Source: Deltaproteobacteria bacterium (GTDB taxonomy: Bacteria; Desulfobacterota; Binatia; UBA9968; JAJDTQ01). From it: a stretch of DNA of 64,000 nucleotides. Made by a program: the position numbers and the translations under genes. The notes beneath the pieces are model-generated. The model saw nothing but the letters and a program-made list of their open reading frames with translations, did not search any database and was not told the origin of the DNA. Each line of letters opens with the position of its first letter. Position 1 is the stretch's first letter. Where the stretch lies: positions 1 through 64,000 of the forward strand of contig JAPPNF010000156.1 in NCBI GenBank assembly GCA_028818755.1. The letters run 5' to 3'. Shown here piece by piece: positions 1 through 64,000 of the stretch.

Positions 1-58
1 GGCCTTCACCCCCGAATCTCCCTGAAAGTCAACGTGCCCTAGCCGCACCGCTTACCTT

Positions 59-367
59 GTGGCGATGGGTGAGCCACAGGACGGATTGCAACTGCTGCTG
101 ATGGGCCGGGTCTCCGTCTACGATGCCGGAGGCACGCGGCTTCGTCAGTACGGCCCCGGCGATGCCATAGGGGTACGCGCCGCTTTCGAGGTCCACGCGT
201 CCACGACCGCCGCGGTCGCGGACGAACCGTGTCGAACGCTGACGCTCACTCCCGCCGTTCGGCAGCGGCTGGAGGAGGATCGAGAGCAGTTGATGCTGGA
301 TCTATACGGATATCTTCTCACCGCCGGGGCGGACGCCGCCGGCCCCTCGGATCCGGACGCCGGGTAG
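59..367 (+). CDS. Cyclic-nucleotide-binding-like domain, probably partial
   Basis: This 102-residue reading frame starts at a GTG. Its first 40 residues resemble the middle of a cyclic-nucleotide-binding (CRP-type) beta roll, with LLLMGRVSVYD followed by YGPGDAIG. The N-terminal strand and most of the roll expected upstream are missing, and an in-frame TGA lies at 23-25, so the gene is either a truncated remnant or frameshifted relative to sequence outside the window. The tail is rich in Ala, Gly, Asp and Pro. It is convergent with the response regulator that ends at 408. Some SulP transporters carry such a domain at the C-terminus, but nothing here shows that. Confidence 0.4.
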   Translation: MAMGEPQDGLQLLLMGRVSVYDAGGTRLRQYGPGDAIGVRAAFEVHASTTAAVADEPCRTLTLTPAVRQRLEEDREQLMLDLYGYLLTAGADAAGPSDPDAG

Positions 368-407
368 GGCGGTTCCGGCCGAAACGGATACAGGAACCTG
401 TGTCGGC

Positions 408-806
408 CTAGCTGTCCCGGAGCCGCTTCTTCTCCAGGCAGTCGCGGACCCGGGTGCGCAGCAGGGTCGGGTCGAAGGGCTTGGCAAGATAGTCATCGGC
501 TCCGAGCTCGATGCAGCGGGCAACGCTGTCGACCTCGTCCAGCGCGGATATCATGACGACCGGGATGCCGCGCAGCGCCGGATCGGCCTTCATGGTCTCC
601 AGCACTTCGTAGCCGTCCATGTCCGGCATCATGACGTCGAGCAGGACCAGGTCGAAGGGACGCGCGGCCAGAAGCTCCAGCGCCTGCCGCCCGTGCCCGG
701 CGGTGGCCACGTTGTCGTAACCCTGCCGCTTCAGCCGCCGCGTCAGCGTGTAGCAGTTGTCCTCGTTGTCGTCGACGACGAGAATGGCGGGACCGTCGCC
801 GCTCAC
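408..806 (-). CDS. Stand-alone response-regulator receiver
   Basis: This is a 132-residue single REC domain with no output domain. The acidic pocket is D12/D13, the phospho-acceptor is D57 in LLDVMMPDMDG, S87 is the conserved Ser/Thr and K109 lies in LAKP. The start overlaps the end of the upstream receiver gene by 4 bp, so the two are translationally coupled and follow the PAS histidine kinase. Receivers of this kind act as phosphate shuttles or bind partner proteins rather than DNA (family knowledge). The final target is not visible here. Confidence 0.9.
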   Translation of the reverse strand: MSGDGPAILVVDDNEDNCYTLTRRLKRQGYDNVATAGHGRQALELLAARPFDLVLLDVMMPDMDGYEVLETMKADPALRGIPVVMISALDEVDSVARCIELGADDYLAKPFDPTLLRTRVRDCLEKKRLRDS

Positions 807-1180
807 GCCGGGGCTCCCTTGGGCAACAGCGCCTCGATCTTTGCCAGCAGGCGCGCGAGATCTACCGGCTTGGTGTCGTAGTCGTCGCAGCCGGCGGTGA
901 TCGCGCTTTCCCGATCGCCTTCCATTGCGTGCGACGAAAGCGCAATGATCGGAATGTGCCGGGTCTCGGGCGCGGACTTGATCCGCCCGGCCGCCTCCCA
1001 GCCGTCCAGCACCGGCAGGTTCAGATCCATCAGGATCAGCGAGGGTGCGGCGGAACGGGACATCTCGACCCCCGCCTCGCCGTCGGTGGCGATGACGACG
1101 TCGTAGCCCTTGCGCCGCAAGCGACGTTCAAGCATGTAGATATTGTCGTCGTTGTCCTCGACATAAAGGATTCTAGTCAT
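803..1180 (-). CDS. Stand-alone response-regulator receiver, DivK-like
   Basis: A 125-residue receiver-only protein. E8/D9 form the acidic pocket, D52 in [13 protein letters not shown] is the phosphorylation site, and K104 in DTKPVD is the conserved lysine. The pattern of [13 protein letters not shown] followed by [13 protein letters not shown] is typical of DivK/CheY-like receivers found next to hybrid or PAS kinases. Its start overlaps the last codons of the kinase gene by 8 bp and its end overlaps the next receiver by 4 bp. The three genes therefore form one kinase-receiver-receiver operon, a likely phosphorelay without a DNA-binding output. Confidence 0.9.
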
Positions 1181-2828
1181 TGGTCCTTGCCGTCGTTGAC
1201 CGCTCCGGGTCGTTCCCGCCCAATTGTGCCAGGTCCAGGATCACCGGAAGCCGCGCCGTGAACGTGCTGCCGGCTCCCGGCTCACTGACCAGCTCGATGT
1301 CCCCGCCCATCATACGGCAGAACCGCCGGCTTATGGCGAGGCCAAGGCCGGTACCGCCGTATTTTCGGGTGGTGGAGCTGTCGGCCTGGGCGAACTCCTC
1401 GAACACCTTGGCTTGTTGCTCCGGCGTCATGCCGATGCCGGTATCCGCGACCGCGAACTGAATCCAGTCCTTGCCGCGCGTCCTCTTTCGCGAAACTGCC
1501 AGGCTTACCTCGCCGCCCTCGGTGAACTTGCAGGCGTTGCTCAGCAGGTTGAGAACGATTTGCCGCACCCGTGTCGGGTCCCCGTGCATCGTGCCGGATT
1601 CCTCCGGGCAACGGACCGCCAACCGGTTGCCCTTCTGGTCGGCGAGCGGTTGCGCGGTCGTCGCCAGCTCTTCCGTCAGTTCGGCGATGTCGATGGCCTC
1701 GATATGGAACTCGATCCGGCCCGCTTCGATCTTGGAGAGGTCGAGGACCTCGTTGATCAGGTGCAGGAGGTGGGTCCCCGCGCGAGAGACCCGTTCCAGG
1801 GGCTCGATGTAATCGTCCAGGGCGTCGTCCCTCGCGTCCTCCTCCAGCATCTCGGTGATGCCGATGATGGCGTTCAGGGGCGTGCGCAGCTCGTGGCTCA
1901 TGTTGGCGAGGAACTGGCTCTTGGTCCGGTTGGCCTCCATCGCCTGGTCGCGCGCCTGCAGCGCCTCGTCACTCGTCGCGGCAAGCTCGTCGACAAGCTC
2001 GCTGAGCCGCTGCTCGCGCCGTTTCATCTCGGTGATGTCGAGATAGGTCAGCATGCGGCCGCCGTTGGGCAGCTCGGTGCATTGGTACTGCAGGACTCTG
2101 CCGTCGGGACGGGTCCACTCGAAAGGCGCTATGGCGCCCGCCCGGACAGCCGCGATGCGGCCGCTGAGATAGTCCTCCCATTGGTCGTCCGGAACGCCGT
2201 AGAGCCCGGTGTGCCGGTTGTAGCCGATCATTTCCGCCAGCGTCGGACGGCTGTCGAAGAAATCGTCAGGGAAGCCCCACAGGTCGCGGAAGGCGCGATT
2301 GGCGACCCGCGCCCGGAGGTCGCGCCCCATGAAGCAGATGCCGTAGTCGATGGTGTCGAGCACGGCGTTGAGTTCTCCCTCGCGCTGCTTGACCTCGGTG
2401 ATGTCCGTGTAGACCGCGACCACGCCGCCGACCTGCGTCCGCCGTTCGGTGCTCTGCAGCCAGACTCCGCTGGACAGATGAAGCTCGACGGAAACTCCAG
2501 AGCGGTCGCGCCGCCGTTTCAGATAACCGTCGACGTCGAGCGCCGCGTCGGGGGACAGGCCGCGCTCGAAGAACGTCCGAAGGATATTCTCGTACGAGGC
2601 CCCCGGCACCAGCCGCGTCGCGGCCTCGTGGCCGACGGCGTCCGTGTAGTAGCGCCGGTAGGTTTCGTTGCAAAGAACCAGACGGTCCTCTGAATCGAAC
2701 AGCACGAAGCCTTCGGAGATGGCCTCGATCGCTTCACTCAGATCAAGTGCGGATTTCAGCGGGGCCTTGTTGTCCCGCTGTAGCAGTAAGTCGACCCGGG
2801 TGTGTTCGGCAGCTGCCTTTGTCGCCAT
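1173..2828 (-). CDS. PAS-domain sensor histidine kinase
   Basis: The reading frame is open further upstream, but I place the start at the ATG at 2828 (MATKAAAEH) because PAS homology begins just after it and the upstream part overlaps another gene. The result is 551 residues. Two PAS domains (about 30-145 and 155-270) are joined to a coiled coil. Then come the H-box SHELRTPLN with H312 as phospho-acceptor, the N-box [10 protein letters not shown], the G1 box DTGIGM and the G2 box [10 protein letters not shown]. No transmembrane segment is seen, so sensing is cytoplasmic and the ligand unknown. It probably phosphorylates the two receivers encoded directly downstream. Confidence 0.9.
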
Positions 2829-3040
2829 GATCCAGAAACGTATCGGAACGATGGGAGATATCGACGAGACGGTGATGCACCCGGTACGTTGGCTGTACTT
2901 ATACAGGCTTTCTGTGAGAATTTTGTGTGATTGGTGATTGATTTCATGTGATTTGGGGATTTCTGTCTTTCCAAGGATCAATCCATGCTGCCTGCCCCAG
3001 CGCCGGTCGTAGTCGAGGACACCAAATTTGAAATCCGCCC
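2829..3040 (-). promoter_or_regulatory. AT-rich leader upstream of the histidine kinase with GTGATT repeats
   Basis: This 212-bp gap separates the CpxP-like gene from the kinase and is clearly richer in A+T than its surroundings. On the + strand GTGATT occurs at 2927, 2934 and 2948. On the kinase strand these are AATCAC boxes, and a TATAAG hexamer lies at 2898-2903. No convincing -35 hexamer lies at the usual spacing. I interpret it as the kinase operon promoter region with possible operator repeats. Confidence 0.35.
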
Positions 3041-3493
3041 CTACGGGCCGTCGCGCAACGAGTCCAGCCGGGAGATTACGCGCTCGCGCTTCTTTCTCCG
3101 CCACTCACGGAAGTTGTCGGTACGCCGTTCCAGCTTGCGCGCCTGCGCCTCGTCGAGGGCCGGCCTGATCTTGCCGTGGAACTCGAGGATGATCCGGTCG
3201 GCTTCTTCGAGAGACCGGATCCGCGCCTGGTAGAGGTCCCGACGGGTCTGGCTCAGCAGCGGGCCGATCTCGGCCATCTGTCGGTCGGAGAGGTCGAGCT
3301 CTTTCTGCAGCATGCGGATGTACCGGCCGCTCGATCCATGCTTCGAGCCGCGGCGGTGTTCCTTGCCGTCCCCCAAGTCATGCCATGACCGGCCCCACAG
3401 GTGCTTGACGGGGTAGACCTGCCCGACCAGGAGGCCTCCCATCAGGCCCAGCAGGAACACGCCCACCACTGCGATAAAGGCTTTGCGTTTCAT
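3041..3493 (-). CDS. CpxP/Spy-like periplasmic or membrane-anchored sensor protein
   Basis: The chosen start (ATG at 3493, [11 protein letters not shown]) overlaps the anti-sigma stop by 4 bp (ATGA) and gives 150 residues. A hydrophobic N-terminal helix (about 5-24) exports or anchors the protein. The rest is charged and alpha-helical, with [21 protein letters not shown] and a series of Arg/Glu-rich helices as in the LTXXQ / heavy-metal-resistance CpxP family. Members of this family bind misfolded proteins or metals in the periplasm and feed back on envelope-stress regulators. Its place as third gene after an ECF sigma and anti-sigma factor supports that role. The ligand is unknown. Confidence 0.75.
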
Positions 3494-3948
3494 GGAACTC
3501 GAGCTCCTACCCATGCGATCAGGACCGCGTCGGGTTCGTCTCCGGACAAGGCTTCCTGTCCCTGTCCATTTTCCAGCATGGCGACGGTTGCGGGCACCTG
3601 CTCCCGGGTCTCCGGCAGCATGTCACTCCACAGGCCCACGCCGCCCAGCAGCAATACCACCAGCGCAAACGCCGGGGCCAACCGGCGGCTGAAGAACAGA
3701 AGGGCATCGCTGAGGGATGCGCGCCGGCTCTCTTCCTCACGGATTCTGGCCATCACGCCGGGCCACACGGGCCGTCGAGGGGACGTCTCCGGCACGACGG
3801 CGAAGAAGCGCAGCCAACGCCGCTCCTCTTCGAGTATTCCGCGGCAAGCCGCGCACGACTCGGCATGTTCCCTGTGCGCGTCCGGGGTCTTCTCCGTCTG
3901 TCCCGCGCCGACCGTTCCCAGCCATTGCCTGAAATCATCACAGGTCAC
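3490..3948 (-). CDS. Zinc-finger anti-sigma factor (RskA/ZAS type)
   Basis: A 152-residue protein beginning at GTG, which overlaps the sigma-factor stop by 4 bp and has a strong GGGAGGTG Shine-Dalgarno. The N-terminal segment has an H-x3-C-x2-C pattern (HREHAESCAAC, about 26-36) as in zf-HC2 anti-sigma domains. A single membrane helix (LAPAFALVVLLLGGVGLW, about 90-108) leads to a short periplasmic tail. It is expected to hold the co-encoded ECF sigma factor at the membrane until a signal, perhaps through the CpxP-like protein, releases it. Confidence 0.85.
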   Translation of the reverse strand: MTCDDFRQWLGTVGAGQTEKTPDAHREHAESCAACRGILEEERRWLRFFAVVPETSPRRPVWPGVMARIREEESRRASLSDALLFFSRRLAPAFALVVLLLGGVGLWSDMLPETREQVPATVAMLENGQGQEALSGDEPDAVLIAWVGARVP

Positions 3949-4598
3949 GAGTCACCTCCCTGGTGGTGAAGGCCACCACCCAGTTCGGATACATGAGGGG
4001 CGAGCATTTGCCGCAGGCGTTCACGGGCGCGGGCGTGCCGCGATTTGACCGTGCCCACCGAACATTTCAGGATTCCGGCGACCTCCTGGTAGGAGTTCCC
4101 CTCCATGTCCTTCAAGGTAACGACGACACGCAAGCGGTCGGGCAACGAGGCTACGGTCCGGGCCACCAGACGGCTGGCGGCGCTTTCCGCGGGCTCGTCC
4201 TCCCCGGCGTCCTGGGGCGGTTCCGCGGAGAGAAGGTCGCGAAGCCCTTGGACGGCCTCCTCCCCGGGTTCCGCGTCGAGGGACACCTTGCCCGATTGCT
4301 TCTTGAGCTCGTCCCGGGCTCGGTTGATGGCGATGCGCGTGATCCACGTGCCGAACGTCGCGTCTTCCCGGAACTTCCTCAGCGAGAAGAACGCCTTGAC
4401 GAAGACCTCCTGGACTACGTCGTCCACGTCTCCATGATCCGGGCCGAGGAGCCTGCCGACGAGCCGGTGGATGCGCGCCTGGTAGCGCTCCACCAGGAGC
4501 CGGTAGGCGTCCGAATCCCCGTCCCGGACCCGTCGCACCACATCCCTCTCCGTATCTTCCAGGGTGAGGGGATACGGCAGAGCTTCCGTCATCCTCAA
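3945..4598 (-). CDS. ECF-family RNA polymerase sigma factor (RpoE-like)
   Basis: A 217-residue protein. Region 2 (about 30-100) contains DVDDVVQEVFVKAFFSL and FGTWITRIAINRARDEL. Region 4 (about 150-205) contains LPDRLRVVVTLKDMEGNSY and the helix-turn-helix YQEVAGILKCSVGTVKSR. The linker between them is longer than usual and acidic. The start is taken as TTG at 4598 because a GGGGGA Shine-Dalgarno lies 6 nt upstream; an ATG two codons on is the alternative. It heads a sigma / anti-sigma / CpxP-like operon. I could not find a convincing autoregulatory promoter in the 90 bp upstream. Confidence 0.9.
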   Translation of the reverse strand: MRMTEALPYPLTLEDTERDVVRRVRDGDSDAYRLLVERYQARIHRLVGRLLGPDHGDVDDVVQEVFVKAFFSLRKFREDATFGTWITRIAINRARDELKKQSGKVSLDAEPGEEAVQGLRDLLSAEPPQDAGEDEPAESAASRLVARTVASLPDRLRVVVTLKDMEGNSYQEVAGILKCSVGTVKSRHARARERLRQMLAPHVSELGGGLHHQGGDS

Positions 4599-4688
4599 TC
4601 GCTTCCCCCGCTCAAACGGACTGCTTCATTCAGTTAGACGGCGACGGGTTCCCGTCTTTGTGGTGTCCTGACCGGTGGATTCGCGCGA

Positions 4689-5756
4689 TCACCCGCTGAA
4701 GGCGGGGAGAACGTCGCGGGCGATGCGCCGCATCTGCTCCGGCTGGTCCTTGGAGGCCAGCACGATCTGCATTGTGCGGACACCGGCGGCCGCGAACTCC
4801 TCCAGGCGTCCGATGCACTGGCTGGCCGTGCCGCAAATGACCCACCGGTCCACGCTCTCGTCGTCGAAGGGCATGCGGTGGTAGATTTCGAGCATCCCCC
4901 GCGCCTCGTCGCGGGCGGTCTGCCGGTCCCGGCCCACGTTGATCCAGCAGTTCATGGCGGGGTGGACGGCGCCCTGCGGCCGGCCGTGCCGCTCGGTGGC
5001 ACTGGACGAGATCTCCGCATACCGCTCGGCGTACTCCTCGGGACTGATGTGATTGGTCAGCCAACCGTCCGCCAGCCGGGCCACACGGTCGAAAGGCCCG
5101 GTGTGCTTGCCGGCGTTGGCTTCGACGAAGTGCCCGTAGCGGTAGTTCTCGACCTTCACCGGGTTGTAGTGGCCGGCGGCGATCCAGATGGGTGGGTGGG
5201 GCTGCTGCACCGGCTTGTATCCCAGCGAAACGTCCCGGTACCGGTAGTGGCGGCCCTCGAAGTCGACGACGTCCCGCGTCCACAGCGCCTTCAGCACCTC
5301 GAGGCACTCTTCGAACACCTTGCCCCTCACTCGGCGCTCGAACCCGGCGACCTCGCATTCCTTGGACAGCAGCTCCGGCGGCCCGGCGCCGGGCCCGACG
5401 CCCATGATGGTGCGGCCCTTGGAGACGATGTCCAGGGTCGCCCATTCCAGGGCCGTTACCACCGGGTTCCTCAAGTGCGGCTGCAGGATACCCGTGGCCA
5501 CCTTGATGGTGCTGGTGCGGGCGGCGATGGCCGTCAGGGTCACGATGGGATCGTAGCGGGGCTTGGCCAGCAGGCTGTCGCCGACCCACAGGGAGTGGTA
5601 GCCGAGTTCTTCGGCCTCCACGGCCAAGTCCAGCAGCCGCTCCATGGAGAAGTCGGACAGGAACACCGACGCGCGGTTGTTGGCGTAGAGGCCGAACTGT
5701 AGTCGAGGGGCTCCGCCCATGTCGTCACGAGAAACGGTCGGCTCGGCGGTGTGCAA
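4689..5756 (-). CDS. LLM-class flavin-dependent oxidoreductase (F420 or FMN)
   Basis: A TIM-barrel protein of about 355 residues in the bacterial luciferase-like superfamily, close to the 5,10-methylene-tetrahydromethanopterin reductase branch. Visible family marks are QFGLYANNR at the N-terminus, GYHSLWVGDS, TIKVATGILQPHLRNP, GRTIMGVGPGAG and HPPIWIAAGHYNP. The start is either TTG at 5756, which has an AGGGA Shine-Dalgarno, or ATG at 5720. It is followed by the sigma-factor operon and preceded by the TRAP transporter, all on the same strand. Such enzymes oxygenate or reduce diverse small organics, and the substrate here is unknown. Confidence 0.85.
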   Translation of the reverse strand: MHTAEPTVSRDDMGGAPRLQFGLYANNRASVFLSDFSMERLLDLAVEAEELGYHSLWVGDSLLAKPRYDPIVTLTAIAARTSTIKVATGILQPHLRNPVVTALEWATLDIVSKGRTIMGVGPGAGPPELLSKECEVAGFERRVRGKVFEECLEVLKALWTRDVVDFEGRHYRYRDVSLGYKPVQQPHPPIWIAAGHYNPVKVENYRYGHFVEANAGKHTGPFDRVARLADGWLTNHISPEEYAERYAEISSSATERHGRPQGAVHPAMNCWINVGRDRQTARDEARGMLEIYHRMPFDDESVDRWVICGTASQCIGRLEEFAAAGVRTMQIVLASKDQPEQMRRIARDVLPAFSG

Positions 5757-5795
5757 CCGTCCCTGCCATTCGCTTCCCCCGGGACCGCCGCCGGA

Positions 5796-7625
5796 TCAGC
5801 CCGTGGCGTTGGCCATGGCGACCCGCCGCACCAGCGGCCGAGCCAGGCCGGCCACGGCCAGCACCACGCCGATGACGTCGGTCATGGCGCTCGGGGCGAT
5901 GAGCATGATGGCGGCCGCGAACACGACGATCCGCTCGAGTGCCTCGGTGCGGTCCTTGAGGTCGCCCACCAGCGCGTAGGCGTTGAGGATCACCCCCGCG
6001 GCCGCGGTGGCCGTGGTCAGGATGATCTCCACGGGGTTGCCCCGCATCAGCATCGGGGTGCCGAAGACGAAGGCGTAGGGCAGGATGTACACCGGCAGCG
6101 ATATCAGGCCCGCGAACAGACTGGTGCGCCAAAAGTCGCTGCCCGCGACGGTTGCGCCGGCATAGGCGGCCAGTGCCACGGGCGGCGTCACCATGGACAG
6201 CATGCCCGAGAAGAAGATGAACAGGTGCGCGGCCATGGGCCACACGCCCACCTTGATGAGCACCGGCGCCACCATGAGCGCGAGAATGATGTAGGCGATG
6301 CTGGTGGGCAGTCCCATGCCCAGGATCATGGAGGCGAACATGGTGAGCAGCAGGATGATGGTGAGATCGCCACCCGCCATGCCGATCACAAGGCCCGAGA
6401 AGCGCGTGGCGAGGCCGGTCATCAGGATCGTGCCCATGATGATACCGACGCAGGCCACGGCGGTGCCGAGGGTCACGAAATCCCTGCCGGTGCCCTCGAA
6501 TACGTCAATGCCCTTCTTCACGGCGTTCCAGGCTCCGGCCGGGGCGGACGAGACGAAGCCGCGACGGTCCTGGACGAACATGGAGATGGCGGCGATGCCC
6601 ACCCCCAGCACCGCGATGACCGCCATGGCCCTCAACACCGCCTGGACCGGGGACCACCGCAACAGCAGCAGCACGATGAGCAGGCCGATGCCGGCAATGA
6701 ACGTCAGCCCCTGGGGCTCGCGCACGACCTCCCTGATGCTGGTCAGCTCGCTCTTCGGCAAGCCCGTGAGCCCGGAGCGCAACGCGTAGAAGTAGACGCC
6801 CGCCAGGACGCCGATGAAGTACAGCACCGCCGGAATCAACGCGGCCTTGACGATCTGGAGATAGTCGACCGCCAGGAACTGCATCATCAGGAATGCCGCC
6901 GCCCCCATGACCGGCGGCATGAACTGCCCGCCGGTGGATGCCGCCGCCTCCACCGCCCCGGCTACGTGGGGCTGGAAACCCACGCGCTTCATGAGCGGAA
7001 TCGTGATGGAGCCCGTCACCATGACGTTGGCCACCGCGCTGCCGCTCACCGATCCCATCATGCCGCTCGACACCACTGCCATCATCGCGGGCCCGCCGCG
7101 GTATCTTCCCACCAGTGAGCGGGTGAACTCCATGATGAACGCCAGCGCGCCGGTGGCTTCCAGCAGCTTGCCGAACATGACGAACAGGAAAACGAACTTG
7201 AAGGTGATGTAGGTGGCGACGCCGAAGACGCCGTTGCCGGACAGGTAGACGGTGGTGACGATGCGGTCCAGGTCGAAGCCGCCGTGGCCTCCCACCCAGC
7301 GCGGCAGGTGCTGGCCGTAGAAGACGTAGAGCAGGAACACCCCCGCCGTCACCACCAGCGCCCAACCCACGATGCGGCGGGTGGCCTCGAGCACCACGAT
7401 GACGCAGATCACCCCCAGCACCAGGTCCGTCTGGGTGACGAGGCCCGACTTGAAGGCGATCTCTTCGTGCTCGATGAAGACGTAGCCGAAGGTCGCCAGG
7501 CTAAGGGCCAGCCAGAACAGGTCCACCGCCACCTGGGCGGGGCGATCGCGTTCCACCGCCTGGGTCAGGAACACCAGGGCGAACAGCACCAGCAGGAACA
7601 GGCTGCGTTCCTGAAGCGGCGGCAA
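5796..7625 (-). CDS. TRAP transporter fused permease (DctQM type, TAXI family)
   Basis: A polytopic membrane protein of about 609 residues or more, with the small DctQ-like 4-helix part fused to the large DctM-like 12-helix part. This is the arrangement typical of TAXI-TRAP systems. Family signatures include GSVSGSAVANVMVTGSITIPLMKR, GGQFMPPVMGAAAFLMMQF and GMGLPTSIAYIILA. The first plausible start is TTG at 7625. The frame stays open with hydrophobic, family-like sequence for about 24 codons upstream, up to the TAG of the preceding gene, without an ATG, GTG or TTG, so the true start may be an unusual codon. It works with the binding proteins encoded upstream. Confidence 0.9.
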   Translation of the reverse strand: MPPLQERSLFLLVLFALVFLTQAVERDRPAQVAVDLFWLALSLATFGYVFIEHEEIAFKSGLVTQTDLVLGVICVIVVLEATRRIVGWALVVTAGVFLLYVFYGQHLPRWVGGHGGFDLDRIVTTVYLSGNGVFGVATYITFKFVFLFVMFGKLLEATGALAFIMEFTRSLVGRYRGGPAMMAVVSSGMMGSVSGSAVANVMVTGSITIPLMKRVGFQPHVAGAVEAAASTGGQFMPPVMGAAAFLMMQFLAVDYLQIVKAALIPAVLYFIGVLAGVYFYALRSGLTGLPKSELTSIREVVREPQGLTFIAGIGLLIVLLLLRWSPVQAVLRAMAVIAVLGVGIAAISMFVQDRRGFVSSAPAGAWNAVKKGIDVFEGTGRDFVTLGTAVACVGIIMGTILMTGLATRFSGLVIGMAGGDLTIILLLTMFASMILGMGLPTSIAYIILALMVAPVLIKVGVWPMAAHLFIFFSGMLSMVTPPVALAAYAGATVAGSDFWRTSLFAGLISLPVYILPYAFVFGTPMLMRGNPVEIILTTATAAAGVILNAYALVGDLKDRTEALERIVVFAAAIMLIAPSAMTDVIGVVLAVAGLARPLVRRVAMANATG

Positions 7626-7693
7626 CGGGCTGAAGGCGTTCCAGACGGCGTACGCCGACAGCCCGATTGCCAGTATGCGGGTGATGAGCCGGC

Positions 7694-8665
7694 CTACTGT
7701 TTCCAGAGTCCGGCCTCCTTCCAGTACTTCACGGCGCCCGGATGGAAGGGCACGTTGATGTTCTTGGTCAGCACCGCCGGGTTGGCCTGGGCGTACTTGA
7801 AGTAGCGCACTTCACCGGCCAGGCTGTCGAGGTTCTGGTGGAGGAGCTTGGTGACCTTGTAGACGAGATCCGCGTCCGCGTCGGCCCGGACGTAGACATG
7901 CGGACCGCCGATGTCCACGGTGTCGATGTCCTTGTCGAAGGTCGGAGTGTCCTTGGAGATGCGGATCCGCGCCATGTAGGGCAGTTCCTTCAGCACCTTC
8001 TCGACGGCCGCGGGGTCCGGACCGAAGTAGGCCGCGCCCTTCTCCGCGTGGAGCCGCAACGCGCCCGGGATCGGGCTCAGGCCGGCCACGATGCCCGGCG
8101 TCGCCACGATGATGCCGTCACCGAGCTGCGTGTACAGGTCACTCATCCCCGCGTAGACGGGCTTGATGTCCTTGTAGGTCAGGCCGTGGGCCTTGTACAG
8201 GGGCTTCAGGAACGCGTCCCACGTCCGTCCGGTGCCCACGCCCACCCGGTGGCCCTTGAGGTCGGCGAACTTGCGTACCGGGCTGTCGGGCAGGGTCATG
8301 TAGGCGAAGGAGTGAGGGTACAGGCCCAGGATCGGCGCGATGGGATGCTTCTTGTCGAAGCCCTTGAGCCCGTGGTAGCCGGGGTAGCCGTTGTTCGACG
8401 ATATGATCCCCATGAAGATCTGCTTGCGGTCGATCAGACGGATGTTCTCTCGCGAGCCCTCGGTCACCGCCGCGGTCACCGGGATCTTGAGCTCGGCCTC
8501 CAGCAGTTTGGCGATGCCTCCGGCCATGACGTAGAAGCCGCCGCCGATGCTGGCGCCGCCCACCTCCATGCTGGCCGGCAATTTCTGCGCGGTCGCCGTG
8601 GACGCCCATGCCATGGCGGCGATTGCGACTGCCGCCAACAGCGTATTCAGTCTCGCACGTTCCAT
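7694..8665 (-). CDS. TAXI-family TRAP substrate-binding protein
   Basis: A 323-residue periplasmic binding protein with a Sec signal peptide (cleavage near TATAQ, about residue 26) and a perfect AGGAGG Shine-Dalgarno. The mature part begins with MEVGGASIGGGFYVMAGG and has VTEGSRENIRLI, VGVGTGRTWDAF and IPVTAAVTEG, the TAXI pattern for binding carboxylates. It directly precedes the fused TRAP permease. It is about 60% identical by eye to the product of the gene upstream, so the pair arose by tandem duplication. Confidence 0.92.
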   Translation of the reverse strand: MERARLNTLLAAVAIAAMAWASTATAQKLPASMEVGGASIGGGFYVMAGGIAKLLEAELKIPVTAAVTEGSRENIRLIDRKQIFMGIISSNNGYPGYHGLKGFDKKHPIAPILGLYPHSFAYMTLPDSPVRKFADLKGHRVGVGTGRTWDAFLKPLYKAHGLTYKDIKPVYAGMSDLYTQLGDGIIVATPGIVAGLSPIPGALRLHAEKGAAYFGPDPAAVEKVLKELPYMARIRISKDTPTFDKDIDTVDIGGPHVYVRADADADLVYKVTKLLHQNLDSLAGEVRYFKYAQANPAVLTKNINVPFHPGAVKYWKEAGLWKQ

Positions 8666-8772
8666 GAAGCACCTCCTGCCGGTTTTGTTCCCGAAACGGC
8701 AGCACCGGACCGGCGACGCTCCCGAAGGGGCGCACGAGCGGTCCGTTTGCCGTTATCGAAGGACGTTGGGGT

Positions 8773-9759
8773 CTACTTTTTGGGCCAGAGCCCGGCTTCC
8801 TTCCAGTACCGGATGGCTCCCGGATGGTACGGGACTCCGATCTGTGTGGTCAGCACCGCCGGATTCAGCTCCGCGTATTTGAAGTAGCGCACGTCGGCGG
8901 CGAGCTGCTTCAGATTCTGGTGAATCAGCTTGATGACCTGATAGACCAGTTCCTCGTCCGCGTCCGCGCGGACCGTGAGAAGAGGGCCTCCGATGTCGAA
9001 GGTCTCGACGGCCTTCTCGAAGGTGGGCGTGTTCGCCGGAATGGTTTGACGCGTCATGTACGGGAACTGCTTGACCATCTTCTCGACCGCCTGAGGCTCC
9101 GGCGGCAGGTACCGCGCGCCCTTTTCGGCATGCAGGCGCAAGGCCGCGGGGATCGGGCTCAAGCCCGAAACCATGGTCGGCATGGCGACGATGTTGCCGT
9201 CGCCAAGCTGCGTGTAGAGGTCGCTCATCCCCGCGTAAACGGGCTTGAAGTCCTTCTTGTAGGTGAGGCCGTGGGCCTTCATCAACGGCACCATGAACGC
9301 GTCCCAGGTCCGGCCGGTGCCGACGCCTACGCGGTTCCCCTTGAGGTCGGCAAACGAGTTGATGGAACTGCCGGGCAGGGTGTGCAGCGTGAAGGCGTTG
9401 GGGTAAAGGCCCATGGCGAGGGCCACGGGATACTTTCTCTTGTAGGTCAACACCCCATGGTATGCCGGATAGGAGTTGTTGGATGCGATGACCCCCATGA
9501 AGATCTGCTTGCGCTCGATCAGGCGCACGTTCTCGCGCGAACCCTCGGTGACCGCCGCGGTCACGGGAATCTTGAGCTCTTTCTCCAGTAGCTTGGCCAC
9601 GCCGCCCGCCACCACGTAGAAGGCGCCGCCGATGCTGGCGCCGCCGATCTCCATGCTGGACGGCATCTTCTGGGCACTTGCCTGCTGCGGCCCGGCCGCC
9701 CATGCCATGGCCGCCACCGCGACCGCAACCAGCAACCCCTTGAGTCTCGGACTTCTCAT
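8773..9759 (-). CDS. TAXI-family TRAP substrate-binding protein, second copy
   Basis: A 328-residue paralogue of the downstream TAXI protein. The ATG at 9759 is preferred over an upstream start because it follows a clear AGGAGG at normal spacing and begins a Sec signal peptide that ends near QQASAQ. The mature sequence shares SSMEIGGASIGG, VTEGSRENVRLIERKQIFMG and VGVGTGRTWDAF with its neighbour. Substitutions are scattered through the likely ligand pocket. One permease served by two receptors suggests a wider substrate range or different affinities (inference). Confidence 0.92.
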   Translation of the reverse strand: MRSPRLKGLLVAVAVAAMAWAAGPQQASAQKMPSSMEIGGASIGGAFYVVAGGVAKLLEKELKIPVTAAVTEGSRENVRLIERKQIFMGVIASNNSYPAYHGVLTYKRKYPVALAMGLYPNAFTLHTLPGSSINSFADLKGNRVGVGTGRTWDAFMVPLMKAHGLTYKKDFKPVYAGMSDLYTQLGDGNIVAMPTMVSGLSPIPAALRLHAEKGARYLPPEPQAVEKMVKQFPYMTRQTIPANTPTFEKAVETFDIGGPLLTVRADADEELVYQVIKLIHQNLKQLAADVRYFKYAELNPAVLTTQIGVPYHPGAIRYWKEAGLWPKK

Positions 9760-9874
9760 GAAATACCTCCTGAGTTGGTTGTTGCACGTCCGGCAGTTCC
9801 CGGTGACCACCAGGCGGCCGCCCGACGAATCCGCGTAAAATAGGATGGATCAGAGTGCCAGTCAACCCAAAAGC

Positions 9875-10669
9875 TCAGAACGGGCCGCCGCGATAGCCCA
9901 ACACCACGATCTCGGTCTTCCGCGGCAGCGCCGCCTTGCTGATGGCGAGGGAGCCGTCCGGCACGGTCCTGGTGGGGAAGCCTTCGCTGAAGATCCGCAC
10001 CCGCTCGAGATCGTCGCGGTAGTGCATCGGGATCGCCATCTTCGGCTTGAGCTGTCCGATGACTTCCCGGGCGGTCCAGGGTCCCATGGTGGTGCGGCCG
10101 CCGATGGGCACCAGCGCCACGTCGACCTTGCCGAACTGCTTCAGGTGCCCGGGGGTGAGCTTGTGGCTCAGGTCGCCGAGGTGCACGACGCACAAGCGGC
10201 CGAGGTCGTAGGCGAAGGCCGCGCCCTTGAAGAGATTGCCGTTGGGACGGCTGACGTAGATGGGCACGCTGTAGACCAGCACGTCCAGGACCGTGGTCCT
10301 CACCGGGTTCCACTCGTAGCCCAGGTCGGTTTCCCGGAGGCCCCGCAGGAGCAGCGGCCGGCCCTTCACGATGGGAAACCAGTTGTGGTTCTGGTGCTCC
10401 CGGCCGATGGTGACGGCGTGCGCGGAGACGTCCGGCACCGGGTACCAGCCCGGCGCCAATGGGTCCATGACGATCCGCGTGCCGCGGCTGGTGACGAGCT
10501 GGAAGAAGCTGTGGCCGAAGTAGTGCAGGGTGGCGTCGGGGGTGGCGGCGTAGGCCGGGCGGACGAACCGGCTGGCGAAGCTTTCCTCCTTGCAGGCGCC
10601 AAGGAGCGCGCCGTGCCAGAACAGCAGGAGCAGCGTGAACGAAACGCAAACGAGGCGCGCCAGTTTCAT
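9875..10669 (-). CDS. Lipoprotein of metallo-beta-lactamase fold with altered metal site
   Basis: The start at ATG 10669 gives 264 residues and an N-terminal signal ending in LLGAC, a lipobox, so the mature protein is probably a membrane-anchored lipoprotein. The fold is that of UPF0173-like metal-dependent hydrolases: ATLHYFGHSFFQL, RIVMDPL, VVHLGDLSHKL and a late IPMHYR. The usual SH-x-H-x-DH metal motif reads GREHQNHN, so the first His and the Asp are replaced. Catalysis may be changed or lost. It is transcribed toward the TAXI-TRAP genes and diverges from the ABC binding-protein gene at 10884. Confidence 0.75.
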   Translation of the reverse strand: MKLARLVCVSFTLLLLFWHGALLGACKEESFASRFVRPAYAATPDATLHYFGHSFFQLVTSRGTRIVMDPLAPGWYPVPDVSAHAVTIGREHQNHNWFPIVKGRPLLLRGLRETDLGYEWNPVRTTVLDVLVYSVPIYVSRPNGNLFKGAAFAYDLGRLCVVHLGDLSHKLTPGHLKQFGKVDVALVPIGGRTTMGPWTAREVIGQLKPKMAIPMHYRDDLERVRIFSEGFPTRTVPDGSLAISKAALPRKTEIVVLGYRGGPF

Positions 10670-10883
10670 GTTTCCAAGACTTCGTGACACACGGAACCCC
10701 GTGTCGGGACCGGCGGCAATTCCGGATTGGCACCACGAACGCGCCCATCTTCGCGCAATGTCATTCGTTTGACAAGCTGATGGCGGGTGACGTAGAAGGG
10801 CGTCAAACGCAGGCAAAGGCGGGTGTCGGCCCATGCATGCGCCAGGCTTCCGCAGGAGTCAAACCGAGAAGGAGGACATCCTT
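10670..10883. promoter_or_regulatory. Divergent promoter region
   Basis: A 214-bp non-coding gap between the metallo-beta-lactamase-like lipoprotein (minus) and the ABC binding-protein gene (plus). It must hold both promoters. Apart from the GGAGGA ribosome-binding site at 10871-10876, I see no convincing hexamer pair or palindrome. Confidence 0.4.
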
Positions 10884-11927
10884 ATGAAGGCACTATATTT
10901 GACCGTGGCGCTTCTCTTCCTGACCGTGTCCGCGGCGTGGGGCCAGAGTGACACTCTCAAGAAGCTGGCCAACTATTCGGGTCCGGCGGCGGACTACGAG
11001 AAGATGCTGCACGAGGGCGCCAAGAAGGAAGGGAAGGTGGTCTGGTACACCTCCCTGGGCGGCAAGTCCTGGAAGACCATCCGGTCGGAGTTCGCCAAGA
11101 AGTATCCAGACGTCAAGATCGAGGTCTACCGGGCCGGCAGCAAGGACATCTCGTCCAAGGTCTTTGCCGAAGCCAAGGCCGGGAAACACCTGGTGGACGC
11201 CACCGAGACCACGCCCGGGATCATGCAGTTGTTCCGCGAGGCGAAGATCCTCATGCCCTACACCAGTCCGGAGCACAAGAGATGGCCGGATGAGCACCAG
11301 ATCAAGGCCAAGAGCGGCGGAGTGTGGTGGGTCACCGACCGCGAGTCCTTCATCGGGCTAGGCTACAACACCAAGAAGCTGTCCAAGGAAGAGGCGCCCA
11401 AGAGCTTCGACGACCTCCTGAATCCGGCCCTCAAGGGAAAGGTCGTCATGAGCATTCTGAGCACCGGCGACCGCATGATCGGAACCATGCTCGACGTCAA
11501 GGGCAAGGAATACGTCCAGAAGCTCAAGGCGCAGCAGTTCAAGCTCGCGAAGATCTCGGGTACGGCCACCCGCGACCTGATCATCTCGGGTGAGTTCCTG
11601 GCCTCGCCTTCGGTCTTCCGCAATCACGCGCTGGTGAAGATCAACGAGGGAGCGCCGCTGGGATGGAACCCGTTGGACGAAGTCCCGACCAACGCCGGAG
11701 GCTCTTCGCTGTTCGCCAACGCGCCGCATCCGCATGCCGCGCTGTTGCTCATCAACTTCGTCCTCACCGAGGGCCAGAAGATCCTGCAGAAGTTCCACTA
11801 CGGCATGGCGTGGAAGGACTACCCGTTCAAGCGCGTCTATCCCGAGCGGGGCCTGACCGCTGCGCAGTACAACAGGAAGCTCAAGGAGTGGAACAAGCTG
11901 CTCCGTTCCATCGGCCGCAGGGGCTGA
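10884..11927 (+). CDS. Ferric-type ABC transporter substrate-binding protein
   Basis: A 347-residue extracellular solute-binding protein of the FbpA/AfuA-like class 1 group. ATG 10884 is supported by GGAGGA 8 nt upstream and begins a Sec signal peptide (cleavage near SAAWGQ). Visible features are KKEGKVVWYTSLGGKSWKTI, the domain-crossover segment around DLLNPALKGKVVMS and LLINFVLTEGQKIL near the end. The usual Tyr-Tyr ferric ligands are not evident, so an organic ligand is as likely as iron. It is followed by a double permease gene after an intergenic hairpin. Confidence 0.88.
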   Translation: MKALYLTVALLFLTVSAAWGQSDTLKKLANYSGPAADYEKMLHEGAKKEGKVVWYTSLGGKSWKTIRSEFAKKYPDVKIEVYRAGSKDISSKVFAEAKAGKHLVDATETTPGIMQLFREAKILMPYTSPEHKRWPDEHQIKAKSGGVWWVTDRESFIGLGYNTKKLSKEEAPKSFDDLLNPALKGKVVMSILSTGDRMIGTMLDVKGKEYVQKLKAQQFKLAKISGTATRDLIISGEFLASPSVFRNHALVKINEGAPLGWNPLDEVPTNAGGSSLFANAPHPHAALLLINFVLTEGQKILQKFHYGMAWKDYPFKRVYPERGLTAAQYNRKLKEWNKLLRSIGRRG

Positions 11928-11984
11928 GGTTCCCGCGGTTCCGTTCGATCGCATGATCGTTGGGTTTCGAACCATTCTGACACG

Positions 11985-12013
11985 ACGGGGGCAGGGCAAG
12001 AACCTGCCCCCGT
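11985..12013 (+). terminator. Intercistronic hairpin between ABC binding protein and permease
   Basis: Positions 11985-11995 (ACGGGGGCAGG) pair perfectly with 12003-12013 across a 7-nt loop, giving an 11-bp GC-rich stem. No T-run follows. A hairpin after a binding-protein gene usually protects the upstream mRNA or partly ends transcription, so the receptor is made in excess over the permease (inference). Confidence 0.6.
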
Positions 12014-12074
12014 GTTGCGCTGGGTGCACGGATGACCGGGGTGGCGGTTACAAGCCGGTCGGGGAGTTGGGCAT

Positions 12075-13850
12075 TTGAGTAGAGATCAGGCAGCGCTCGA
12101 GGGGGCCGGAACGGCCGGCAGCGGCAGCAGGGCGTTTCTGGACATCTTGCGTCCAAGCAAACAGGGCCGTGACTATCCGCTCTGGTTGTTCATCCCGTGT
12201 GCGCTTGCGCTGGTGTATCTCGTCGTTCCACCACTCGTGTTCATCATCTACACGAGCTTCGTCCCTTCCATGGACTCCGGGATCATCGGCCTCACGTGGC
12301 ATAACTTCTTCAATATATTCGAGTCCCTGTCGGAGTTCGAAACCCTGGTCTGGAACTCCCTGGTGTTCTCCGTGGGGAGTTCGCTCTGGGCGCTGCTGTT
12401 CGGCACGGTGATGGCGTGGCTGGCGGAGCGGACCAACGCGCCGTTCCGCATGGTGACCTATGTGGCGGCCTTCGTGTCGTTCGCCGTCCCCGGGCTCATC
12501 AAGGTCATCGGCTGGATACTCCTGCTGGGGCCGGAGGCCGGGTTCATCAATCTGTCCGTAAAGTGGCTCACGGGGTTTGGTCCGATCTTCGACGTCTTTT
12601 CCATGAGCGGCATGATACTGGTGGAAGGGTTCCTGTGGTCGCCCATCGTCTTCCTGCTCATGGCGACGCCGTTCCGGTCCATGGACCCGGCCCTGGAGGA
12701 AGCCGCGGTGGTGGCCGGCAGCACCGATTGGCAGGTGTTCTGGAAGGTCACCTTTCCCATGGCCACGCCCAGCGTCCTGTCGGTGCTGATCCTGACGTTC
12801 ATCCGCAGCCTCGAGGCCTTTGAAATCCCGGCCCTGGTAGGTCTGCCCGCGGGCATCGAGGTCATGACGACCCAGATCTACCTCGAGTTGAGCGAGGGGT
12901 ATATTCCCGAGTACGGCAACGCCAGCGCCTACTCCGTGCTTCTCATCGGCGTGGTCGGGCTGTGTTTGTGGCCGTACTATCGCGTCACCCAGCACGCGCA
13001 CCGGTTCACTACCATTACCGGCAAGGGGTTCCAGCCCCGGCGCAAGGACCTGGGACGGTGGCGCTGGCTGGGCGGCGTGGCTTTGCTGGGCCTGCCGGCG
13101 CTCCAGCTCCTGCCGCTGACGGCGCTCATCTGGGCCAGCTTCATGCCCTACCTTATCGTGCCCTCGTGGGATGCGCTGTCTCTGTTTACCTTGAACAACT
13201 ACGTGGAGGCGTTCAGCGACGACAAGATCCTGCGCTCCATCCTGAACAACCTGACCATCAGTATCGTTTCCGCCACCGCCTGCGTGGGAGTGGCGTTCAT
13301 CACCGCCTGGCTTGTGACGCGCACCGCCATCAAGCTGCGCTGGAGTCTGGACCGGCTGACCATGGTGCCGCTGGTGTTTCCGGGCATCGTCATGGGCGTC
13401 GCCGTGCTGCAGACCTACCTGACGGTGCCCATTCCCGTCTACGGCACCATCTGGATCATGGTCATCGCCTTCGCCGCCCGCTACCTCCCCTACGCCATGC
13501 GGTTCAGCCACGCGGGGCTCATCGGCATCCACAAGGAGCTGGAGGAGAGCGCCACCACCAGCGGCGCGAGTTGGGGCAACGTGGCCCGGAAGATCATGAT
13601 CCCGCTGATGATGCCGGCCCTTTTCGCCGGGTGGATCTACATCTTCCTCATCACCATCCGGGAGCTGTCGGTTGCGCTGCTGCTCTACAGCCCGGGTTCC
13701 GAGGTGATCTCCGTGGTCATCTGGGAGCTCTGGGAGAACGGCGCGGTGGGCACCCTGTCGGCCTTTGCCCTGGGCATCAGCGTCGGCACCGTGCTCATTG
13801 CCAGCTTCTTCTACAAGTTGAGCCGCCGCCACGGATTGGACGTGCGGTAG
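12075..13850 (+). CDS. Ferric-type ABC transporter permease, two fused modules (FbpB-like)
   Basis: A 591-residue inner-membrane protein starting at TTG. It has about 12 membrane helices in two BPD_transp_1 modules. Each carries the EAA loop that contacts the ATPase: EEAAVVAGSTDWQVFWKV in the first half and EESATTSGASWGNVARKI in the second. This is the FbpB-type fused permease. It follows the binding-protein gene, but no ATPase gene is adjacent. The only matching ATPase in the window is at 34874-35944, which could serve this system as well. Confidence 0.9.
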   Translation: MSRDQAALEGAGTAGSGSRAFLDILRPSKQGRDYPLWLFIPCALALVYLVVPPLVFIIYTSFVPSMDSGIIGLTWHNFFNIFESLSEFETLVWNSLVFSVGSSLWALLFGTVMAWLAERTNAPFRMVTYVAAFVSFAVPGLIKVIGWILLLGPEAGFINLSVKWLTGFGPIFDVFSMSGMILVEGFLWSPIVFLLMATPFRSMDPALEEAAVVAGSTDWQVFWKVTFPMATPSVLSVLILTFIRSLEAFEIPALVGLPAGIEVMTTQIYLELSEGYIPEYGNASAYSVLLIGVVGLCLWPYYRVTQHAHRFTTITGKGFQPRRKDLGRWRWLGGVALLGLPALQLLPLTALIWASFMPYLIVPSWDALSLFTLNNYVEAFSDDKILRSILNNLTISIVSATACVGVAFITAWLVTRTAIKLRWSLDRLTMVPLVFPGIVMGVAVLQTYLTVPIPVYGTIWIMVIAFAARYLPYAMRFSHAGLIGIHKELEESATTSGASWGNVARKIMIPLMMPALFAGWIYIFLITIRELSVALLLYSPGSEVISVVIWELWENGAVGTLSAFALGISVGTVLIASFFYKLSRRHGLDVR

Positions 13851-13907
13851 CAGATCGTAACGCCGGAGGGAGTTGGACCCACTGGAGTGTCCAAGCGAAC
13901 GCCGTAG

Positions 13908-13927
13908 GGGCGACCGGCCGGTCGCCC
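13908..13927. repeat. Perfect 20-bp palindrome (REP-like)
   Basis: GGGCGACCGGCCGGTCGCCC is a perfect palindrome in the 141-bp gap between the permease and the MetE-like gene. Dispersed elements of this form are common in high-GC genomes. Here it could also act as a weak terminator for the ABC operon. Confidence 0.6.
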
Positions 13928-13991
13928 TCTCCCGCGATCGCCTCTCGGCGAATCCTGTACGGCGAGGCTTGTAGCCACCGGGGACACCAAT

Positions 13992-15143
13992 ATGCCACCG
14001 AGAACCACGCCGCCGTTCCGCGCCGACCACGTCGGCAGCCTCCTGCGCCCGGCCCGGCTCAAGGAGGCCAGGATTCATCTCCTCGGGCCGGACACGGCGG
14101 AGAGCAACCTTGGCCCCCACGGCAACGAGGAGTTGGCGAAAGTCGAGGACGGCTTCGTCCGGGACGTCATCGCGCTGCAGAAACGCGTGGGCCTGCGCTC
14201 GGCCACCGACGGGGAGTTCCGCCGCCGGAGCTGGTTCAGCGAGCTGATGATGACCTGGGACGGTTTCTCCGCCACCCGCCAAGGAGCCTCCTCGCCGTTC
14301 AGTTGGCGCAACGAGGAGAGCCGCCAGCAGGACTTCACCGTGGTGTGGGTCGAGGGCAAGGTGCGTTGGCGCCCGAGCGCGGTGGTGCGTGCCTTCGAGT
14401 TCCTCAAGGCCAACACCGACGCCGAGCCCAAGGTCACCATTCCGGCGCCCCCGGTGGTCTACTGCTTCGCCGGCGGCGACCCCGGAGTCGTGGGTTCCGC
14501 CTACGATGACGTGGATGCCTTCTGGGAGGACTTGGTGGCCGCCTACCGCCAGGAGCTGGCCGCCCTGACGACCGCCGGCGCGCGCTACATCCAGCTCGAC
14601 GACGTCGCCATCCCGTTCCTGTGCGACCCGACATACGAGGAGGTGTTCCGCTCCTGGGGCTCCGGCCCCCAGGCCGTGCTGGCCGAGTACGCGCGCCGCA
14701 TCAACCAGTGCCTCGAAGGCCTTCCCGCGGACGTCACAGTCACCATGCACCAGTGCCGCGGCAACCGCGAGGGGCTGTGGGCCGCCGCCGGCGGCTACGA
14801 CCCCGTGGCCGAGGTGCTGTTCAACGAGATCAACGTCCAGGGCTATTTCCTGGAATACGACACCCCGCGGGCCGGCACCTTCGAGCCCCTGCGCTTCCTC
14901 CCCGAAGGCAAGGTCGTTGCCCTCGGCATCGTCTCAACCAAGGGCCCGACCCTGGAGTCCGCTGACCACCTCAAGCGCCGCATCGACGACGCCGCCCGCT
15001 ACGCTCCCCTGGAACGCCTCGCCCTCGCCCCCCAGTGCGGCTTCGCCAGCTCCGTCAAGGGCAACCCCCTCACCGAAGCCGATGAGGAAGCCAAGCTCGC
15101 GCGCATGGTGGAAGTGGCCCACGACGTGTGGGCGGACGCCTGA
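13992..15143 (+). CDS. MetE-like cobalamin-independent methionine synthase family protein
   Basis: A 383-residue protein matching the C-terminal catalytic half of MetE. It opens with FRADHVGSLLRPARLKEAR and has TDGEFRRRSWF, YIQLDDVAIPFLCD and the zinc-binding residues in MHQCRGN and in APQCGFAS near the end. The N-terminal half of true MetE (about 370 residues) is absent. Such short proteins are usually methyltransferases acting on compounds other than homocysteine, or archaeal-type MetE. The ribosome-binding site is weak. It lies convergent to hyuB. Confidence 0.85.
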   Translation: MPPRTTPPFRADHVGSLLRPARLKEARIHLLGPDTAESNLGPHGNEELAKVEDGFVRDVIALQKRVGLRSATDGEFRRRSWFSELMMTWDGFSATRQGASSPFSWRNEESRQQDFTVVWVEGKVRWRPSAVVRAFEFLKANTDAEPKVTIPAPPVVYCFAGGDPGVVGSAYDDVDAFWEDLVAAYRQELAALTTAGARYIQLDDVAIPFLCDPTYEEVFRSWGSGPQAVLAEYARRINQCLEGLPADVTVTMHQCRGNREGLWAAAGGYDPVAEVLFNEINVQGYFLEYDTPRAGTFEPLRFLPEGKVVALGIVSTKGPTLESADHLKRRIDDAARYAPLERLALAPQCGFASSVKGNPLTEADEEAKLARMVEVAHDVWADA

Positions 15144-15256
15144 CTCTCTCGTTGACCCGGTTGTGTGCTCAGCGCCGACTTGGGCTATGGACCGGGTTCT
15201 TCGAGTACCCGGCGGGCGAGTTCCTCAACCAGAGTTTCCCCGGGGCATGCGGGCAA

Positions 15257-16990
15257 CTACTCTCTCACCACACGGCCGGCCTCAACCCGGACCCCGTAGT
15301 CGCGCACCGCGCCCTCGGCCGTGATGTAGCCGCGGTCGAGGTCGCGCTGGATCAGTTCCAACGCGCGCTCCTCCGGCGGCCCCCAGCCGCCTCCGCCCCC
15401 GGTTTCGAGGATGACCCGGTCGCCGGGCTCGAGCTTGCAGTTCCGCGCTTTGCCCATGGTTTCGGTCTCCCCCGACACCCTGATGATGGTGATGCAGCCC
15501 GGCTTCGCGGCCTTGCCGCCGCGCACGCCCCACGGCGAGCACTTCCTGCGGTCGAGGTTGGTGTTGAGGGTGAAGGGATGGAGCACCTCGTACTCCTTGC
15601 GGAAGCCCACGCCGCCGCGGAACTTTCCGGCCCCGCCGGAATCCTCCCGCAGCGAGAGCGAAACCACGCGGAACGGCAACAGGGACTCCTGCAACTCCAT
15701 CGGGATCAGGCGCGTGTCGCCGTGGGCCATGGTGCGGAACGGCCCCGCGCCGTCGTGTCCGTCGCCCGCGCCCCAGCCGCCGTGGCCGCTGTCATGACCG
15801 TGAAAGCGTTTCCCGTCGGCCCAGTGGCCGTGGATCATGAATCCCGAATGGGTGCCGAAATGGGCACCGGTGGCGAGGTGAGGGAGCGCGTCTTCGAGGC
15901 ACCGGATCACGCAGTCGATGACCGTCGGAAACGGCGTCGAGTAGTTGGACATGGGCGCGCCGGGCCGGGCGCTCAGGATCTTGCCTTCCGGCAGGATCAG
16001 CTTGAGCGGACGGAAGACGCCTTCGTTGGCGGGCTCGCGCGGGGCGATGAGGTACTTGAAGGCGACCCGCGCGGCAGTGACGCCGCCGCCGAAGTACCCC
16101 GAATTCACCGGCCCCGGCACCTGGTCGGCGAGCCCGGAGAAGTCGATGGTCATCTCGTCCCCTTCGACGATGACCTTGACGCGGATGGGCACGGGCTCGG
16201 TGCCCAGCGAGTCGTCGTCCAGGAACGCTTCGCTTTCGTAGGCGCCGTCCGGGATCTCCCGAATGCGCGTGCGTGACGATGCCTCGCCCTGGGCCATGAT
16301 CGTGTCGACGGCGGCGAGGAAGGTGTCGACGCCATACTTGTCGGCGAGAGCGAGCGTGAGGTCGCGGCCCAGGAAACAGCCGGCAAGTTGGGCCGAGATG
16401 TCGCCCATGACGTCCACCGGCATTCGCGTGTTGTTCTCGATGATGCGGTAGATTTCCTCGACCGGTTCGCCCTTCGACCAAAGTTTGATGGTGCGGAGTT
16501 GCAGACCTTCCATGAAGATGTCGGTGGAGCCGTGCATCACGCCGCCGATATCGATCCAGTGGACGTTGAGGGCGAAGAATCCCAGCAACGTCGCGCGCTC
16601 CGGGCCGCCGTAGATGGGCGTATACATGACGGTGTTGTTGAGGTGCTGTCCCTGCACCGCCGGGTGGTTGCAGACGACAACGTCGCCGTCGAAGAGCCGG
16701 TCCCGGCCGTAGATTTGGAGGCCGTCGCGCACGGCGGTGCCGACGGCATCGGCGACGAAGGGCGGCATGCCGCCGGTGGACTGGGCCACGAGCCGTCCGT
16801 CGGCGTCCACCAGCCCCACGGCGAAATCCTTGTACTCGTAGACATAGGAACTGAACGCGGTGCGCGTAATGTTGGCGTCGATCTGGTTGGTGATCGACAC
16901 GACGCCGCAACGGATCACCTCGAGGGTGATGGGGTCAATCCGCGCCGGAGCGTGCGGCATTGTCGTGGCTCTGCTCATTGACGTCTTCAT
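15257..16990 (-). CDS. hyuB: Hydantoinase/oxoprolinase B subunit
   Basis: A 577-residue HyuB-family protein. ATG 16990 overlaps the hyuA stop by 4 bp (ATGA), which fixes the start better than the longer frame. Family marks are ITLEVIRCGVVSITNQIDANI, GDVVVCNHPAVQGQHLNNT, GVMHGSTDIFMEGLQLRTIK and a Gly-rich C-terminus with ILETGGGGGWGPPEER. With HyuA it forms an ATP-dependent amidohydrolase that opens five-membered cyclic amides such as hydantoins or oxoproline, or acts as an acetone-carboxylase-like enzyme. The ring substrate is not known. Confidence 0.92.
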   Translation of the reverse strand: MKTSMSRATTMPHAPARIDPITLEVIRCGVVSITNQIDANITRTAFSSYVYEYKDFAVGLVDADGRLVAQSTGGMPPFVADAVGTAVRDGLQIYGRDRLFDGDVVVCNHPAVQGQHLNNTVMYTPIYGGPERATLLGFFALNVHWIDIGGVMHGSTDIFMEGLQLRTIKLWSKGEPVEEIYRIIENNTRMPVDVMGDISAQLAGCFLGRDLTLALADKYGVDTFLAAVDTIMAQGEASSRTRIREIPDGAYESEAFLDDDSLGTEPVPIRVKVIVEGDEMTIDFSGLADQVPGPVNSGYFGGGVTAARVAFKYLIAPREPANEGVFRPLKLILPEGKILSARPGAPMSNYSTPFPTVIDCVIRCLEDALPHLATGAHFGTHSGFMIHGHWADGKRFHGHDSGHGGWGAGDGHDGAGPFRTMAHGDTRLIPMELQESLLPFRVVSLSLREDSGGAGKFRGGVGFRKEYEVLHPFTLNTNLDRRKCSPWGVRGGKAAKPGCITIIRVSGETETMGKARNCKLEPGDRVILETGGGGGWGPPEERALELIQRDLDRGYITAEGAVRDYGVRVEAGRVVRE

Positions 16991-19041
16991 TCCTGGCCGC
17001 ACTCGATGCGGATCTCGCCCATTCCTCCGACCTCGAAACGGTCGCCCGGCCACACCAGCGTCGTCGAGCCGTATTCCTCGATGACCGCCGGGCCGTCGGC
17101 GGCAAATCCCGGCTCGAGCCCGTCGCGGTCGTAGATCGCGGTTTCAATCACCTCCCCGGCGCCGAAATAGACCTTGCGGGTTCCGGGATCCGATGCCGCG
17201 CCAGCCGGCGTCTTGCGCCGCAGGTTCGCGATGTCCGGCCGCCGCAGCCTGGCGAAGGCCGAGAGGTGCAAGGCCTGGAGCTCGGTGGGCGCCTTCGAGT
17301 CGGCGTGGCCGTAGCGGCGCTCATAGTCGCGCTCGAAGGCGTTCCTCATTTCGGCGACGCCGCGCAGTCCCGTGATCGGCACATGGATGTTGTGCCGTTG
17401 CCCAAGGTAGCGCATCTCCGCCTTGCGTTCGAAAAACACGTCGGTTGTGCCGAAATCGCGACGCAGGGCTTCCGCGGCGACGGCTTCCATGCCGCGAAAG
17501 CCGGCATCCATGCCCGCCACGAGGGTGTCGTCGAGGACGCCGGTGAAGGTCTCCGACGTATCGACACGGGCGTCCGCCAACAGCATCCCGATGGCGGAGA
17601 AATTGCCGGGCTCCGGCGGGATGACGATGGCCGGGATGGACAGCTCGCGGGCCAGAGCGGAGGCATGCAGCGGTCCGCCGCCGCCGTAGGCGAACAGGAC
17701 GAAGTCGCGCGGGTCGAGGCCCCGCTCCACCGAAACCTGGCGGATCGCGCCGGCCATCAGCACGGTGGCGATGGAGACAATGCCGTCCGCCGTCCGGACC
17801 AGCCCCTCCTCGCCCCGGTAGCCGAGTGGCTCCGCGGTCTTTGCGGTGATGGCACGACGGGCGGATTCGACTCCCAGGCTCAGCTCGCCGCCAAGGAACC
17901 GGTGGGGGTTGAGCCGGCCGAGCACGAGATTCGCGTCGGTGACGGTGGGCTCGGTGCCGCCGCGTTCGTAGCACACCGGGCCGGGCGTCGAACCCGCGCT
18001 TTGGGGTCCGACGTGCAGGCGGTTCTGATCGTCCAGCCAGGCGATGGAGCCGCCGCCGGAACCGACCTCGACGATATCGATCACCGGCCACTTGATGGGA
18101 AAGCCCTGCACGTAACCGTTGACGTAGTAGACCGACTCGACCGTGAAGCGGCCGTTTTCCACCAGGGCGCATTTCGCCGTGGTCCCGCCCATGTCGAAGG
18201 CAACGACGTTGCGGATGCCGAGGGCCTCCGCATAGGCGCCGGCGCCGATGCAGCCTCCGATGGGCCCGGATTCCACCAGTCCGACGGGTTGGCGGCAGGT
18301 GCGTTCCACCGACAGCAATCCGCCGTTGGATCCCATCATGAACAGCGAGCCGTCGTAGCCACTGGAGCGGAGCTCGTCTTCCAGACGGCGGACGTAGGTG
18401 TTCACCCGCGGCCCCACATACGCGTTGGCGGCGACGGTCGACGTTCGTTCGTATTCGTACCACTCGCGCGTCAACTCGGTGCCGCAGGTGACGTAGACCT
18501 CGGGAAGCCGCCTCTTCAGGATCGCTACGGCCTGTTCTTCGTGCGCCGGGTCCAGGTAGGAGCTCATGAAAAAGACCGCAACCGCCTCGACGTCGAGCCG
18601 TTTCAGATCCTTCGCCAGAGTTTCGACCGCACCGGTGTCGAGCGGCACCAGCACCTCGCCGTTGGCGTCGATCCGTTCGGGCACCTCGAAACGCAGCTCC
18701 CGCGGTATCAGCGGCTCGTCCCGCCGGTAGTGCAGGTCGAACGGGTCGGGCCGGTTGGCCCGGGCGATCTCGAGGATGTCGCGAAACCCCGCCGAGGTGA
18801 CCAGGGCGCACTTGGCGCCGCGGCGCTCGATCAGTGAATTGATGACCAGAGTGGTCCCGTGATTGACGAAGTTGGCTTCGGACGGCGCCAGGTCCGCCTT
18901 GCCGAAACAGTCCAGGATCCCCTCCACGAAATCGCCGTAGGTCGTCGGACTCTTCGTGTACCTCGCCTGCCCGGTTTCGTGGTCGAAGCCGACAAGGTCG
19001 GTGAAGGTGCCTCCGATATCCACCGCCACAACGTAGGGCAT
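16987..19041 (-). CDS. hyuA: Hydantoinase/oxoprolinase A subunit
   Basis: A 684-residue HyuA-family protein of the ASKHA fold. ATG 19041 gives MPYVVAVDIGGTFTD with a GGAGAA ribosome-binding site; a start 7 codons earlier is possible. The nucleotide-binding motifs are VDIGGTFTDLVGFD near the N-terminus, FDMGGTTAKCALV around 280 and AYGGGGPLHA around 450. It binds and hydrolyses ATP to drive cleavage of the cyclic amide with HyuB, whose gene overlaps it. It stands at the end of a run of ring-oxidation genes on the same strand. Confidence 0.93.
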   Translation of the reverse strand: MPYVVAVDIGGTFTDLVGFDHETGQARYTKSPTTYGDFVEGILDCFGKADLAPSEANFVNHGTTLVINSLIERRGAKCALVTSAGFRDILEIARANRPDPFDLHYRRDEPLIPRELRFEVPERIDANGEVLVPLDTGAVETLAKDLKRLDVEAVAVFFMSSYLDPAHEEQAVAILKRRLPEVYVTCGTELTREWYEYERTSTVAANAYVGPRVNTYVRRLEDELRSSGYDGSLFMMGSNGGLLSVERTCRQPVGLVESGPIGGCIGAGAYAEALGIRNVVAFDMGGTTAKCALVENGRFTVESVYYVNGYVQGFPIKWPVIDIVEVGSGGGSIAWLDDQNRLHVGPQSAGSTPGPVCYERGGTEPTVTDANLVLGRLNPHRFLGGELSLGVESARRAITAKTAEPLGYRGEEGLVRTADGIVSIATVLMAGAIRQVSVERGLDPRDFVLFAYGGGGPLHASALARELSIPAIVIPPEPGNFSAIGMLLADARVDTSETFTGVLDDTLVAGMDAGFRGMEAVAAEALRRDFGTTDVFFERKAEMRYLGQRHNIHVPITGLRGVAEMRNAFERDYERRYGHADSKAPTELQALHLSAFARLRRPDIANLRRKTPAGAASDPGTRKVYFGAGEVIETAIYDRDGLEPGFAADGPAVIEEYGSTTLVWPGDRFEVGGMGEIRIECGQE

Positions 19042-19098
19042 CAGGTTCTCCAGTGCGTGCAAACGGACCGCGCCCGGGTATGGGTGTCCGTCGGTGCC

Positions 19099-19551
19099 TC
19101 AATCCGGCGTGGGCAGTATGATGAGCTGCAACCGGTTGCCGGCGGGGTCGTAGAGGTAGACGCTCTTTTCGCCGGGGGCGCGTTGTGCGGCGCGGAGATC
19201 GCCTTCGATGTAGGCGCCGTGGGCTTCCAGCTTCTCGTAGACCTCGTCGTACTCCTTGATGGAGCCGACGCTCATGGCAAGGTGGGCGCCCTTGTAGCGC
19301 GGCCCGCCGCCGGGGTCCGGGACGTTGTTGGAGTCGGGTCCGGAGAAGCGGGAGCGTTGGGACAGCTCGTCGACCTTCTCCAGAAACAGCAACTGACCGG
19401 ATCCGTTCCTGAGGATCAGCCGTCCGTTGCCCAACTCGCCGCCATCCCGGCAAATCAACTCCATCCCCAAGGCGCCGGCGTAGAAGCGTTCGGCGGCTTC
19501 GAGGTCGGTGACCTCCATGGCGAGGTGGCTGATGTCTTCGTACGCGATCAC
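19099..19551 (-). CDS. VOC-family (glyoxalase/extradiol-like) protein
   Basis: A 150-residue single VOC module pair with beta-alpha-beta-beta-beta repeats: ISHLAMEVTDLEAAERFYAGALGMEL and AHLAMSVGSIKEYDEVYEKLEAHG. Likely metal ligands are the His residues in ISHLAM and AHLAM, with Glu in YIEGDLR or Gln in RLQLI. VOC proteins of this size are glyoxalases, fosfomycin-resistance-like enzymes or small extradiol dioxygenases. It overlaps the next VOC gene by 4 bp. Confidence 0.8.
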   Translation of the reverse strand: MIAYEDISHLAMEVTDLEAAERFYAGALGMELICRDGGELGNGRLILRNGSGQLLFLEKVDELSQRSRFSGPDSNNVPDPGGGPRYKGAHLAMSVGSIKEYDEVYEKLEAHGAYIEGDLRAAQRAPGEKSVYLYDPAGNRLQLIILPTPD

Positions 19552-19970
19552 GACGCCGCCCCTTCCTTGCGCACGGAGAACTCGAGGATGTTGTCGTCCG
19601 CGTCGCGCACCCGGATGGTGCGGTCGAGGGGCACCTCCGGCGGGTACGTCACCGGTCCTTCGTAGGAAATGTCGCTCTGGCGCAACTGCTCCAGCAACTC
19701 GTCCATGGCGGCCTCGGTGAGGGAAAAGCCGATGCGTGGCATGCAGGCTTGGCCCTGCGGGGCCAGGGGTTCCTGCGCCAGGCAGATCTCGAACCGGTGC
19801 CCGCCCATCTCCACGAAGGACATCACCGGAAAGCCCTTGTAGAGCCGGTGCGTGTTGAGGTTCTGGATTCGCAGCGGCTTCGCCCCCAGCAGGTCCTCGT
19901 AGAACCGGTGCGCCCGGGGGATGTCCTCGACGACGAAGCCGCAGTGATCGAAGGTCTGTATCCGAGCCAT
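19548..19970 (-). CDS. VOC-family protein
   Basis: A 140-residue VOC protein starting MARIQTFDHCGFVVEDIPRAHRFYEDLLG. His9 and the Glu in NILEFSV are the expected metal ligands. The segment GGHRFEICLA holds the second strand pair. Its end overlaps the start of the following VOC gene by 4 bp, so the two are probably made together and may form a heterodimer. Position between the NicX-like gene and hyuA suggests a role in the same ring-degradation route, for example as an isomerase or dioxygenase (inference). Confidence 0.8.
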   Translation of the reverse strand: MARIQTFDHCGFVVEDIPRAHRFYEDLLGAKPLRIQNLNTHRLYKGFPVMSFVEMGGHRFEICLAQEPLAPQGQACMPRIGFSLTEAAMDELLEQLRQSDISYEGPVTYPPEVPLDRTIRVRDADDNILEFSVRKEGAAS

Positions 19971-20073
19971 GGTCGCGTGTGCTCCTTCAGTTCAGGCCGT
20001 GGGAACCGGTGCAGCGGCGAGCCCAAACCGCCCCTGCAGGCACCGCGCGGTCGTCGCGAGAGATTCTAGCCCT

Positions 20074-21183
20074 TCACCACAAGGTGCCGGAGCCGTGGGC
20101 ATCGTGGGATACCGGGGCGAGCACCTGGTACGGGTCGCCGTAGGCGGAGGCCGCCTCCAGCACCTCGGGGTGGTGCAGGAGCGAGCGGTCGAGCATACCC
20201 TGCTCGTGTACGATGAGGCGGTCGTCGATGTAGAGCCGCGCGTTCATCACCGAGCCGTCCACGTGCCGGAAGTCGGGGTGCGTGCGGTCCGTCCCCAGGC
20301 CCACCCACGGCATCTTGCTTATAAGCTCCCAGTGCATGGGATCGGCGACGCCGTGCTGGATGGACGCCTTGGGGTGGTAGCCGAACATGATCTCCACCAG
20401 CCGGTTCGAGCCCGGCACGTTCTTGAAGAGTTGCCGGCACTCCTCCGCCAACTCACCGCCCTCGGCTTCCACTACCTCGCTGTCCTTTACTACCCACTTC
20501 ATGGGCGCGGGCAGTTCGCCGGCCACCCCCTGCACGCAGCTCAGGAAGACTTCGCCGTCGGCCTTGCCGCTGCCGTTGAACACGCCGCAGCGTCCCCACG
20601 GGAAGTGGCAGCGCCCCGGAGGATCGCCGGCCCGGAACTGCATGCCGTAGAGCCGGGTGCCGTCATAGCTCGCGGTGAGATGGCTGCCGAGATCGTCCTC
20701 GATGCGCACCACCTTGCCCGCGGCCACCACCTCGCGGACCTTCTCCGCGAGCTTCCACAGCACCGGGTTGGGAAAGCGCGCGTAGTCCCGCGCCAGCAGC
20801 CCCGGTGCCCCCTCGAAGTAGATGAAGTAGGGCTTCATGCGCTGTTCCTGGAGTTGCGTGCCGCTCTCCTCGCGCTTGCGCCCAAGGGCGCGGTGGCCAG
20901 GCGTGAAGGTGATGAACACGGGCCACACCCAGATCACCACGTCACAGGCGTGCATGGCGTCGAGCACCGCCTCGGGCACCCGGCCGTACCGGGAGATGGG
21001 CTCGGTGATGAGCGACATGGGCTCGGCTCCCATGAACTTGAGCCCGGCGGTGATGGCCTCCATGGAGGCTGCGTCGCTGCGGCGGTCCGCCAAAAGCAGC
21101 ACCTGGTCTCCAGGGCGGATGTCGGACGCCTCGATCATGTTCTTGACGCCGTCCATCATGTCCGCGATGTCATAGTCGATCAT
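20074..21183 (-). CDS. M29-fold protein resembling 2,5-dihydroxypyridine dioxygenase (NicX)
   Basis: A 369-residue protein of the M29 aminopeptidase fold, the same fold as the Fe(II) ring-cleaving enzyme NicX. Candidate metal ligands are H270 in FGYHP, and H307 and D309 in HPDFRHVDGSV, similar in spacing to the His / His-x-Asp triad of NicX. E264 lies where the peptidases have a metal Glu. The N-terminal half has VLLLADRRSD and a Rossmann-like core. A GAGGACA ribosome-binding site precedes ATG 21183, 10 bp after the double-VOC gene. Neighbouring dioxygenase-like and hydantoinase genes favour ring cleavage over peptidase activity. Confidence 0.65.
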   Translation of the reverse strand: MIDYDIADMMDGVKNMIEASDIRPGDQVLLLADRRSDAASMEAITAGLKFMGAEPMSLITEPISRYGRVPEAVLDAMHACDVVIWVWPVFITFTPGHRALGRKREESGTQLQEQRMKPYFIYFEGAPGLLARDYARFPNPVLWKLAEKVREVVAAGKVVRIEDDLGSHLTASYDGTRLYGMQFRAGDPPGRCHFPWGRCGVFNGSGKADGEVFLSCVQGVAGELPAPMKWVVKDSEVVEAEGGELAEECRQLFKNVPGSNRLVEIMFGYHPKASIQHGVADPMHWELISKMPWVGLGTDRTHPDFRHVDGSVMNARLYIDDRLIVHEQGMLDRSLLHHPEVLEAASAYGDPYQVLAPVSHDAHGSGTLW

Positions 21184-21193
21184 GTCAGTGTCC

Positions 21194-22051
21194 TCAATGC
21201 GGGAGGCCTCTGTTCTCGCCCACCTGCAGCCGGTTGCCGAAGGGGTCGTAGAAGTACACCGTCTGCATGTCCGGCTCGTGCCAGGGGATGCGGTCGCCGA
21301 ACGGGCCCCAGTAGCGCTCGACGTTGGTGAGCCGCGACACGAACTCGTCGTAGTCGCCGATGGCCACCTTGACGTCCACGTGGGGACCGCGCGAGTAGTG
21401 GCTCCGCTGGGTCATCTCCGGCACCTGGCGCAGGATGAAGAGCTGCCCGGTCTCGGCGATGGCCAGCGTCAACTGGCCGTCGCCCGGCACCTGGTCCGTG
21501 TCCACCAGTCCCAGGGTGTTCCGGTACCAGTCCTCCGCCTGCGCCAGATCGGTCACCTCCAGGCGTACGTGGCTGAGGCGGCACAGGCCCAGGTAGCCCT
21601 GGCCCTGGTCGTGGCAACGCTGGTCCTCCCGCCGCACCGACAGCTCGAAGACGTACTCGCCCGGCTCCGTGAGCCAGAGGGAACCGGCGATGGGGCTCGA
21701 CGCGGGGTACTCCACCGGGCCTTCGACGGGCACGTTGTGTTCGCGCAGAAGCTCCGCCGCTTCCTCGACGCTCCGTTCGTTCAGCTCAAGTCCCCATACA
21801 GGCCCTTCCATGGGGCGGACGGGCTTGGGAATGGGCTGCCCCTGGAGCGCGTAGCCGAAGCCGTGGTGGTTGGCCAGCTTGAAGAACGCCATTTCCGGGA
21901 CTTCGCGGTTGAGCCCCCGCAGGTTGGCGTTCACCAGCCGGCGGAAGTCGGCTCCCAGGACCTGGGTGAGGAAGACGATGGACAGCCCCAGGTCGTTGGT
22001 GGCCACCACGCCGTGATCGAGCCGGACAACCGGAGCGCCGTTCGTGCTCAT
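21194..22051 (-). CDS. Two-domain VOC protein, extradiol-dioxygenase-like
   Basis: A 285-residue protein with two VOC modules, VVRLDHGVVATNDLGLSIVF at the start and LSHVRLEVTDLAQAEDWYRN from about 157. The layout is like type I extradiol (catechol 2,3-) dioxygenases. Candidate iron ligands are the His in LSHVRL, the His in GPHVDVKVA and a Glu near the C-terminus. The C-terminal Phe-Gly-Asn-Arg (DPFGNRLQV) is typical. It ends 10 bp before the NicX-like gene, so both are in one operon and may act on successive intermediates. Confidence 0.78.
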   Translation of the reverse strand: MSTNGAPVVRLDHGVVATNDLGLSIVFLTQVLGADFRRLVNANLRGLNREVPEMAFFKLANHHGFGYALQGQPIPKPVRPMEGPVWGLELNERSVEEAAELLREHNVPVEGPVEYPASSPIAGSLWLTEPGEYVFELSVRREDQRCHDQGQGYLGLCRLSHVRLEVTDLAQAEDWYRNTLGLVDTDQVPGDGQLTLAIAETGQLFILRQVPEMTQRSHYSRGPHVDVKVAIGDYDEFVSRLTNVERYWGPFGDRIPWHEPDMQTVYFYDPFGNRLQVGENRGLPH

Positions 22052-22073
22052 GGCTCCATCCTCCTTTTGCCAT

Positions 22074-22901
22074 CTATGGCCGCGCGTACTTGTCCTTGCG
22101 CGGCCCGTCGGCGGTGTGCGCCGCCCGTGCCCACTCGGGCCGGTAGCCGTCCTCGGTCACCGCCGCGGTGGTGTAGCCGCCGTCCACGTACAAACTTTCG
22201 CCGGCGACGAAGTCGGACTCGCCGCTGGCCAGGAAGATAGCGCCGCCAATGAGATCCTCCGGCTTGCCCAGCCGCCCGAAGGGGATGCGCCGGCGCCGCT
22301 CCGCCCGTTCCACCTCGTGGGGGTAGGGGATGGATTCCATGCCGCCGTGCACCAGGCAGTTCACGTTGACGCCATAATATCCCAGGGCCTGGGCGATGGC
22401 GCGGGTCATGGCGTCCACGCCCGAACGCGTGGTACACCACGCCGCCGCCTCGCCGGAGCCCAGCCGGCCCACGATGGAGGACAGGTTGACGATCTTGCCC
22501 CCGCGGCCCTGTTCGGCCATCTGCCGTCCCACGGCCTGGCACGTGAGGAAGAAGGCCTTGAGCCCCACCGCCAGCGCGTGGTCGAAGTCTTCTTCCTTGA
22601 AGGTCAGGAATGCCTGGTTGTGGGCCGTCCCGGTGCCGTTGAACAGGATGTCGATGCCGTCGAACTCCGCCACCACCCGGCCGACCATCTCCTCCACCGC
22701 CGCCTTGTCGGTGACGTCCACCTGCAGGGCCAGCGACTTTCTTCCGAGCTCCTTGACCTGCGCGGCCACCGCCGCGGCCTTGTCCCCGTCCTCGTCCACC
22801 GCCGCGACGTGGGCGCCCTCCCGGGCGTAGCCCAGGGCCACGAGGCCGCCGATACGGCCCCCGACTCCGGTCACCACCGCAATCTTGTCTTCAAGTCTCA
22901 T
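22074..22901 (-). CDS. SDR-family protein with Tyr/Lys replaced by Trp/Arg
   Basis: A 275-residue Rossmann-fold SDR. ATG 22901 follows GAGGAG. The cofactor loop is TGVGGRIGG and the structural strand IVNLSSIVG is intact. Where FabG-type enzymes have Y-x-x-x-K, this protein has W155-CTT-R159, so both catalytic residues are changed. The first Gly-x-Gly is also loosened. It still looks able to bind NAD(P). The adjacent SDR has the same two changes. Together they may be a heteromeric enzyme with altered chemistry or non-redox proteins (inference). Confidence 0.85.
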   Translation of the reverse strand: MRLEDKIAVVTGVGGRIGGLVALGYAREGAHVAAVDEDGDKAAAVAAQVKELGRKSLALQVDVTDKAAVEEMVGRVVAEFDGIDILFNGTGTAHNQAFLTFKEEDFDHALAVGLKAFFLTCQAVGRQMAEQGRGGKIVNLSSIVGRLGSGEAAAWCTTRSGVDAMTRAIAQALGYYGVNVNCLVHGGMESIPYPHEVERAERRRRIPFGRLGKPEDLIGGAIFLASGESDFVAGESLYVDGGYTTAAVTEDGYRPEWARAAHTADGPRKDKYARP

Positions 22902-23044
22902 GCTGCAACTCCTCGCGCGCATGCTTCCGACCGCGTCTCCGCGCTGAGGGGAGGCGCGGACGGCGTCAGGTTTCCCAGGTCACAAGCACGCTTGTGAGCC
23001 TGCGGGTGGCGTCTCCGTCGCGTCGCTGTGTGCCGGCAGGCCGT

Positions 23045-23848
23045 TCATGCGGTGTTGGGGTCCCATCCCTGGTTGCCCGCCTTGGCCCAATCCGGCCGGA
23101 AGCGGTCGTCGGTCACCGCGGCCACGGTGTAGCCGCCGTCCACGTAGAGCACCGTGCCGGTGATGTAGGCGGCGTCGTCCGAGGCCAGGAACACCGTGGG
23201 CGGGCCCATGTCCTCCGGGTATTCGGTGCGACCCAGGGGGAGGCGGCGGAGCCGTTCCAGCACCCCTTCGGAATAGGGCGGGCGCTGGGTGTTGCCGCGG
23301 GCCACGCCGTTGACGTTGATGCCCCAGAAGCCCAGGGCGTGGGCCATGGAGCGCGTGAGCCCGTCCACCGCGCCGCGGTCGGCGGCCCAGTCCACCGCCT
23401 GTCCGGGCCCCAGCTTGGCCACGATGGAAGTGAGGTTGACGATCTTGCCGTAGCGCCGCTTGATCATCTCGTTGGCGGCGGCCTGGCCTGTGAGGAAGTA
23501 AGGCTTGACCCCCCGCGCCAGGGTGTCGTCGAAGTCCTCTTCCTTGAAGTTCAGGAACTCCTGGTGATGCGGACGCGCGGTGGCGTTGACCAGGATGTCG
23601 AGTCGTCCGTAGGCCTCCACGGTGCGCCGCACCATGACTTCGACCTCCTCCTTCTCGCGCAGGTCCACACCCAGGGCGAGAGCGTTGCGGCCGGCCGCTC
23701 GCACGCGCTCAGCCGCCACGTCCGCGTCCTCCTGCTTCCAGTCGGCGCACACTACGTCGGCCCCCTCGACGGCGAACGCCTTGCTGATGATGCTTCCGAA
23801 CTCAGCGTTAGCCCCGGTGACGACGGCGATCTTGTCTTTCAAACGCAT
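23045..23848 (-). CDS. SDR-family protein with Tyr/Lys replaced by Trp/Arg, paralogue
   Basis: A 267-residue SDR, first gene of the minus-strand ring-degradation operon, with GGAGAC before ATG 23848. It shares MRL-x-DKIAVVTG, FLNFKEEDFDD and SIVAKLG with the neighbouring SDR. The catalytic site reads W154-AAD-R158 instead of Y-x-x-x-K, and the cofactor loop is TGANAEFGS. C-terminal TGTVLYVDGGYTVAAVTDDRF is shared with its paralogue. Both are about 40-45% identical by eye and clearly duplicated. Confidence 0.85.
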   Translation of the reverse strand: MRLKDKIAVVTGANAEFGSIISKAFAVEGADVVCADWKQEDADVAAERVRAAGRNALALGVDLREKEEVEVMVRRTVEAYGRLDILVNATARPHHQEFLNFKEEDFDDTLARGVKPYFLTGQAAANEMIKRRYGKIVNLTSIVAKLGPGQAVDWAADRGAVDGLTRSMAHALGFWGINVNGVARGNTQRPPYSEGVLERLRRLPLGRTEYPEDMGPPTVFLASDDAAYITGTVLYVDGGYTVAAVTDDRFRPDWAKAGNQGWDPNTA

Positions 23849-24224
23849 ACAGGTCTCCAGACGAGCCCAAGTCACGGCCGCCCTTCGGGAAGGTACCCGG
23901 AGACGGCGGTCCGGTTGCAGATACACCTGCACATACTGCGTTGCACGCCGCCGGTCAAACCCCCGCGGTACGCGACGCCAAGACGCGAATCGTCATTCCC
24001 GCGAAAGTGGAACCAAGAGGTGGGAGGGGCTGAAACGGGCGTATTCCCCGCCTCACCCCGCCCGGGTTCCCGCTTCTGCGGGAATGACAATTCCGGGTGC
24101 AGGTGCCACGTCGTATTGCTATCCGCGTGTCGGGTGATGTATCGTCCATGCGTGCCACGAACAAACAACGGCAGGGAGGCCGTCCGTAGCCGTAGCCGCA
24201 CTCCCTGCCCCGGAGGAGCCGCCC
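23849..24224. promoter_or_regulatory. Divergent intergenic region containing a REP/MITE-like element
   Basis: These 376 bp separate the minus-strand SDR operon from the plus-strand bicupin gene and contain no supportable gene. They must carry both promoters. The middle is occupied by the inverted-repeat element at 23991-24089, which is annotated separately. A TTGCTATCC stretch near 24116 could belong to a plus-strand promoter, but I am not confident of a -10 partner. Confidence 0.45.
23991..24089. repeat. Inverted-repeat element (REP/MITE-like)
   Basis: The left arm CGTCATTCCCGCGAAAGTGG (23991-24010, continuing AACC) is matched in inverted orientation by the right arm ending GCGGGAATGACAA near 24090, with only a few mismatches. 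About 50 bp lie between. A single left-arm copy is found again at 28195-28219. Arms of this sequence are a well-known dispersed repeat type in proteobacterial genomes. Confidence 0.7.
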
Positions 24225-25358
24225 ATGGCCACCAAGGAACAGATCGAAGCGGCCGAGAAGAAGGTCTACTCGCAGAAGGATGTCGGCGAGTTCATGACGA
24301 CGTGGAAGGACTTCCCCAGGCCCGGATTGGCCGCGTGGTCCGAGCGGAAGAAGGCGGGCCTCATGAACACGGCCCGGAGTACCCGCTACACGCCCAAGTT
24401 CCGGCCGTTCGACATGCTCAGCGTCCCCAACCAGTCGATGGTGTTCCTGGAGAACGAGAACCATCGCATCGGAGCCGAATGCGTGGTGGGGGTACAGGAC
24501 GCGTTCCACCGCTACGTCGACTGCGACATGGTCTACTTCCAGTTCTGCGGCAACACGACGGTGGAGACGGAGTTCGGCGTCTACGAGATGGAACCCGGCG
24601 AGGTCATGCTCGTGCCCGGCGGCATCTCCCATCGTTCCATCGGACGCAACGACAGCCTGCGTTACTTCTGTATCAACCGCGAGGCCGTGGACTACGTCCT
24701 TGACGAGGAGAAGTACACGAGCCACCAGTCCTTCGTGATGAAGCGCCACGGCGGCCCCAACTGGAGCGGCCTGGAGACTCCCAGTGGTCACGTCCGCGGG
24801 CGCGTCGTCGAGAAGATGTACTTCTGGGACGACGATCCCGACGACCTCACCGTAGTGGAGCGCGAATACGACTCGCTCGTGGGCGTGTCCACGCTCAAGC
24901 CGAAGCAGCAGGAGAGCGGCATTCGTAAGCTGCGCGCCTTCGACCACTTCACCATGGTGCTGGGGAAGGCCGGCGGCGAGGCCGGACTGCTGGCGCTGAT
25001 GGAGTCCCAGAGCATGCGGGTACGTACCTACAACATGCAGGACGAGCAGTTCGCGTTCCACCGCGCGCTCCAGAGCGAGGAGGTGCGCATCCAGTTCCGC
25101 GGCGACGCCCTGGACCTGTCGGAGTTCGAGAACGTCGCCGTGTCCCCCGGCGAGATCACAATCATCCCGCTGGGCATCTCCCACAGCGTCATCAGCGTGC
25201 CCCCGGACGGCCAGGACTTCCTGCGCCTGAACTTCTACAGCAAGCTGCGCTGGCACGTGCCCATCGACCCCACGCACCACGTCTACAACAGCACGTTCAC
25301 GGTGGAGACCACGGTTCACAAGGAAGCCGACTGGTGGAAGACCGCGGCCAGTGCCTAG
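24225..25358 (+). CDS. Bicupin protein, homogentisate-1,2-dioxygenase-like
   Basis: A 377-residue protein with two cupin domains. The second has FHRALQSEEVRIQFRG followed by PLGISHSVI, which matches the Fe(II) ligand pattern H-x5-E ... H of homogentisate dioxygenase (FHRNCMSE in the human enzyme, from memory). The first domain has FHRYVDCDMVYFQFCG and VPGGISHRSIG. It is somewhat shorter than true homogentisate dioxygenase (about 430-445 residues). The stop TAG (25356-25358) lies inside the left end of a MITE. It is likely an aromatic-ring dioxygenase of unknown substrate. Confidence 0.8.
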   Translation: MATKEQIEAAEKKVYSQKDVGEFMTTWKDFPRPGLAAWSERKKAGLMNTARSTRYTPKFRPFDMLSVPNQSMVFLENENHRIGAECVVGVQDAFHRYVDCDMVYFQFCGNTTVETEFGVYEMEPGEVMLVPGGISHRSIGRNDSLRYFCINREAVDYVLDEEKYTSHQSFVMKRHGGPNWSGLETPSGHVRGRVVEKMYFWDDDPDDLTVVEREYDSLVGVSTLKPKQQESGIRKLRAFDHFTMVLGKAGGEAGLLALMESQSMRVRTYNMQDEQFAFHRALQSEEVRIQFRGDALDLSEFENVAVSPGEITIIPLGISHSVISVPPDGQDFLRLNFYSKLRWHVPIDPTHHVYNSTFTVETTVHKEADWWKTAASA

Positions 25359-25520
25359 TGTCCTGTCTCGTAAATTCACGTGATAAGTCGCGCAGGATTT
25401 TTCGTTGTCGGCAAGGCGCGATGACGAGCAGTGGCGGGTACCACGCGAGGAAGAGCAACGCAGCCGACGGCGGAAAAGACAAGCGAATTATTGCGCGAAT
25501 TTACGAGACAGGACACTAGG
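25354..25520. mobile_element. MITE-like element, copy 1 (167 bp, terminal inverted repeats)
   Basis: A perfect 24-bp terminal inverted repeat (25354-25377 and 25497-25520), starting CCTAGTGTCCTGTCTCG, bounds a 167-bp segment with no gene. CTAG is present at both ends and may be part of the target. The core (TTGTCGGCAAGGCGCGA at 25405-25421, then a GAGCAACGCAGCCGACGGC stretch) is nearly identical to that of the element at 36827-37012. It sits between two bicupin genes. It supplies the stop codon of the first and part of the GGGAGGA ribosome-binding site of the second. Confidence 0.85.
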
Positions 25521-25532
25521 GAGGATCACGAC

Positions 25533-26396
25533 ATGGCCATCAAGGAGATCAACACCTACTCCTTCATCGGCAACCTGGGGGGCCAGGAGCCCCAGCGCGA
25601 GTGGAAGGAAATCGACGAGGACAGGGACGTCATCAACTGCACGGAGACGTTCGAGCGCCCGTGCCTGTTACTGAAACCGCTGAGCATGTTGACGGCGGCT
25701 CTTCCGGGCGAGAACGGCGAAGAACGGCGTCTGCCGGTCCTGTCCAATGACGACGTCAGTATCGAGCTGGTCACCGGCGCCTCCGCCGAGCCCGCCGCGG
25801 CTTCACGCGACAGGCACCTGGTGTGCGTCCAGGTGGGCGGCTCGGGCGCCGTGCCCACGGCGAAAGGGGACTTCGACCTGGTTCAGGGGGACTTGTTGGC
25901 GCTCCCGCCGGGCGTGGCGCGCGCCAATCCCGCGGGCGGCACCCGGCTGGTCGTGTACACCCGCAAGCCCCTGCACGTGGCCAAGGGCTACCCGGCCGAG
26001 GACGAGCGCACCACCGCGGCGGAGTGCCTGCTGCTCAAGCCCTCCGAGGTGCTGGACCAGGTGGACGAGGGACCGTCGGGCGGCCAGCACTTCGAGCTCA
26101 TCGAGAACGAGGACCTCATGGTGGAGATGACCGTGCGGGCCGACTCCCAGCGCATCTACCACCGGGGCTTCAACCAGGACGAGGTGGCGTTCCAGTTGAC
26201 CGGCCAGCGCGCCACCCGCACCACCCAGGGCGAGTTCGTGCTCGACACCGGCGACATGCTGTGGATTCCCCCCGGATGCTCGCACCGGAACATCGGCGAG
26301 ATGCTCACCACGCGCATCATCCTGTACACCCGGAACCCGCTCACGCTCTCGCAGGAATACACCAGCCGCGCGGAACAGGTGGCCCAGGCCCGATAG
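25533..26396 (+). CDS. Bicupin protein
   Basis: A 287-residue two-cupin protein. ATG 25533 follows GGGAGGA. The first domain has lost most metal residues (HLVCVQVGGSGAVPTAKGDF). The second has IYHRGFNQDEVAFQLTG and PPGCSHRNIG, with His and acidic ligands kept. Two segments read VYTRKPL and LYTRNPL, showing the internal duplication. It follows the larger bicupin after a MITE. One active and one degenerate cupin half suggest a dioxygenase or a partner subunit. The substrate is unknown. Confidence 0.75.
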   Translation: MAIKEINTYSFIGNLGGQEPQREWKEIDEDRDVINCTETFERPCLLLKPLSMLTAALPGENGEERRLPVLSNDDVSIELVTGASAEPAAASRDRHLVCVQVGGSGAVPTAKGDFDLVQGDLLALPPGVARANPAGGTRLVVYTRKPLHVAKGYPAEDERTTAAECLLLKPSEVLDQVDEGPSGGQHFELIENEDLMVEMTVRADSQRIYHRGFNQDEVAFQLTGQRATRTTQGEFVLDTGDMLWIPPGCSHRNIGEMLTTRIILYTRNPLTLSQEYTSRAEQVAQAR

Positions 26397-26402
26397 GCGG
26401 CT

Positions 26403-28148
26403 TCACGCGCCGCCCAGTTGCAGGGTGCGGCGGCCGAAGAAGAAGTACAACACCACCAGCGGGACCATGAACGCCAGGAGCAGCAGCGAGATCGCCGCCG
26501 CCACCGTGGACTCGCCACGGGTGACGAAGTTCAGCACCAGCGTGGGCAGGGTCTGGTTGTCCTTGGCGGTGAGAAAGGCAGCCAGGGTCAGCTCCCGGTA
26601 CGACAGCAGCGCAATCCAGATCCAGGCGTAGAGCGTCGCGGGCGCCAGCAGCGGCACCAGGATGCTCCGCAGCACCCCGAAGGGCCCGAGTCCCGATACA
26701 TAGGCGGCCTCGTCCAGTTCCTTGTGGATCTGCAGCAGGGCATTGTTGTAGACCCGCGTGGGAAAGCTGATGCGCGCGATCACGAAGACCACCAGGATGA
26801 TGTAGACGGTGTTGTAGAAGGGGATGGATTCCGGGACCCAGAACAGCGCGATCACCAGGATGGCCACGGAGAAGATGAGGTTGGGCACGGCGTGGGGCAG
26901 GAACGCGATCATGTCCACCAGCCACGCGTAGCGGAACCCGGAACGGATGACCACCCACGAGATGGCCAGGCCGACGAACATCAGGATCGTCGGTACGGTC
27001 AAGGTCAGAATCGCCGTGTTCTTGGTCGCCATCCAGAAGATGTCCCAGGGGATCTGACGGAAGTTCTCCAGCGACACGAAGGCCAGCGCCTGCATGGAGA
27101 ACGGCTGGTAGTAGGGCATCAGCGACGCCCACACCAGGGCCAGGAACGGGAATACCACTCCCAGCGTCAGCTTGATGCCGATGAAGGCCCAGCCCGCGAT
27201 CCACCACCGCCCCAGCGGGACAATGTTCGGGCGATAGCTCTTGCCGGTGACCACCGTATAACGATGGGAACGGCTGATCACCTTCAGGTACCACCAGCTC
27301 AGCAGCAGCCCCACCACGATCATCAGCACGCTGGCCGCCCCGACGATGCTGAAGTTTGGCGGCCCTTCCTGCGGGTCCGCCTCGTTGAAGACGAACGTGC
27401 TGAAGGTGAAGATGCGGTTCGCCATGCCGATGATGGCAGGGACGTCGAAGGAGGCGAGGCCGATGGTGCCGATGTAGATGCCCGCGGCCAGGATACCCGG
27501 CCACATGAGCGGCAGCGTCACGTGCCAGATGCGTTGTGAAAAGCTCAGCCCGTGGATCTGCGCGCTCTCCTCCAGGGCCGGGTCCATGGCGCGGAACGTC
27601 GCCGCCAGCATGATGAATGCCAGCGACGACAGACCCAGTCCCGAGATGAATCCCATGCCCGACACCGACACGATGTTGATGGGCGGGGTGTCGATGAACG
27701 GCAGCAGGTCCATCAGCCAGTGGTTGACGGTGCCGATCCGCGGATGAAACATGAAGAGCCAGCCCAGGGCGCCGAAGGTGCCGGGGATGACCGCGCTGGC
27801 GGTCATCAGCGGGAAGACCAGGCTTTTGCCGGGAAGGTCGGTGCGCTCGGCGAGCCACGCGATGGGCACGGCGAGGACCAGAGCGACAAACACCGTCACC
27901 GCCGTGAAGACGGCGGTGTTGTAAAGTGCCCCGTAGACGAACGGGTCCAGGTAAAGTTCACTGAAGTTGTTGAGGGTATAGATCGAGGAATCCAGCGGAT
28001 CCTGAAACGCGATGTCCAGGATCACCGCCAACAGCACCAGGACCACCGACAGCACCGCGCCGGTGAAGGCGATGAGCAGGAAGCGCGCGCCCAGGAAACG
28101 CCCCAGGCGCGCGCCCGCTGCTCTGTCCGCTGTTACCGTGGTGTCCAC
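26403..28148 (-). CDS. Ferric-type ABC transporter permease, two fused modules
   Basis: An FbpB-like protein of about 581 residues. GTG 28148 is preferred, since GTGAGG lies about 10 nt upstream; a TTG 8 codons earlier is the alternative. Two BPD_transp_1 halves each have an EAA loop: EESAQIHGLSFSQRIWHV and DEAAYVSGLGPFGVLRSI. About 12 membrane helices are seen. It is encoded directly after its binding-protein gene on the minus strand and ends 6 bp from the convergent bicupin gene. The ATPase at 34874-35944 probably energises it. Confidence 0.9.
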   Translation of the reverse strand: MDTTVTADRAAGARLGRFLGARFLLIAFTGAVLSVVLVLLAVILDIAFQDPLDSSIYTLNNFSELYLDPFVYGALYNTAVFTAVTVFVALVLAVPIAWLAERTDLPGKSLVFPLMTASAVIPGTFGALGWLFMFHPRIGTVNHWLMDLLPFIDTPPINIVSVSGMGFISGLGLSSLAFIMLAATFRAMDPALEESAQIHGLSFSQRIWHVTLPLMWPGILAAGIYIGTIGLASFDVPAIIGMANRIFTFSTFVFNEADPQEGPPNFSIVGAASVLMIVVGLLLSWWYLKVISRSHRYTVVTGKSYRPNIVPLGRWWIAGWAFIGIKLTLGVVFPFLALVWASLMPYYQPFSMQALAFVSLENFRQIPWDIFWMATKNTAILTLTVPTILMFVGLAISWVVIRSGFRYAWLVDMIAFLPHAVPNLIFSVAILVIALFWVPESIPFYNTVYIILVVFVIARISFPTRVYNNALLQIHKELDEAAYVSGLGPFGVLRSILVPLLAPATLYAWIWIALLSYRELTLAAFLTAKDNQTLPTLVLNFVTRGESTVAAAISLLLLAFMVPLVVLYFFFGRRTLQLGGA

Positions 28149-28194
28149 AACGCCAGCCTCACGGCGGTGCAATAGCGGGACTGCACCGCGAGAC

Positions 28195-28219
28195 GGTCAT
28201 TCCCGCGAAAGCGGAGAGG
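28195..28219. repeat. Solo copy of the REP/MITE-like arm
   Basis: GGTCATTCCCGCGAAAGCGG (28195-28214) is nearly identical to the left arm of the element at 23991. It lies in the short gap between the ABC permease and binding-protein genes. No second arm is found nearby. Confidence 0.6.
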
Positions 28220-28229
28220 TGGATTCAGC

Positions 28230-29354
28230 CTATTTCTTCTGTCCGACCAGGATCTTCTTGTACTCGCTTTTCCACTTCTCCACTTGCGGCTTGACCTTCA
28301 TGTAGGTCGGAATGCTGATGTAAGGCGGCGCCACGCCCCGGTCCCGCAGGTCCTTGGCGATCTTGTACATGGTGTTCCCGGGATAGTAGCTCGTATCCGC
28401 CACTTCCCACTTCCGGTTGAGCGCCTGTCCTTCCGGCGTCTGCATGAACACCATGAAGAGCTTTGCCGTGTTGGGATACTTGGCCTGCTTCAGCAGCCCC
28501 ATGTAGGAGTGGGTGAGGTTGCTGGTCTCCTCGATGTAGGCCATACCCAACGGCGCGCCCTTGGCCTGCCCCTTCCAGACGTTGTTGGCGCTGCACATCA
28601 TCGCCAGCCCGACGAACTCGCCGCTGGCGATACGGTTCTCGTCACCGCAGCCGATGAGGCCGACGATGTGTCCCTTCTTGACCATCTCCGACAGCAGGCC
28701 GCGGATGCGCTTTGCCTTTTCCTCGTCAAAGGTGCCCTGCTCGCTCACGCTCGCGCGATCCCACACCGCGGCGTAGGGGGTGCCGGCCAGCTTGCCCTTC
28801 CAGAATGGATCCAGCAGATCCTCGAGCTTCTGCGGCACCTTGTCCTTGGGCACCAGCCGCGTGTTGTAGGCGAAGCCGCCGATGCGGGTGTGCTCGGGAA
28901 TGGCCCCGCCTCCCGGGACGATGACGTCCGCGGGCAGGCGCGGATAGAGATCCTGCCAGTCCTTCACCTCCGCCAGCATGTTGGCCTTGAGGAGCCGCGG
29001 GATGGTGGACTGGGTGCCGTTGAAGACGTCCGTCGAGGGTTGCCGGCCCGCCTTGGCTTCCTTCATCAGCCGGGCCGCGAAGCGGTTCTGGTTGGGAAAG
29101 TCGACGTACTCCCACTTCACGTCCACGCCGTACATCTTCTTCATCGCCGCGACGACTTCCTTCCTCGCCCGGACGTCGTCGATGATGGCGTGGGCGATGA
29201 GTGTCCCTCCCTCGGCCTTGGACGCCTTGATCAACGCATCGAGCGCGGCCGTCCTGTCGGCCGCCGCGGCCGGGCCGGAGCCCGCCGCCATGGCAAGGCA
29301 AAGCAGCGCCGCGATGACCAAAGCCCTCATGGTTCCCTGACGCAAGTCCTTCAT
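28230..29354 (-). CDS. Ferric-type ABC transporter substrate-binding protein
   Basis: A 374-residue exported solute-binding protein with AAAGGAGGAAA just before ATG 29354. The signal peptide ends near GPAAAAD. The mature part has LIKASKAEGGTLIAHAIIDD, FNGTQSTIPRLLKANM, LEDLLDPFWKGKLAGTPY and IGCGDENRIASGEF, as in the FbpA-like class. It heads the operon with the fused permease. Ligand-binding tyrosines are not obvious, so an organic or chelated ligand is possible. Confidence 0.88.
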   Translation of the reverse strand: MKDLRQGTMRALVIAALLCLAMAAGSGPAAAADRTAALDALIKASKAEGGTLIAHAIIDDVRARKEVVAAMKKMYGVDVKWEYVDFPNQNRFAARLMKEAKAGRQPSTDVFNGTQSTIPRLLKANMLAEVKDWQDLYPRLPADVIVPGGGAIPEHTRIGGFAYNTRLVPKDKVPQKLEDLLDPFWKGKLAGTPYAAVWDRASVSEQGTFDEEKAKRIRGLLSEMVKKGHIVGLIGCGDENRIASGEFVGLAMMCSANNVWKGQAKGAPLGMAYIEETSNLTHSYMGLLKQAKYPNTAKLFMVFMQTPEGQALNRKWEVADTSYYPGNTMYKIAKDLRDRGVAPPYISIPTYMKVKPQVEKWKSEYKKILVGQKK

Positions 29355-29414
29355 GGGTTTCCTCCTTTGGGCGAGACCAAGAACCTCCGTTTACCGGGGA
29401 TGGCCGCCGTGAAT

Positions 29415-30356
29415 TCAATCCAGCACGATGGTCTGTCCGCGGCCTTGGCGCACCGCCTCTTCGTAGGCGAAGCTCGCCAACGCCACGTCACTGTACCCTC
29501 CCTGAGACTCCCTGAAAACCGCAATGCCGTCGCTCAATCCCGGCGGTGGACCTTCACGGGTCACGAGTTGGCCCAGTTCCACGACATCGTCCCAGGCTAT
29601 CCGTTTCTCCCGCGAGAGCCGAAGGAGCGGCTGGTCGAGCTCGGAGTCGTAGTAGCCCAGCTCATGGGCCTTGCTCGACACCACGATCAGCGCCGCCTTG
29701 AGATAGGTGTCGTCGTCGAATTCGTTGGGACGGCCGCAGCCGAAGACGGGCTGCCCCGGCCGCAGCCACGCGCCGCGCAGAGCCGGCTCAGGGGAATTGG
29801 TGCTGACGAGCACGATGTCCGCGCTGGCGAGGGCCTCGCCCGGGTCGGTGACGGCCGTTACGTCGATGCCGAAATCGCTCGAAGCCCGCCGCGCGAACGC
29901 TTCCCGCCGCTCCGCGCTGCGACTGTAGACTCGCACGCGCTCGATGGGCCGCAGCCCCGTCGCTGCCTGGAGCAGGGAAGGGGCGAGCCGGCCGCTGCCG
30001 ACAAGCGCGGCCGACCTGGCGTGCGGCGGGGCGAGACGGTCCAGCGCCAAGCCCACCGTCGCGGCGATGCGCAATTCACTGAACGGGTAGTTCATGAGCG
30101 AGAGGAGCCTGCCCGAGCTCATTTCGTAGAGCAGCGCCAGGGCGTCGCCGCCGGTGGGACTCAGACGGAGTCCGACGCGGTCGGGCTGGCCGAGCCCGCC
30201 CGCCACCAGGCGAATACCGCGGTCCATGAGGCGCAAAGGCGGAATGGCCTTCACCTGTCCGTTGGCCTGATCGACGTAGATGTCTTCAAGCACCGTCATG
30301 GCGGTCTTCAGATCCAGGAGGTCTTCCACCTCGGAGCTTCTGAGCAGGACGGTCAT
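29415..30356 (-). CDS. Ornithine cyclodeaminase / mu-crystallin family protein
   Basis: A 313-residue NAD-binding protein. ATG 30356 (MTVLLRSSEVEDLLDLKTAM) is the start supported by homology; the frame is open for another 127 codons upstream but overlaps the preceding gene. Marks are RLSPTGGDALALLYEMSSGRL, the strand LVGSGRLAPSLLQAA (a relaxed GxGxxA) and ADIVLVSTNSPEPAL. Family members deaminate ornithine or reduce cyclic imines and ketimines. It is 14 bp downstream of a luciferase-like monooxygenase gene. Confidence 0.85.
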   Translation of the reverse strand: MTVLLRSSEVEDLLDLKTAMTVLEDIYVDQANGQVKAIPPLRLMDRGIRLVAGGLGQPDRVGLRLSPTGGDALALLYEMSSGRLLSLMNYPFSELRIAATVGLALDRLAPPHARSAALVGSGRLAPSLLQAATGLRPIERVRVYSRSAERREAFARRASSDFGIDVTAVTDPGEALASADIVLVSTNSPEPALRGAWLRPGQPVFGCGRPNEFDDDTYLKAALIVVSSKAHELGYYDSELDQPLLRLSREKRIAWDDVVELGQLVTREGPPPGLSDGIAVFRESQGGYSDVALASFAYEEAVRQGRGQTIVLD

Positions 30357-30370
30357 GGGGTGCCGCCGCC

Positions 30371-31327
30371 TCACGCGAGCCGCGGGCTCAACTCCTCGAA
30401 GATGAGCCGGGTCTGTTCCGCCGGATCGTCGGACGCAATCCGGATGATCACCGCCGTGAGCCCGGACCGCACGTACCCGCGAAGTCGTTCGGCGCACTCG
30501 TCGGGTGTTCCGAAGATCGTGAAGTGGTACTCGAGCCTGGCCCTGGGCTGGCGGAAGAAGGCTTCCATCCAGGCCCAGCCCTTGTCGCGCGCGGCATCGC
30601 CGTCCCGGTCCATGCGCAACGTAGCGTATAGGGCGGACGCGGTCACGGCGCCGGGGCGCCCGCAGGACGCCGCGTGCTCGTCGATCTTGCGGCGGTTTTC
30701 GCCGAACTGCTCCAGGGAGGACACCAGGGTAACCCACCCATCCCCGAGCCCGCCCACGCGTTTGAAACCCGTCTCGTTACGGTCGGCCGCGATCCAGATG
30801 GGGATGCCGGGCTGTTGCACCGGCTTGGGCAGGACGCCGATCTCCTCGAAGCGAAAGTACTTCCCCTCGTAGGCGAAGGACTCTTCCGTCCAGAGCCGTC
30901 GCATCAGCGCGATGGTCTCGCTCAGACGCCCTGCCTTCTCGCCGGCGGGTACGCCGCACGCCTCGAACTGACGCTGGATGTAGTCCCGCGTCGGCCCCAC
31001 GCTCACGGCCAGTATCACGCGCCCTTGGGAGATGACGTCCACCGTGGCCAGGGTATGGGCGAGGAGCACGGGGTTGCGCAGCGCCCCCAGAAAGGGCACT
31101 GCGCCGAGCCGTATCCGCTCGGTCTTGCACGCCAGGGCGGCCATGGTGGTGAGGGCGTCGCCCCGCGCACGGTTGAGGATCGTGACGCTGTCGCCCAGCC
31201 AGATGTGGTCATATCCTGCTTCCTCGGCCTTCTCCGCCTGTTCCCAAAGCGTATCGAAGGAAGCCGGGCCTTCATCCCGGATGAGGTCGCGCGTGTGCAG
31301 CAGCAGACCGAATTCCATGAGACTCAC
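30371..31327 (-). CDS. LLM-class flavin-dependent oxidoreductase
   Basis: A 318-residue luciferase-like TIM-barrel protein. It starts at GTG 31327 or at the ATG three codons later (MEFGLLLHTRD). Typical marks are YDHIWLGDSVTI, IRLGAVPFLGALRNP, GRVILAVSVGPTRDY, PVQQPGIPIWIAADR and the C-terminal FGTPDECAERL. It lies between the M24 peptidase gene and the cyclodeaminase-like gene with gaps of under 20 bp, so all three are probably one operon. Confidence 0.85.
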   Translation of the reverse strand: MSLMEFGLLLHTRDLIRDEGPASFDTLWEQAEKAEEAGYDHIWLGDSVTILNRARGDALTTMAALACKTERIRLGAVPFLGALRNPVLLAHTLATVDVISQGRVILAVSVGPTRDYIQRQFEACGVPAGEKAGRLSETIALMRRLWTEESFAYEGKYFRFEEIGVLPKPVQQPGIPIWIAADRNETGFKRVGGLGDGWVTLVSSLEQFGENRRKIDEHAASCGRPGAVTASALYATLRMDRDGDAARDKGWAWMEAFFRQPRARLEYHFTIFGTPDECAERLRGYVRSGLTAVIIRIASDDPAEQTRLIFEELSPRLA

Positions 31328-31343
31328 GGGGTGCCGTTACAGG

Positions 31344-32540
31344 CTAGGACACGGTGATCAGATCGAGCGTGCTGGACCCCAGCCGCCGGGCGCCGTCCTC
31401 GGTCACCACGACGGTGTCGCCGATGCTCGCGTGGTCCTTGCCCTCGGTCATGCGGATGCGCGGTTTCAGGATGAACACCATGCCGGCGGCGAGCTGGATC
31501 TTCTGGAACCGTTCCACATCGGCGTCGCCCATGAGGGCGGGTCCGTCGTCACCCAATCCGCGGGCGTGCATCATCGGGTGGCTCCACATGTACTTGCCGT
31601 CGCCGTGTTCCTCCACCGTCTTCATGTACGTGTCGAACAGAGTCCCGAACGTGACCCCCGGCTTCATGGCGCCGAGGATCGCGTGGAAGCACGCGCAGGA
31701 AATGTCCATCAGCTCCCGGAACGTCGCGTCGGGCTCGCCCAGAAGCATCGGACGCACCGCCTGCGCGGCGTAGCCGGCGTACTTGGCCTCGATCTCGTTG
31801 ACGATGCGGTCGCCGCGCCGGATGACCCGGTTGGTGGGGACGAAGGAGCTCTGGTTCTGCCCGGGTCCCGAGCCCAGGAAGAAGAGCGTCGGCAGCTCGC
31901 CGCCGTTGCGCAGCATCACGTGGGCCATGTCCGCGTAGAGTTCCTTTTCGGACACGCCCTCCCGCGCCCCTTCGGTCATGGCGTCGATCATGCGTTCGAT
32001 GATCTCCATGGAACGCTCCATGCAGCCGATCTCCTCGGCGCTCTTGACGGCGCGGACCTCCTGCAAGAGGCTCGTGGCGTTCACAAGCTCGGCGCCGGGA
32101 AACGCCTGCCGCAACGCCTCCACCGTGGTGTGGGCAACGATGCCGTCCGGTGTGCGGATCAGGCCGGAGAGGCCGGAGATGCCCAGGCGGCCGTTCTTGA
32201 AGCCCAGTTCCCGCAGCCGCGACACCGCGTCCTCGGCCCAGCGGTTGCGTCCGTCCCTCACGTCCTCGACCCAGTCCTGCACCCGCTTCCACCAATTCGC
32301 GCGATTGAACACGTACGCGGTCAGCGGCCCTTCGGCGGGGAAGACCGTGAACACCTCCGTGGCGAACCCGCCGATGCCCGTCACGTAGCGGGAGTCCGCC
32401 ATGACCTGCTCCCAGCGGCTGGTGTTGGCCGGCAGCAGCAACACGTCCAGCCCCGCCGCGGCCATCTTCTCCCGTACAAGCGTGTGCCGGCGGTCCCGTT
32501 CGGCAAGGGAGAGGGAAGGAATCAGTTCGGTTTCAGCCAT
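31344..32540 (-). CDS. M24-family metallopeptidase (Xaa-Pro/creatinase-like)
   Basis: A 398-residue protein. ATG 32540 (MAETELIPSL) is the start. The creatinase-like N-terminal domain (about 1-160) is followed by the pita-bread M24 domain. Expected metal positions are hard to match: IVNEIEAKYAGYAAQ stands where peptidases have D-x-x-x-x-x-x-x-x-x-D, and SHPMMHARGLG holds the His region. It may have lost dinuclear-metal binding, like creatinase-type hydrolases that cleave C-N bonds without metal. That would suit a catabolic role beside the cyclodeaminase-like gene. Confidence 0.8.
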   Translation of the reverse strand: MAETELIPSLSLAERDRRHTLVREKMAAAGLDVLLLPANTSRWEQVMADSRYVTGIGGFATEVFTVFPAEGPLTAYVFNRANWWKRVQDWVEDVRDGRNRWAEDAVSRLRELGFKNGRLGISGLSGLIRTPDGIVAHTTVEALRQAFPGAELVNATSLLQEVRAVKSAEEIGCMERSMEIIERMIDAMTEGAREGVSEKELYADMAHVMLRNGGELPTLFFLGSGPGQNQSSFVPTNRVIRRGDRIVNEIEAKYAGYAAQAVRPMLLGEPDATFRELMDISCACFHAILGAMKPGVTFGTLFDTYMKTVEEHGDGKYMWSHPMMHARGLGDDGPALMGDADVERFQKIQLAAGMVFILKPRIRMTEGKDHASIGDTVVVTEDGARRLGSSTLDLITVS

Positions 32541-32622
32541 GGTTTCGTTCTTTCGATTCGCGGAGTTCCTGGACCCCGTCCGCCGTCTTTGGAAGCGGAT
32601 TATAGGCCCCTTGGAGTACCTG

Positions 32623-33714
32623 TCAACCGCGTCTCGGGTTCGCCGCCTCCCTGGCCTTGGCTTCCGCCAAGGCGGGCAACTCCTCGAAGGAGACCGCCTC
32701 CACCTCGAACGCCGTGCCTTCCCGCGGACCCGAGGAATCCGCCTGGGGGTGCATGGGGTGCCGGAAATAGAAGACGTAGCGGAGGAAGCCCTCGCCCCCC
32801 GTGATCCGGTGGGCGATGCCCCGGGGCACATAGCCCATCTCTCCCGGATCCAGCTCGTGGACGCCCCATTCGGTATCGTTGGTGGCGTGCCCGCGGAACT
32901 GGAACCAGATCTCGTCGTCGTCCATGCCCCGGTGGAAGCCGTTCTGTTGTCCTATGGTGTTGTAGGTGTCCGTGCGGAAATCCTCGCTCTCGTACTGCTG
33001 CGGGCCCGGCCCGCCCCCCTTGCCGGTCATTCCGGTGAAGTAGTCGAACACGCGCATCACCGTGACCTCTCGGCTCTTGCCGCGCTCGAAGGTGACGCAG
33101 CCCACGAGGCCGGCGTGGTCGCGCTCGATGACGATGGGCTCCAGTGCGGGGTCCCAGAAATCCGTGACTTCGAGAATCCGGCCCTTGCGCGGCGGGATGG
33201 CGACGGCGTGCGGTTCCGGCGGCTCCCCGGCCGCGCGGGCGCGGAACTCCGTCCGCGTCAGCGGGTTCTCGGGGTCGAGGGTCGTGCGCACCGGCTTGTG
33301 CGCCTTGACCACTAGTTGGCGGCAGCCCGGCGCCCCGATCATCCGGTACGACACCCCCGCGGGCACGTGCATCGAGTGGCCCGGCGACAAATGGAACTCG
33401 CCGAACTCTGTCTCCGCCGCGCCGTTCCCGGTGAACTGGAACACGAGCACGTCGTAGTCCGCCGGGCGGTGGAAGACCGGCTCCGGACCGTCGAGTACAT
33501 GGGCCTCGATCACGCCGTCCTGCCCCTCCCACAGCACCGGCGGCTTCACGCCCGGCCGGTTCGTGGTCCCGTTCACCAGGTCGAACGGCTTGATGCGCGG
33601 CATGGGGCGACCGCCGCTCCGCTGCGTGCCGATCAACTCGTCCTCGTCCCGCTTGAACCAGATGGGCCGGGGCGAATCCCAGTGCGTCATGAATTCGAAG
33701 AACTGATTACCCAT
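32623..33714 (-). CDS. Bicupin protein, homogentisate-dioxygenase-like
   Basis: A 363-residue two-cupin protein related to the product of 24225-25358. Domain 1 has FHRPADYDVLVFQFTG and VPAGVSYRMIG. Domain 2 has FHRGMDDDEIWFQFRG and VPRGIAHRITG, with His, acidic and His ligands conserved. It diverges from the Pht5-like gene at 33861. The Pht5 family is named for a ring-acid decarboxylase, so the pair may catalyse consecutive steps (inference). Confidence 0.8.
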   Translation of the reverse strand: MGNQFFEFMTHWDSPRPIWFKRDEDELIGTQRSGGRPMPRIKPFDLVNGTTNRPGVKPPVLWEGQDGVIEAHVLDGPEPVFHRPADYDVLVFQFTGNGAAETEFGEFHLSPGHSMHVPAGVSYRMIGAPGCRQLVVKAHKPVRTTLDPENPLTRTEFRARAAGEPPEPHAVAIPPRKGRILEVTDFWDPALEPIVIERDHAGLVGCVTFERGKSREVTVMRVFDYFTGMTGKGGGPGPQQYESEDFRTDTYNTIGQQNGFHRGMDDDEIWFQFRGHATNDTEWGVHELDPGEMGYVPRGIAHRITGGEGFLRYVFYFRHPMHPQADSSGPREGTAFEVEAVSFEELPALAEAKAREAANPRRG

Positions 33715-33860
33715 AAACAGGCGCCTTTCTTGGTTGTCAGAGGTGTCACTATCAACAACGGCCGGCGACCGTCAACCGCGTCTCGGACCGCGTCTGCCGC
33801 CCCCGTGCGCGTGGACGGGCGTGTCTTGTGAGGGGCCGGTCCCTGGTGTATGTGTCCGCC

Positions 33861-34820
33861 ATGGCGAACCTGCGCTTGACGCTCTCCTGCGGCGATTACG
33901 ACCGCACGCGCTTCCTCATCGAAGGCAAGGTGGCCACCCCCGGGATCGACCTGGAAGTGATCCCCTTGGCTTCTCCCGAACGCCACGCGCGCTTCACGCG
34001 CAGTCTCGAGTTCGACGTGTGCGAATTGCAGATGGGGGTCTTCCTGGGGTGGAAGAGCCGCGGCGTGCCGGTGACGGCGATTCCGGTGTTTCCCCACGTG
34101 AAGTTCTGTCACGGCGCGGTGGTGGTGCACTCCGGGGCCGGCATCGAACGTCCCGAGGACCTGCGCGGCAAGCGCATCGGGCTCCAGGCCCACTTCAATC
34201 CCATCGCCGTGTGGATGCGCGGAGTGCTCAAGCACGAGCACGGCGTTGCTCCCGGCGAGATGCATTGGGTCACCAACGCGGACGAGCAGGTGTCGCCGTG
34301 GGAGCCGCCGGATTGGTTGCACGTCGAGCAGGCTCCCGCCGGCCGTCGCGTCACCGAGATGCTGGAGGCCGGCGAGATCGACGCCTACATGCTGCCTACC
34401 ATCGGGTCGGCGTTCCGCGCCGGCAAGAGCGTGGGGCGCCGGCTCTGGCCCGACTACCGGGAGGTGGAAGCGGACTACTACCGGCGCACGGGAATCTATC
34501 CCCTGCGCCATACCGTGGTCATCAAGGACGAAGTCCTCGGGCGGCATCCCTGGGTGGCCGAAACCCTGCTTCGGGCTTTCGAAGAAGCGAAGGTTCGCGG
34601 TCTCGAATACATGCGCGATCCGCGGCGCTCCTACCTGGCGTGGTACGGCGAAGCCATCGAGGCAGACGAGAGTGTGCTGGGACGGGACCCGTTCCCGTAC
34701 TCGGTGGAAGCGCAACGCCACGCCCTGGACACCATGCTGCTGTACGCGTCGGAGCAGGCGGTGACCACCCGCCGGCTTGCCGTCGACGAACTTTTTGCAC
34801 CGTCGACGCCGACAACGTGA
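33861..34820 (+). CDS. Pht5-like (4,5-dihydroxyphthalate decarboxylase / PBP2-fold) protein
   Basis: A 319-residue protein of the type II periplasmic-binding fold. ATG 33861 (MANLRLTLSCGDYDR) is chosen over an upstream start because all three family members in this window align there. It has no signal peptide, so it is probably a cytoplasmic enzyme rather than a transport receptor. Marks are AIPVFPHVKFCHGAVVVHSG, DLRGKRIGLQAHFNPIAVW and DPFPYSVEAQRHALDTML. Automated annotation often calls such proteins ABC binding proteins. The ribosome-binding site is weak. Confidence 0.75.
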   Translation: MANLRLTLSCGDYDRTRFLIEGKVATPGIDLEVIPLASPERHARFTRSLEFDVCELQMGVFLGWKSRGVPVTAIPVFPHVKFCHGAVVVHSGAGIERPEDLRGKRIGLQAHFNPIAVWMRGVLKHEHGVAPGEMHWVTNADEQVSPWEPPDWLHVEQAPAGRRVTEMLEAGEIDAYMLPTIGSAFRAGKSVGRRLWPDYREVEADYYRRTGIYPLRHTVVIKDEVLGRHPWVAETLLRAFEEAKVRGLEYMRDPRRSYLAWYGEAIEADESVLGRDPFPYSVEAQRHALDTMLLYASEQAVTTRRLAVDELFAPSTPTT

Positions 34821-34873
34821 ATGCAGAAGAAGACTTTGCTTTGACTGCGCCGATAGCTGGGACCGGAGTTGCC

Positions 34874-35944
34874 CTAGGCTGACTGGGGAAAGAACTTAAG
34901 GCGATCCCTCGGCAGAGTGACATAGACGGTGTCGCTGACCGGCGCCTTGTCCATGGTCTTGACCTGCAGCAACGTCCCGGCCACGCGCACCTCGTGGACG
35001 AACAGGTCGCCGAGGTACGTGCGCGAGACCAGTTCCCCGGCAAACTCGTTGTCCCGCCCGGTGGGGGCAGGGCTCATCTCCAGGTCCTCCGGACGGATTC
35101 CCAGGGTCCCGGTGAGGCCCGGCCGGTCCGTGTGCGGGGTCTTGAGCGTGCCCAACCGAGTCTCCACGGTGCCCCCGGCCCTGGTCTCGCCGTCCAGCCA
35201 GTTGATGGAGCCGAAGAACTCGGCCACTACCCGGTTGGCCGGTCCCTCGTAGAGTTCTTCCGGCGAGCCCACGGACACGATGGCGCCCAGGCTCATGACC
35301 GCGATACGGTCCGCCACCACCATGGCCTCCACCTGATCGTGGGTTACGTACAACACGGTGATGCTGAGGCGCTTGGCCAGTTCACGGATCTGCACCCGCA
35401 TCTCTTCCCGCAGGCGCGCGTCGAGGTTGCTCAAGGGCTCGTCCATGAGCAGCAGCTTCGGGTTCACGGCCAGGGCGCGGGCCAGCGCCACCCGCTGTTG
35501 CTGTCCCCCGCTCAGGAGCGGCGACGGCCGCTCCGCGTAGTCCTCCAGTTGCACCAGCTTCAGCGACTCGTGGACGCGTTGCCGTACCAGGGACTTGTCG
35601 ATCTTCTTGCGTCCGCGCGTGAGCGGCAACGCCACGTTCTGGAAGACGGTCATGTGAGGCCAGATGGCGTAGGACTGGAAGACCATGCCGATCTTCCGGT
35701 CCTCGGGGGGCGCGGAGATGCCTTGGCTCGTGGAGAAGACCGTGGCGCCGTCAATTTCGATCTCGCCGCCGTCGGGCGTCTCCAGCCCGGCCACGCAGCG
35801 CAACAGCGTCGTCTTGCCCGAACCGCTGGGTCCCAGCAGCACGAAGAACTCGCCCTCCTCGACCCTTTGCGTGACGCCGCCGAGGGCCGCCACCTCGTTG
35901 CCGCCGACCCTGAAGATCTTTTGCAGTTCCTTGACCTGGAGCAT
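34874..35944 (-). CDS. ABC transporter ATP-binding protein (FbpC/PotA-like)
   Basis: A 356-residue ATPase. Walker A is GPSGSGKTT (about 38-46), the Q-loop follows at VFQSYAIWP, the signature is LSGGQQQRVALARAL, Walker B is LLLMDEPLSNLD and the switch His is in YVTHDQVEA. A C-terminal TOBE domain begins near residue 240. It is the only importer-type ABC ATPase in the window, whereas two FbpB-like permease systems lack one. It is encoded 24 bp downstream of an alpha/beta-hydrolase gene on the same strand. Confidence 0.92.
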   Translation of the reverse strand: MLQVKELQKIFRVGGNEVAALGGVTQRVEEGEFFVLLGPSGSGKTTLLRCVAGLETPDGGEIEIDGATVFSTSQGISAPPEDRKIGMVFQSYAIWPHMTVFQNVALPLTRGRKKIDKSLVRQRVHESLKLVQLEDYAERPSPLLSGGQQQRVALARALAVNPKLLLMDEPLSNLDARLREEMRVQIRELAKRLSITVLYVTHDQVEAMVVADRIAVMSLGAIVSVGSPEELYEGPANRVVAEFFGSINWLDGETRAGGTVETRLGTLKTPHTDRPGLTGTLGIRPEDLEMSPAPTGRDNEFAGELVSRTYLGDLFVHEVRVAGTLLQVKTMDKAPVSDTVYVTLPRDRLKFFPQSA

Positions 35945-35968
35945 GAGGGCCTCCGGAAGGGTAGCCGC

Positions 35969-36802
35969 CTATCCGATCGGATGACGCGCCAGGAAGTCCT
36001 CTAGCGCGTCGATGGCGCCGGTGCCGTCCCAGAAGGTCATGTGGCGCACGCCCGGTATGAGCGCCAACTCCGCTCCGGGGATCGCCTGCCCGAGCCGCCG
36101 GGCCGTGTCCACCGGCGTGCTGCCCTGCCGTTCCACCTTGTCGTCCTCGCCGCACAGCACCAGGGTGGACACCTTCACATCCGGGGCCGCTGCCAGGGCG
36201 TCCCAGGTGAGGCGCGCGCGCTCATGACGGCGGAACATCTCCACGGTGGACTGGCCGGACCACAAAGCGTCCGCGAGCGCGGCGGCCGCCGCGCGGTTGG
36301 CGTGATAGAAGGTCGGGTTGAACGCCATCCCGTCATTGTCCACGTGGGATTTGATGTACTGCTCGAACCCCATTTCCCGAATCTGGGCGTGGGTTTCCGG
36401 GGAAACCTCTCGCGGCGCGCCCGACAGGTTGCGGGAGCCAGGGCCGGTGGCTGTCATGGTGAGCGTGGCCACCAGGTCCGGGCGGGCGATGGCCAGGGCC
36501 TGAAGTATCTGGCCGCCGATGGCGAACCCCACCACGTGGCAGCGGGTGATGCCGAGATGGGCCAGGAGCGCGGCGCAGTCCTCGGCGAACTGCGTGACGG
36601 TGTAGCCGTCGTCGGGTTGGCTGCTGCGACCGGTTCCGCGGCAGTCCATGATGATGGTCTCCCAGCGCCGGCTCAGGGCCGGCACCACCTGGAGCTTCCA
36701 GGGATCCAGCGGCCACCAGGAGGCGGGGACAAACAGCACCGGCTCTCCCGCGCCCTCCCTCTCGTAGTAGATGTCCACTCCATCCAGCTTCGCTAAGGGC
36801 AT
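35969..36802 (-). CDS. Alpha/beta-hydrolase-fold protein lacking the nucleophilic serine
   Basis: A 277-residue protein with GGAGA before ATG 36802. The oxyanion region is FVPASWW, the acid is probably the Asp in GEDDKVE and the His is in PGVRHMTFW. The nucleophile elbow reads G92-F-A94-I-G96, where active hydrolases have G-x-S-x-G. The DNA reads GGG TTC GCC ATC GGC, so the Ala is plain. It is therefore not a serine hydrolase unless another residue has taken over. It precedes the ABC ATPase gene in an apparent operon. Confidence 0.8.
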   Translation of the reverse strand: MPLAKLDGVDIYYEREGAGEPVLFVPASWWPLDPWKLQVVPALSRRWETIIMDCRGTGRSSQPDDGYTVTQFAEDCAALLAHLGITRCHVVGFAIGGQILQALAIARPDLVATLTMTATGPGSRNLSGAPREVSPETHAQIREMGFEQYIKSHVDNDGMAFNPTFYHANRAAAAALADALWSGQSTVEMFRRHERARLTWDALAAAPDVKVSTLVLCGEDDKVERQGSTPVDTARRLGQAIPGAELALIPGVRHMTFWDGTGAIDALEDFLARHPIG

Positions 36803-36826
36803 TTCAATCTCCGGTTGTTCACGTGC

Positions 36827-37012
36827 CTAGGAGCCTGTCCGGGTAATACGTCGGCGAATCTGCTGGTCCTTCTTGCCGTCGGCTGCGTTGCTCCTCCTCG
36901 CGTGGGGGTGGCCCTGGGGCGAGCTACGGTCGCCCCCACTCGTCGTCGCGCCTTGCCGACAACAAGAAGTCCTGCGCATCTTCACCAACGTATTACCCGG
37001 ACAGGCCCCTAG
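36827..37012. mobile_element. MITE-like element, copy 2 (about 186 bp)
   Basis: The ends CTAGGAGCCTGTCCGGGTAA (from 36827) and its near-perfect inverse ending at 37012 form terminal inverted repeats of about 30 bp. CTAG stands at both borders. Read on the minus strand, the core aligns end to end with the element at 25354-25520, including TTGTCGGCAAGGCGCGA and GAGCAACGCAGCCGACGGC. The centre differs and contains its own hairpin. The element has no gene and fills about half of the 36803-37166 gap. Confidence 0.85.
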
Positions 37013-37166
37013 TTGTATGAACGCGCCCGTATGAATCCACGTCCGCGTCACGTCTTGCCGACGATAGGACACGCCACACGGGCGCGCAACCCCGACTTTC
37101 CAATGCCTCGGCATCACGGAGCGTGTCCCGGTCCGTGTCATGCCGTGTGGTACCGGAACCATGGCC
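37013..37166. other. Rest of the 36803-37166 gap
   Basis: Apart from the MITE, the 364 bp between the alpha/beta-hydrolase gene and the end of the lytic transglycosylase gene hold no supportable gene. I see no clear terminator in this right-hand part. Confidence 0.5.
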
Positions 37167-38441
37167 TCATTCCGGGCGTGCATCCCCAGCTCGCGTATCG
37201 GAGCGCAGCAACTCCAGGATCTCCTGCCGCGGAAACCCGTCCACGCGCAGCCCCCTCTTCGCCTGATAGTCCCGTATGGCGGCGCGCGTCCGCGGGCCGA
37301 TGATGCCGTCGATCTCGCCGATGTCGTATCCTCGCGCGGCCAGCAGGCGTTGCAACTCCTTGCGTTCCGGTTCGGCGATGGGGCCGATACCGTTGGGCCA
37401 GGTGAGAGCGGGTTCCTCGCCGCGCAACCGGTCGGAAAGGTGCCCGACCGCCAAGGCGTACTTGTGCGCCGGGTTGTAACGCATGATCGCGCGGAAATTC
37501 GCGCGCAGCAGAAAGGCGGGTCCCTGGATTCCCGCCGGAAGGTCGAGGAACGCGCGCTCCTCGGGAAGCGGGAAGGCGCCGCCGCCAGCCCGACGGAGTC
37601 CCAGTTTCTGCCATTGCCCGATGGTCCGCCCACTCTTCTTGCCGGCAAGCCCGGCGTCGAACCCTTCCGGGAGGACGACCCTGTGCCCCCAGGGCCTGCC
37701 CGGAACCCACCCGTTGCCGCGCAGATAGTTGGCCGCGGATGCCAGCGCGTCCCGCGGGTTGTCCCAGATGTCGCGCCGGCCGTCGCCGGTGAAGTCCACC
37801 GCGTAGGCCTTGTAGCTCGTGGGGATGAACTGCGTGTGGCCCATGGCGCCGGCCCACGAACCGGTCATGCGCTCCACGGTGATGTCGCCCGCCTTGAGGA
37901 TGTCGAGGGCCGCCAGCAACTGGTTGCGTCCGAACTTCGCCCGGCGTCCCTTGTAGGCCAGGGTGGAGAGCGAGCGGATGACGTTGCGTTTGCCGCGCAG
38001 CTTGCCGTACAGCGTCTCCAGTCCCCAGATGGCGGCCAGCACGTAGCGTTCCACCCCGTACCGCCGCTCCATTCGTTTCAGGTCGGCGGCAAGCTCCGAC
38101 AGCTTGGCGCGACCGTCGTTCACACGCGTATCGCTGACCACCAGGGTCACGTACTGTGACGCCGGCAGCACGAACTCCGGTTGCCGGTTGTTCTTCTCGA
38201 TGACTTCCGGGTCCGGGGTGAGGCCGCGAAACGCGCGGTCGTAGAGCGCTTCCGGGATGCCGCGCCGCAGCGCCACCGAGCGGAACTCCCGCACGAAGGA
38301 CCGATAGGCCGCTTGGTCGGATGTGAGTGGCTGGGCCGGGGAAGGGGAAGGCGCACCGAAAGCGGCCATGATCGCCGAAGCGAGGAGCGCCAGGACCGGA
38401 CCTCGGCGGCGAAAGCACTTCACGGTCGTGCGCCGTTTCAT
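37167..38441 (-). CDS. MltB-like lytic murein transglycosylase with peptidoglycan-binding domain
   Basis: A 424-residue exported protein with an N-terminal signal (cleavage near PSPAQP). The SLT_2 domain (about 40-330) has AAIWGLETLYGKLRG with the catalytic Glu, SWAGAMGHTQFIPTSY, and DGRRDIWDNPRDALASAANYL. The C-terminal PG_binding_1 domain (about 350-415) has LQRLLAARGYDIGEIDGIIG and TRAAIRDYQ. It cleaves the MurNAc-GlcNAc bond with formation of a 1,6-anhydro product. No lipobox is seen, so it is soluble in the periplasm. Confidence 0.92.
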   Translation of the reverse strand: MKRRTTVKCFRRRGPVLALLASAIMAAFGAPSPSPAQPLTSDQAAYRSFVREFRSVALRRGIPEALYDRAFRGLTPDPEVIEKNNRQPEFVLPASQYVTLVVSDTRVNDGRAKLSELAADLKRMERRYGVERYVLAAIWGLETLYGKLRGKRNVIRSLSTLAYKGRRAKFGRNQLLAALDILKAGDITVERMTGSWAGAMGHTQFIPTSYKAYAVDFTGDGRRDIWDNPRDALASAANYLRGNGWVPGRPWGHRVVLPEGFDAGLAGKKSGRTIGQWQKLGLRRAGGGAFPLPEERAFLDLPAGIQGPAFLLRANFRAIMRYNPAHKYALAVGHLSDRLRGEEPALTWPNGIGPIAEPERKELQRLLAARGYDIGEIDGIIGPRTRAAIRDYQAKRGLRVDGFPRQEILELLRSDTRAGDARPE

Positions 38442-38465
38442 GAAGTATACGGGTCTGTCCCTGGC

Positions 38466-38750
38466 CTACGTGAACAGTTTCGCGATGATGGCGAGAAGGG
38501 CCGCAAGTATGGAAACGCCCCCCAATGCCATCTTGCTTTCTAGTTTGGCGATGTCCGCCTTTGTGGCCAGGTACGGCAGAGTCGACTCGAAGGCCGCCTC
38601 CAGCCGGGCGATATCCGTCTTTGTGGCCAGCAGAGTCGATTCGAAGTGCGTCTCCAGCCGGGATATATCCGCCTTTGTGGCCAAGTGCGGCAGAGTTGAT
38701 TCAAAGGCCGTCTCCAGCCGGGTGATGCGTTCCTCCGCTCCGTCCGCCAT
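38466..38750 (-). CDS. Small coiled-coil protein with tandem repeats and C-terminal membrane helix
   Basis: A 94-residue protein. ATG 38750 has AAGGAG upstream. It contains three direct repeats of 18-20 residues of the form LE-x-x-FESTLP-x-LATKADI, with the matching 54-60 nt repeats visible in the DNA. A C-terminal hydrophobic helix ends the protein (ALGGVSILAALLAIIAKLF). It resembles DUF1640/CCDC90-like coiled-coil membrane proteins, often numerous and variable in repeat number. Function is unknown. Confidence 0.75.
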   Translation of the reverse strand: MADGAEERITRLETAFESTLPHLATKADISRLETHFESTLLATKTDIARLEAAFESTLPYLATKADIAKLESKMALGGVSILAALLAIIAKLFT

Positions 38751-38844
38751 GATCGTTCTCCTTGCGGTGACTTTGGCCGCTGTTGCCATGAAAATCAACA
38801 GTTTTTGAACAGATGTAGATAAACTCCAAGGTCTTCACGGTAGT

Positions 38845-38873
38845 TTGCCCGACGAATCCCTGCTGGCTATATT
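38845..38873 (+). promoter_or_regulatory. Candidate sigma-70-type promoter for the deacetylase gene
   Basis: TTGCCC (38845-38850) and TATATT (38868-38873) are 17 bp apart, 70 bp before the polysaccharide deacetylase ATG. The -35 resembles the TTGCCG of the promoters at 45540 and 49650. GAGGAG just before the ATG is the ribosome-binding site. Confidence 0.45.
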
Positions 38874-38942
38874 GGGAGCCGCGTTTGCTTCGCAGCTCCG
38901 CGCACGGAACTTCAGCGACATGACACGAGAGGAGAATTCACC

Positions 38943-39803
38943 ATGCCCAGACCGCGCCCCATCAAGTGGCCGGACAACGCCAAGATTTGCGTCACTTTCA
39001 TCATCCCGTGGGAGGTGTGGCCCGACAACTACGCTACCCGGGGCTCGCTCCAGCGGGTCAGTCATCCGCTGCCCCCGGAGAACGCCGTCTTCAAGCAGAA
39101 CATGGCCGCGGTCACCGAGCGCGAGTACGGCGACCGGGTGGGCATCTGGCGCATCATGGACATGTTCGAGCGCCACAACCTCAAGGTCACCTTCCTCATG
39201 AACGGCAAGAAGGTGGAGCAGTTCCCCGACGAGTGCAAGGAGTTCCAGGCCCAAGGGCACGAGTTCTCCTCGGAGTGCTACGAGCACGAGTACGCCTTCA
39301 TGTACACGCGCGAGGAAGAGCGCAAATCCATCCAGGATACGGTTGCCGCCTTCAAGAACGTGCTGGGTGCGCCTCCGACGGGTTACCTGTCCCCCGGTCA
39401 CGCGTCCACGGACAACACCCTGGATCTGGTGGCTGAGGCGGGATTCGTGTGGTGGGCCGACCCGCTCAACTCGGACGTCCCCTACACCGTGGAGGCCGCG
39501 GGCCGGAAGGTCGCCGTGGTGCCGTACAACGTGCCGGGGTGCAACGACTACTCCACCTACGGCGGCGGACGCACGCCCAGGGACCTGCTGCAGATCATGA
39601 AGGACCAGTTCGACTACCTCTACTGGGAGGGGGAGCAGGGGGCGCCGAAGTTCTTTGCGTTCAACCTGCATCCGTTCGTCTCGGGCGTGCCCTACCGTAC
39701 CAGGATCATCGACGAGTTCATCAAGTACGCCAAGGGCTTTTCCGACGTCTGGTTCGCTCGCAGGATCGAGATCGCCAACTGGACCCTGGAGCAGGGTTTC
39801 TGA
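38943..39803 (+). CDS. Polysaccharide deacetylase / PuuE-like hydrolase
   Basis: A 286-residue NodB-fold protein. The usual T-F-D-D at the start is replaced (ICVTFIIPWEVWPDN). HNLKVTFLMNGKKVEQFPDECKEFQAQGHEFSSE and YEHEYAFMYTREEERK follow the PuuE/allantoinase-like branch, and GAPPTGYLSPGHASTDNTLDLVAEAGF holds the His/Asp region. Near the end is FFAFNLHPFVSG. Enzymes of this branch open cyclic ureides or deacetylate amides. With hydantoinase genes nearby, a cyclic-amide substrate is as likely as a sugar polymer. Confidence 0.82.
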   Translation: MPRPRPIKWPDNAKICVTFIIPWEVWPDNYATRGSLQRVSHPLPPENAVFKQNMAAVTEREYGDRVGIWRIMDMFERHNLKVTFLMNGKKVEQFPDECKEFQAQGHEFSSECYEHEYAFMYTREEERKSIQDTVAAFKNVLGAPPTGYLSPGHASTDNTLDLVAEAGFVWWADPLNSDVPYTVEAAGRKVAVVPYNVPGCNDYSTYGGGRTPRDLLQIMKDQFDYLYWEGEQGAPKFFAFNLHPFVSGVPYRTRIIDEFIKYAKGFSDVWFARRIEIANWTLEQGF

Positions 39804-39815
39804 TGCCGCGCCCCG

Positions 39816-40586
39816 TCACGGCTCGATGTCGTGGCGGCGCTGCCGTAGCGAAAGGGTGTTGCTGCCGCCCAGCTCGATGGTCCTTCCCCACAGGCCGCGC
39901 GCGCGGTCGCTGAGCAGGAACGCCGCCACCGCGGCCACCTCCGTGACCGAAAGGGCCTCGTCCGCGTACGCCGGACGGGAGCCCGCACGGGGCTCCTCGC
40001 GGCGGCCGGCGGCCACGGGTATTCGGACCGGCGCGGGCACCAGCACATTCAGGGTCACGTTGTCGCCGGCCACCTCCGCGGCGACGGATTGAATCCACGC
40101 CGGCAGCGCGGCGCTCGTGACCGAATGGACGTGTCTCTCGGTTCCGGTGCGGGCGATGGGCCACGGAACCATCCACAGCACCCGGCCCCAGCGGCGGCGC
40201 CGCATGCCGGGCAGGAGCGTCTCGGTGGCGGCCTTGAAACGCAGGAAACCGGCTTCGAGCTGCGACCTCCACGAGAGAGAGCGCGGGTCCTCCCGCGGCG
40301 CGCGCCGGGCGATCCCGAACAGGATGTCGATGGCGCCGAAGTCCGCGGCGACGCGCTCCACGAGGGCGGTGGCCGACGCTTCGTCCCAGGCGTCCAGGGG
40401 GTAGCCCGCGGCCCTGACGCGGCCTCCCTCCGCCGCCTCGGCCGCGACCCTTCGCGCCGCCCACTCCTTGCGGGCGCACACCGCCACGTTGGCGCCCTCG
40501 GCCGCGAGGGCTCCGGCCACGGCCCGGCCGATGCCCCGGGACCCGCCGAACACCAGCGCGCTTCTGCCCTTGATGCCGAGATCCAC
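39816..40586 (-). CDS. SDR-fold protein without catalytic residues, in the MNIO operon
   Basis: A 256-residue Rossmann protein starting at GTG 40586, 9 bp after the small membrane-peptide gene. The cofactor loop FGGSRGIGRAVAGALAAEG is perfect, so NAD(P) is probably bound. The rest of the active site is gone: the NAG motif reads FGIA, the catalytic Ser is absent (VLWMVPWP) and Y-x-x-x-K reads H154-SVT-S158. It is last in an operon with MNIO, partner and exporter genes. It may be a sensor, a scaffold or an enzyme of unknown mechanism. It is convergent with the deacetylase gene, 12 bp away. Confidence 0.8.
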   Translation of the reverse strand: MDLGIKGRSALVFGGSRGIGRAVAGALAAEGANVAVCARKEWAARRVAAEAAEGGRVRAAGYPLDAWDEASATALVERVAADFGAIDILFGIARRAPREDPRSLSWRSQLEAGFLRFKAATETLLPGMRRRRWGRVLWMVPWPIARTGTERHVHSVTSAALPAWIQSVAAEVAGDNVTLNVLVPAPVRIPVAAGRREEPRAGSRPAYADEALSVTEVAAVAAFLLSDRARGLWGRTIELGGSNTLSLRQRRHDIEP

Positions 40587-40595
40587 GACCGTCGG

Positions 40596-40736
40596 TCAGG
40601 GACGCGACAGTTTCAAGAGGCCCGCCAATGCCGCCAGCAGCGCGTACTGCGCGAGAAGCGCCGCGTAGCGGGTCAGCAGCCACAAACACCGTCCGGCCAG
40701 GGGGATGATCCCCTCCCTGTGCGGCGACCTATCCAT
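40596..40736 (-). CDS. 46-residue membrane peptide in the MNIO operon
   Basis: This small ORF starts at ATG 40736, 8 bp inside the end of the ABC exporter gene, and ends 9 bp before the SDR-like gene. Its translation begins MDRSPHREGIIPLAGRC and ends AALAGLLKLSRP. Residues about 15-42 form one hydrophobic helix, with a basic, hydrophilic N-terminus and a single Cys at 17. Tight overlap and operon position support a real gene. It could be the substrate of the MNIO enzyme and exporter, a small subunit of the exporter or an immunity-like peptide. I do not recognise it. Confidence 0.6.
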   Translation of the reverse strand: MDRSPHREGIIPLAGRCLWLLTRYAALLAQYALLAALAGLLKLSRP

Positions 40737-42618
40737 TGCTCACCTCCATTCTCTGCCGCACGGGGAGTATCGGCGGCCGCTCCCCGGCCAGACCCCGTAG
40801 CAGCTCCGTTTCCGTGCGCACCATTTCGGCAAAGTACCCGGCTCCCCGGACCAACTCCGCCGGAGTGCCGTGCTCGACGATCTTTCCGTCACGCAGACAG
40901 ATGATGCGGTCCACGTGACGCAGAGCGGACAGCCGGTGGGCGATGACGATGACCGTCCGGCCCTGGGCCAGTTCGCGGATGTTCTCCTGGATGCGCCCCT
41001 CGTCCTGTTTGTCCAGGGAGCTGGTGGCTTCGTCCAGAATCAACAGGCTTCGCCAATGGAACAACGCCCGGGCCAGCGCGATGCGCTGCCGTTCGCCGCC
41101 CGAGAGGATCGTGCCCCGGGCGCCGATCCGGGTCGCGTAGCCCTTGGGCGTTCGGGTGATGAACTCGTGGGCGCAGGCCGCCCTGGCCGCCGCCGTGATG
41201 CGCGCCATGTGGTGCCGGCCCGAATCCAGCGCGATGTTGTCCGCGATGCTGCGCCGAAAGATCGGATAGTCCTGCTCCACCGTGCCGATGTGGCCGCGGA
41301 CCCAGACCGGGTCGACGACCGCGGCGTCCGTTCCGTCCAGCAGCACGCGTCCCTCGGCGGCGAGGTGGAGTCTCAGGATCAGGCGCCCCACGGTGCTCTT
41401 GCCCGAACCCGACGGGCCCACGATGCCCAGGGCCTCGCCGGGCTCGACCTCGAACGTCACGCCGTCCAGGGCATTTCGGTCCGCGTCCGGATAGCGGAAA
41501 CGCACGTCCTCGAACCGGACCGCTCCCTTGAAGGACGGCAGCCTGACGAGGTGCCCGTCCTGGCGCTCGGTGGGTTCGTCGAGCACCGCTCCCAACTCCT
41601 TCACCAGGCCCCGGAGCCGGGAAAAGTCATAGGCGAACAGGCACAGCCGCATCATCGGTTGAGAGAAGCGCATGTTCACCAGGTTGACCGCCACGAGCTG
41701 TCCCAGCGAGAGCTGCCCGTCGAGCACCATGGACGCTCCGAACCACAGCAGCCCGGCGGTGCCGAGGCGGTTCACGAACTGGTTGTACTGGGTCATGGAT
41801 TCGCGCAGGTTCTGGGCATCCTCTTCGGACGATACCGCCTCGCCCACCCGCTGTGTCAGGAAGGCTTCCTGAGCCTGTTCGGCGTGCATCCCCTTGACGG
41901 TCTCGATACCGTTGAAGGTATCGAGCACGGCTTCGTTGCCCTCCCGCCGGCTGCCCTTGGTGCGTTGGGCCCATTGCCGCAAGGTCGGCATCACCACGAA
42001 GGCCGGGGCGATGTAGAGGGGCAGGCAGCACAGGATGATCAGCGAGAGAGTGAGGCTGAAGTTGAGCATCAGGGCCAGGAACGCCAGCACGAAGACGATG
42101 TCCACGAAGACGAACACCACGGCGTTGGTCAGGAAGCGGCGCAGGTGCTGCAGCTCTTCGATGCGGGAAAGGGTCTCGACCGCCGTGTTGCGCAGGTAGA
42201 AGGAGGCCGGAAGCTCCAGGGAATGGCGGACGAGCCTCGAGAGCAGCGTGCGGTCCATGTCCCGCACGGCGTGGCGCAGGGCCTTGTGGCGGGCGCCCCG
42301 AAGGACGGCCTCGAACGCCAGGAAAAAGAGGAGGCTCACGATGATGACGTCGAGGGTGGCGGCGCCGCGGTTGGATATGACCTTGTCGATGATGATCAGG
42401 AAGGCGAAGGGGTAGATGTAGCCCAGCAGGTTCACGAAGAAAGACGCCGCCACCAACGGCCCGAAGACCATCTTGTTGTCGAACAGGTGCCGGAGGATGG
42501 ACCCCAATGAGAAGCCTTGGTCCGATGAGGGCGCGTCCGCCGCCGCACTTTGTTCTACGGAACCGGGGTCGCCGGCGGGTGTGAAACGCTTGTCTGCGGT
42601 AGTGCCGTCCTCAGCCAC
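40729..42618 (-). CDS. Type-I secretion ABC exporter (HlyB/LapB-like, no C39 peptidase)
   Basis: A 629-residue membrane ATPase starting at GTG 42618, which overlaps the partner gene by 8 bp. The membrane domain (about 55-330) begins FGPLVAASFFVNLLGYIYPFAFLIIIDKVI as in HlyB. The nucleotide domain has Walker A GPSGSGKST, signature LSGGERQRIALARAL, Walker B LLILDEATSSLD and switch His in VIAHRLSA. The first 40 residues are short and low-complexity, with no C39 peptidase Cys/His, so no leader is cut by this protein. No HlyD adaptor is in the window. It likely exports the product of the MNIO operon. Confidence 0.9.
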   Translation of the reverse strand: MAEDGTTADKRFTPAGDPGSVEQSAAADAPSSDQGFSLGSILRHLFDNKMVFGPLVAASFFVNLLGYIYPFAFLIIIDKVISNRGAATLDVIIVSLLFFLAFEAVLRGARHKALRHAVRDMDRTLLSRLVRHSLELPASFYLRNTAVETLSRIEELQHLRRFLTNAVVFVFVDIVFVLAFLALMLNFSLTLSLIILCCLPLYIAPAFVVMPTLRQWAQRTKGSRREGNEAVLDTFNGIETVKGMHAEQAQEAFLTQRVGEAVSSEEDAQNLRESMTQYNQFVNRLGTAGLLWFGASMVLDGQLSLGQLVAVNLVNMRFSQPMMRLCLFAYDFSRLRGLVKELGAVLDEPTERQDGHLVRLPSFKGAVRFEDVRFRYPDADRNALDGVTFEVEPGEALGIVGPSGSGKSTVGRLILRLHLAAEGRVLLDGTDAAVVDPVWVRGHIGTVEQDYPIFRRSIADNIALDSGRHHMARITAAARAACAHEFITRTPKGYATRIGARGTILSGGERQRIALARALFHWRSLLILDEATSSLDKQDEGRIQENIRELAQGRTVIVIAHRLSALRHVDRIICLRDGKIVEHGTPAELVRGAGYFAEMVRTETELLRGLAGERPPILPVRQRMEVSNG

Positions 42619-43396
42619 GGTTCTCGTCCCGGGAATCGTTTCCGTCCACCAGCATGAGGCCCTGTGCGGCGAGTCGCTTGACGAGGCTCACGCGGGCGTT
42701 GTCGTCCGTCCCCGCGCCGTTCGAGGCCAGGGGAGACCACTGCGTGGAACGTGCCAGGCGCGCCAGGGTCTCCGGCGCGACTTCCAGCACCTGCGGCTGG
42801 CGGCGCCCGCGGACGGCCAGGACAACGAGGCACACCGGCCGTTGGGGAATAGGCTCGCCGGACCGGCCGGGTTCGAACAGGCACCGCACGTCGTATCGGC
42901 AACGCACCGGAACCGCACACGGGTGCGCGCGGTACCACAAGTCGCGCGACGGTCGCGGGCGCGCCGCGAGGGCCTCGCTCTCCATGGCCGTGGGGCGGAG
43001 GGTCCGGGCCGCGGCCAGCGCCAGCTCTATGGCCGCCACGTCGGCGGCCCACGCCGGCGTCGGCGGCTCCTGGGCGCTCCGTTCCTGGAAATGGTCGTGG
43101 AAGCATTTCGCATCGGGGTAGCGCTCGTAGGTCGTGGGCGGCGACGCGGCCGCGAAGTCGCGCAGGAGTGTCTCGAACCCGTGGCCCAGCAGGGTGGCGG
43201 TGCGTTCGAAGGTCTGGCGGATGCGCTTCATCCGTTTGCTGTAGGAGAACTCGGCTTCCAGCCGGAGCCGCCGGATGTCCATGCCCCGGAGGTCCGGGTC
43301 GTGAGCCGCGGCCTCGAGGTCGCGAGTGCCGAAAATGAAGGCGTGGCTGGTCAGGTGACGCAGCAGGTTCGTCTGGGTGTCAATGAGCCTGTCCAT
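42611..43396 (-). CDS. MNIO partner protein, DUF2063/BufC-like
   Basis: A 261-residue protein whose start overlaps the MNIO gene by 17 bp. The central part FSYSKRMKRIRQTFERTATLLGHGFETLL, FAAASPPTTYERY and WAADVAAIELALAAART follows the DUF2063 pattern of putative DNA-binding or peptide-recognition partners of MNIO enzymes. The C-terminal 60 residues (LEVAPETLARLARS ... VSLVKRLAAQGLMLV) look like a winged helix. Family knowledge: such partners (BufC, MbnC, TglI) bind the precursor leader and present it to the MNIO enzyme. Confidence 0.75.
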   Translation of the reverse strand: MDRLIDTQTNLLRHLTSHAFIFGTRDLEAAAHDPDLRGMDIRRLRLEAEFSYSKRMKRIRQTFERTATLLGHGFETLLRDFAAASPPTTYERYPDAKCFHDHFQERSAQEPPTPAWAADVAAIELALAAARTLRPTAMESEALAARPRPSRDLWYRAHPCAVPVRCRYDVRCLFEPGRSGEPIPQRPVCLVVLAVRGRRQPQVLEVAPETLARLARSTQWSPLASNGAGTDDNARVSLVKRLAAQGLMLVDGNDSRDENRG

Positions 43397-44264
43397 CGCT
43401 AGCGGTCCTTTCTTGCATCGTGGTCTCGCGGATCTGCCGGCGGATACGCATCACGTCCGCGAGAAGCTCGTCGCCCTCCTCGAAGTCGTTGTCGCGTTCC
43501 AGGATCACCGTCCCGGGACGCTGACGGTCGAGGGCGCTCTCCAGCAGGTCCAGTGCCTGCTGCGGCACCGGGTGGCTGTGGTTGTCGGCATGGAAAGGAA
43601 CGTCGAGGTAGGACCGCCGGATCAGCGGTCCGCCGGCGGCGTGAACGTCGGTGACCACGCCCGCCGGCAGTTGGTCCAGGAACGCCCCCGCGTCGATGCC
43701 GTGGTTCCTGGAGTTGACGAACAGGTTCTCGACGTCCAGCAGCAGGCCCACTCCTGTCTCGCGGAACAGCAGGTTGAAGAATTCCGCGTCGCTCATCTCC
43801 GCGTCCGGGAAATCGAAGACGTAGGAGATGTTCTCGATGGAGAAGGGCACCGGGAGACGTGCCTGGACCCGCTGGATCTTGGGGATGAGCATGTCCGCGG
43901 CGGCGCGGGTCTTGGGAACAGGCAGCAGGTTCGCGATGTCGATGCCCGGCACCTTGGTCCATGCCAGGTGCTCGCTGTAGGAAGCGACCTTGAGATCGTC
44001 CACGGCTTCCGCCACCCCGTCCAGGTAGGCTTCGTCGAGGGGCGTGTCCGTGCCGATGGAAAGACCCACCCCATGCAGCACCAGAGGTATGCGGTCCACC
44101 AGGCCGCGGATCGTCTTGCGCGCGTATTCGCCGCCCTTGATGTAGTGGTCCACCGTGATTTCAAGGACGTCGAACCGGTGCAGGTTGGCCAGCGTCCACC
44201 TGGCTATGGGAATGCGAAAGCCGATGCCGACGAGAGGGGACGTGTCTTGAAGCGAAGCGTTCAT
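43380..44264 (-). CDS. MNIO family (DUF692) multinuclear iron oxygenase
   Basis: A 294-residue TIM-barrel protein. ATG 44264 is fixed by a perfect GGAGG 8 nt upstream. The conserved metal residues of DUF692 are all visible: H64 in VLHGVGLSIG, E98/H99 in YSEHLAW, E144/N145 in SIENISY, D177 and N180 in LLLDVENLFVNSRNHG, H208 in VTDVHAAGG, H225/D227/H229 in FHADNHSHP and E256 in ILERDND. Family members (MbnB, TglH, BufB) use two or three irons and O2 to rewrite Cys or other residues of ribosomal peptides. The operon adds a partner and an exporter, so a peptide product is expected. Confidence 0.92.
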   Translation of the reverse strand: MNASLQDTSPLVGIGFRIPIARWTLANLHRFDVLEITVDHYIKGGEYARKTIRGLVDRIPLVLHGVGLSIGTDTPLDEAYLDGVAEAVDDLKVASYSEHLAWTKVPGIDIANLLPVPKTRAAADMLIPKIQRVQARLPVPFSIENISYVFDFPDAEMSDAEFFNLLFRETGVGLLLDVENLFVNSRNHGIDAGAFLDQLPAGVVTDVHAAGGPLIRRSYLDVPFHADNHSHPVPQQALDLLESALDRQRPGTVILERDNDFEEGDELLADVMRIRRQIRETTMQERTASDGQAH

Positions 44265-44470
44265 GCGACCTCCGGGTTCGAGAAGTAGTCGCGCGTCCGA
44301 GGGCGCCGCGCCTGCTGGCGCCCGTCGCGCGTCCGCGAGCACCGCGCCGGCCCGGAGGCCGGCCGGTGCCTACAGCAATACTAATCGTTCCGTCGGCGCC
44401 GAACTTTAGGGTTCAGGACGCGGGAGGGGATAATTTGAGACGGGACCGGAATGGTCGCCGTTCCTGGGGT
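44265..44470 (-). promoter_or_regulatory. Leader region of the MNIO operon with GC-rich hairpins
   Basis: This 206-bp gap separates the amidohydrolase gene from the MNIO gene. A strong stem (GCCGGCC at 44346-44352 with GGCCGGC at 44357-44363, extended by CACCG/CGGTG to 44340-44368) lies in its middle. CGGACGCGCGAC occurs twice on the minus strand further down. An open frame without a start codon ends at the TGA overlapping the MNIO ATG. I found no precursor-peptide gene with a start codon and ribosome-binding site here. Confidence 0.45.
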
Positions 44471-45481
44471 TCAGTCCAGCTCCATGCCCACCACCTTGGC
44501 GGGGTTGACCGTGCACACCGTGTGGAGCTCGTCCTCGGTGAGGCCGAAGGCTTCCATGTAGCCGCGGATGAGGCGCATGGCTTCCACCGAGTCCGGGAAC
44601 AGGGGCTCGCCGGCATCGCTCGACAGGGTGAAGTGTTCCACTCCTACCTCGCGGATGGTGTTGTACATGATCTGCGGGTCGACGCCGAGAAGCGGCGACA
44701 GCTCGTCGAAGGTGAAGTTGAAGAGCACGCCCAGCGGCGCGAGCTCCTTCATCTGCTCCACCGACACGTCGAGAAAGGGGCTGTAGGGATGGTCGATGAC
44801 CAGCCGCCGGAGCCCCACCTTGTGGGCCTCCTCGGCGATCTTGAAGATCTCCTTGTGGGTGGGGTGGCCGAAGAACAGCGCCACGTCCCGCTCCACGCAC
44901 AGGCGGATGATGTCCTTGACCTCGGGTTTCAACTCTCCGGCCTCGTCGAGGTTGTAGCGGCCGTGCTCCAAAGCCTTCTCCCAGGACAGGGGGCCGATCC
45001 AGCCCTCGGCGTTCATGTCGTGCTCGATGAGCTCCCGGCGGCTCCCCACGATGTGCATGGTGTTGGCGTGATTGAAGACCGGCAGCCACAGGGCCACGAC
45101 TCCCGCATCGATGGCTCGCTCGGCGAGCTCGGCCGACACCGGGTCGTCGTTGCGGCCGCACACGTAGCCGCCGAACAGGGCCACCGGCGCGATGCCTTCC
45201 TGCGCGGCCCACTCGTCGAGCTGCTCCCGGAGCTTGGCGACCGCTTTCCCCGCCTTGCCGACGATGGACTTGAACAGGATCCCCTTCATCTCCGCCCGCG
45301 AAGCCTTCTTCACCAGGTCCAGCGCGTCCTGCTGGCCGGCGTGGGCGTGGCAGTGAATGTCGATGGCGTCCTTGACCTTGATGTGGCCTGGATGGACCAC
45401 CCCGGGCTTGTACTGGGTGCGCGCCGCGTAAGAAGTGACGCAGCGTTCCTGGGTCGGGGTCGAAACCACGTTGTCGCTCAT
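44471..45481 (-). CDS. Amidohydrolase-superfamily protein (DUF6282-like)
   Basis: A 336-residue TIM-barrel metal-dependent hydrolase. ATG 45481 follows GGGAG. The N-terminal metal motif is IDIHCHAHAG, and later ligands are probably in LFFGHPTHKEI, LVIDHPYSPF and TLSSDAGEPLFPD. This fits the 'amidohydrolase, DUF6282' type rather than a classic dihydroorotase. It is divergent from the YeeE-like gene. Its substrate is unknown, but cleavage of a cyclic amide or lactone would fit the island. Confidence 0.78.
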   Translation of the reverse strand: MSDNVVSTPTQERCVTSYAARTQYKPGVVHPGHIKVKDAIDIHCHAHAGQQDALDLVKKASRAEMKGILFKSIVGKAGKAVAKLREQLDEWAAQEGIAPVALFGGYVCGRNDDPVSAELAERAIDAGVVALWLPVFNHANTMHIVGSRRELIEHDMNAEGWIGPLSWEKALEHGRYNLDEAGELKPEVKDIIRLCVERDVALFFGHPTHKEIFKIAEEAHKVGLRRLVIDHPYSPFLDVSVEQMKELAPLGVLFNFTFDELSPLLGVDPQIMYNTIREVGVEHFTLSSDAGEPLFPDSVEAMRLIRGYMEAFGLTEDELHTVCTVNPAKVVGMELD

Positions 45482-45539
45482 CGTGCAACTCCCTTCAAAA
45501 CAGGCCGGAACCGGCGACCGGGACAGCGCCGGATACGGC

Positions 45540-45569
45540 TTGCCGCGCATTGTGGTACATTCTCATAGT
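45540..45569 (+). promoter_or_regulatory. Promoter of the YeeE/TsuA-like gene
   Basis: TTGCCG (45540-45545) and CATAGT (45564-45569) are 18 bp apart. The following leader, ATAGTAGACCCTCG then AACGAAAGAGG, is nearly the same as that at 49674 before another gene. The repeated hexamers, spacing and leader support a real promoter type. Confidence 0.6.
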
Positions 45570-45624
45570 AGACCCTCGAACCTCGAAACGAAAGAGGCGA
45601 AACGGAAGAGGAGGGATTGCCCCG

Positions 45625-46650
45625 ATGTTCGAGACGCTCGGGTTCGAGCGCGTCACTCCGCTGCAGGCGTCCGTCGTGCTGGGCCTCGTGCTCGGCGCGG
45701 TCTACGGCGTGCTCGCGCAGCGCAGCCGGTTCTGCCTCCGGCGCAGCCTGGTGGGAGACTGGAGCGAATGCCTCCCGGCGCTCGGCGTCTGGGCCATGGC
45801 ATTGGCTCTGGCGATCGCCGGGACCCAGGCTGCGGTGGCCGCGGGAGTGGTCTCTTTCGACGCGCACCGGTTCCTTTCCCCGGACCTCCCCCTCGTTTCG
45901 GTGCTCGTGGGCGGCGCGCTGTTCGGCGCCGGGATGGTGCTCAGCGGCGGTTGCGTCTCTCGTCTCACGGTCCTCGCCGGCGCCGGCAACCTGCGGTCGG
46001 CCCTCGTCCTGGTGGTCTTCGCGGTGGTCGCCTACGCGACCATGAAGGGGGTGCTGGCGCCGCTGCGCACGACCCTTGGCGACTTGACCGTCGACTCCGG
46101 AGGCGGGGTTGCCTTGACCGCACTGCCCGGCGGGGCGGTCTGGGCCTGGGGTCTGGCTCTCGCCGCCGCGGTCCTGGCGTTGCGCTCGGGCGCGTTGCCG
46201 CGGCACCTGGCGATGGGCGCCGTGATCGGGCTCCTGGTGCCGCTGGGATGGATCGGGACCGGGTTCGTCCTCCTGGATGACTTCGACCCCGTGCCGCTCC
46301 AGTCCCTGGGATTCACCGGGCCCACGGCCGACACGCTGTTCTGGGCCATGGCGGCCACGGCCATCTCCGCGGGGTTCGGAACCGGGCTTGCCGCCGGCGT
46401 GATTGCCGGCAGCGCCGTCGCCGCGGTTTCCGCCGGCGAGTTCCGCTGGAGCAGCCTGGAAGGGCCGCGGCAGACCGGCCGCTATATGGCGGGCGCCGCG
46501 TTGATGGGGACCGGCGGTGTCCTGGCGGGGGGATGCACGGTGGGGGCCGGACTGTCGGGAGTGTCCACCGTGAGCATTGCCGCGATCCTGGCGCTCACGG
46601 CCATGGTGTTGTCGGCGAGAATTACCGGAAGGGTTCTCGCCGACCGGTAG
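45625..46650 (+). CDS. YeeE/YedE family sulfur transporter (TsuA-like)
   Basis: A 341-residue membrane protein with about nine or ten helices. ATG 45625 has GAGGAGGG upstream; the longer frame starts in the promoter and is rejected. Two inverted halves carry the family Cys motifs: SGGCVSRL in the first and AGGCTVGAGLSG in the second, with a further Cys in RSRFCLRRS. In TsuA such cysteines pass thiosulfate through the membrane. Convergent soxYZ and fccAB genes support import of a reduced sulfur species. Confidence 0.88.
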   Translation: MFETLGFERVTPLQASVVLGLVLGAVYGVLAQRSRFCLRRSLVGDWSECLPALGVWAMALALAIAGTQAAVAAGVVSFDAHRFLSPDLPLVSVLVGGALFGAGMVLSGGCVSRLTVLAGAGNLRSALVLVVFAVVAYATMKGVLAPLRTTLGDLTVDSGGGVALTALPGGAVWAWGLALAAAVLALRSGALPRHLAMGAVIGLLVPLGWIGTGFVLLDDFDPVPLQSLGFTGPTADTLFWAMAATAISAGFGTGLAAGVIAGSAVAAVSAGEFRWSSLEGPRQTGRYMAGAALMGTGGVLAGGCTVGAGLSGVSTVSIAAILALTAMVLSARITGRVLADR

Positions 46651-46674
46651 GCGCGGACAGGCTCTCGAGAGTCT

Positions 46675-46767
46675 GTCGGATTACGTTTCGCCAATCCGAC
46701 CTACGGTTCAGACGGCTTACGACGAAGTGCTCCAACTAGGTCGGGTTAGCCGGAGGCGTAACCTGAC
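46675..46767. repeat. Paired inverted hairpin repeats between convergent genes
   Basis: GTCGGATT (46675-46682) pairs with AATCCGAC (46693-46700), and GTCGGGTTA (46740-46748) pairs with TAACCTGAC (46759-46767) with one mismatch. The two units are inverted to each other, since CCGACCTA at 46696 matches TAGGTCGG at 46737. This is a typical dispersed REP/BIME-like pair. It probably also ends transcription of both convergent genes. Confidence 0.65.
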
Positions 46768-46786
46768 AACTATTCGGCCGTACCTA

Positions 46787-48070
46787 TTACCCGAAAATGT
46801 CCTTGGAAATGCCCGCGTACCAGCCGATGGATTCCTCGTAGGTCGCCTTGCGCAGCTCGGCGTTCTCTCCGGTCTTCGAAATGAAGCCGTCGGTCTTGGC
46901 GATCTTCTCGTCGGTGGCCTTGTAGGAGGCGCCGACCTTGACGCCGTCGTCGGTGGCGATGAGCGACCAGCAGGTATTCGAGAAGCGCGCCGGGAACACC
47001 CTGGATTTCGTGAGCGCGCCGCGCACCGCCATGGCGCACACCTTGGCCTGGCTGTTGGCCGAGAACCCGGACTTGGGCATGTCGCCCTGCTGCGACGCGT
47101 CGCCGAGCACGTGGATGTTCTCGTCAGCCCGGCTCTGCATGGTGTGCGGCACCACCGGCACCCAGCCGCCCTTGTTGGTGATGCCCGCGGCCGCGGCGAT
47201 GCGGCCCGCCTGCTGCGCCGGAATGACGTTGCAGACGTCCACCTTCGTGACTTCGCCGTCGATCACCACCTCCATGGACGCCGGGCGCACTTCGACCTTG
47301 TCGCCGCCGAAGTCCGGACCGACCCGCTCGACCATGCCCGGGTAGTGGCGCTGCCAGCCTTCCTCGAAGAGCCCCTGCTTGGAGAACTTGGCCTTGGGGT
47401 CGACGATCAGGATCTTCGCCGTCGGGTTCGACTGCTTCAGCGTGTGTGCGACCATCGAGATCCGCTCGTACGGTCCCGGCGGGCAGCGGAACGGGTTCGG
47501 CGGCGCCACCATGCAATAGACGCCGCCCTGCCGCATGGCGGCCACCTGCGCCTTGAGGAGCTGCGTCTGCGAGCCGGCCTTGTAGGCGTGGGGCATGCGG
47601 TTCTGCTGCGACACGTCCCAGCCCTGCACCGAGCCCGGACGGAAGTCGATGCCGGGGGACAGTACCAGCCGGTCGTAGGCGAGGCTGCCGCCGCCCGCGA
47701 GCCCTACCGTTTTCTGGTCGCGGTCGACGGAGACGGCCCAGTCGTGAACGACGTTGATGCCGTAGGCGGACGCAAGGGTTCCGTAGCTGTGTCCGAGGGA
47801 CTCGAACTCACGGAAGCCGCCGAGGTAGAGGTTCGAGAAAAAGCACGAGTAATAGCGCCGGGTGGGTTCCACCAGGGTCACATCGACGGCGCCTTTCGAA
47901 TCCTTGGCGATATAGCGAGCGGCCGTGGCGCCGCCGGCGCCGCCGCCGATCACCACCACGCGCGGGCGGCTCTTTCCGAGGACGGGATGCGCCCAAAGCG
48001 CCGCCGATGCCGCAACCGTCGATGCCAGGAAGCGGCGCCGGGTCATGCCGCGGTTATTCTTCTTTTTCAT
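46787..48070 (-). CDS. fccB: Flavocytochrome c sulfide dehydrogenase, flavoprotein subunit (FccB/SoxF)
   Basis: A 427-residue FAD protein exported by Tat: the twin-arginine signal is TRRRFLAST, cleaved near PVLG. The dinucleotide fold is VVVIGGGAGGATAARYIA, and the second FAD motif NIHVLGDAS lies near residue 320. Cysteines at C188-like positions (GVYCMVAPPNPFRC, and CWSLIATDDGVK near the C-terminus) may form the redox disulfide. The C-terminal flavin-bind domain of FCSD is present. It oxidises sulfide to sulfur and passes electrons to the cytochrome encoded 13 bp upstream. Confidence 0.92.
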   Translation of the reverse strand: MKKKNNRGMTRRRFLASTVAASAALWAHPVLGKSRPRVVVIGGGAGGATAARYIAKDSKGAVDVTLVEPTRRYYSCFFSNLYLGGFREFESLGHSYGTLASAYGINVVHDWAVSVDRDQKTVGLAGGGSLAYDRLVLSPGIDFRPGSVQGWDVSQQNRMPHAYKAGSQTQLLKAQVAAMRQGGVYCMVAPPNPFRCPPGPYERISMVAHTLKQSNPTAKILIVDPKAKFSKQGLFEEGWQRHYPGMVERVGPDFGGDKVEVRPASMEVVIDGEVTKVDVCNVIPAQQAGRIAAAAGITNKGGWVPVVPHTMQSRADENIHVLGDASQQGDMPKSGFSANSQAKVCAMAVRGALTKSRVFPARFSNTCWSLIATDDGVKVGASYKATDEKIAKTDGFISKTGENAELRKATYEESIGWYAGISKDIFG

Positions 48071-48083
48071 GATGGCTCCCCTT

Positions 48084-48806
48084 TCATCGACCGTTGAGCG
48101 GCCTGCCGAAATACACGGCCAGTGAGGCGATTTCCTCGTCGGACAGGCGCCGGGCGATGGTCTGCATGGCCTGATGTTGCCTCTTGCCGTGCTTGTACGC
48201 CTGTAGAGTTATCACGAAGTCATCGACGGGCCAACCAATGATGGACGGTATGCCCTCATCGGCCCCGTCGGGGCGGTGGCACGTGGTGCACTCGCTCGCC
48301 AGGTAGGCGCCGTATTCCGGGTCGCCGGCGACCGCCAGGAGCCGCGGGGCGAGGCCGAACTCGTCAACGGTCATGGTCGGTTCCGCCGCCGGAAGCCCGG
48401 ACCGGGAGCCCGAAAGGGCGCGCAGCCATGCCAGCAGATCCGCCCGGTCGCTGGCCGCCGCCATGCCGGCGTAGCTCATGCGCGAGCGCGGCACCACCTT
48501 CCGAGGGTTGGCCAGAAAGGCGTCCAGTGTCGCCTCGGTCCAGACCAGCCCGCCGGCCCCGACCTTCTTCATGGCCGGAGAGTAGCGGAACTTCGGGAGT
48601 GAGGCCGCGCGGCGGCCGAACACGTCGTTCAGGTGCGGGCCGATCCGGTGCTTCGCGCCGCGGCCGGCCTGGTGGCAGCGCTTGCATTCCTGGTAGAGCG
48701 CCTTGCCGCGTTGTGTGTCCGCGCCCAAGGCTCCGTTGGCGACAGGAACCACGAGAAGAGCGAGCGCAAGGATCGCGAAACCCGCGGGTTTCGTGAAGCG
48801 GGTCAT
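48084..48806 (-). CDS. fccA: Diheme cytochrome c subunit of flavocytochrome c (FccA/SoxE)
   Basis: A 240-residue periplasmic cytochrome with a Sec signal (cleavage near GALGAD). Two heme-binding motifs are seen: C41-KR-C44-H45 and C173-TT-C176-H177. The distal Met ligands are probably those in YSPAMKKVG or MSYAGM and in the C-terminal segment. It accepts electrons from the FccB flavin and hands them on to the respiratory chain. It is encoded between soxZ and fccB in one operon. Confidence 0.9.
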   Translation of the reverse strand: MTRFTKPAGFAILALALLVVPVANGALGADTQRGKALYQECKRCHQAGRGAKHRIGPHLNDVFGRRAASLPKFRYSPAMKKVGAGGLVWTEATLDAFLANPRKVVPRSRMSYAGMAAASDRADLLAWLRALSGSRSGLPAAEPTMTVDEFGLAPRLLAVAGDPEYGAYLASECTTCHRPDGADEGIPSIIGWPVDDFVITLQAYKHGKRQHQAMQTIARRLSDEEIASLAVYFGRPLNGR

Positions 48807-48828
48807 TCGGGGGCAGGATCAGGGGAAG

Positions 48829-49164
48829 TCACGACTTGACCTGTACGCGTCTGCTAAGGCGGTATGTCGAGCCGTCGTCGTCCACCCATTCGAATTCCAT
48901 TTCGCCCGATTCGTGGACGGCCATTTCGAACTGGATGTAGGGATCCGTAGACACCGCCGGCTCGAGAGCCACAGAAATCGCCTCCTCGCCGTTGTAGCGG
49001 GCAGTAAACCGGTTAATGATTCGGCGAGGGATTCGTTTCCCGTCACGGCCGAGGTACAGCCCGGTGTGCATGGGGTGGGTGATCCGGGTCCTGACGGTGA
49101 AGGGGACGCCCGCGGACACGGACTTCGGCAGTTTCACGCGCGGCCTGGGTTTCTGCATCAGCAT
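48829..49164 (-). CDS. soxZ: Thiosulfate-oxidation carrier subunit SoxZ
   Basis: A 111-residue SoxZ. Marks are PRPRVKLPKSVSAGVPFTVRTRITHPMHTG, followed by IINRFTARYNGEEAISV and MEFEWVDDDG. The protein is made without its own signal; in other species SoxZ is carried out with SoxY through Tat. It starts 4 bp after the soxY stop. With SoxY it forms the heterodimer that carries sulfur intermediates in the periplasm. Confidence 0.93.
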   Translation of the reverse strand: MLMQKPRPRVKLPKSVSAGVPFTVRTRITHPMHTGLYLGRDGKRIPRRIINRFTARYNGEEAISVALEPAVSTDPYIQFEMAVHESGEMEFEWVDDDGSTYRLSRRVQVKS

Positions 49165-49168
49165 CTCT

Positions 49169-49609
49169 TTAGCCGCAGCCGCCCACCGTTACGATGATCG
49201 GGCGGGAGGTCATGCGAAACGTGCCGTTCGCCATCTCCGCGACGGCGAACAGTTTCTGGCTCTTGGCCAGCCGGATGCGGGTCGATGCCGCCGGCGTCGC
49301 CCCCTTTCCGAAGGTGAACACGGCGACGTCGGGATACGGATTGCCGTCGTTGAATACGGCGATACGCCGGGCGCTCGGGGCGGAGACCCGGATCGGCACG
49401 GAGCCGCCGTTGTCGGCGATCTCCGGCGCCTCGATGCGGACGCCGCCCTCCGCCGGCACCGCTCCCTTGGTGAAGTTCGCGATGGCCTGCGAGGTCTTGT
49501 CCTTGCCGGCCCGGGCCATGCCGGCGGGAAGGAAACCGGCGAGGCCGGCCGCCAGCGCCGCCAGAGCGGCCCCGGCGAAAGAGAGCATGTTCCTGCGCGT
49601 GATATTCAT
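49169..49609 (-). CDS. soxY: Thiosulfate-oxidation carrier protein SoxY
   Basis: A 146-residue SoxY with a Tat signal (TRRNMLSFAGAALAAL). The C-terminal swinging arm ends IIVTVGGCG, with the substrate-binding Cys in the second-last position. The usual last Gly of GGCGG is absent. Sulfur substrates are held on this Cys. It is the first gene of soxY-soxZ-fccA-fccB. No soxA, soxX, soxB or soxCD is in the window, so either they lie elsewhere or the carrier serves sulfide oxidation only. Confidence 0.93.
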   Translation of the reverse strand: MNITRRNMLSFAGAALAALAAGLAGFLPAGMARAGKDKTSQAIANFTKGAVPAEGGVRIEAPEIADNGGSVPIRVSAPSARRIAVFNDGNPYPDVAVFTFGKGATPAASTRIRLAKSQKLFAVAEMANGTFRMTSRPIIVTVGGCG

Positions 49610-49612
49610 GTG

Positions 49613-49634
49613 AAGGTCATGTCAAGGTCATGTC
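49613..49634. repeat. Two tandem 11-bp repeats upstream of soxY
   Basis: AAGGTCATGTC occurs at 49613-49623 and directly again at 49624-49634, followed by AAGG. It lies between the soxY start and the divergent promoter at 49650. It may be an operator, or a product of slippage. Confidence 0.4.
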
Positions 49635-49649
49635 AAGGCGCCACTCGGC

Positions 49650-49679
49650 TTGCCGCCTGGCGCGGTCTCTTTCTATAGT
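49650..49679 (+). promoter_or_regulatory. Promoter of the monooxygenase gene at 49714
   Basis: TTGCCG (49650-49655) and TATAGT (49674-49679) are 18 bp apart, with CGGC before the -35 as at 45540. The leader ATAGTAGACTCTCG and AACGAAAGAGGG follows, and the start GTG is at 49714. The match with the yeeE promoter is over about 75 bp with mismatches confined mainly to the spacer. Confidence 0.65.
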
Positions 49680-49713
49680 AGACTCTCGCAATCCACAACG
49701 AAAGAGGGCACCC

Positions 49714-50706
49714 GTGAAATTCGGCCTGTTCATCATCGGCGACGACGACCCGGAGCTCAAGCTCGACCTCAAGGGCTACTACGAGCGGATGCTGGAGCAG
49801 GTCCGCTGGGGCGAGTCCCTGGGCTACGAGTGCTTCTGGTTCGGAGAGCACCACTTCGACTTCCACGGCGTCATCCCGTCGCCCACGGTGCTCATGTCCG
49901 CCGCGGCCACGTGCACGGACTCCATCCGCCTGGGCGTCGCGGTAGCGCTGCTGCCGTACCGCGACCCGATCCTCACCGCTGAAGAGTACGCCATGATCGA
50001 CGTCCTGAGCGGCGGCCGGCTCGACTTCGGGGTAGGCCGCGGCACGCCGCCGGAGCTGGTGGGCTTCGGCGTCAAGGAGGACAACCGCGACCTCCTGGTG
50101 GAGAGCCTGGAGGTCGTGGAGATGGCCTGGCGCGAGGGCCGGGTGTCGTACCACGGGAAGTTCCACGACATCGACGACGTGTCGCTGAACGTGCTGCCGG
50201 TCCAGCGCCCCGTGCCGCCGGTGTACTTCGCCGCCCTGAGCCAAGGCTCCTACCAGGTGGCCGGGGAGCGCGGCTATCCCATCCTCGGCATCCCCTTCGC
50301 GAGTTGCAAGGACATGGCCGAAGTGAAGCGCAAGGTGTCCTTCTACAAGGAGGTCCTGAGCGAAAACGGCCACGATCCCGCCGCCCTGGACGTGGGCCAG
50401 ACCATCCACACTCACGTGGCCGAGTCGGACGCCGCCGCCCGCGGCCGCGCCCGTCCCGCCATGAAACGCTACTACGAAGCGCGCAAGGCCGTACGCCCCC
50501 GCGGCTACGACGAGCTCGACCGCGGGCGCATGCTCATGGTCGGCGGCCCCGGCCGCTGCATCGAGCAGATCCAGGAGATCGCCGACACCGGCGCCAACTA
50601 CGTCATCTTTTCCATGAACTTCGCCGGCCTGGACCAGAAGAGCATCCTGGAGTCCATGGCGATGATGGCGGAGGAGGTGTTGCCGAGGATTGAAAGCAGG
50701 AGGTGA
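49714..50706 (+). CDS. LLM-class flavin-dependent oxidoreductase (alkanal-monooxygenase-like)
   Basis: A 330-residue luciferase-family protein. GTG 49714 follows AGAGGG; the longer frame begins in the promoter and is rejected. Family marks are KFGLFIIGDDDPEL, CFWFGEHHFDFHGV, GVAVALLPYRDP, SGGRLDFGVGRGTPP, VQRPVPPVYFAA and a C-terminal TGANYVIFSMNF. The GEHHF pattern places it with the LuxA-like group. It diverges from the sox operon. The product at 61829 is a paralogue with NEHHF. Confidence 0.87.
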   Translation: MKFGLFIIGDDDPELKLDLKGYYERMLEQVRWGESLGYECFWFGEHHFDFHGVIPSPTVLMSAAATCTDSIRLGVAVALLPYRDPILTAEEYAMIDVLSGGRLDFGVGRGTPPELVGFGVKEDNRDLLVESLEVVEMAWREGRVSYHGKFHDIDDVSLNVLPVQRPVPPVYFAALSQGSYQVAGERGYPILGIPFASCKDMAEVKRKVSFYKEVLSENGHDPAALDVGQTIHTHVAESDAAARGRARPAMKRYYEARKAVRPRGYDELDRGRMLMVGGPGRCIEQIQEIADTGANYVIFSMNFAGLDQKSILESMAMMAEEVLPRIESRR

Positions 50707-50738
50707 GGAGGCGCAACATGCTAGAGGTCTCGCGTGTT

Positions 50739-51848
50739 CTAAACCCGCTTGGCGTGCCTGTTCAGAAACGGCAAGAACTGCGGAAACACTTCGTCTGCAA
50801 CCCGCGCGCCCATGAACGGATCCTGGTGGCCATAGTTTTCCAGGATCAACGTCTCGTGCGGGTTGCCGGGAGCGAGTTCGTTTAGTCTGTCGAAGCAGAG
50901 GATGTTGGAATCGGTAAACACTCGGTTGTTGCGCCCCGTCATGAACAATACAGGGGTGGCGATCTCCTTGGCGTACTGCATGTAGTTGTCCGGCAGACGT
51001 TCGTGCGCCGATTTGCCCGGATACATCTTCACTGCGGTATTGTCGTGCTTCAGCATCTTGAACACGTGGCGATGGTAGTTGAGACTCGTGCCGCCGTAGA
51101 GGTCGCCGCTGCGCTTGTGCGTCATTTCCGCTAGATTCTTGTGCTCATACAGTGCCGGCCAGCCCGTGCCCCACATCAGGCTCAACATGTGGCAGGCCGG
51201 TACATTGCACTCACGGTGAAATAGCGACACAGTCCAGTTCAGCGCCTTGCCTACGGTCAGCGTCGGATCCTGGCTCCACGTCGGGCTCACGTAAGGTATG
51301 CTGAGTACGTTTTCCAGCAAGAAGGGGAAAAGGGACCCCTTGATGCGAGACCATGCAGGTATCCGAGGCGTTAGCGCAACGGAGTTGGCGATCACGCTTG
51401 CAATGCCCTTGACCTGCTTTGCGAACAGGCTCATTACGAAGGACATCGCACCCAGGCAGTGACAGATCACGTGGATGCGCTTGTCGGCACCGGTGATCTT
51501 GCGGACTTCCGCGACTCCCGCCGGATGGTCGTAGAGTGCGCAGTCGTCCATGGTGTAACGGTGGGGGCGCAAGTTGTAGCTGTATCGGTTGCTCATGCGG
51601 AAATCGAAGGTGAAGACGTCGCTGAATCCTCGCTCGTGCAGCCAGACCACCAGATTCTTATGTTCCGGCATGATGAACATGTCGGACGAGGTGGTGAGGC
51701 CGTGGATGATGACCACGATATCGTCACAATCCGCTCGCCAGAATCTCGTCAGGCTGAGGCCGAGGTTGTCCTCCGTGTTCAAGGGATGGATGGTGATACG
51801 GGCGTTCGGCACGCCTGCCAACGTGTAGAGAGCGATGTCACGTTGCAT
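50739..51848 (-). CDS. Alpha/beta hydrolase with Cys nucleophile
   Basis: A 369-residue protein with GGGAG upstream of ATG 51848. The oxyanion region is VVIIHGLTTSSDM. The nucleophile elbow reads C129-H-C131-L-G133, so the nucleophile is Cys as in PHA synthases and in hydrolases associated with long GMC oxidases. The His is probably in ENYGHQDPF and the acid in the segment GRNNRVFTDSN. It is encoded 12 bp after a cholesterol-oxidase-like gene. It probably acts on an ester or thioester of the oxidised product. Confidence 0.82.
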   Translation of the reverse strand: MQRDIALYTLAGVPNARITIHPLNTEDNLGLSLTRFWRADCDDIVVIIHGLTTSSDMFIMPEHKNLVVWLHERGFSDVFTFDFRMSNRYSYNLRPHRYTMDDCALYDHPAGVAEVRKITGADKRIHVICHCLGAMSFVMSLFAKQVKGIASVIANSVALTPRIPAWSRIKGSLFPFLLENVLSIPYVSPTWSQDPTLTVGKALNWTVSLFHRECNVPACHMLSLMWGTGWPALYEHKNLAEMTHKRSGDLYGGTSLNYHRHVFKMLKHDNTAVKMYPGKSAHERLPDNYMQYAKEIATPVLFMTGRNNRVFTDSNILCFDRLNELAPGNPHETLILENYGHQDPFMGARVADEVFPQFLPFLNRHAKRV

Positions 51849-51860
51849 CCGTCATGCTCC

Positions 51861-53447
51861 CTACGCGGCGAGGTCCAGTTCAGCGATGTACTCGGCGACG
51901 GCGGTGATGGTGCGCGATGGGTTGAGGCCTATTGCGCGCGGAATTATGGCGCCGTCAACGACGTACAGTCCGTCGTAACCGAACACGCGACCCCTGTGAT
52001 CGACTACGCCGGCGTCTTGCGAGGCAGCCATGTTGCAACCACCCAAGGGGTGCGGTGTCACCAGATAGTTCATCCACGTCCAGGTGAAGGGTACGAGCGG
52101 TATCCCGCCGGTCTGGATTGACAGTTTGCGATGCATTTCCACCAGGGCCTGCACCGCCGCTTTCGACGGCTTGGGATCCCACCTCAACTTCAATGCGAAG
52201 CCGTCGCGGGCCAACCACCGCCGTCTCAATTTCAACTGCCCGACCGGCTGATCGACTGCCTGACCGAACCACGGCATTATCGCCGTCGCGGGATCCCGAT
52301 CCCGCGCCAAGCGGGTCAGTGTTCTGGCTATTCGAGACACAACACGGTGGAACATCCAATTCCTCGAGGCCACGTGTTCCAACGCATTGCCTAGAAGATC
52401 CGGGAAACCGCCATCTTGGACGAAGAACCGTTCACCGCCTACGGTACCGTCGAGAAACGAGATGGCCCCCGTGATCGTGGGTCCGCGGGTCGGCGATACT
52501 TCACGGCCCGAATAGACCGAAGGTGTGAGGAAATCGCCATTGGAGCACCAGCCATAGCCGAGTCTCGGACTCAGGTTCGGTAGTGTGCCGTGCTCATCAC
52601 GACAGCGCAGCAACAGCTCGGTCGAACCGAGGGATCCCGCGGCAATGAACACTTTAGCGCTGGTGACGAAGCCGGGTTGCCGGCCACCATCAACGATCCG
52701 CTCGAAGTCGACTCGATAGCCGCCGTCCACGGGCACAAGGCGACGCACCGTGTGCAGCGACCGAATCTCGGCGCCATTGGCCGTTGCTTTCGCAAGATAG
52801 TTCAGATCCAACGTATTCTTGGCCCGCACCGGACAGCCGATATCACAGTTGCCGCAATGGATGCAGGTGCCTTGGGTCATCCCTTCCGCGTTCCGGAAAC
52901 TCTTTGATTTGGCCGGGTTGTGAGGATCCTCCTGCGCATAGGTCCAGGTGGGATCGAAGCTGACCGCAAGATCGAGTTTGCGGAAACGAGCGCCATGACC
53001 GACTGCTTGCGCCCCCTCGCGCACCAGCTTGAATCGTTCCGTCAGTTGTTCGTCCGGGATTTCTTGGGTCGCTAGCATGGATCCGGCCATGTCGTAGTGG
53101 GGCTTCAAACGATCGTAGGTGATTTCGGGCGGCCAACCGCCATCGAATGCATTGGGTTCCGCTTCAATGAAGACGTTGGCGTAGACCAGCGAGCCTCCAC
53201 CTACGCCGGCCCCTTGGACCACGGCCATGCGCCGAAAGAAGCGCATGTCGATCCAGCCGTTCTGTTTCTCCGGTTCGTCCGGATCGTAGATCCAGTTGGC
53301 CTGCGATACCGATGGATACTCTGCGACTGGCCAACGCCGTCCTCGTTCCAGAACCAGAACAGAGCGTCCCGCCGCGGCCAACCGGCAGGCCAGCACTGAA
53401 CCGCCGAAGCCGCTGCCAACCACTACCGCATCGAACCGTTCCGCCAT
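51861..53447 (-). CDS. GMC-family oxidoreductase, cholesterol-oxidase-like
   Basis: A 528-residue FAD enzyme. The N-terminal dinucleotide fold is VVGSGFGGSVLACRLAAAGRSVLVLERG. The segment CIHCGNCDIGCPVRAKNTLDL with clustered cysteines is typical of long cholesterol-oxidase-like GMC enzymes. The C-terminal FAD/active-site region has HPLGGCNMA and GLNPSRTITAVAEYIA with the catalytic His and Asn. It likely oxidises a sterol or other alcohol, with neighbouring genes using the product. Confidence 0.9.
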   Translation of the reverse strand: MAERFDAVVVGSGFGGSVLACRLAAAGRSVLVLERGRRWPVAEYPSVSQANWIYDPDEPEKQNGWIDMRFFRRMAVVQGAGVGGGSLVYANVFIEAEPNAFDGGWPPEITYDRLKPHYDMAGSMLATQEIPDEQLTERFKLVREGAQAVGHGARFRKLDLAVSFDPTWTYAQEDPHNPAKSKSFRNAEGMTQGTCIHCGNCDIGCPVRAKNTLDLNYLAKATANGAEIRSLHTVRRLVPVDGGYRVDFERIVDGGRQPGFVTSAKVFIAAGSLGSTELLLRCRDEHGTLPNLSPRLGYGWCSNGDFLTPSVYSGREVSPTRGPTITGAISFLDGTVGGERFFVQDGGFPDLLGNALEHVASRNWMFHRVVSRIARTLTRLARDRDPATAIMPWFGQAVDQPVGQLKLRRRWLARDGFALKLRWDPKPSKAAVQALVEMHRKLSIQTGGIPLVPFTWTWMNYLVTPHPLGGCNMAASQDAGVVDHRGRVFGYDGLYVVDGAIIPRAIGLNPSRTITAVAEYIAELDLAA

Positions 53448-53477
53448 GGACCTGCGCTCCAGGTGGGTTTCGATCCG

Positions 53478-54086
53478 TCAGTCTGGTTTGGAACCGGGAC
53501 CATAACGGTCCCACAGCTCACCCATGAAGAACCGGCCGAACCTGACAAGTGCCTGTGCTTTTCCGGTTGTATCGTCGGCGCCGACGACCCGCATCGTCGA
53601 CATCAGCTTGACCAACTCGACCATCGCGAGTGTCAACACGCCGGAACCGATTATCGCGCCGGATGCGTTACATCCGGCGTGGAGGGTGGTGAACAATGTC
53701 GTTACGTCGGTCCATAGATCAAATGGCCGATCGTGGAAAACGATTTTGTGGCCGGCAAGGTAGAACGGGCGGCCGTGGTGGTGAAACGCCAGTTCATAGA
53801 CCATGCGGCGTGCATCGGGCGTTTCTGCCGGCGAGAACAGGTTGAAGACTCCCGTGTCGGCTCTGAGGTTCTGTCCCAGTGGGTTGAAGTCGATCACGCC
53901 GGCAAGCTGACCGGAATGATCCGGATCCGCCACAAAGGCATCGAGGTCGGCGATCGTGACCCTGGCGTGCATCTCGAGGCGTGTACCCTCCGTCTCGCCT
54001 TTCCTCGCGCCGGCGCTCGGCTCGCGTTCCCCCAGCGCAAACGGCCCGGCCATGGTCTCATCGAATGTAATGCCAAGTGCACCCAT
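53478..54086 (-). CDS. Conserved protein of unknown function beside GMC oxidase
   Basis: A 202-residue protein that I do not recognise as a named family. It begins MGALGITFDETMAGPFALGE and has a beta-rich first half with HARVTIADLDAFVADPDHSGQLAGVIDF, then FHDRPFDLWTDVTTLF. Similar segments occur fused to GMC oxidase and alpha/beta hydrolase domains in long bacterial proteins (from memory). It lies between the PhoD-like gene and the GMC gene, all in one direction, and probably works with them. Confidence 0.65.
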   Translation of the reverse strand: MGALGITFDETMAGPFALGEREPSAGARKGETEGTRLEMHARVTIADLDAFVADPDHSGQLAGVIDFNPLGQNLRADTGVFNLFSPAETPDARRMVYELAFHHHGRPFYLAGHKIVFHDRPFDLWTDVTTLFTTLHAGCNASGAIIGSGVLTLAMVELVKLMSTMRVVGADDTTGKAQALVRFGRFFMGELWDRYGPGSKPD

Positions 54087-54135
54087 GGTTTCCGGTTCAC
54101 AGCGTGATTGCGTGTATTCTCATCGGCACGGCCGT

Positions 54136-54275
54136 CTACCAGGAAACGAGCGCGAGGCGGGCATCGAGAGCCTGCGCCTGCCCCTTGTCGTCTTCTTCCA
54201 CGACGACTTCGCCGTGCCGGTCGTAAGCACGTACCCGCAGCTCATGTTTTGCCCGGTCGATCGAGAGACGGCAGA
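54136..54275 (-). pseudogene. Out-of-frame C-terminal remnant of the PhoD-like gene
   Basis: On the minus strand this frame reads SIDRAKHELRVRAYDRHGE, then VVVEEDDKGQAQALDARL, and stops at TAG 54136-54138. It fits as the natural end of the PhoD-like protein and has no start of its own. See the entry for 54242-55783. Confidence 0.55.
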
Positions 54276-55783
54276 AGTTTGTCCTCCTGGGTGAAGTTCC
54301 CGGCCTCATAGTCCATTGTCAATGTTTGACCGGCGCTACTTTCGAAAGTAAAGGTGTCGCTCTGGCCGGCCTCCGTCGAATCGTGGACATAGTCCGAGGG
54401 CTCTCCGTCGGCGAACGGAAATGGCCAATAGAATGCCGACGACGTCACGGAAAAGGCACGGAGTTTCTCTGCCTCTTCGGAACCTTTGAAGGAGAGCGAT
54501 GCGACGTTCGAGCAATGGATGTCGCCGGACAAGAACACCACATTCTGCACGCAGTTGTCGACGATGCAACGTAGAATCGCCGCACGTGTATTCGGAAACC
54601 CCGGCCAGGAATCGCTGCGTTCCTTGGCGCGATCGCTGCGGTCGTTACGCGCCGACATCGGGTTGGGTACGAACACACTGGAGCACACGATGAATTTGGG
54701 CACGTCGCCGCGGCATCGTTGCTGGGTCTGCAGCCACGTGAGCAGGCGCTGCAGTTGGCCTGGTTGACTGCCCGGCAGGGTCGGCCGGCCTAGTAGATGA
54801 TTGTCGGAAAGATCGCCCTCGTCCCCCTCCAGATAACGCTGTGTGCGGGTGTCGAGTACGAAAAACGGGTACCGCCCGCAGTCGAAACGGTAGTAGAGCC
54901 GCTTGCCATAGCTTCGCGGGCCGTGGCTCCACTGGTAGCTGAGGTAGGCGTCGATGGCTATGGTGAAGAGCTGGTACTTGGCGCATCGGCGGATTCGATC
55001 CTGCGTCCAGTTGTCCTCGATTTCGTGGTCGTCGAGGACCATGTAAGTCGGGAGTCGTTGCATCAGTCGACGGATGTTATGCGAACGGAACGCCGTTATG
55101 TAACGGTCGCGGAACTCATTGTACGTATCCGCGCGGCCGATGGGCAGCAGATTGAAGAGATCCGCGTAAATCTGATCGCCAACCATCAGGACGAAACGCG
55201 GCCGCGAGCCATCGTCGGCATCGGCGAGCGACTCGGCCATCGGGGCGAAGATACGGTCCGAATGTCGAAATTTCCACAATAGACCTGGATAACGGCAGGA
55301 GCCGAGCAGGAAATCGAGTTGATCATCACCGACGCCACTTGTCGGGAACGTGCGGAACTCCGCCTTGGACTGTTCTTCCGGCAAGGCGAACAGATCCTTT
55401 AGCCAAGCCTTGGCAGGTGGCAGCTTGTCTTCCAACTGCTTTAAATCGAGGAGCTGATCGTCGTCGATGGGATCGTCCAGAAGCAGCGTACCGACACGAA
55501 TCTCATACGATGTGTCCGGCTTTAGCGGCGGATTGACCTGGCCGCCCAGGTTGATCGTGCCGCTACGATCGAATTCACGCTGCAGACGGAAGTAGTAGCA
55601 AGGTTTGACGCGGAGTCTTGAACCGCCTTCCATCGTGATGGCGATCACCCCAAGTGACCGCGTTCCAGAATCAGGTTCTCTGGTCGGATCCGTGCTTGGA
55701 TCGGCGCGAACCCAAATCCGTGCGGTCGTATCCGTTGTGTGTCCTACAATCGGACCGACACCGGGCGGACGTAAGCTTGACAT
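54242..55783 (-). CDS. PhoD-like alkaline phosphatase/phosphodiesterase, 3' frameshift
   Basis: A protein of 513 residues as read. ATG 55783 with GGAGG is chosen over the longer frame. It begins GPIVGHTTDTTARIWVRAD and has the PhoD metal motifs LLGSCRYPG, MVGDQIYAD, LDDHEIEDNW and FLSGDIHCSN. No signal peptide is seen. The end ...NFTQEDKLLPSLDRPGKT looks wrong. One base out of frame, the sequence continues as RLSIDRAKHELRVRAYDRHG and stops at 54136. A one-base indel near 54270 seems to have cut off about 40 residues, by true mutation or sequencing error. Confidence 0.82.
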   Translation of the reverse strand: MSSLRPPGVGPIVGHTTDTTARIWVRADPSTDPTREPDSGTRSLGVIAITMEGGSRLRVKPCYYFRLQREFDRSGTINLGGQVNPPLKPDTSYEIRVGTLLLDDPIDDDQLLDLKQLEDKLPPAKAWLKDLFALPEEQSKAEFRTFPTSGVGDDQLDFLLGSCRYPGLLWKFRHSDRIFAPMAESLADADDGSRPRFVLMVGDQIYADLFNLLPIGRADTYNEFRDRYITAFRSHNIRRLMQRLPTYMVLDDHEIEDNWTQDRIRRCAKYQLFTIAIDAYLSYQWSHGPRSYGKRLYYRFDCGRYPFFVLDTRTQRYLEGDEGDLSDNHLLGRPTLPGSQPGQLQRLLTWLQTQQRCRGDVPKFIVCSSVFVPNPMSARNDRSDRAKERSDSWPGFPNTRAAILRCIVDNCVQNVVFLSGDIHCSNVASLSFKGSEEAEKLRAFSVTSSAFYWPFPFADGEPSDYVHDSTEAGQSDTFTFESSAGQTLTMDYEAGNFTQEDKLLPSLDRPGKT

Positions 55784-55999
55784 TGCTTTCCTCCCCCCAA
55801 CAGGCCAGACGTCGCCAAATCTGAAACAAGTTCGGCTGGACCGTACTGGACGGTACTGCCAGGGCTGAAGGCTACAGAATGGCGTGCAGGTTGTCAACGG
55901 ACACACTCTACCGGGTGATGTATGAGAGGTTGCGTCAGCGGAGTGGAGGGAGTCCTCCGGCGTTCTGAACGTCGAGGTGCGGCTGGCGGTAGACGAGCC

Positions 56000-57316
56000 T
56001 TACCGCATGAGCCCCGGCAGAAAGGTGGCGATCGGCGGGAACAGCATGACCAAGGCGAGGGCGATGATGTTGATGAGGACGAAGGGGATGACGCCGCGGT
56101 AGATGGCGCCCAGGGTGACGTCGGGCGGGGAGACGCCCTTGAGGACGAAGAGGTTCATGCCGAAGGGCGGGGTGATGAGCGACAGCTCGATGTTCACCAT
56201 GGTGACGATGGCGAACCATAGGGGGTCGAGGCCCAGGGAGCGGATGACCGGGAAGAAGATCGGCACCGTGATGAGCATGATGGAGATGGGCTCCATGAAC
56301 GCGCCCATGATAAGGATCACGATCTGCATGCTGGCGATGATGATCCACGGCGACACCGGCAACTCGGTGGCGAACATCGAAAGGCCCATGGCGGCGCCGG
56401 AATGGGCCAGGATCTGGCTGAAGGCGGTGGCGCTGGTGACGATGAGCAGAGCGAATCCCGAGACTTCGACCGTCCCCAGCAGGGCCTTGCGCAGGATCTC
56501 CCACGACAGGCGCCGGTAGGCCACTGCCAGGCAGAAAGCTCCGGCCACGCCCATGGCGGCGGATTCGCTGGGGGTGGCGATGCCCATGAAGATCGAGCCC
56601 AACACCACCAGCACGAGCACCACCAGCGGCAGGAAGTACAGGAGCGCGTTCAGGCGCTCGCTCCAGGACACTCTCTCCAGCTCAACGGCCGGCGCCAAAT
56701 CCGGCCGGACAGTACAGACAATGACGATGTAGCCGAACAGCAGCGTCGCCAGCAGCAGCCCGGGCAGGATCCCGCCGATCAGGAGATCGCCCACCGAGAG
56801 TTGGCTGATGCCGCCGAAGATGACCATCAGGGCGCTGGGAGGGATCAGCACCGCGAGGCCGCCGGAGGTGGCGAGGGTGCCCACGGCCAGGCCGGTGTCG
56901 TAGCCCTGCTTGCGCATCTCCGGCACCAGGATCGTGCCCAGGGTGGCCGAGCTGGCCATGCTGGAGCCGCTGCCTGCGCCGAACGCCGTGCCCGCGAGCA
57001 CGGCCAGCACGGCGAGGCGGCCGGGCACCTTGCCCAGCCACTTGCCGATGGAGGTGATGGCGAGGGCGGCGAGCCCCGAGTGGAGCACCAGTTCGCCCAT
57101 GAGCACGAACAGCGGCAGGGCGATGAACGCGAAGGTGCCGATGCTCGTGAAGCTGCTGAGGGCAATGGCCTGGACCGCGCCCGGGCCCACCAGCACGTAG
57201 AGGAACCCGAGGTTCAGCACGCCGAACGCGAACGCGATCGGGATGCCCGACGCCATGAGCACGATCAGGGCGCCGAACATGATGACCAGGACGATCCACC
57301 ACTCGAGGAAGATCAG
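56000..57316 (-). CDS. dctM: TRAP transporter large permease (DctM)
   Basis: A 12-helix permease of about 438 residues. The frame has no ATG, GTG or TTG at the expected N-terminus. The best start is CTG at 57316, which overlaps the dctQ stop as CTGA, or ATC at 57313. The first sequence LEWWIVLVIMFGALIVLMASGIP is typical of DctM. Later marks are GTAFGAGSGSSMASSATLGTI split over two helices and GSIFMGIATPSESAAMGVAG. It transports a carboxylate using the sodium gradient with DctQ and DctP. Confidence 0.9.
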   Translation of the reverse strand: MIFLEWWIVLVIMFGALIVLMASGIPIAFAFGVLNLGFLYVLVGPGAVQAIALSSFTSIGTFAFIALPLFVLMGELVLHSGLAALAITSIGKWLGKVPGRLAVLAVLAGTAFGAGSGSSMASSATLGTILVPEMRKQGYDTGLAVGTLATSGGLAVLIPPSALMVIFGGISQLSVGDLLIGGILPGLLLATLLFGYIVIVCTVRPDLAPAVELERVSWSERLNALLYFLPLVVLVLVVLGSIFMGIATPSESAAMGVAGAFCLAVAYRRLSWEILRKALLGTVEVSGFALLIVTSATAFSQILAHSGAAMGLSMFATELPVSPWIIIASMQIVILIMGAFMEPISIMLITVPIFFPVIRSLGLDPLWFAIVTMVNIELSLITPPFGMNLFVLKGVSPPDVTLGAIYRGVIPFVLINIIALALVMLFPPIATFLPGLMR

Positions 57317-57828
57317 AGGCCTCCCTTCTCGGGAGTCGTCGCGGCGTGCGCGCGCGATCCGGTGAGGATCCTGACCAGGAAGGCGAGGCCCAGCCACGCG
57401 GCCCCGATGGGGATGATCACCAGCACCGGGAACTTCGGGAGGTTGAGCGCGGTGGAGAACCGGTAGCCGTTCTCGAACGCGTGCCACGCCACCACCCAAC
57501 CCTGCCAGGCGAGGACGACGCAGTAAATGAACCCCAGGAAGTCGGTGACGACCCGCAGCCTGCCTTGCGATGCCGGGCTGAGCCGTGCGGTCACGATCTC
57601 CACCTTCACGTGGTTGTCGTTCATGAGGATCCACGCGGCCGGAACGAAGCAGAGATAGACGAGCAGGTATTCGTTGATGTCGAGAACCCAGATGGTTGGC
57701 GCGGCGAAGAGCATGCGGGCGAGCACGTCGTAGAGAACGGTCACCGCCATGGTCACGACGAACGCGGCGGAGACATATCCCAGCACGCGGTTCGTCCTGT
57801 CGAATGCGCGGTTCAGCGTATTCAGCAT
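57313..57828 (-). CDS. dctQ: TRAP transporter small permease (DctQ)
   Basis: A 171-residue membrane protein with four helices. It begins MLNTLNRAFDRTNRVLGYVSAAFVVTMA in two helical stretches and has WVLDINEYLLVYLCFVPAAWILMNDNHVKVEI, the usual conserved second-helix region of DctQ. It is encoded between dctP and dctM, with the dctM start overlapping its stop. Confidence 0.92.
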   Translation of the reverse strand: MLNTLNRAFDRTNRVLGYVSAAFVVTMAVTVLYDVLARMLFAAPTIWVLDINEYLLVYLCFVPAAWILMNDNHVKVEIVTARLSPASQGRLRVVTDFLGFIYCVVLAWQGWVVAWHAFENGYRFSTALNLPKFPVLVIIPIGAAWLGLAFLVRILTGSRAHAATTPEKGGL

Positions 57829-57926
57829 GGAGGTGGTCCTACTTCGTAGGACAGGAGGGCGGCGGCCGCCGGGCGCGCTGTCATGCAGGCCGGCAGCCGC
57901 CGCGGATCAGGTCCGGACGGCCCGGA

Positions 57927-58943
57927 TCAGTTGTAGGGCGCCAGGGCCTTCTGGATCTGCGCGCCGTACTTGGGCGACTGCTTGAGCAACTCGGGCCAGT
58001 AGGCGTTGCGGGCTTCGCCCAGCCGCTTCTTGGCGGCGTCGTCCACCTCGATGACCTTCATGCCGTTCTTCTCGAGCCGCTTGATCGCCGCGTTGTCGTT
58101 GGTCTGGAAGTACTTGAGGATCCCGGGCTCCATGTCCACGATGGTCCCCTCCAGCACCTTCTTCACGTTGTCCGGCAGCTTGTCCCACTTTCCCGTCGGC
58201 ATGTAGACGCCGCCTGGCGCGAACTGGATGGGCGTGGCGATCATGGCCTTGTAGACCTTGTGCTCGCCGAAGCTCCAGGCGTCGTTGGGCGCACGGTAGG
58301 CGCCGTCCACCACGCCGCGCTGCAACGCCGTGTACAGTTCGTTGGCCGGCAGGGTCTGGGGCGAGGCTCCGAGATACTGGATGGCGGCGGCATCCTGGGC
58401 CCCCGAGGCGCGGATGCGCTTGCCCTTGACGCCGTCGAGGTCCTTGATGGGAGTGGCCATGAGCAAACGGAAGCCGGTGCCGGCCACGGTGATGCCCAGG
58501 AAGCGCATGGACGACTTCTCCCGGTAGGCCTTGTTGATGATATCCAGGGCGCCGCTCTTGCGCAGGCCGTCCAGGAAACCCTGCAGGCTCTTGGGCGCGA
58601 TCAGGCTCACGGCCGCGGCTTCGACGGTCTCGCCCACGTAGTACGCGGGCGCGGAGTTGGTCATGTCGGCGATGCCGGTGCGCAGGGCCTGGAACTGCTC
58701 GAACGCGGAGGCCACCTCGTTGCCGCCCAGCAGGCGGATCTGCACCACGCCCTTGCCGCGCTTGTTCACTTCCTTGATGTAGTTCTTGTACCAGGTGTTG
58801 CCGTCGATGCTCAGCGGCCAGGCCGAGATGGCGCGGATCACCACCTCCTTGCCGTCAGCGGGCGCGGCGGCGGTGAGGGTCCACACCGGGACGGCCAGCA
58901 ACAGGGCGAGCAGGGAGACTCTCGCTAAGGATTTCGTACGCAT
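57927..58943 (-). CDS. dctP: TRAP transporter substrate-binding protein (DctP family)
   Basis: A 338-residue periplasmic protein. ATG 58943 has GGAGG at 7-nt spacing; the TTG two codons earlier is too near it. The signal ends around TAAAPA. Marks are WPLSIDGNTWYKNYIKEVNKRG, the carboxylate-binding Arg region GFRLLMATPIKDLDGVKGKRIRA (shown here as two adjoining parts of a family motif) and GVVDGAYRAPNDAWSFG. It receives the ligand for the DctQM permease encoded next to it. Ligand probably an organic acid. Confidence 0.92.
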   Translation of the reverse strand: MRTKSLARVSLLALLLAVPVWTLTAAAPADGKEVVIRAISAWPLSIDGNTWYKNYIKEVNKRGKGVVQIRLLGGNEVASAFEQFQALRTGIADMTNSAPAYYVGETVEAAAVSLIAPKSLQGFLDGLRKSGALDIINKAYREKSSMRFLGITVAGTGFRLLMATPIKDLDGVKGKRIRASGAQDAAAIQYLGASPQTLPANELYTALQRGVVDGAYRAPNDAWSFGEHKVYKAMIATPIQFAPGGVYMPTGKWDKLPDNVKKVLEGTIVDMEPGILKYFQTNDNAAIKRLEKNGMKVIEVDDAAKKRLGEARNAYWPELLKQSPKYGAQIQKALAPYN

Positions 58944-59010
58944 CGTCAACCTCCGGTTCTGCTGTCGGGGAACGCTTCCCGGGATGGATGTGCCGTATCG
59001 GGCGATACGA

Positions 59011-59514
59011 CTATGAGACCGCCTCGTAGGGGTAGCGCTTTACCTTCTCCATGTTCTTGCCCTCGATGCGGATCAGCTTGGTGGTGTCGGCGCGCCAGGG
59101 CGAGTGGAGATCCCCTTCGTTGTACAGGTGAGCCATGCCGCGCTTGAGGGTGTAGGTGCGCAGCTTGCGGGCCTTGCCTCTCTTTCCCTCGCCGGCCGGC
59201 TCGACCTTCTCCCAGTCGGTCATCTCGGTCTCGCCCGCGGCCTGACCGTAGATGGCCCATGCGGGACCGTGGTCGTGGGGATTGCTGCCCTTAGCGCCCT
59301 TGTTGTGGTGGGCGAGGATGCAGAAGCCGAGCTCCTCGTCCTCGTAGATCACCTTGCGCTCCGGCTGTTCCTCCTCGATGTGCTCGGCGATGAATTCATC
59401 GTCCTTGCAGACCTCTGCGACCAGCGTGACCACCTTCTCGCGCCCCTCGGGGCCGGGCTCCGCCTTGAGAATGCGATGACACTCTGCCGCGAACTGTTCC
59501 AACGTATGGCTCAT
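59011..59514 (-). CDS. Cysteine-dioxygenase-like cupin protein
   Basis: A 167-residue cupin with AGGAGG before ATG 59514. The iron-binding motif is SNPHDHGPAWAIYGQ, like the H-x-H of thiol dioxygenases, with the third His probably in DLHSPW. An N-terminal helical part (about 1-45) and LIRIEGKNM near the end fit the cysteine dioxygenase family. No Cys-Tyr crosslink pair is evident. It may oxidise a thiol or another small acid. It lies between a Pht5-like gene and the TRAP operon. Confidence 0.72.
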   Translation of the reverse strand: MSHTLEQFAAECHRILKAEPGPEGREKVVTLVAEVCKDDEFIAEHIEEEQPERKVIYEDEELGFCILAHHNKGAKGSNPHDHGPAWAIYGQAAGETEMTDWEKVEPAGEGKRGKARKLRTYTLKRGMAHLYNEGDLHSPWRADTTKLIRIEGKNMEKVKRYPYEAVS

Positions 59515-59608
59515 GATACGACTCCTCCTGACAATGTACTTCGGGACATTTCCCCGAGAATTCGCAGTGATGGAACCCTTCTACGCTTTCCCTTGCGATG
59601 GTGTCAAG

Positions 59609-60601
59609 CTACTCCGTCCACCCCACGATGGGCGTGAACAGGTCCTCCAGGGCGGGCCTGGGCTCCGCCACGAACCCTTGCTCCACGAGGTACTGCATGA
59701 ACGTCTCAAGGTTGGCCCGATTGGCCTCCACCCCGTAAGGGTAGGGGTCGCCGCCGAAAAGCTCCCGGATCTCGTCCACCTCGGCGTTGAGCCACGGGAC
59801 CATGTACAGCATGGCGCCGGTGAAGCTCATGTGCTTCAGCACCCATGCCTTGGCCGCCTGGAAGGCCTTGAACATGCTCTCGGCGATCCACGGGTGCCGT
59901 TCATGAAGCTCCTCGCGCATGACGATGGTGTGCATGATGGGAAAGATGCCGGTGGCCTGGAAGTACTCCCGTTCGGCCCGGCGGTAGTCCGGGAAAAGCC
60001 TGCCGACGGCCGGATTCTTGCCCAGCGAATCCGGCTGCCGGGCACCGAGATACGCGGCGATGGCGCCCTCCGCCAGCAGGTCGTTGATGGACTTGTCCGC
60101 CGGGGCCGGCTCGAGATCCAGGTCGCCCAACGGCCTCAGGTCCACCTCGCCGTCCGGCGGCCGCGGCGCGTTGACCCCGCCCTCGACCCAGCGGATGCTG
60201 GACAGGTCGACGCCGTGCCGGTGCTGCAGGATGCCGCGGATCCACACGGCCGCGGTTTGCCCGTATTCCTGGACGCCCACGCGCTTGCCGTTCAGGTCGG
60301 CGGGCTCGGTGACTCCCCGATCGCGGTTGACGTAGACGTAGGCGTGGCGGAAGAGACGCGACGGGAACACCGGCAGCGCGATGAAAGGGAACGATCCCCG
60401 CGAGCGCCGTGTCACGTAGGTGGACAGCGACATCTCGCAAAGGTCGAAGGCGCGAGTCTTCATCATGCGGGTGAAGATCTCGGGCGGCGACTGGATCTGC
60501 AGGCAGGTCACGTCGATGCCCTCGGGCCGGACCTCGCCCTTGGCGATGGCTTCGACGCGGTCATACGGCCCGGTTGCAAGGGTCAATGAGAGATTCCCCA
60601 A
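59609..60601 (-). CDS. Pht5-like (4,5-dihydroxyphthalate decarboxylase / PBP2-fold) protein
   Basis: A 330-residue protein starting at TTG 60601, with GGAGGA 7 nt upstream as support. The N-terminus MGNLSLTLATGPYDRVEAI has no signal peptide. Shared marks are ALPVFPSRLFRHAYVYVN, DLNGKRVGVQEYGQTAAVW and GGDPYPYGVEANRANLETFM. Two paralogues lie at 33861 and 62900. It diverges from a luciferase-like monooxygenase gene. Confidence 0.75.
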   Translation of the reverse strand: MGNLSLTLATGPYDRVEAIAKGEVRPEGIDVTCLQIQSPPEIFTRMMKTRAFDLCEMSLSTYVTRRSRGSFPFIALPVFPSRLFRHAYVYVNRDRGVTEPADLNGKRVGVQEYGQTAAVWIRGILQHRHGVDLSSIRWVEGGVNAPRPPDGEVDLRPLGDLDLEPAPADKSINDLLAEGAIAAYLGARQPDSLGKNPAVGRLFPDYRRAEREYFQATGIFPIMHTIVMREELHERHPWIAESMFKAFQAAKAWVLKHMSFTGAMLYMVPWLNAEVDEIRELFGGDPYPYGVEANRANLETFMQYLVEQGFVAEPRPALEDLFTPIVGWTE

Positions 60602-60644
60602 AGTCGTTTCCTCCGTGGTATGATTCCGTTGCTTGAGCGACGAC

Positions 60645-60668
60645 GCTCCCTGAGTTGAGGGAGCTTTT
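60645..60668 (+). terminator. Terminator-like hairpin in a divergent promoter region
   Basis: GCTCCCT (60645-60651) pairs perfectly with AGGGAGC (60658-60664) across a 6-nt loop and is followed by TTTT. On the plus strand this is a small Rho-independent terminator. It lies 55 bp before the monooxygenase ATG at 60723, so it may be a leader attenuator, or it stops antisense transcripts. Confidence 0.55.
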
Positions 60669-60722
60669 CAAAGTCGGGTCGAAACCGCAAGTTTGGCCGG
60701 AATCTAGGAGAATGGTCCACCC

Positions 60723-61718
60723 ATGCGGATGCAATTCAGTCTTCACAGCCCCAACGGCGGCCTGAAGGAAGCGGCGCGGATACGCGATCGCGTGGTGCGC
60801 GCGGAGCAGCTCGGCTTTGAGGGCATCTACCTCGGCTGCAGCCAGCTCAGCACCCCTGAGCCATTCCAGATCCTGGCGTGCTGTGCGGTGGCCACGACCC
60901 GGCTGAAGCTCGGCACCGCCGTGACCAACATGGTCTACCAGGACCCCACGGTGCTGGCGGGCTCGGCCGCGACCTTGAGCGACATCTCCGACGGCCGCGC
61001 CGTTCTCGGCCTCGGCACCGGCGACGGTCCCGTATTCGCCATGGGCCGAAAGGCCACCCGGCTCAAGGAGTTCGAGGAGGGCGTGCGCACCATCCGCGAG
61101 GTGCTCCGGGGCGGCGAGCTGGTGACGCCCAACAGCCGCGTGCGCGTGAGCTACCGGCTGCTGCCGACGCCCGTGTACCTTTCCATGGAAGGACCCAGGG
61201 GTCTCCGGCTGGCGGGGCGGGTGGCCGACGGGGTCTTTCTCGGGAGCGGGGTGGAGCCCCGCGCCGTGAGCTGGGCGCTGGCTCGCATCGCCGAGGGCGC
61301 GGCCGAGGCCGGACGTTCGCCCAAGGAGATCGCCGCCCTGGCCGCCGGCATGGTGTGCGTCAAGGAGGACGGCGACGAGGCGCGGCAAATCGTGCGCCGC
61401 CGCCTCGCCAATCGGGCGCACCACAACTTCCAGGCCACCCTGGAGACCGTGCCCGAGGAAGAGCTGGCCAGCATCAAGGAGTTCATGGCGGCCTTCGACC
61501 AGTCCAAGCCCATGGAGGAACGCTCCGACCCGGCGCTAATCACGGACTACCTGGTGCGGCGCTTCGCCATCGCCGGCACGCCCAAGGAGTGCATCGAACG
61601 GCTGGAGGAGTTGGCGGAGGCCGGCGTCGATCACGTCATGCTGACCCCCGCCCGGCGCGTCTACGAGGAGACCGTAGAGGCCTTGGCCGAGAAGGTGATG
61701 CCGGCGTTCGGAGCCTAG
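60723..61718 (+). CDS. LLM-class flavin-dependent oxidoreductase (Mer-like)
   Basis: A 331-residue TIM-barrel protein. It begins MRMQFSLHSPNGGLKEAA. Typical marks are LGFEGIYLGCSQL, TRLKLGTAVTNMVYQDP, DGRAVLGLGTGDGPVF, TPVYLSMEGPRGLRLAG and AGTPKECIERLEELAEAGVDHVML. This is the methylene-tetrahydromethanopterin-reductase-like (F420) branch. The product of the next gene, in the same direction 110 bp on, is also of the superfamily but from the LuxA-like branch. Confidence 0.87.
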   Translation: MRMQFSLHSPNGGLKEAARIRDRVVRAEQLGFEGIYLGCSQLSTPEPFQILACCAVATTRLKLGTAVTNMVYQDPTVLAGSAATLSDISDGRAVLGLGTGDGPVFAMGRKATRLKEFEEGVRTIREVLRGGELVTPNSRVRVSYRLLPTPVYLSMEGPRGLRLAGRVADGVFLGSGVEPRAVSWALARIAEGAAEAGRSPKEIAALAAGMVCVKEDGDEARQIVRRRLANRAHHNFQATLETVPEEELASIKEFMAAFDQSKPMEERSDPALITDYLVRRFAIAGTPKECIERLEELAEAGVDHVMLTPARRVYEETVEALAEKVMPAFGA

Positions 61719-61828
61719 CGGGGAGCTCGGCGGAGGGCGGCGAAGGCACATGGGCGAGGCCGGCCAAGGGCAGGCGGAACGGGGTGGGACACTTGATCCC
61801 GTGCCGTCCGTCGAGCAAGGGGAAACCC

Positions 61829-62842
61829 ATGCGATTCTATATCAACATCCTCTCCACCTACTATCCCGACATCGATCCGCCCTACGAGGTCTACTACCGG
61901 CAGATGCTGGAGCAGATCGAGCTGGCCGAGGAGCTTGGCTTCGAGTGCTTCATGTTCAACGAGCACCACTTCCTGGGCTACGGCGGTCTCATCGCCAACC
62001 CGGCGGTCATGCTGGCGGCGGCCGCGGCCAGGACCTCCAGGATCCGCCTCGGGCCCTGCATCGCCATCCTGAGCGTACGTCAGCCGCTGCAGGTCGCCGA
62101 GGACTACGCGATGGTGGACGCCCTGTCCGGCGGCCGGCTGGAATTCGGCATCGGGCTGGGCAACACGGCCCTGGATTACCGAGTGTTCGAGGTGCCGCAA
62201 ACCGAGGGGCGGGCACGGTACCAGGAGGCCCACGACATCATCATCAAGGCGTGGACCGAGGAGCGCTTCAGCCATGCCGGCGAGTTCTGGCGGTTCGAGG
62301 AGATCACCCTTTACCCGCGCCCCGTGCAGCAGCCGCTGCCGCTCATCTGGGTGGCGGGCACCTCGCCGGAGGGACTGGGGTGGGCCGGGCGGAACGGCTA
62401 CCACATCATGACCGTGGGTCATCCCCATCCGCCGGACAAGGTGGGCGCGGGCGTGCAGGCCTGGCGCGAGGGCCTGGTGGCCACGGGCCGCGACCCCGAG
62501 GACTACCACTGCCAGTACCACCTGCGCACCTACGTCAACGAGGATGCCTCGACGGCCCGGGAGATCGGCGAGAGGGCGATCGACCGCTACGAGGCGATCT
62601 CACGGATCCAGCGCAAGGCGCCTCTTCCGCCGGGTTACGTCTACGACTTCGAGGGAATGCTGGAAACGGGGCGCAACCTCTACGGCACCCCGGAGCAGTG
62701 CATCGAGATCATCAACAACGCCCGCCGACACTACTACTTCGACACCGTGACCCACAACTTCAACTTCGGCGGGCTCCCGCACGAGGAAGTGAAAAAGTCC
62801 ATGCGCCTCTTCGCGCGCGAGGTCATGCCGGCGTTCCGCTAA
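61829..62842 (+). CDS. LLM-class flavin-dependent oxidoreductase (LuxA-like)
   Basis: A 337-residue protein. ATG 61829 (MRFYINILSTYYPD) with AAGGGGA is chosen; a much longer frame runs back through the preceding gene and is not real. Marks are ECFMFNEHHFLGYG, SRIRLGPCIAILSVRQP, GGRLEFGIGLGNTALDY and PVQQPLPLIWVAGTSPE. It is related to the product of 49714. The gene is convergent with the Pht5-like gene at 62900. Confidence 0.88.
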   Translation: MRFYINILSTYYPDIDPPYEVYYRQMLEQIELAEELGFECFMFNEHHFLGYGGLIANPAVMLAAAAARTSRIRLGPCIAILSVRQPLQVAEDYAMVDALSGGRLEFGIGLGNTALDYRVFEVPQTEGRARYQEAHDIIIKAWTEERFSHAGEFWRFEEITLYPRPVQQPLPLIWVAGTSPEGLGWAGRNGYHIMTVGHPHPPDKVGAGVQAWREGLVATGRDPEDYHCQYHLRTYVNEDASTAREIGERAIDRYEAISRIQRKAPLPPGYVYDFEGMLETGRNLYGTPEQCIEIINNARRHYYFDTVTHNFNFGGLPHEEVKKSMRLFAREVMPAFR

Positions 62843-62851
62843 TCCGTACGC

Positions 62852-62885
62852 CACCCTTCGACTCCGCTTCGCTACGCTCAGGGTG
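62852..62885. repeat. Hairpin repeat between convergent genes
   Basis: CACCCTTCGACTCCGCTTCG continues to CTCAGGGTG at 62885, so CACCCT pairs with AGGGTG and inner bases also pair. This is a very common dispersed repeat in proteobacterial genomes. Here it lies between two convergent stops and likely ends both transcripts. Confidence 0.65.
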
Positions 62886-62899
62886 AACGCGCCGCCCCC

Positions 62900-63910
62900 T
62901 CAAAGGTCCAGCGTGCTCGGGGCGAATACTTCCTCCAGCGGGAGTTTGCGTGGCGTGAGCTGCTGCTCGAAGGAGTAGTCGACAAGCGTCTCGAGCATGG
63001 CGGCGTTGTCCTTGATGCCGTAGGGGAAGGGGTCTTCTCCGACGATGGACCGCGTCTGCTCCAGGTACGCGGGACCGAAGAAAAGGTCCGACGGGATGGC
63101 GCGCGGCAGCTGCCGGAGCCAGTGTTCCTTGGCCTTGGCGAAGGCCGCGTAGAGGTTGAAGGCGAGCCAGGGGTGCTTCTCGTGAACGTCGCCGCGGATC
63201 ACATAGCAATGGTTTACGGGGACGAACCCGTGAGCCTCGACGTAGCGCCGACCCTCGGCCATCATGTCCGGAAACAGCGGCCTGACCAGGTCCTCGTCGC
63301 CCTCCCGGCGGTCTCCGGTGGAACGATCGATGACGTTGCGTTCGGCGTGGAAGGTGCTCAGCAGCATGGCCGTGTCGAGCTCCCGGTCCACCAGCATGGA
63401 GATCAGGCTCTTTTCCGTAGGAATGCGGTGGAAACGGATCCCTTCCGGCGGCGTGAAACCGGTGGCGCCGCCGTGGCTCAGTTCCTCGCTGCGCTCCATG
63501 TACCAGTCTACGCCGTACTGGGACACGCCGAAGTCGTGCTCCAGAGTGCCGCGGGCCCACAGCGCCGCGGTCTGCTGGTATTCGCCCACGCCGATACGCT
63601 TGCCCGTCAGTTCGCTGGCCTGGGTGATGCCGGAATCCTTGTGGACGTAGAGCGCCAGGTGCATGAAGCGGCGCGACGGGAACACGGGAATCGCCACCAT
63701 GTCGTGTCCCCGGGACTTGGCGATGAGCAGGGAGGACATGGACATTTCCGCGACTTCGAACTCGCCGAACCTGAGCTGTCGCCAAAACGTCTCCGAGGGG
63801 TTCGAGTGGGTCCAGACCAGGTCGACACCTTCCACAGGGACGGTGCCGTCGAGCAGTGGAGCGATGCGTTCGTATTCGGCGGAGACGAGACTGAGTTGGA
63901 GTTTCTTCAT
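62900..63910 (-). CDS. Pht5-like (4,5-dihydroxyphthalate decarboxylase / PBP2-fold) protein
   Basis: A 336-residue paralogue of the products of 33861 and 59609. It begins MKKLQLSLVSAEYERIAPLL, without a signal peptide. Shared marks are AIPVFPSRRFMHLALYVH, ELTGKRIGVGEYQQTAALW and VGEDPFPYGIKDNAAMLETL. The ATG at 63910 has no clear ribosome-binding site. It is convergent with the LuxA-like monooxygenase gene. An enzymatic role in ring-acid turnover is inferred from the family name and context. Confidence 0.75.
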   Translation of the reverse strand: MKKLQLSLVSAEYERIAPLLDGTVPVEGVDLVWTHSNPSETFWRQLRFGEFEVAEMSMSSLLIAKSRGHDMVAIPVFPSRRFMHLALYVHKDSGITQASELTGKRIGVGEYQQTAALWARGTLEHDFGVSQYGVDWYMERSEELSHGGATGFTPPEGIRFHRIPTEKSLISMLVDRELDTAMLLSTFHAERNVIDRSTGDRREGDEDLVRPLFPDMMAEGRRYVEAHGFVPVNHCYVIRGDVHEKHPWLAFNLYAAFAKAKEHWLRQLPRAIPSDLFFGPAYLEQTRSIVGEDPFPYGIKDNAAMLETLVDYSFEQQLTPRKLPLEEVFAPSTLDL

Positions 63911-64000
63911 GCGAGTCAGTCGGGGTGATGCGGACGTCCGGAGTAGGGTGCGGTGGTTTCAGCGGGTGCCGGCCGGACCGGGAACGGACGGCGTCGAGCG

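Follow-up and report, generated by a model that had tools for sequence, protein, structure and literature searches.

TglHI (3-thiaglutamate/pearlins) acts on a peptide with a C-terminal Cys, and class II microcins have a double-glycine leader, which is cut by a C39 peptidase, and a cognate immunity protein. Captophorins, bufferins and oxazolin (BufBC, HvfBC, FonBC) depend on enzymes of the MNIO superfamily with a DUF2063 partner protein, and their Cys-rich substrates carry Cys-Gly dyads, with Lys-Cys (EGKCG) or Cys-Lys in captophorins and bufferins. Two papers connect known Cys-rich MNIO products with copper (PMC12452194, PMC13097082). According to the former, the TglHI precursor is non-Sec, and adjamnio-I precursors are proteins of 122–293 residues with 8–21 Cys that are encoded directly 5′ of the MNIO and go with an MNIO and a PME-type 2 partner (PMC12452194).

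The MNIO operon and its conservation

In the window, the 64,000-nt stretch of DNA that was analysed, the ORF listing confirmed five genes on the minus strand at 39816..44264, overlapping or nearly so, as the preliminary description had claimed. They encode an MNIO enzyme of 294 aa (43380..44264), its partner (42611..43396), an HlyB-type ABC exporter of 629 aa (40729..42618), a 46-aa one-helix membrane peptide (40596..40736) and an SDR-fold protein with an NAD(P)-binding motif (39816..40586). From the MNIO to the peptide, each gene overlaps the next, by 17, 8 and 8 nt in turn, and a gap of 9 nt separates the peptide gene from the SDR gene. Conservation of the gene order around the MNIO had been proposed as a check, and its absence as a refutation; the order MNIO-partner-ABC-SDR was found in all nine copies counted (that of the window and L018–L025). 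The copies come from eight of the nine genus genomes, which are Ca. Binatia MAGs, and this recurrence indicates that the gene set is more than chance. Across the copies, identity to the window's proteins was 77–84% for the MNIO, 58–80% for the partner, 77–83% for the ABC protein and 61–74% for the SDR protein. One genome (G007), whose assembly is 76% complete, has precursors and HlyD, and no MNIO was found in it. Rfam gave no match on the window, and a role in anti-phage defence was rejected, with all three PADLOC matches (best mad3, 4.7e-33) covering the exporter, chiefly in its ATPase region.

The MNIO enzyme, the candidate modifier of the Cys-repeat core described below, matched PF05114 at 247.2 bits (2.2e-73; cut-off 25). 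H64, H99, E144, D177, H208, D227, H229 and E256 were invariant over seven MNIO sequences, in agreement with the claim that all metal residues are present; we take these positions to be the probable metal ligands, in line with the match to 3bww. Structure matches were PDB 3bww, 8hci/8hi7 and MbnB. The nearest MNIO models, BufB and HvfB, both stayed below cut-off, and NF050167 of the same superfamily gave 205.7 bits against a cut-off of 310.

The partner had been called DUF2063-like; unlike the partners of captophorins, bufferins and oxazolin, the window's protein scored below the DUF2063 cut-off (14.4 against 27.2 bits), and just weak matches were obtained in five of six family members (best E 0.013). 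Its structure model (pLDDT 66.9) consists of a helical N-domain and a beta-rich domain, and the best Foldseek match was chain A of the TglHI structure 8hi7, a chain whose length points to TglI (E 8.5e-5, probability 1.00, TM-score only 0.38), followed by 8hci chain A (E 2.1e-3; TM-scores of the two 0.38–0.39). NGO1945 (3dee) was absent among the 50 Foldseek matches listed, and the partner profile had no significant sequence match in the PDB. As a protein that follows the MNIO and lacks the DUF2063 signature, the partner is predicted to be PME-type 2 or TglI-like, with the low TM-score and a model pLDDT of about 67 limiting the prediction.

The exporter was best matched by TIGR01846 (2e-156, profile positions 117–693), below the model's cut-off; since the match begins at position 117, the N-terminal peptidase-like part is absent, as had been described. 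A C39-like domain is retained in the relatives L020 and L013, below the Pfam cut-off, and the ABC N-domain, judged by eye, is kept in three of the nine copies (L020, L023, L024). An HlyD gene (over the TIGR01843 cut-off) followed by a gene for a TauD-type dioxygenase was present in all nine genomes, so both members of a type I secretion pair were found. In the window's genome these two genes lie ~72 kb from the operon, outside the window, and were therefore missed in the preliminary description; the HlyD there is spread over two reading frames. HlyD and TauD stand between ABC and SDR in two of the nine copies; genome G008 has them inside its MNIO operon, and operon L020 includes them. In contrast to HlyB/HlyD type I secretion, the ABC protein here is below its model's cut-off and the genes are split over two loci in eight of the nine genomes.

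The 46-aa peptide is intact in four copies, degenerate in one and absent in four, and is therefore unlikely as a product. It belongs to no family in profile searches, has no leader motif in the window and appears from its distribution to be a dispensable accessory. The peptide ORF and HlyD both overlap the ABC stop, and for this reason an origin of the peptide as an HlyD relic was considered. In the SDR protein GGSRGIG is kept in all nine copies, and at the presumed catalytic positions, as placed by SDR motifs, Lys occurs in none and Tyr in one, largely in line with the described lack of active-site residues.

Cys-repeat proteins as candidate precursors

The stretch from the DUF6282 gene to the MNIO was considered as the site of a conserved small precursor ORF and rejected, none common to all copies being seen by eye. 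Look-alike short frames occur 5′ of the MNIO in three close relatives (L018, L019, L022). The starting point was an ORF directly upstream of a second operon copy, in a sister genome, from which 19 precursors were found (E < 1e-11); every one of the nine genomes has at least one, and the genome of the window has two. Directly 5′ of the MNIO of L020 stands a (CG)n precursor ORF; the other 18 do not adjoin an MNIO. None is inside the window, and the preliminary description missed these candidate substrates.

The precursors consist of an acidic leader of ~32 residues ending in HG or DG, an alternating (Cys-Gly/Ser/Ala)n core of up to 17 Cys and, in most, a variable tail. In the leader alignment of 18 sequences, W17 and L19 were invariant though outside the extraction pattern, to which the Gly and the first CGC belonged, and leader length was nearly constant. 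The cores are of the CGCG.. type, and Lys is absent from all 18 listed, in contrast to captophorins and bufferins; also unlike those, the precursors carry an acidic leader with no Sec signal seen by eye, go with a type-I exporter and are mostly unlinked. DUF2282 was found in none of the nine genomes (controls 1/14), as expected from the claim that the usual DUF2282 precursor is missing. Compared with TglHI, whose precursor is likewise non-Sec, the family here differs in its Cys repeats and HlyB/HlyD export. The adjamnio-I precursors, as described, are also long Cys-rich proteins with an MNIO and a PME-type 2 partner and could be the same family, the difference being that 18 of 19 precursors here lie away from the MNIO.

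The tails vary widely. Five of 18 precursors are leader and core with a tail of just 6–23 residues, so such short forms have little or no tail to carry a C-terminal type-I signal. Other tails are long, and different ones occupy the same genomic position; a Cys pair spanning 48–64 residues occurs in 10 of the 19, and a gene for a 4-TM immunity-like protein lies within 1 kb of seven precursors and is absent beside 12, the tail classes having been drawn after the data were seen. Class II microcins (MccV-like) share the Gly/Ala-rich tail with a Cys pair, the small membrane protein beside several genes and the type-I exporter; they differ from the proteins here, which have no double-glycine leader and no catalytic C39 domain and instead combine an N-terminal Cys-repeat domain with an MNIO. 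A precursor gene lies upstream of HlyD in five of eight separate HlyD loci (G002, G003, G006, G007, G009), and none adjoins HlyD in the window's genome.

A putative promoter, TAAAGTTC-N13-CGATT (44383..44408, minus strand), is common to the operon and unlinked precursor genes. The pattern resembles sigma-28 promoters, whose consensus is of the type TAAAGTTT-N11-GCCGATAA. The window contains this one match, against 0.01 expected. The nine genomes hold 23 matches, at seven MNIO operons, 11 precursors, one HlyD and four places elsewhere, and the reversed pattern gave none. Since the regions 5′ of MNIO and precursor genes served to derive the pattern, most matches fall at these genes by construction; the weight lies with the few matches elsewhere, the zero control and the matched HlyD, which was not used for derivation. 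Of the 18 precursors whose start is clear, four lack the pattern, and in L020 it is missing at both the MNIO and the adjoining precursor. A FliA/WhiG-type sigma factor was over cut-off in eight of the nine genomes (controls 3/14), none above it being found in the draft of the window's own genome, and the flagellar export gene FHIPEP in 0/9 (controls 4/14); a sigma-28-family factor may thus serve a purpose other than flagella in these bacteria.

An MNIO scan of genome contigs, reaching only close relatives, returned five loci, all from the same MAG group. In a sample of 395 genomes of the phylum, the A2 profile matched only the window's own genome, other genus members apparently being outside the sample, and the MNIO matched 10 other genomes (E < 1e-30, 31–35% identical); in other genomes of the order it matched three (29–32%). 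A regex for the ABC signature or (C[GSAN])4 found none in 10 short-flank and three longer loci. Two loose KCG matches in implausible frames turned up in the same survey. Viral contigs gave no match, nor did plasmids for the one precursor tried or for the partner. The MNIO matched 347 plasmid records (best 36–37% identical), among them one within a mer island, in a DUF2282-DUF692 set, and a Streptomyces locus with no Cys-repeat among the plus-strand ORFs listed.

Proposed pathway and competing readings

Conservation, a precursor family, a common promoter pattern, a second locus and the tail and 4-TM anatomy were obtained here. With these sequence features, the operon is probably the biosynthesis-and-export half of a split RiPP system, for an MNIO-modified, type-I-exported and possibly microcin-like protein family. 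A sigma-28-family factor, apparently non-flagellar here, would turn on the operon, the unlinked precursors and, in some genomes, the HlyD operon. The TglI-like partner would bind the acidic leader and in this way offer the MNIO the alternating Cys-X core. The enzyme would oxidise several Cys, most likely to 5-thiooxazole, as reported in an abstract on MNIO products, or to related metal-binding groups. Hydroxylations by the TauD-type dioxygenase may follow, and a scaffold role is conceivable for the dead SDR protein. The HlyB/HlyD pair would then export the product without a catalytic C39 peptidase. Least certain is the outcome: there may be two kinds of product, short Cys-repeat metallophore-like peptides and larger repeat proteins with variable tails, several of them class II microcin-like with a 4-TM immunity-like neighbour; the large forms would most likely serve antibacterial competition, and the modified repeat may aid metal binding or uptake.

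A purely metal-related role, copper/metal buffering or acquisition by exported captophorin-like poly-Cys metallophores whose tails are spacers or secretion signals, is a serious though lesser possibility. It accords with the BufB and HvfB models as nearest relatives of the MNIO, with the nearly tailless precursors and with the copper link in the literature; spacers, however, would have no need to be long and to differ at one genomic position, nor of the Cys pair and 4-TM neighbour that several tails have. More tentatively, the split RiPP system might be a polymorphic, Trojan-horse-like bacteriocin, in which one MNIO/T1SS machine serves unlinked effectors with a common leader, an oxidised poly-(Cys-Gly) metal-binding domain and exchangeable membrane-active tails to which the 4-TM immunity proteins are cognate, all under a sigma-28-family factor kept without flagella.

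It is improbable that low-complexity artefacts or unmodified structural proteins account for the Cys-repeat ORFs, with a promoter shared by chance or as a genus-wide feature. GC-rich codon repeats can grow by slippage, the repeat statistics are weak and the promoter pattern came from these very genes, but the conserved leader is non-repetitive, with its two invariant residues and steady length, and just four promoter matches in nine genomes lie outside the system. That the 46-aa peptide is the precursor, and the Cys-repeat proteins stem from another pathway, is very improbable and already largely refuted: its gene overlaps the exporter gene in the window, but five of nine copies have the peptide in degenerate form or not at all, and the window's version contains just one Cys. 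In L020 a Cys-repeat ORF stands before the MNIO, and the shared promoter pattern links the repeats with the operon.

Implications for MNIO pathways

We found no description of such a system, and in the open-access library searched no paper names both MNIO and HlyD; as far as we could find in print, no earlier MNIO pathway has been linked to type I secretion. The suggestion of an undescribed MNIO pathway is partly upheld: a set with a type-I exporter is conserved in related genomes, and the likely precursors are not among the five genes. RiPP substrates can be missed when they lie away from their enzymes, and a common leader together with a common promoter offers a route to such unlinked substrates. 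Substrates with up to 17 alternating Cys-X units would be an extreme test of iterative MNIO chemistry, and these uncultured bacteria provide directly testable sets of enzymes, precursors and immunity-like proteins.

Conservation of the MNIO operon

All five genes proposed in the preliminary description for the minus-strand operon at 39816..44264 were found, and the gene order MNIO-partner-ABC-SDR was kept in nine copies in eight of the nine genomes of the genus (G000, the window's own, and G002-G009), with the ABC-to-SDR interval as the sole variable stretch. MNIO was not found in G007, the assembly of which is 76% complete. Of the named records carrying the locus, four were Candidatus Binatia MAGs and the fifth was a 'Deltaproteobacteria' MAG. 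The window MNIO matched PF05114 at 2.2e-73 and the SDR matched adh_short_C2, while the family-model scan returned zero matches for the 46-residue peptide. For the exporter, the best model was TIGR01846 (HlyB type), with a score under its cut-off and the first 116 profile positions missing; this N-domain, lost in the window, was seen by eye in loci L020, L023 and L024, and in the two scanned (L020 and L013) it was C39-like, under the Pfam cut-off. The top structure match of the partner model (pLDDT 66.9, 6 sequences) was TglHI chain A (8hi7; E 8.5e-5, probability 1.00, TM-score 0.38), which we read as TglI from its chain length. Residues of the MNIO enzyme FonB, taken from PMC13097082, were put by eye onto the window MNIO via the 3bww alignment. 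The catalytic Asp249 corresponded to D258, and Arg16 and Phe250 to I18 and N259, a replacement that would be compatible with a substrate without the EGKCG motif.

A polysaccharide deacetylase gene adjoined the SDR in eight of the nine copies, and a DUF6282 gene lay upstream of MNIO in seven, the G002 copy being truncated there by the contig end and L020 being located elsewhere. L020, the second copy in G008 (G008:C1:3714000-3733500), is a divergent duplicate of the entire operon, and its setting suggests a putative mobile island, because the ORFs that adjoin it look, by eye, like transposase, DNA methylase and terminase genes. Separately, window positions 45550-48806 hold a neighbour block of a multi-pass membrane protein, an FAD-type protein and a cytochrome c-like protein (labels by eye), which was complete in 4/8 fetched relatives; a fifth carried the membrane protein alone, its contig ending shortly beyond.

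Cys-repeat precursors

The likely substrate, a family of Cys-repeat precursors with two members on other contigs of the window's genome, had been overlooked in the preliminary description. In L020, the ORF immediately upstream of MNIO starts with a leader of 32 residues, continues as a run in which Cys and Gly alternate (16 core Cys) and ends in a long Ala-rich tail; this sequence as query on the window's genome retrieved two further precursors, on contigs C144 (168 aa) and C123 (72 aa). Using A1, a leader profile built from these three, 19 precursors were found at E < 1e-11, with all nine genomes represented. A weak A1 match (7e-4) at L054 (G008:C1:1007252) is a 27-residue leader relic with a stop ahead of the Cys core. 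Against Pfam and NCBIfam, none of the seven precursors scanned had a hit under E 0.02. The family could overlap the adjamnio-I group of PMC12452194.

A clear start could be assigned to 18 distinct precursors. Their leaders were 30-33 residues long (32-33 if four begin at a Met two residues upstream), and W17, L19, E29, G32 and the first CGC were invariant, the letters of [ED][IV][HD]GCGC being conserved by construction because this pattern was used for extraction. The cores carried 9-17 Cys (42-53% of core residues), mostly followed by Gly (86), then by Ser (18) and Ala (11), in a count that ended each core where a gap first exceeded three residues. The 19th precursor (L153, G006:C101:10979), without an in-frame Met and frame-shifted in appearance, was kept out of these counts; its core passes into a seemingly unrelated frame beside an intact 4-TM neighbour, and it is probably a decaying copy.

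The HlyD/TauD locus and a shared promoter pattern

HlyD (TIGR01843 over cut-off) was found in all nine genomes, each time followed by a TauD-type dioxygenase. By eye, the dioxygenase retains an HxD...H pattern. Both genes lie within the MNIO operon in the two G008 copies, and this fusion is evidence, apart from the promoter, that the operon and the HlyD/TauD locus form one system. In the other eight genomes they constitute a separate locus behind a GPP34 gene (more distant in G009), with a precursor upstream of HlyD in five (G002, G003, G006, G007 and G009); in G008, a precursor and a 4-TM gene stand behind GPP34, at the position occupied by HlyD and TauD in the other genomes. The locus of the window's genome (C20:116354-118639) is on the same contig as the operon, ~72 kb away, and no precursor core was found at it; here (L113, G000:C20:109000-126000) HlyD is split over two reading frames, which may be a true break or an assembly error, and its upstream region is similar to that of the precursor in G007. 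We found no paper in the open-access literature searched that reports MNIO together with HlyD, and the main text of PMC12452194 does not mention 'T1SS', 'type I secretion', 'HlyD' or 'ABC transporter'.

With small variants allowed, TAAAGTYC-N13-CGATT was present 143-172 nt upstream of MNIO in 7/8 regions examined and 69-88 nt upstream of 14/18 precursors. It resembles the sigma-28 consensus. The exact pattern with CGATY gave 23 matches in the nine genomes and 0 in the reversed control: seven at MNIO operons, 11 at precursors, one at the G005 HlyD and four elsewhere (G000 C33, G002 C161, G008 2260900 and G008 2053491). Since the pattern was derived from MNIO and precursor upstream regions, matches there are expected; the scarcity of matches elsewhere and the HlyD match, neither expected from this derivation, are what is informative. 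Directly upstream of HlyD the pattern occurs in G005 and, as a variant, in G004. At L082 (G008:2260900) and L083 (G002:C161) it precedes related small coiled-coil proteins with a hydrophobic start, and the protein that it precedes at L075 (G000:C33:25619) has 215 residues and begins like a signal peptide.

A FliA/WhiG sigma factor was over the curated cut-off in 8/9 genomes and 3/14 controls, with none over it in the draft of the window's genome; the genes around it looked PtsP-, FolE- and PepA-like by eye in the two contexts listed. The flagellar/type III export gate FHIPEP was detected in 0/9 genus genomes and 4/14 controls, and a sigma-70-type promoter scan across the operon returned 0 hits (shuffles 0.4). 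GPP34 and STAS (anti-anti-sigma-type) genes are conserved upstream of HlyD in L114, L117, L118, L119 and L120, and the STAS product is a possible regulator of the sigma factor.

Precursor tails and the 4-TM protein

Tails measured 6-23 residues in five and 63-204 in 14 of the 19 precursor rows, and ten rows had a tail with exactly two Cys, spaced 48-64 residues apart. A tail-bearing precursor stood behind one same MFS gene in 7/9 genomes; thus, different tails share one genomic place. A gene of the 4-TM family, whose product is a possible immunity protein (30-41% identity between three founders; no Pfam family for the two members scanned), lay within 1 kb of seven of the 19 precursors: G000 C144, the second of G002 C25, both of G006 C101, G007 C155, G008 989k and G009. 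By tail classes defined post hoc, with the data already seen, it was near 0/5 short-tailed precursors and 0/4 of one tail-similarity group (G002 C25 first, G003 C115 both, G007 C86). It was also missing at G004 C485, G008 L020 and G005 C77, the last having a different, 3-TM ORF.

Collectively, the case that the operon is linked to the Cys-repeat precursors is strong, and export of their products by an HlyB/HlyD T1SS is likely. Thiooxazole-type chemistry on the Cys core is plausible, with about even chances. A full Trojan-horse reading of the tailed forms seems doubtful, and that these forms would be microcin-like and antibacterial is a bet, if a somewhat better one.
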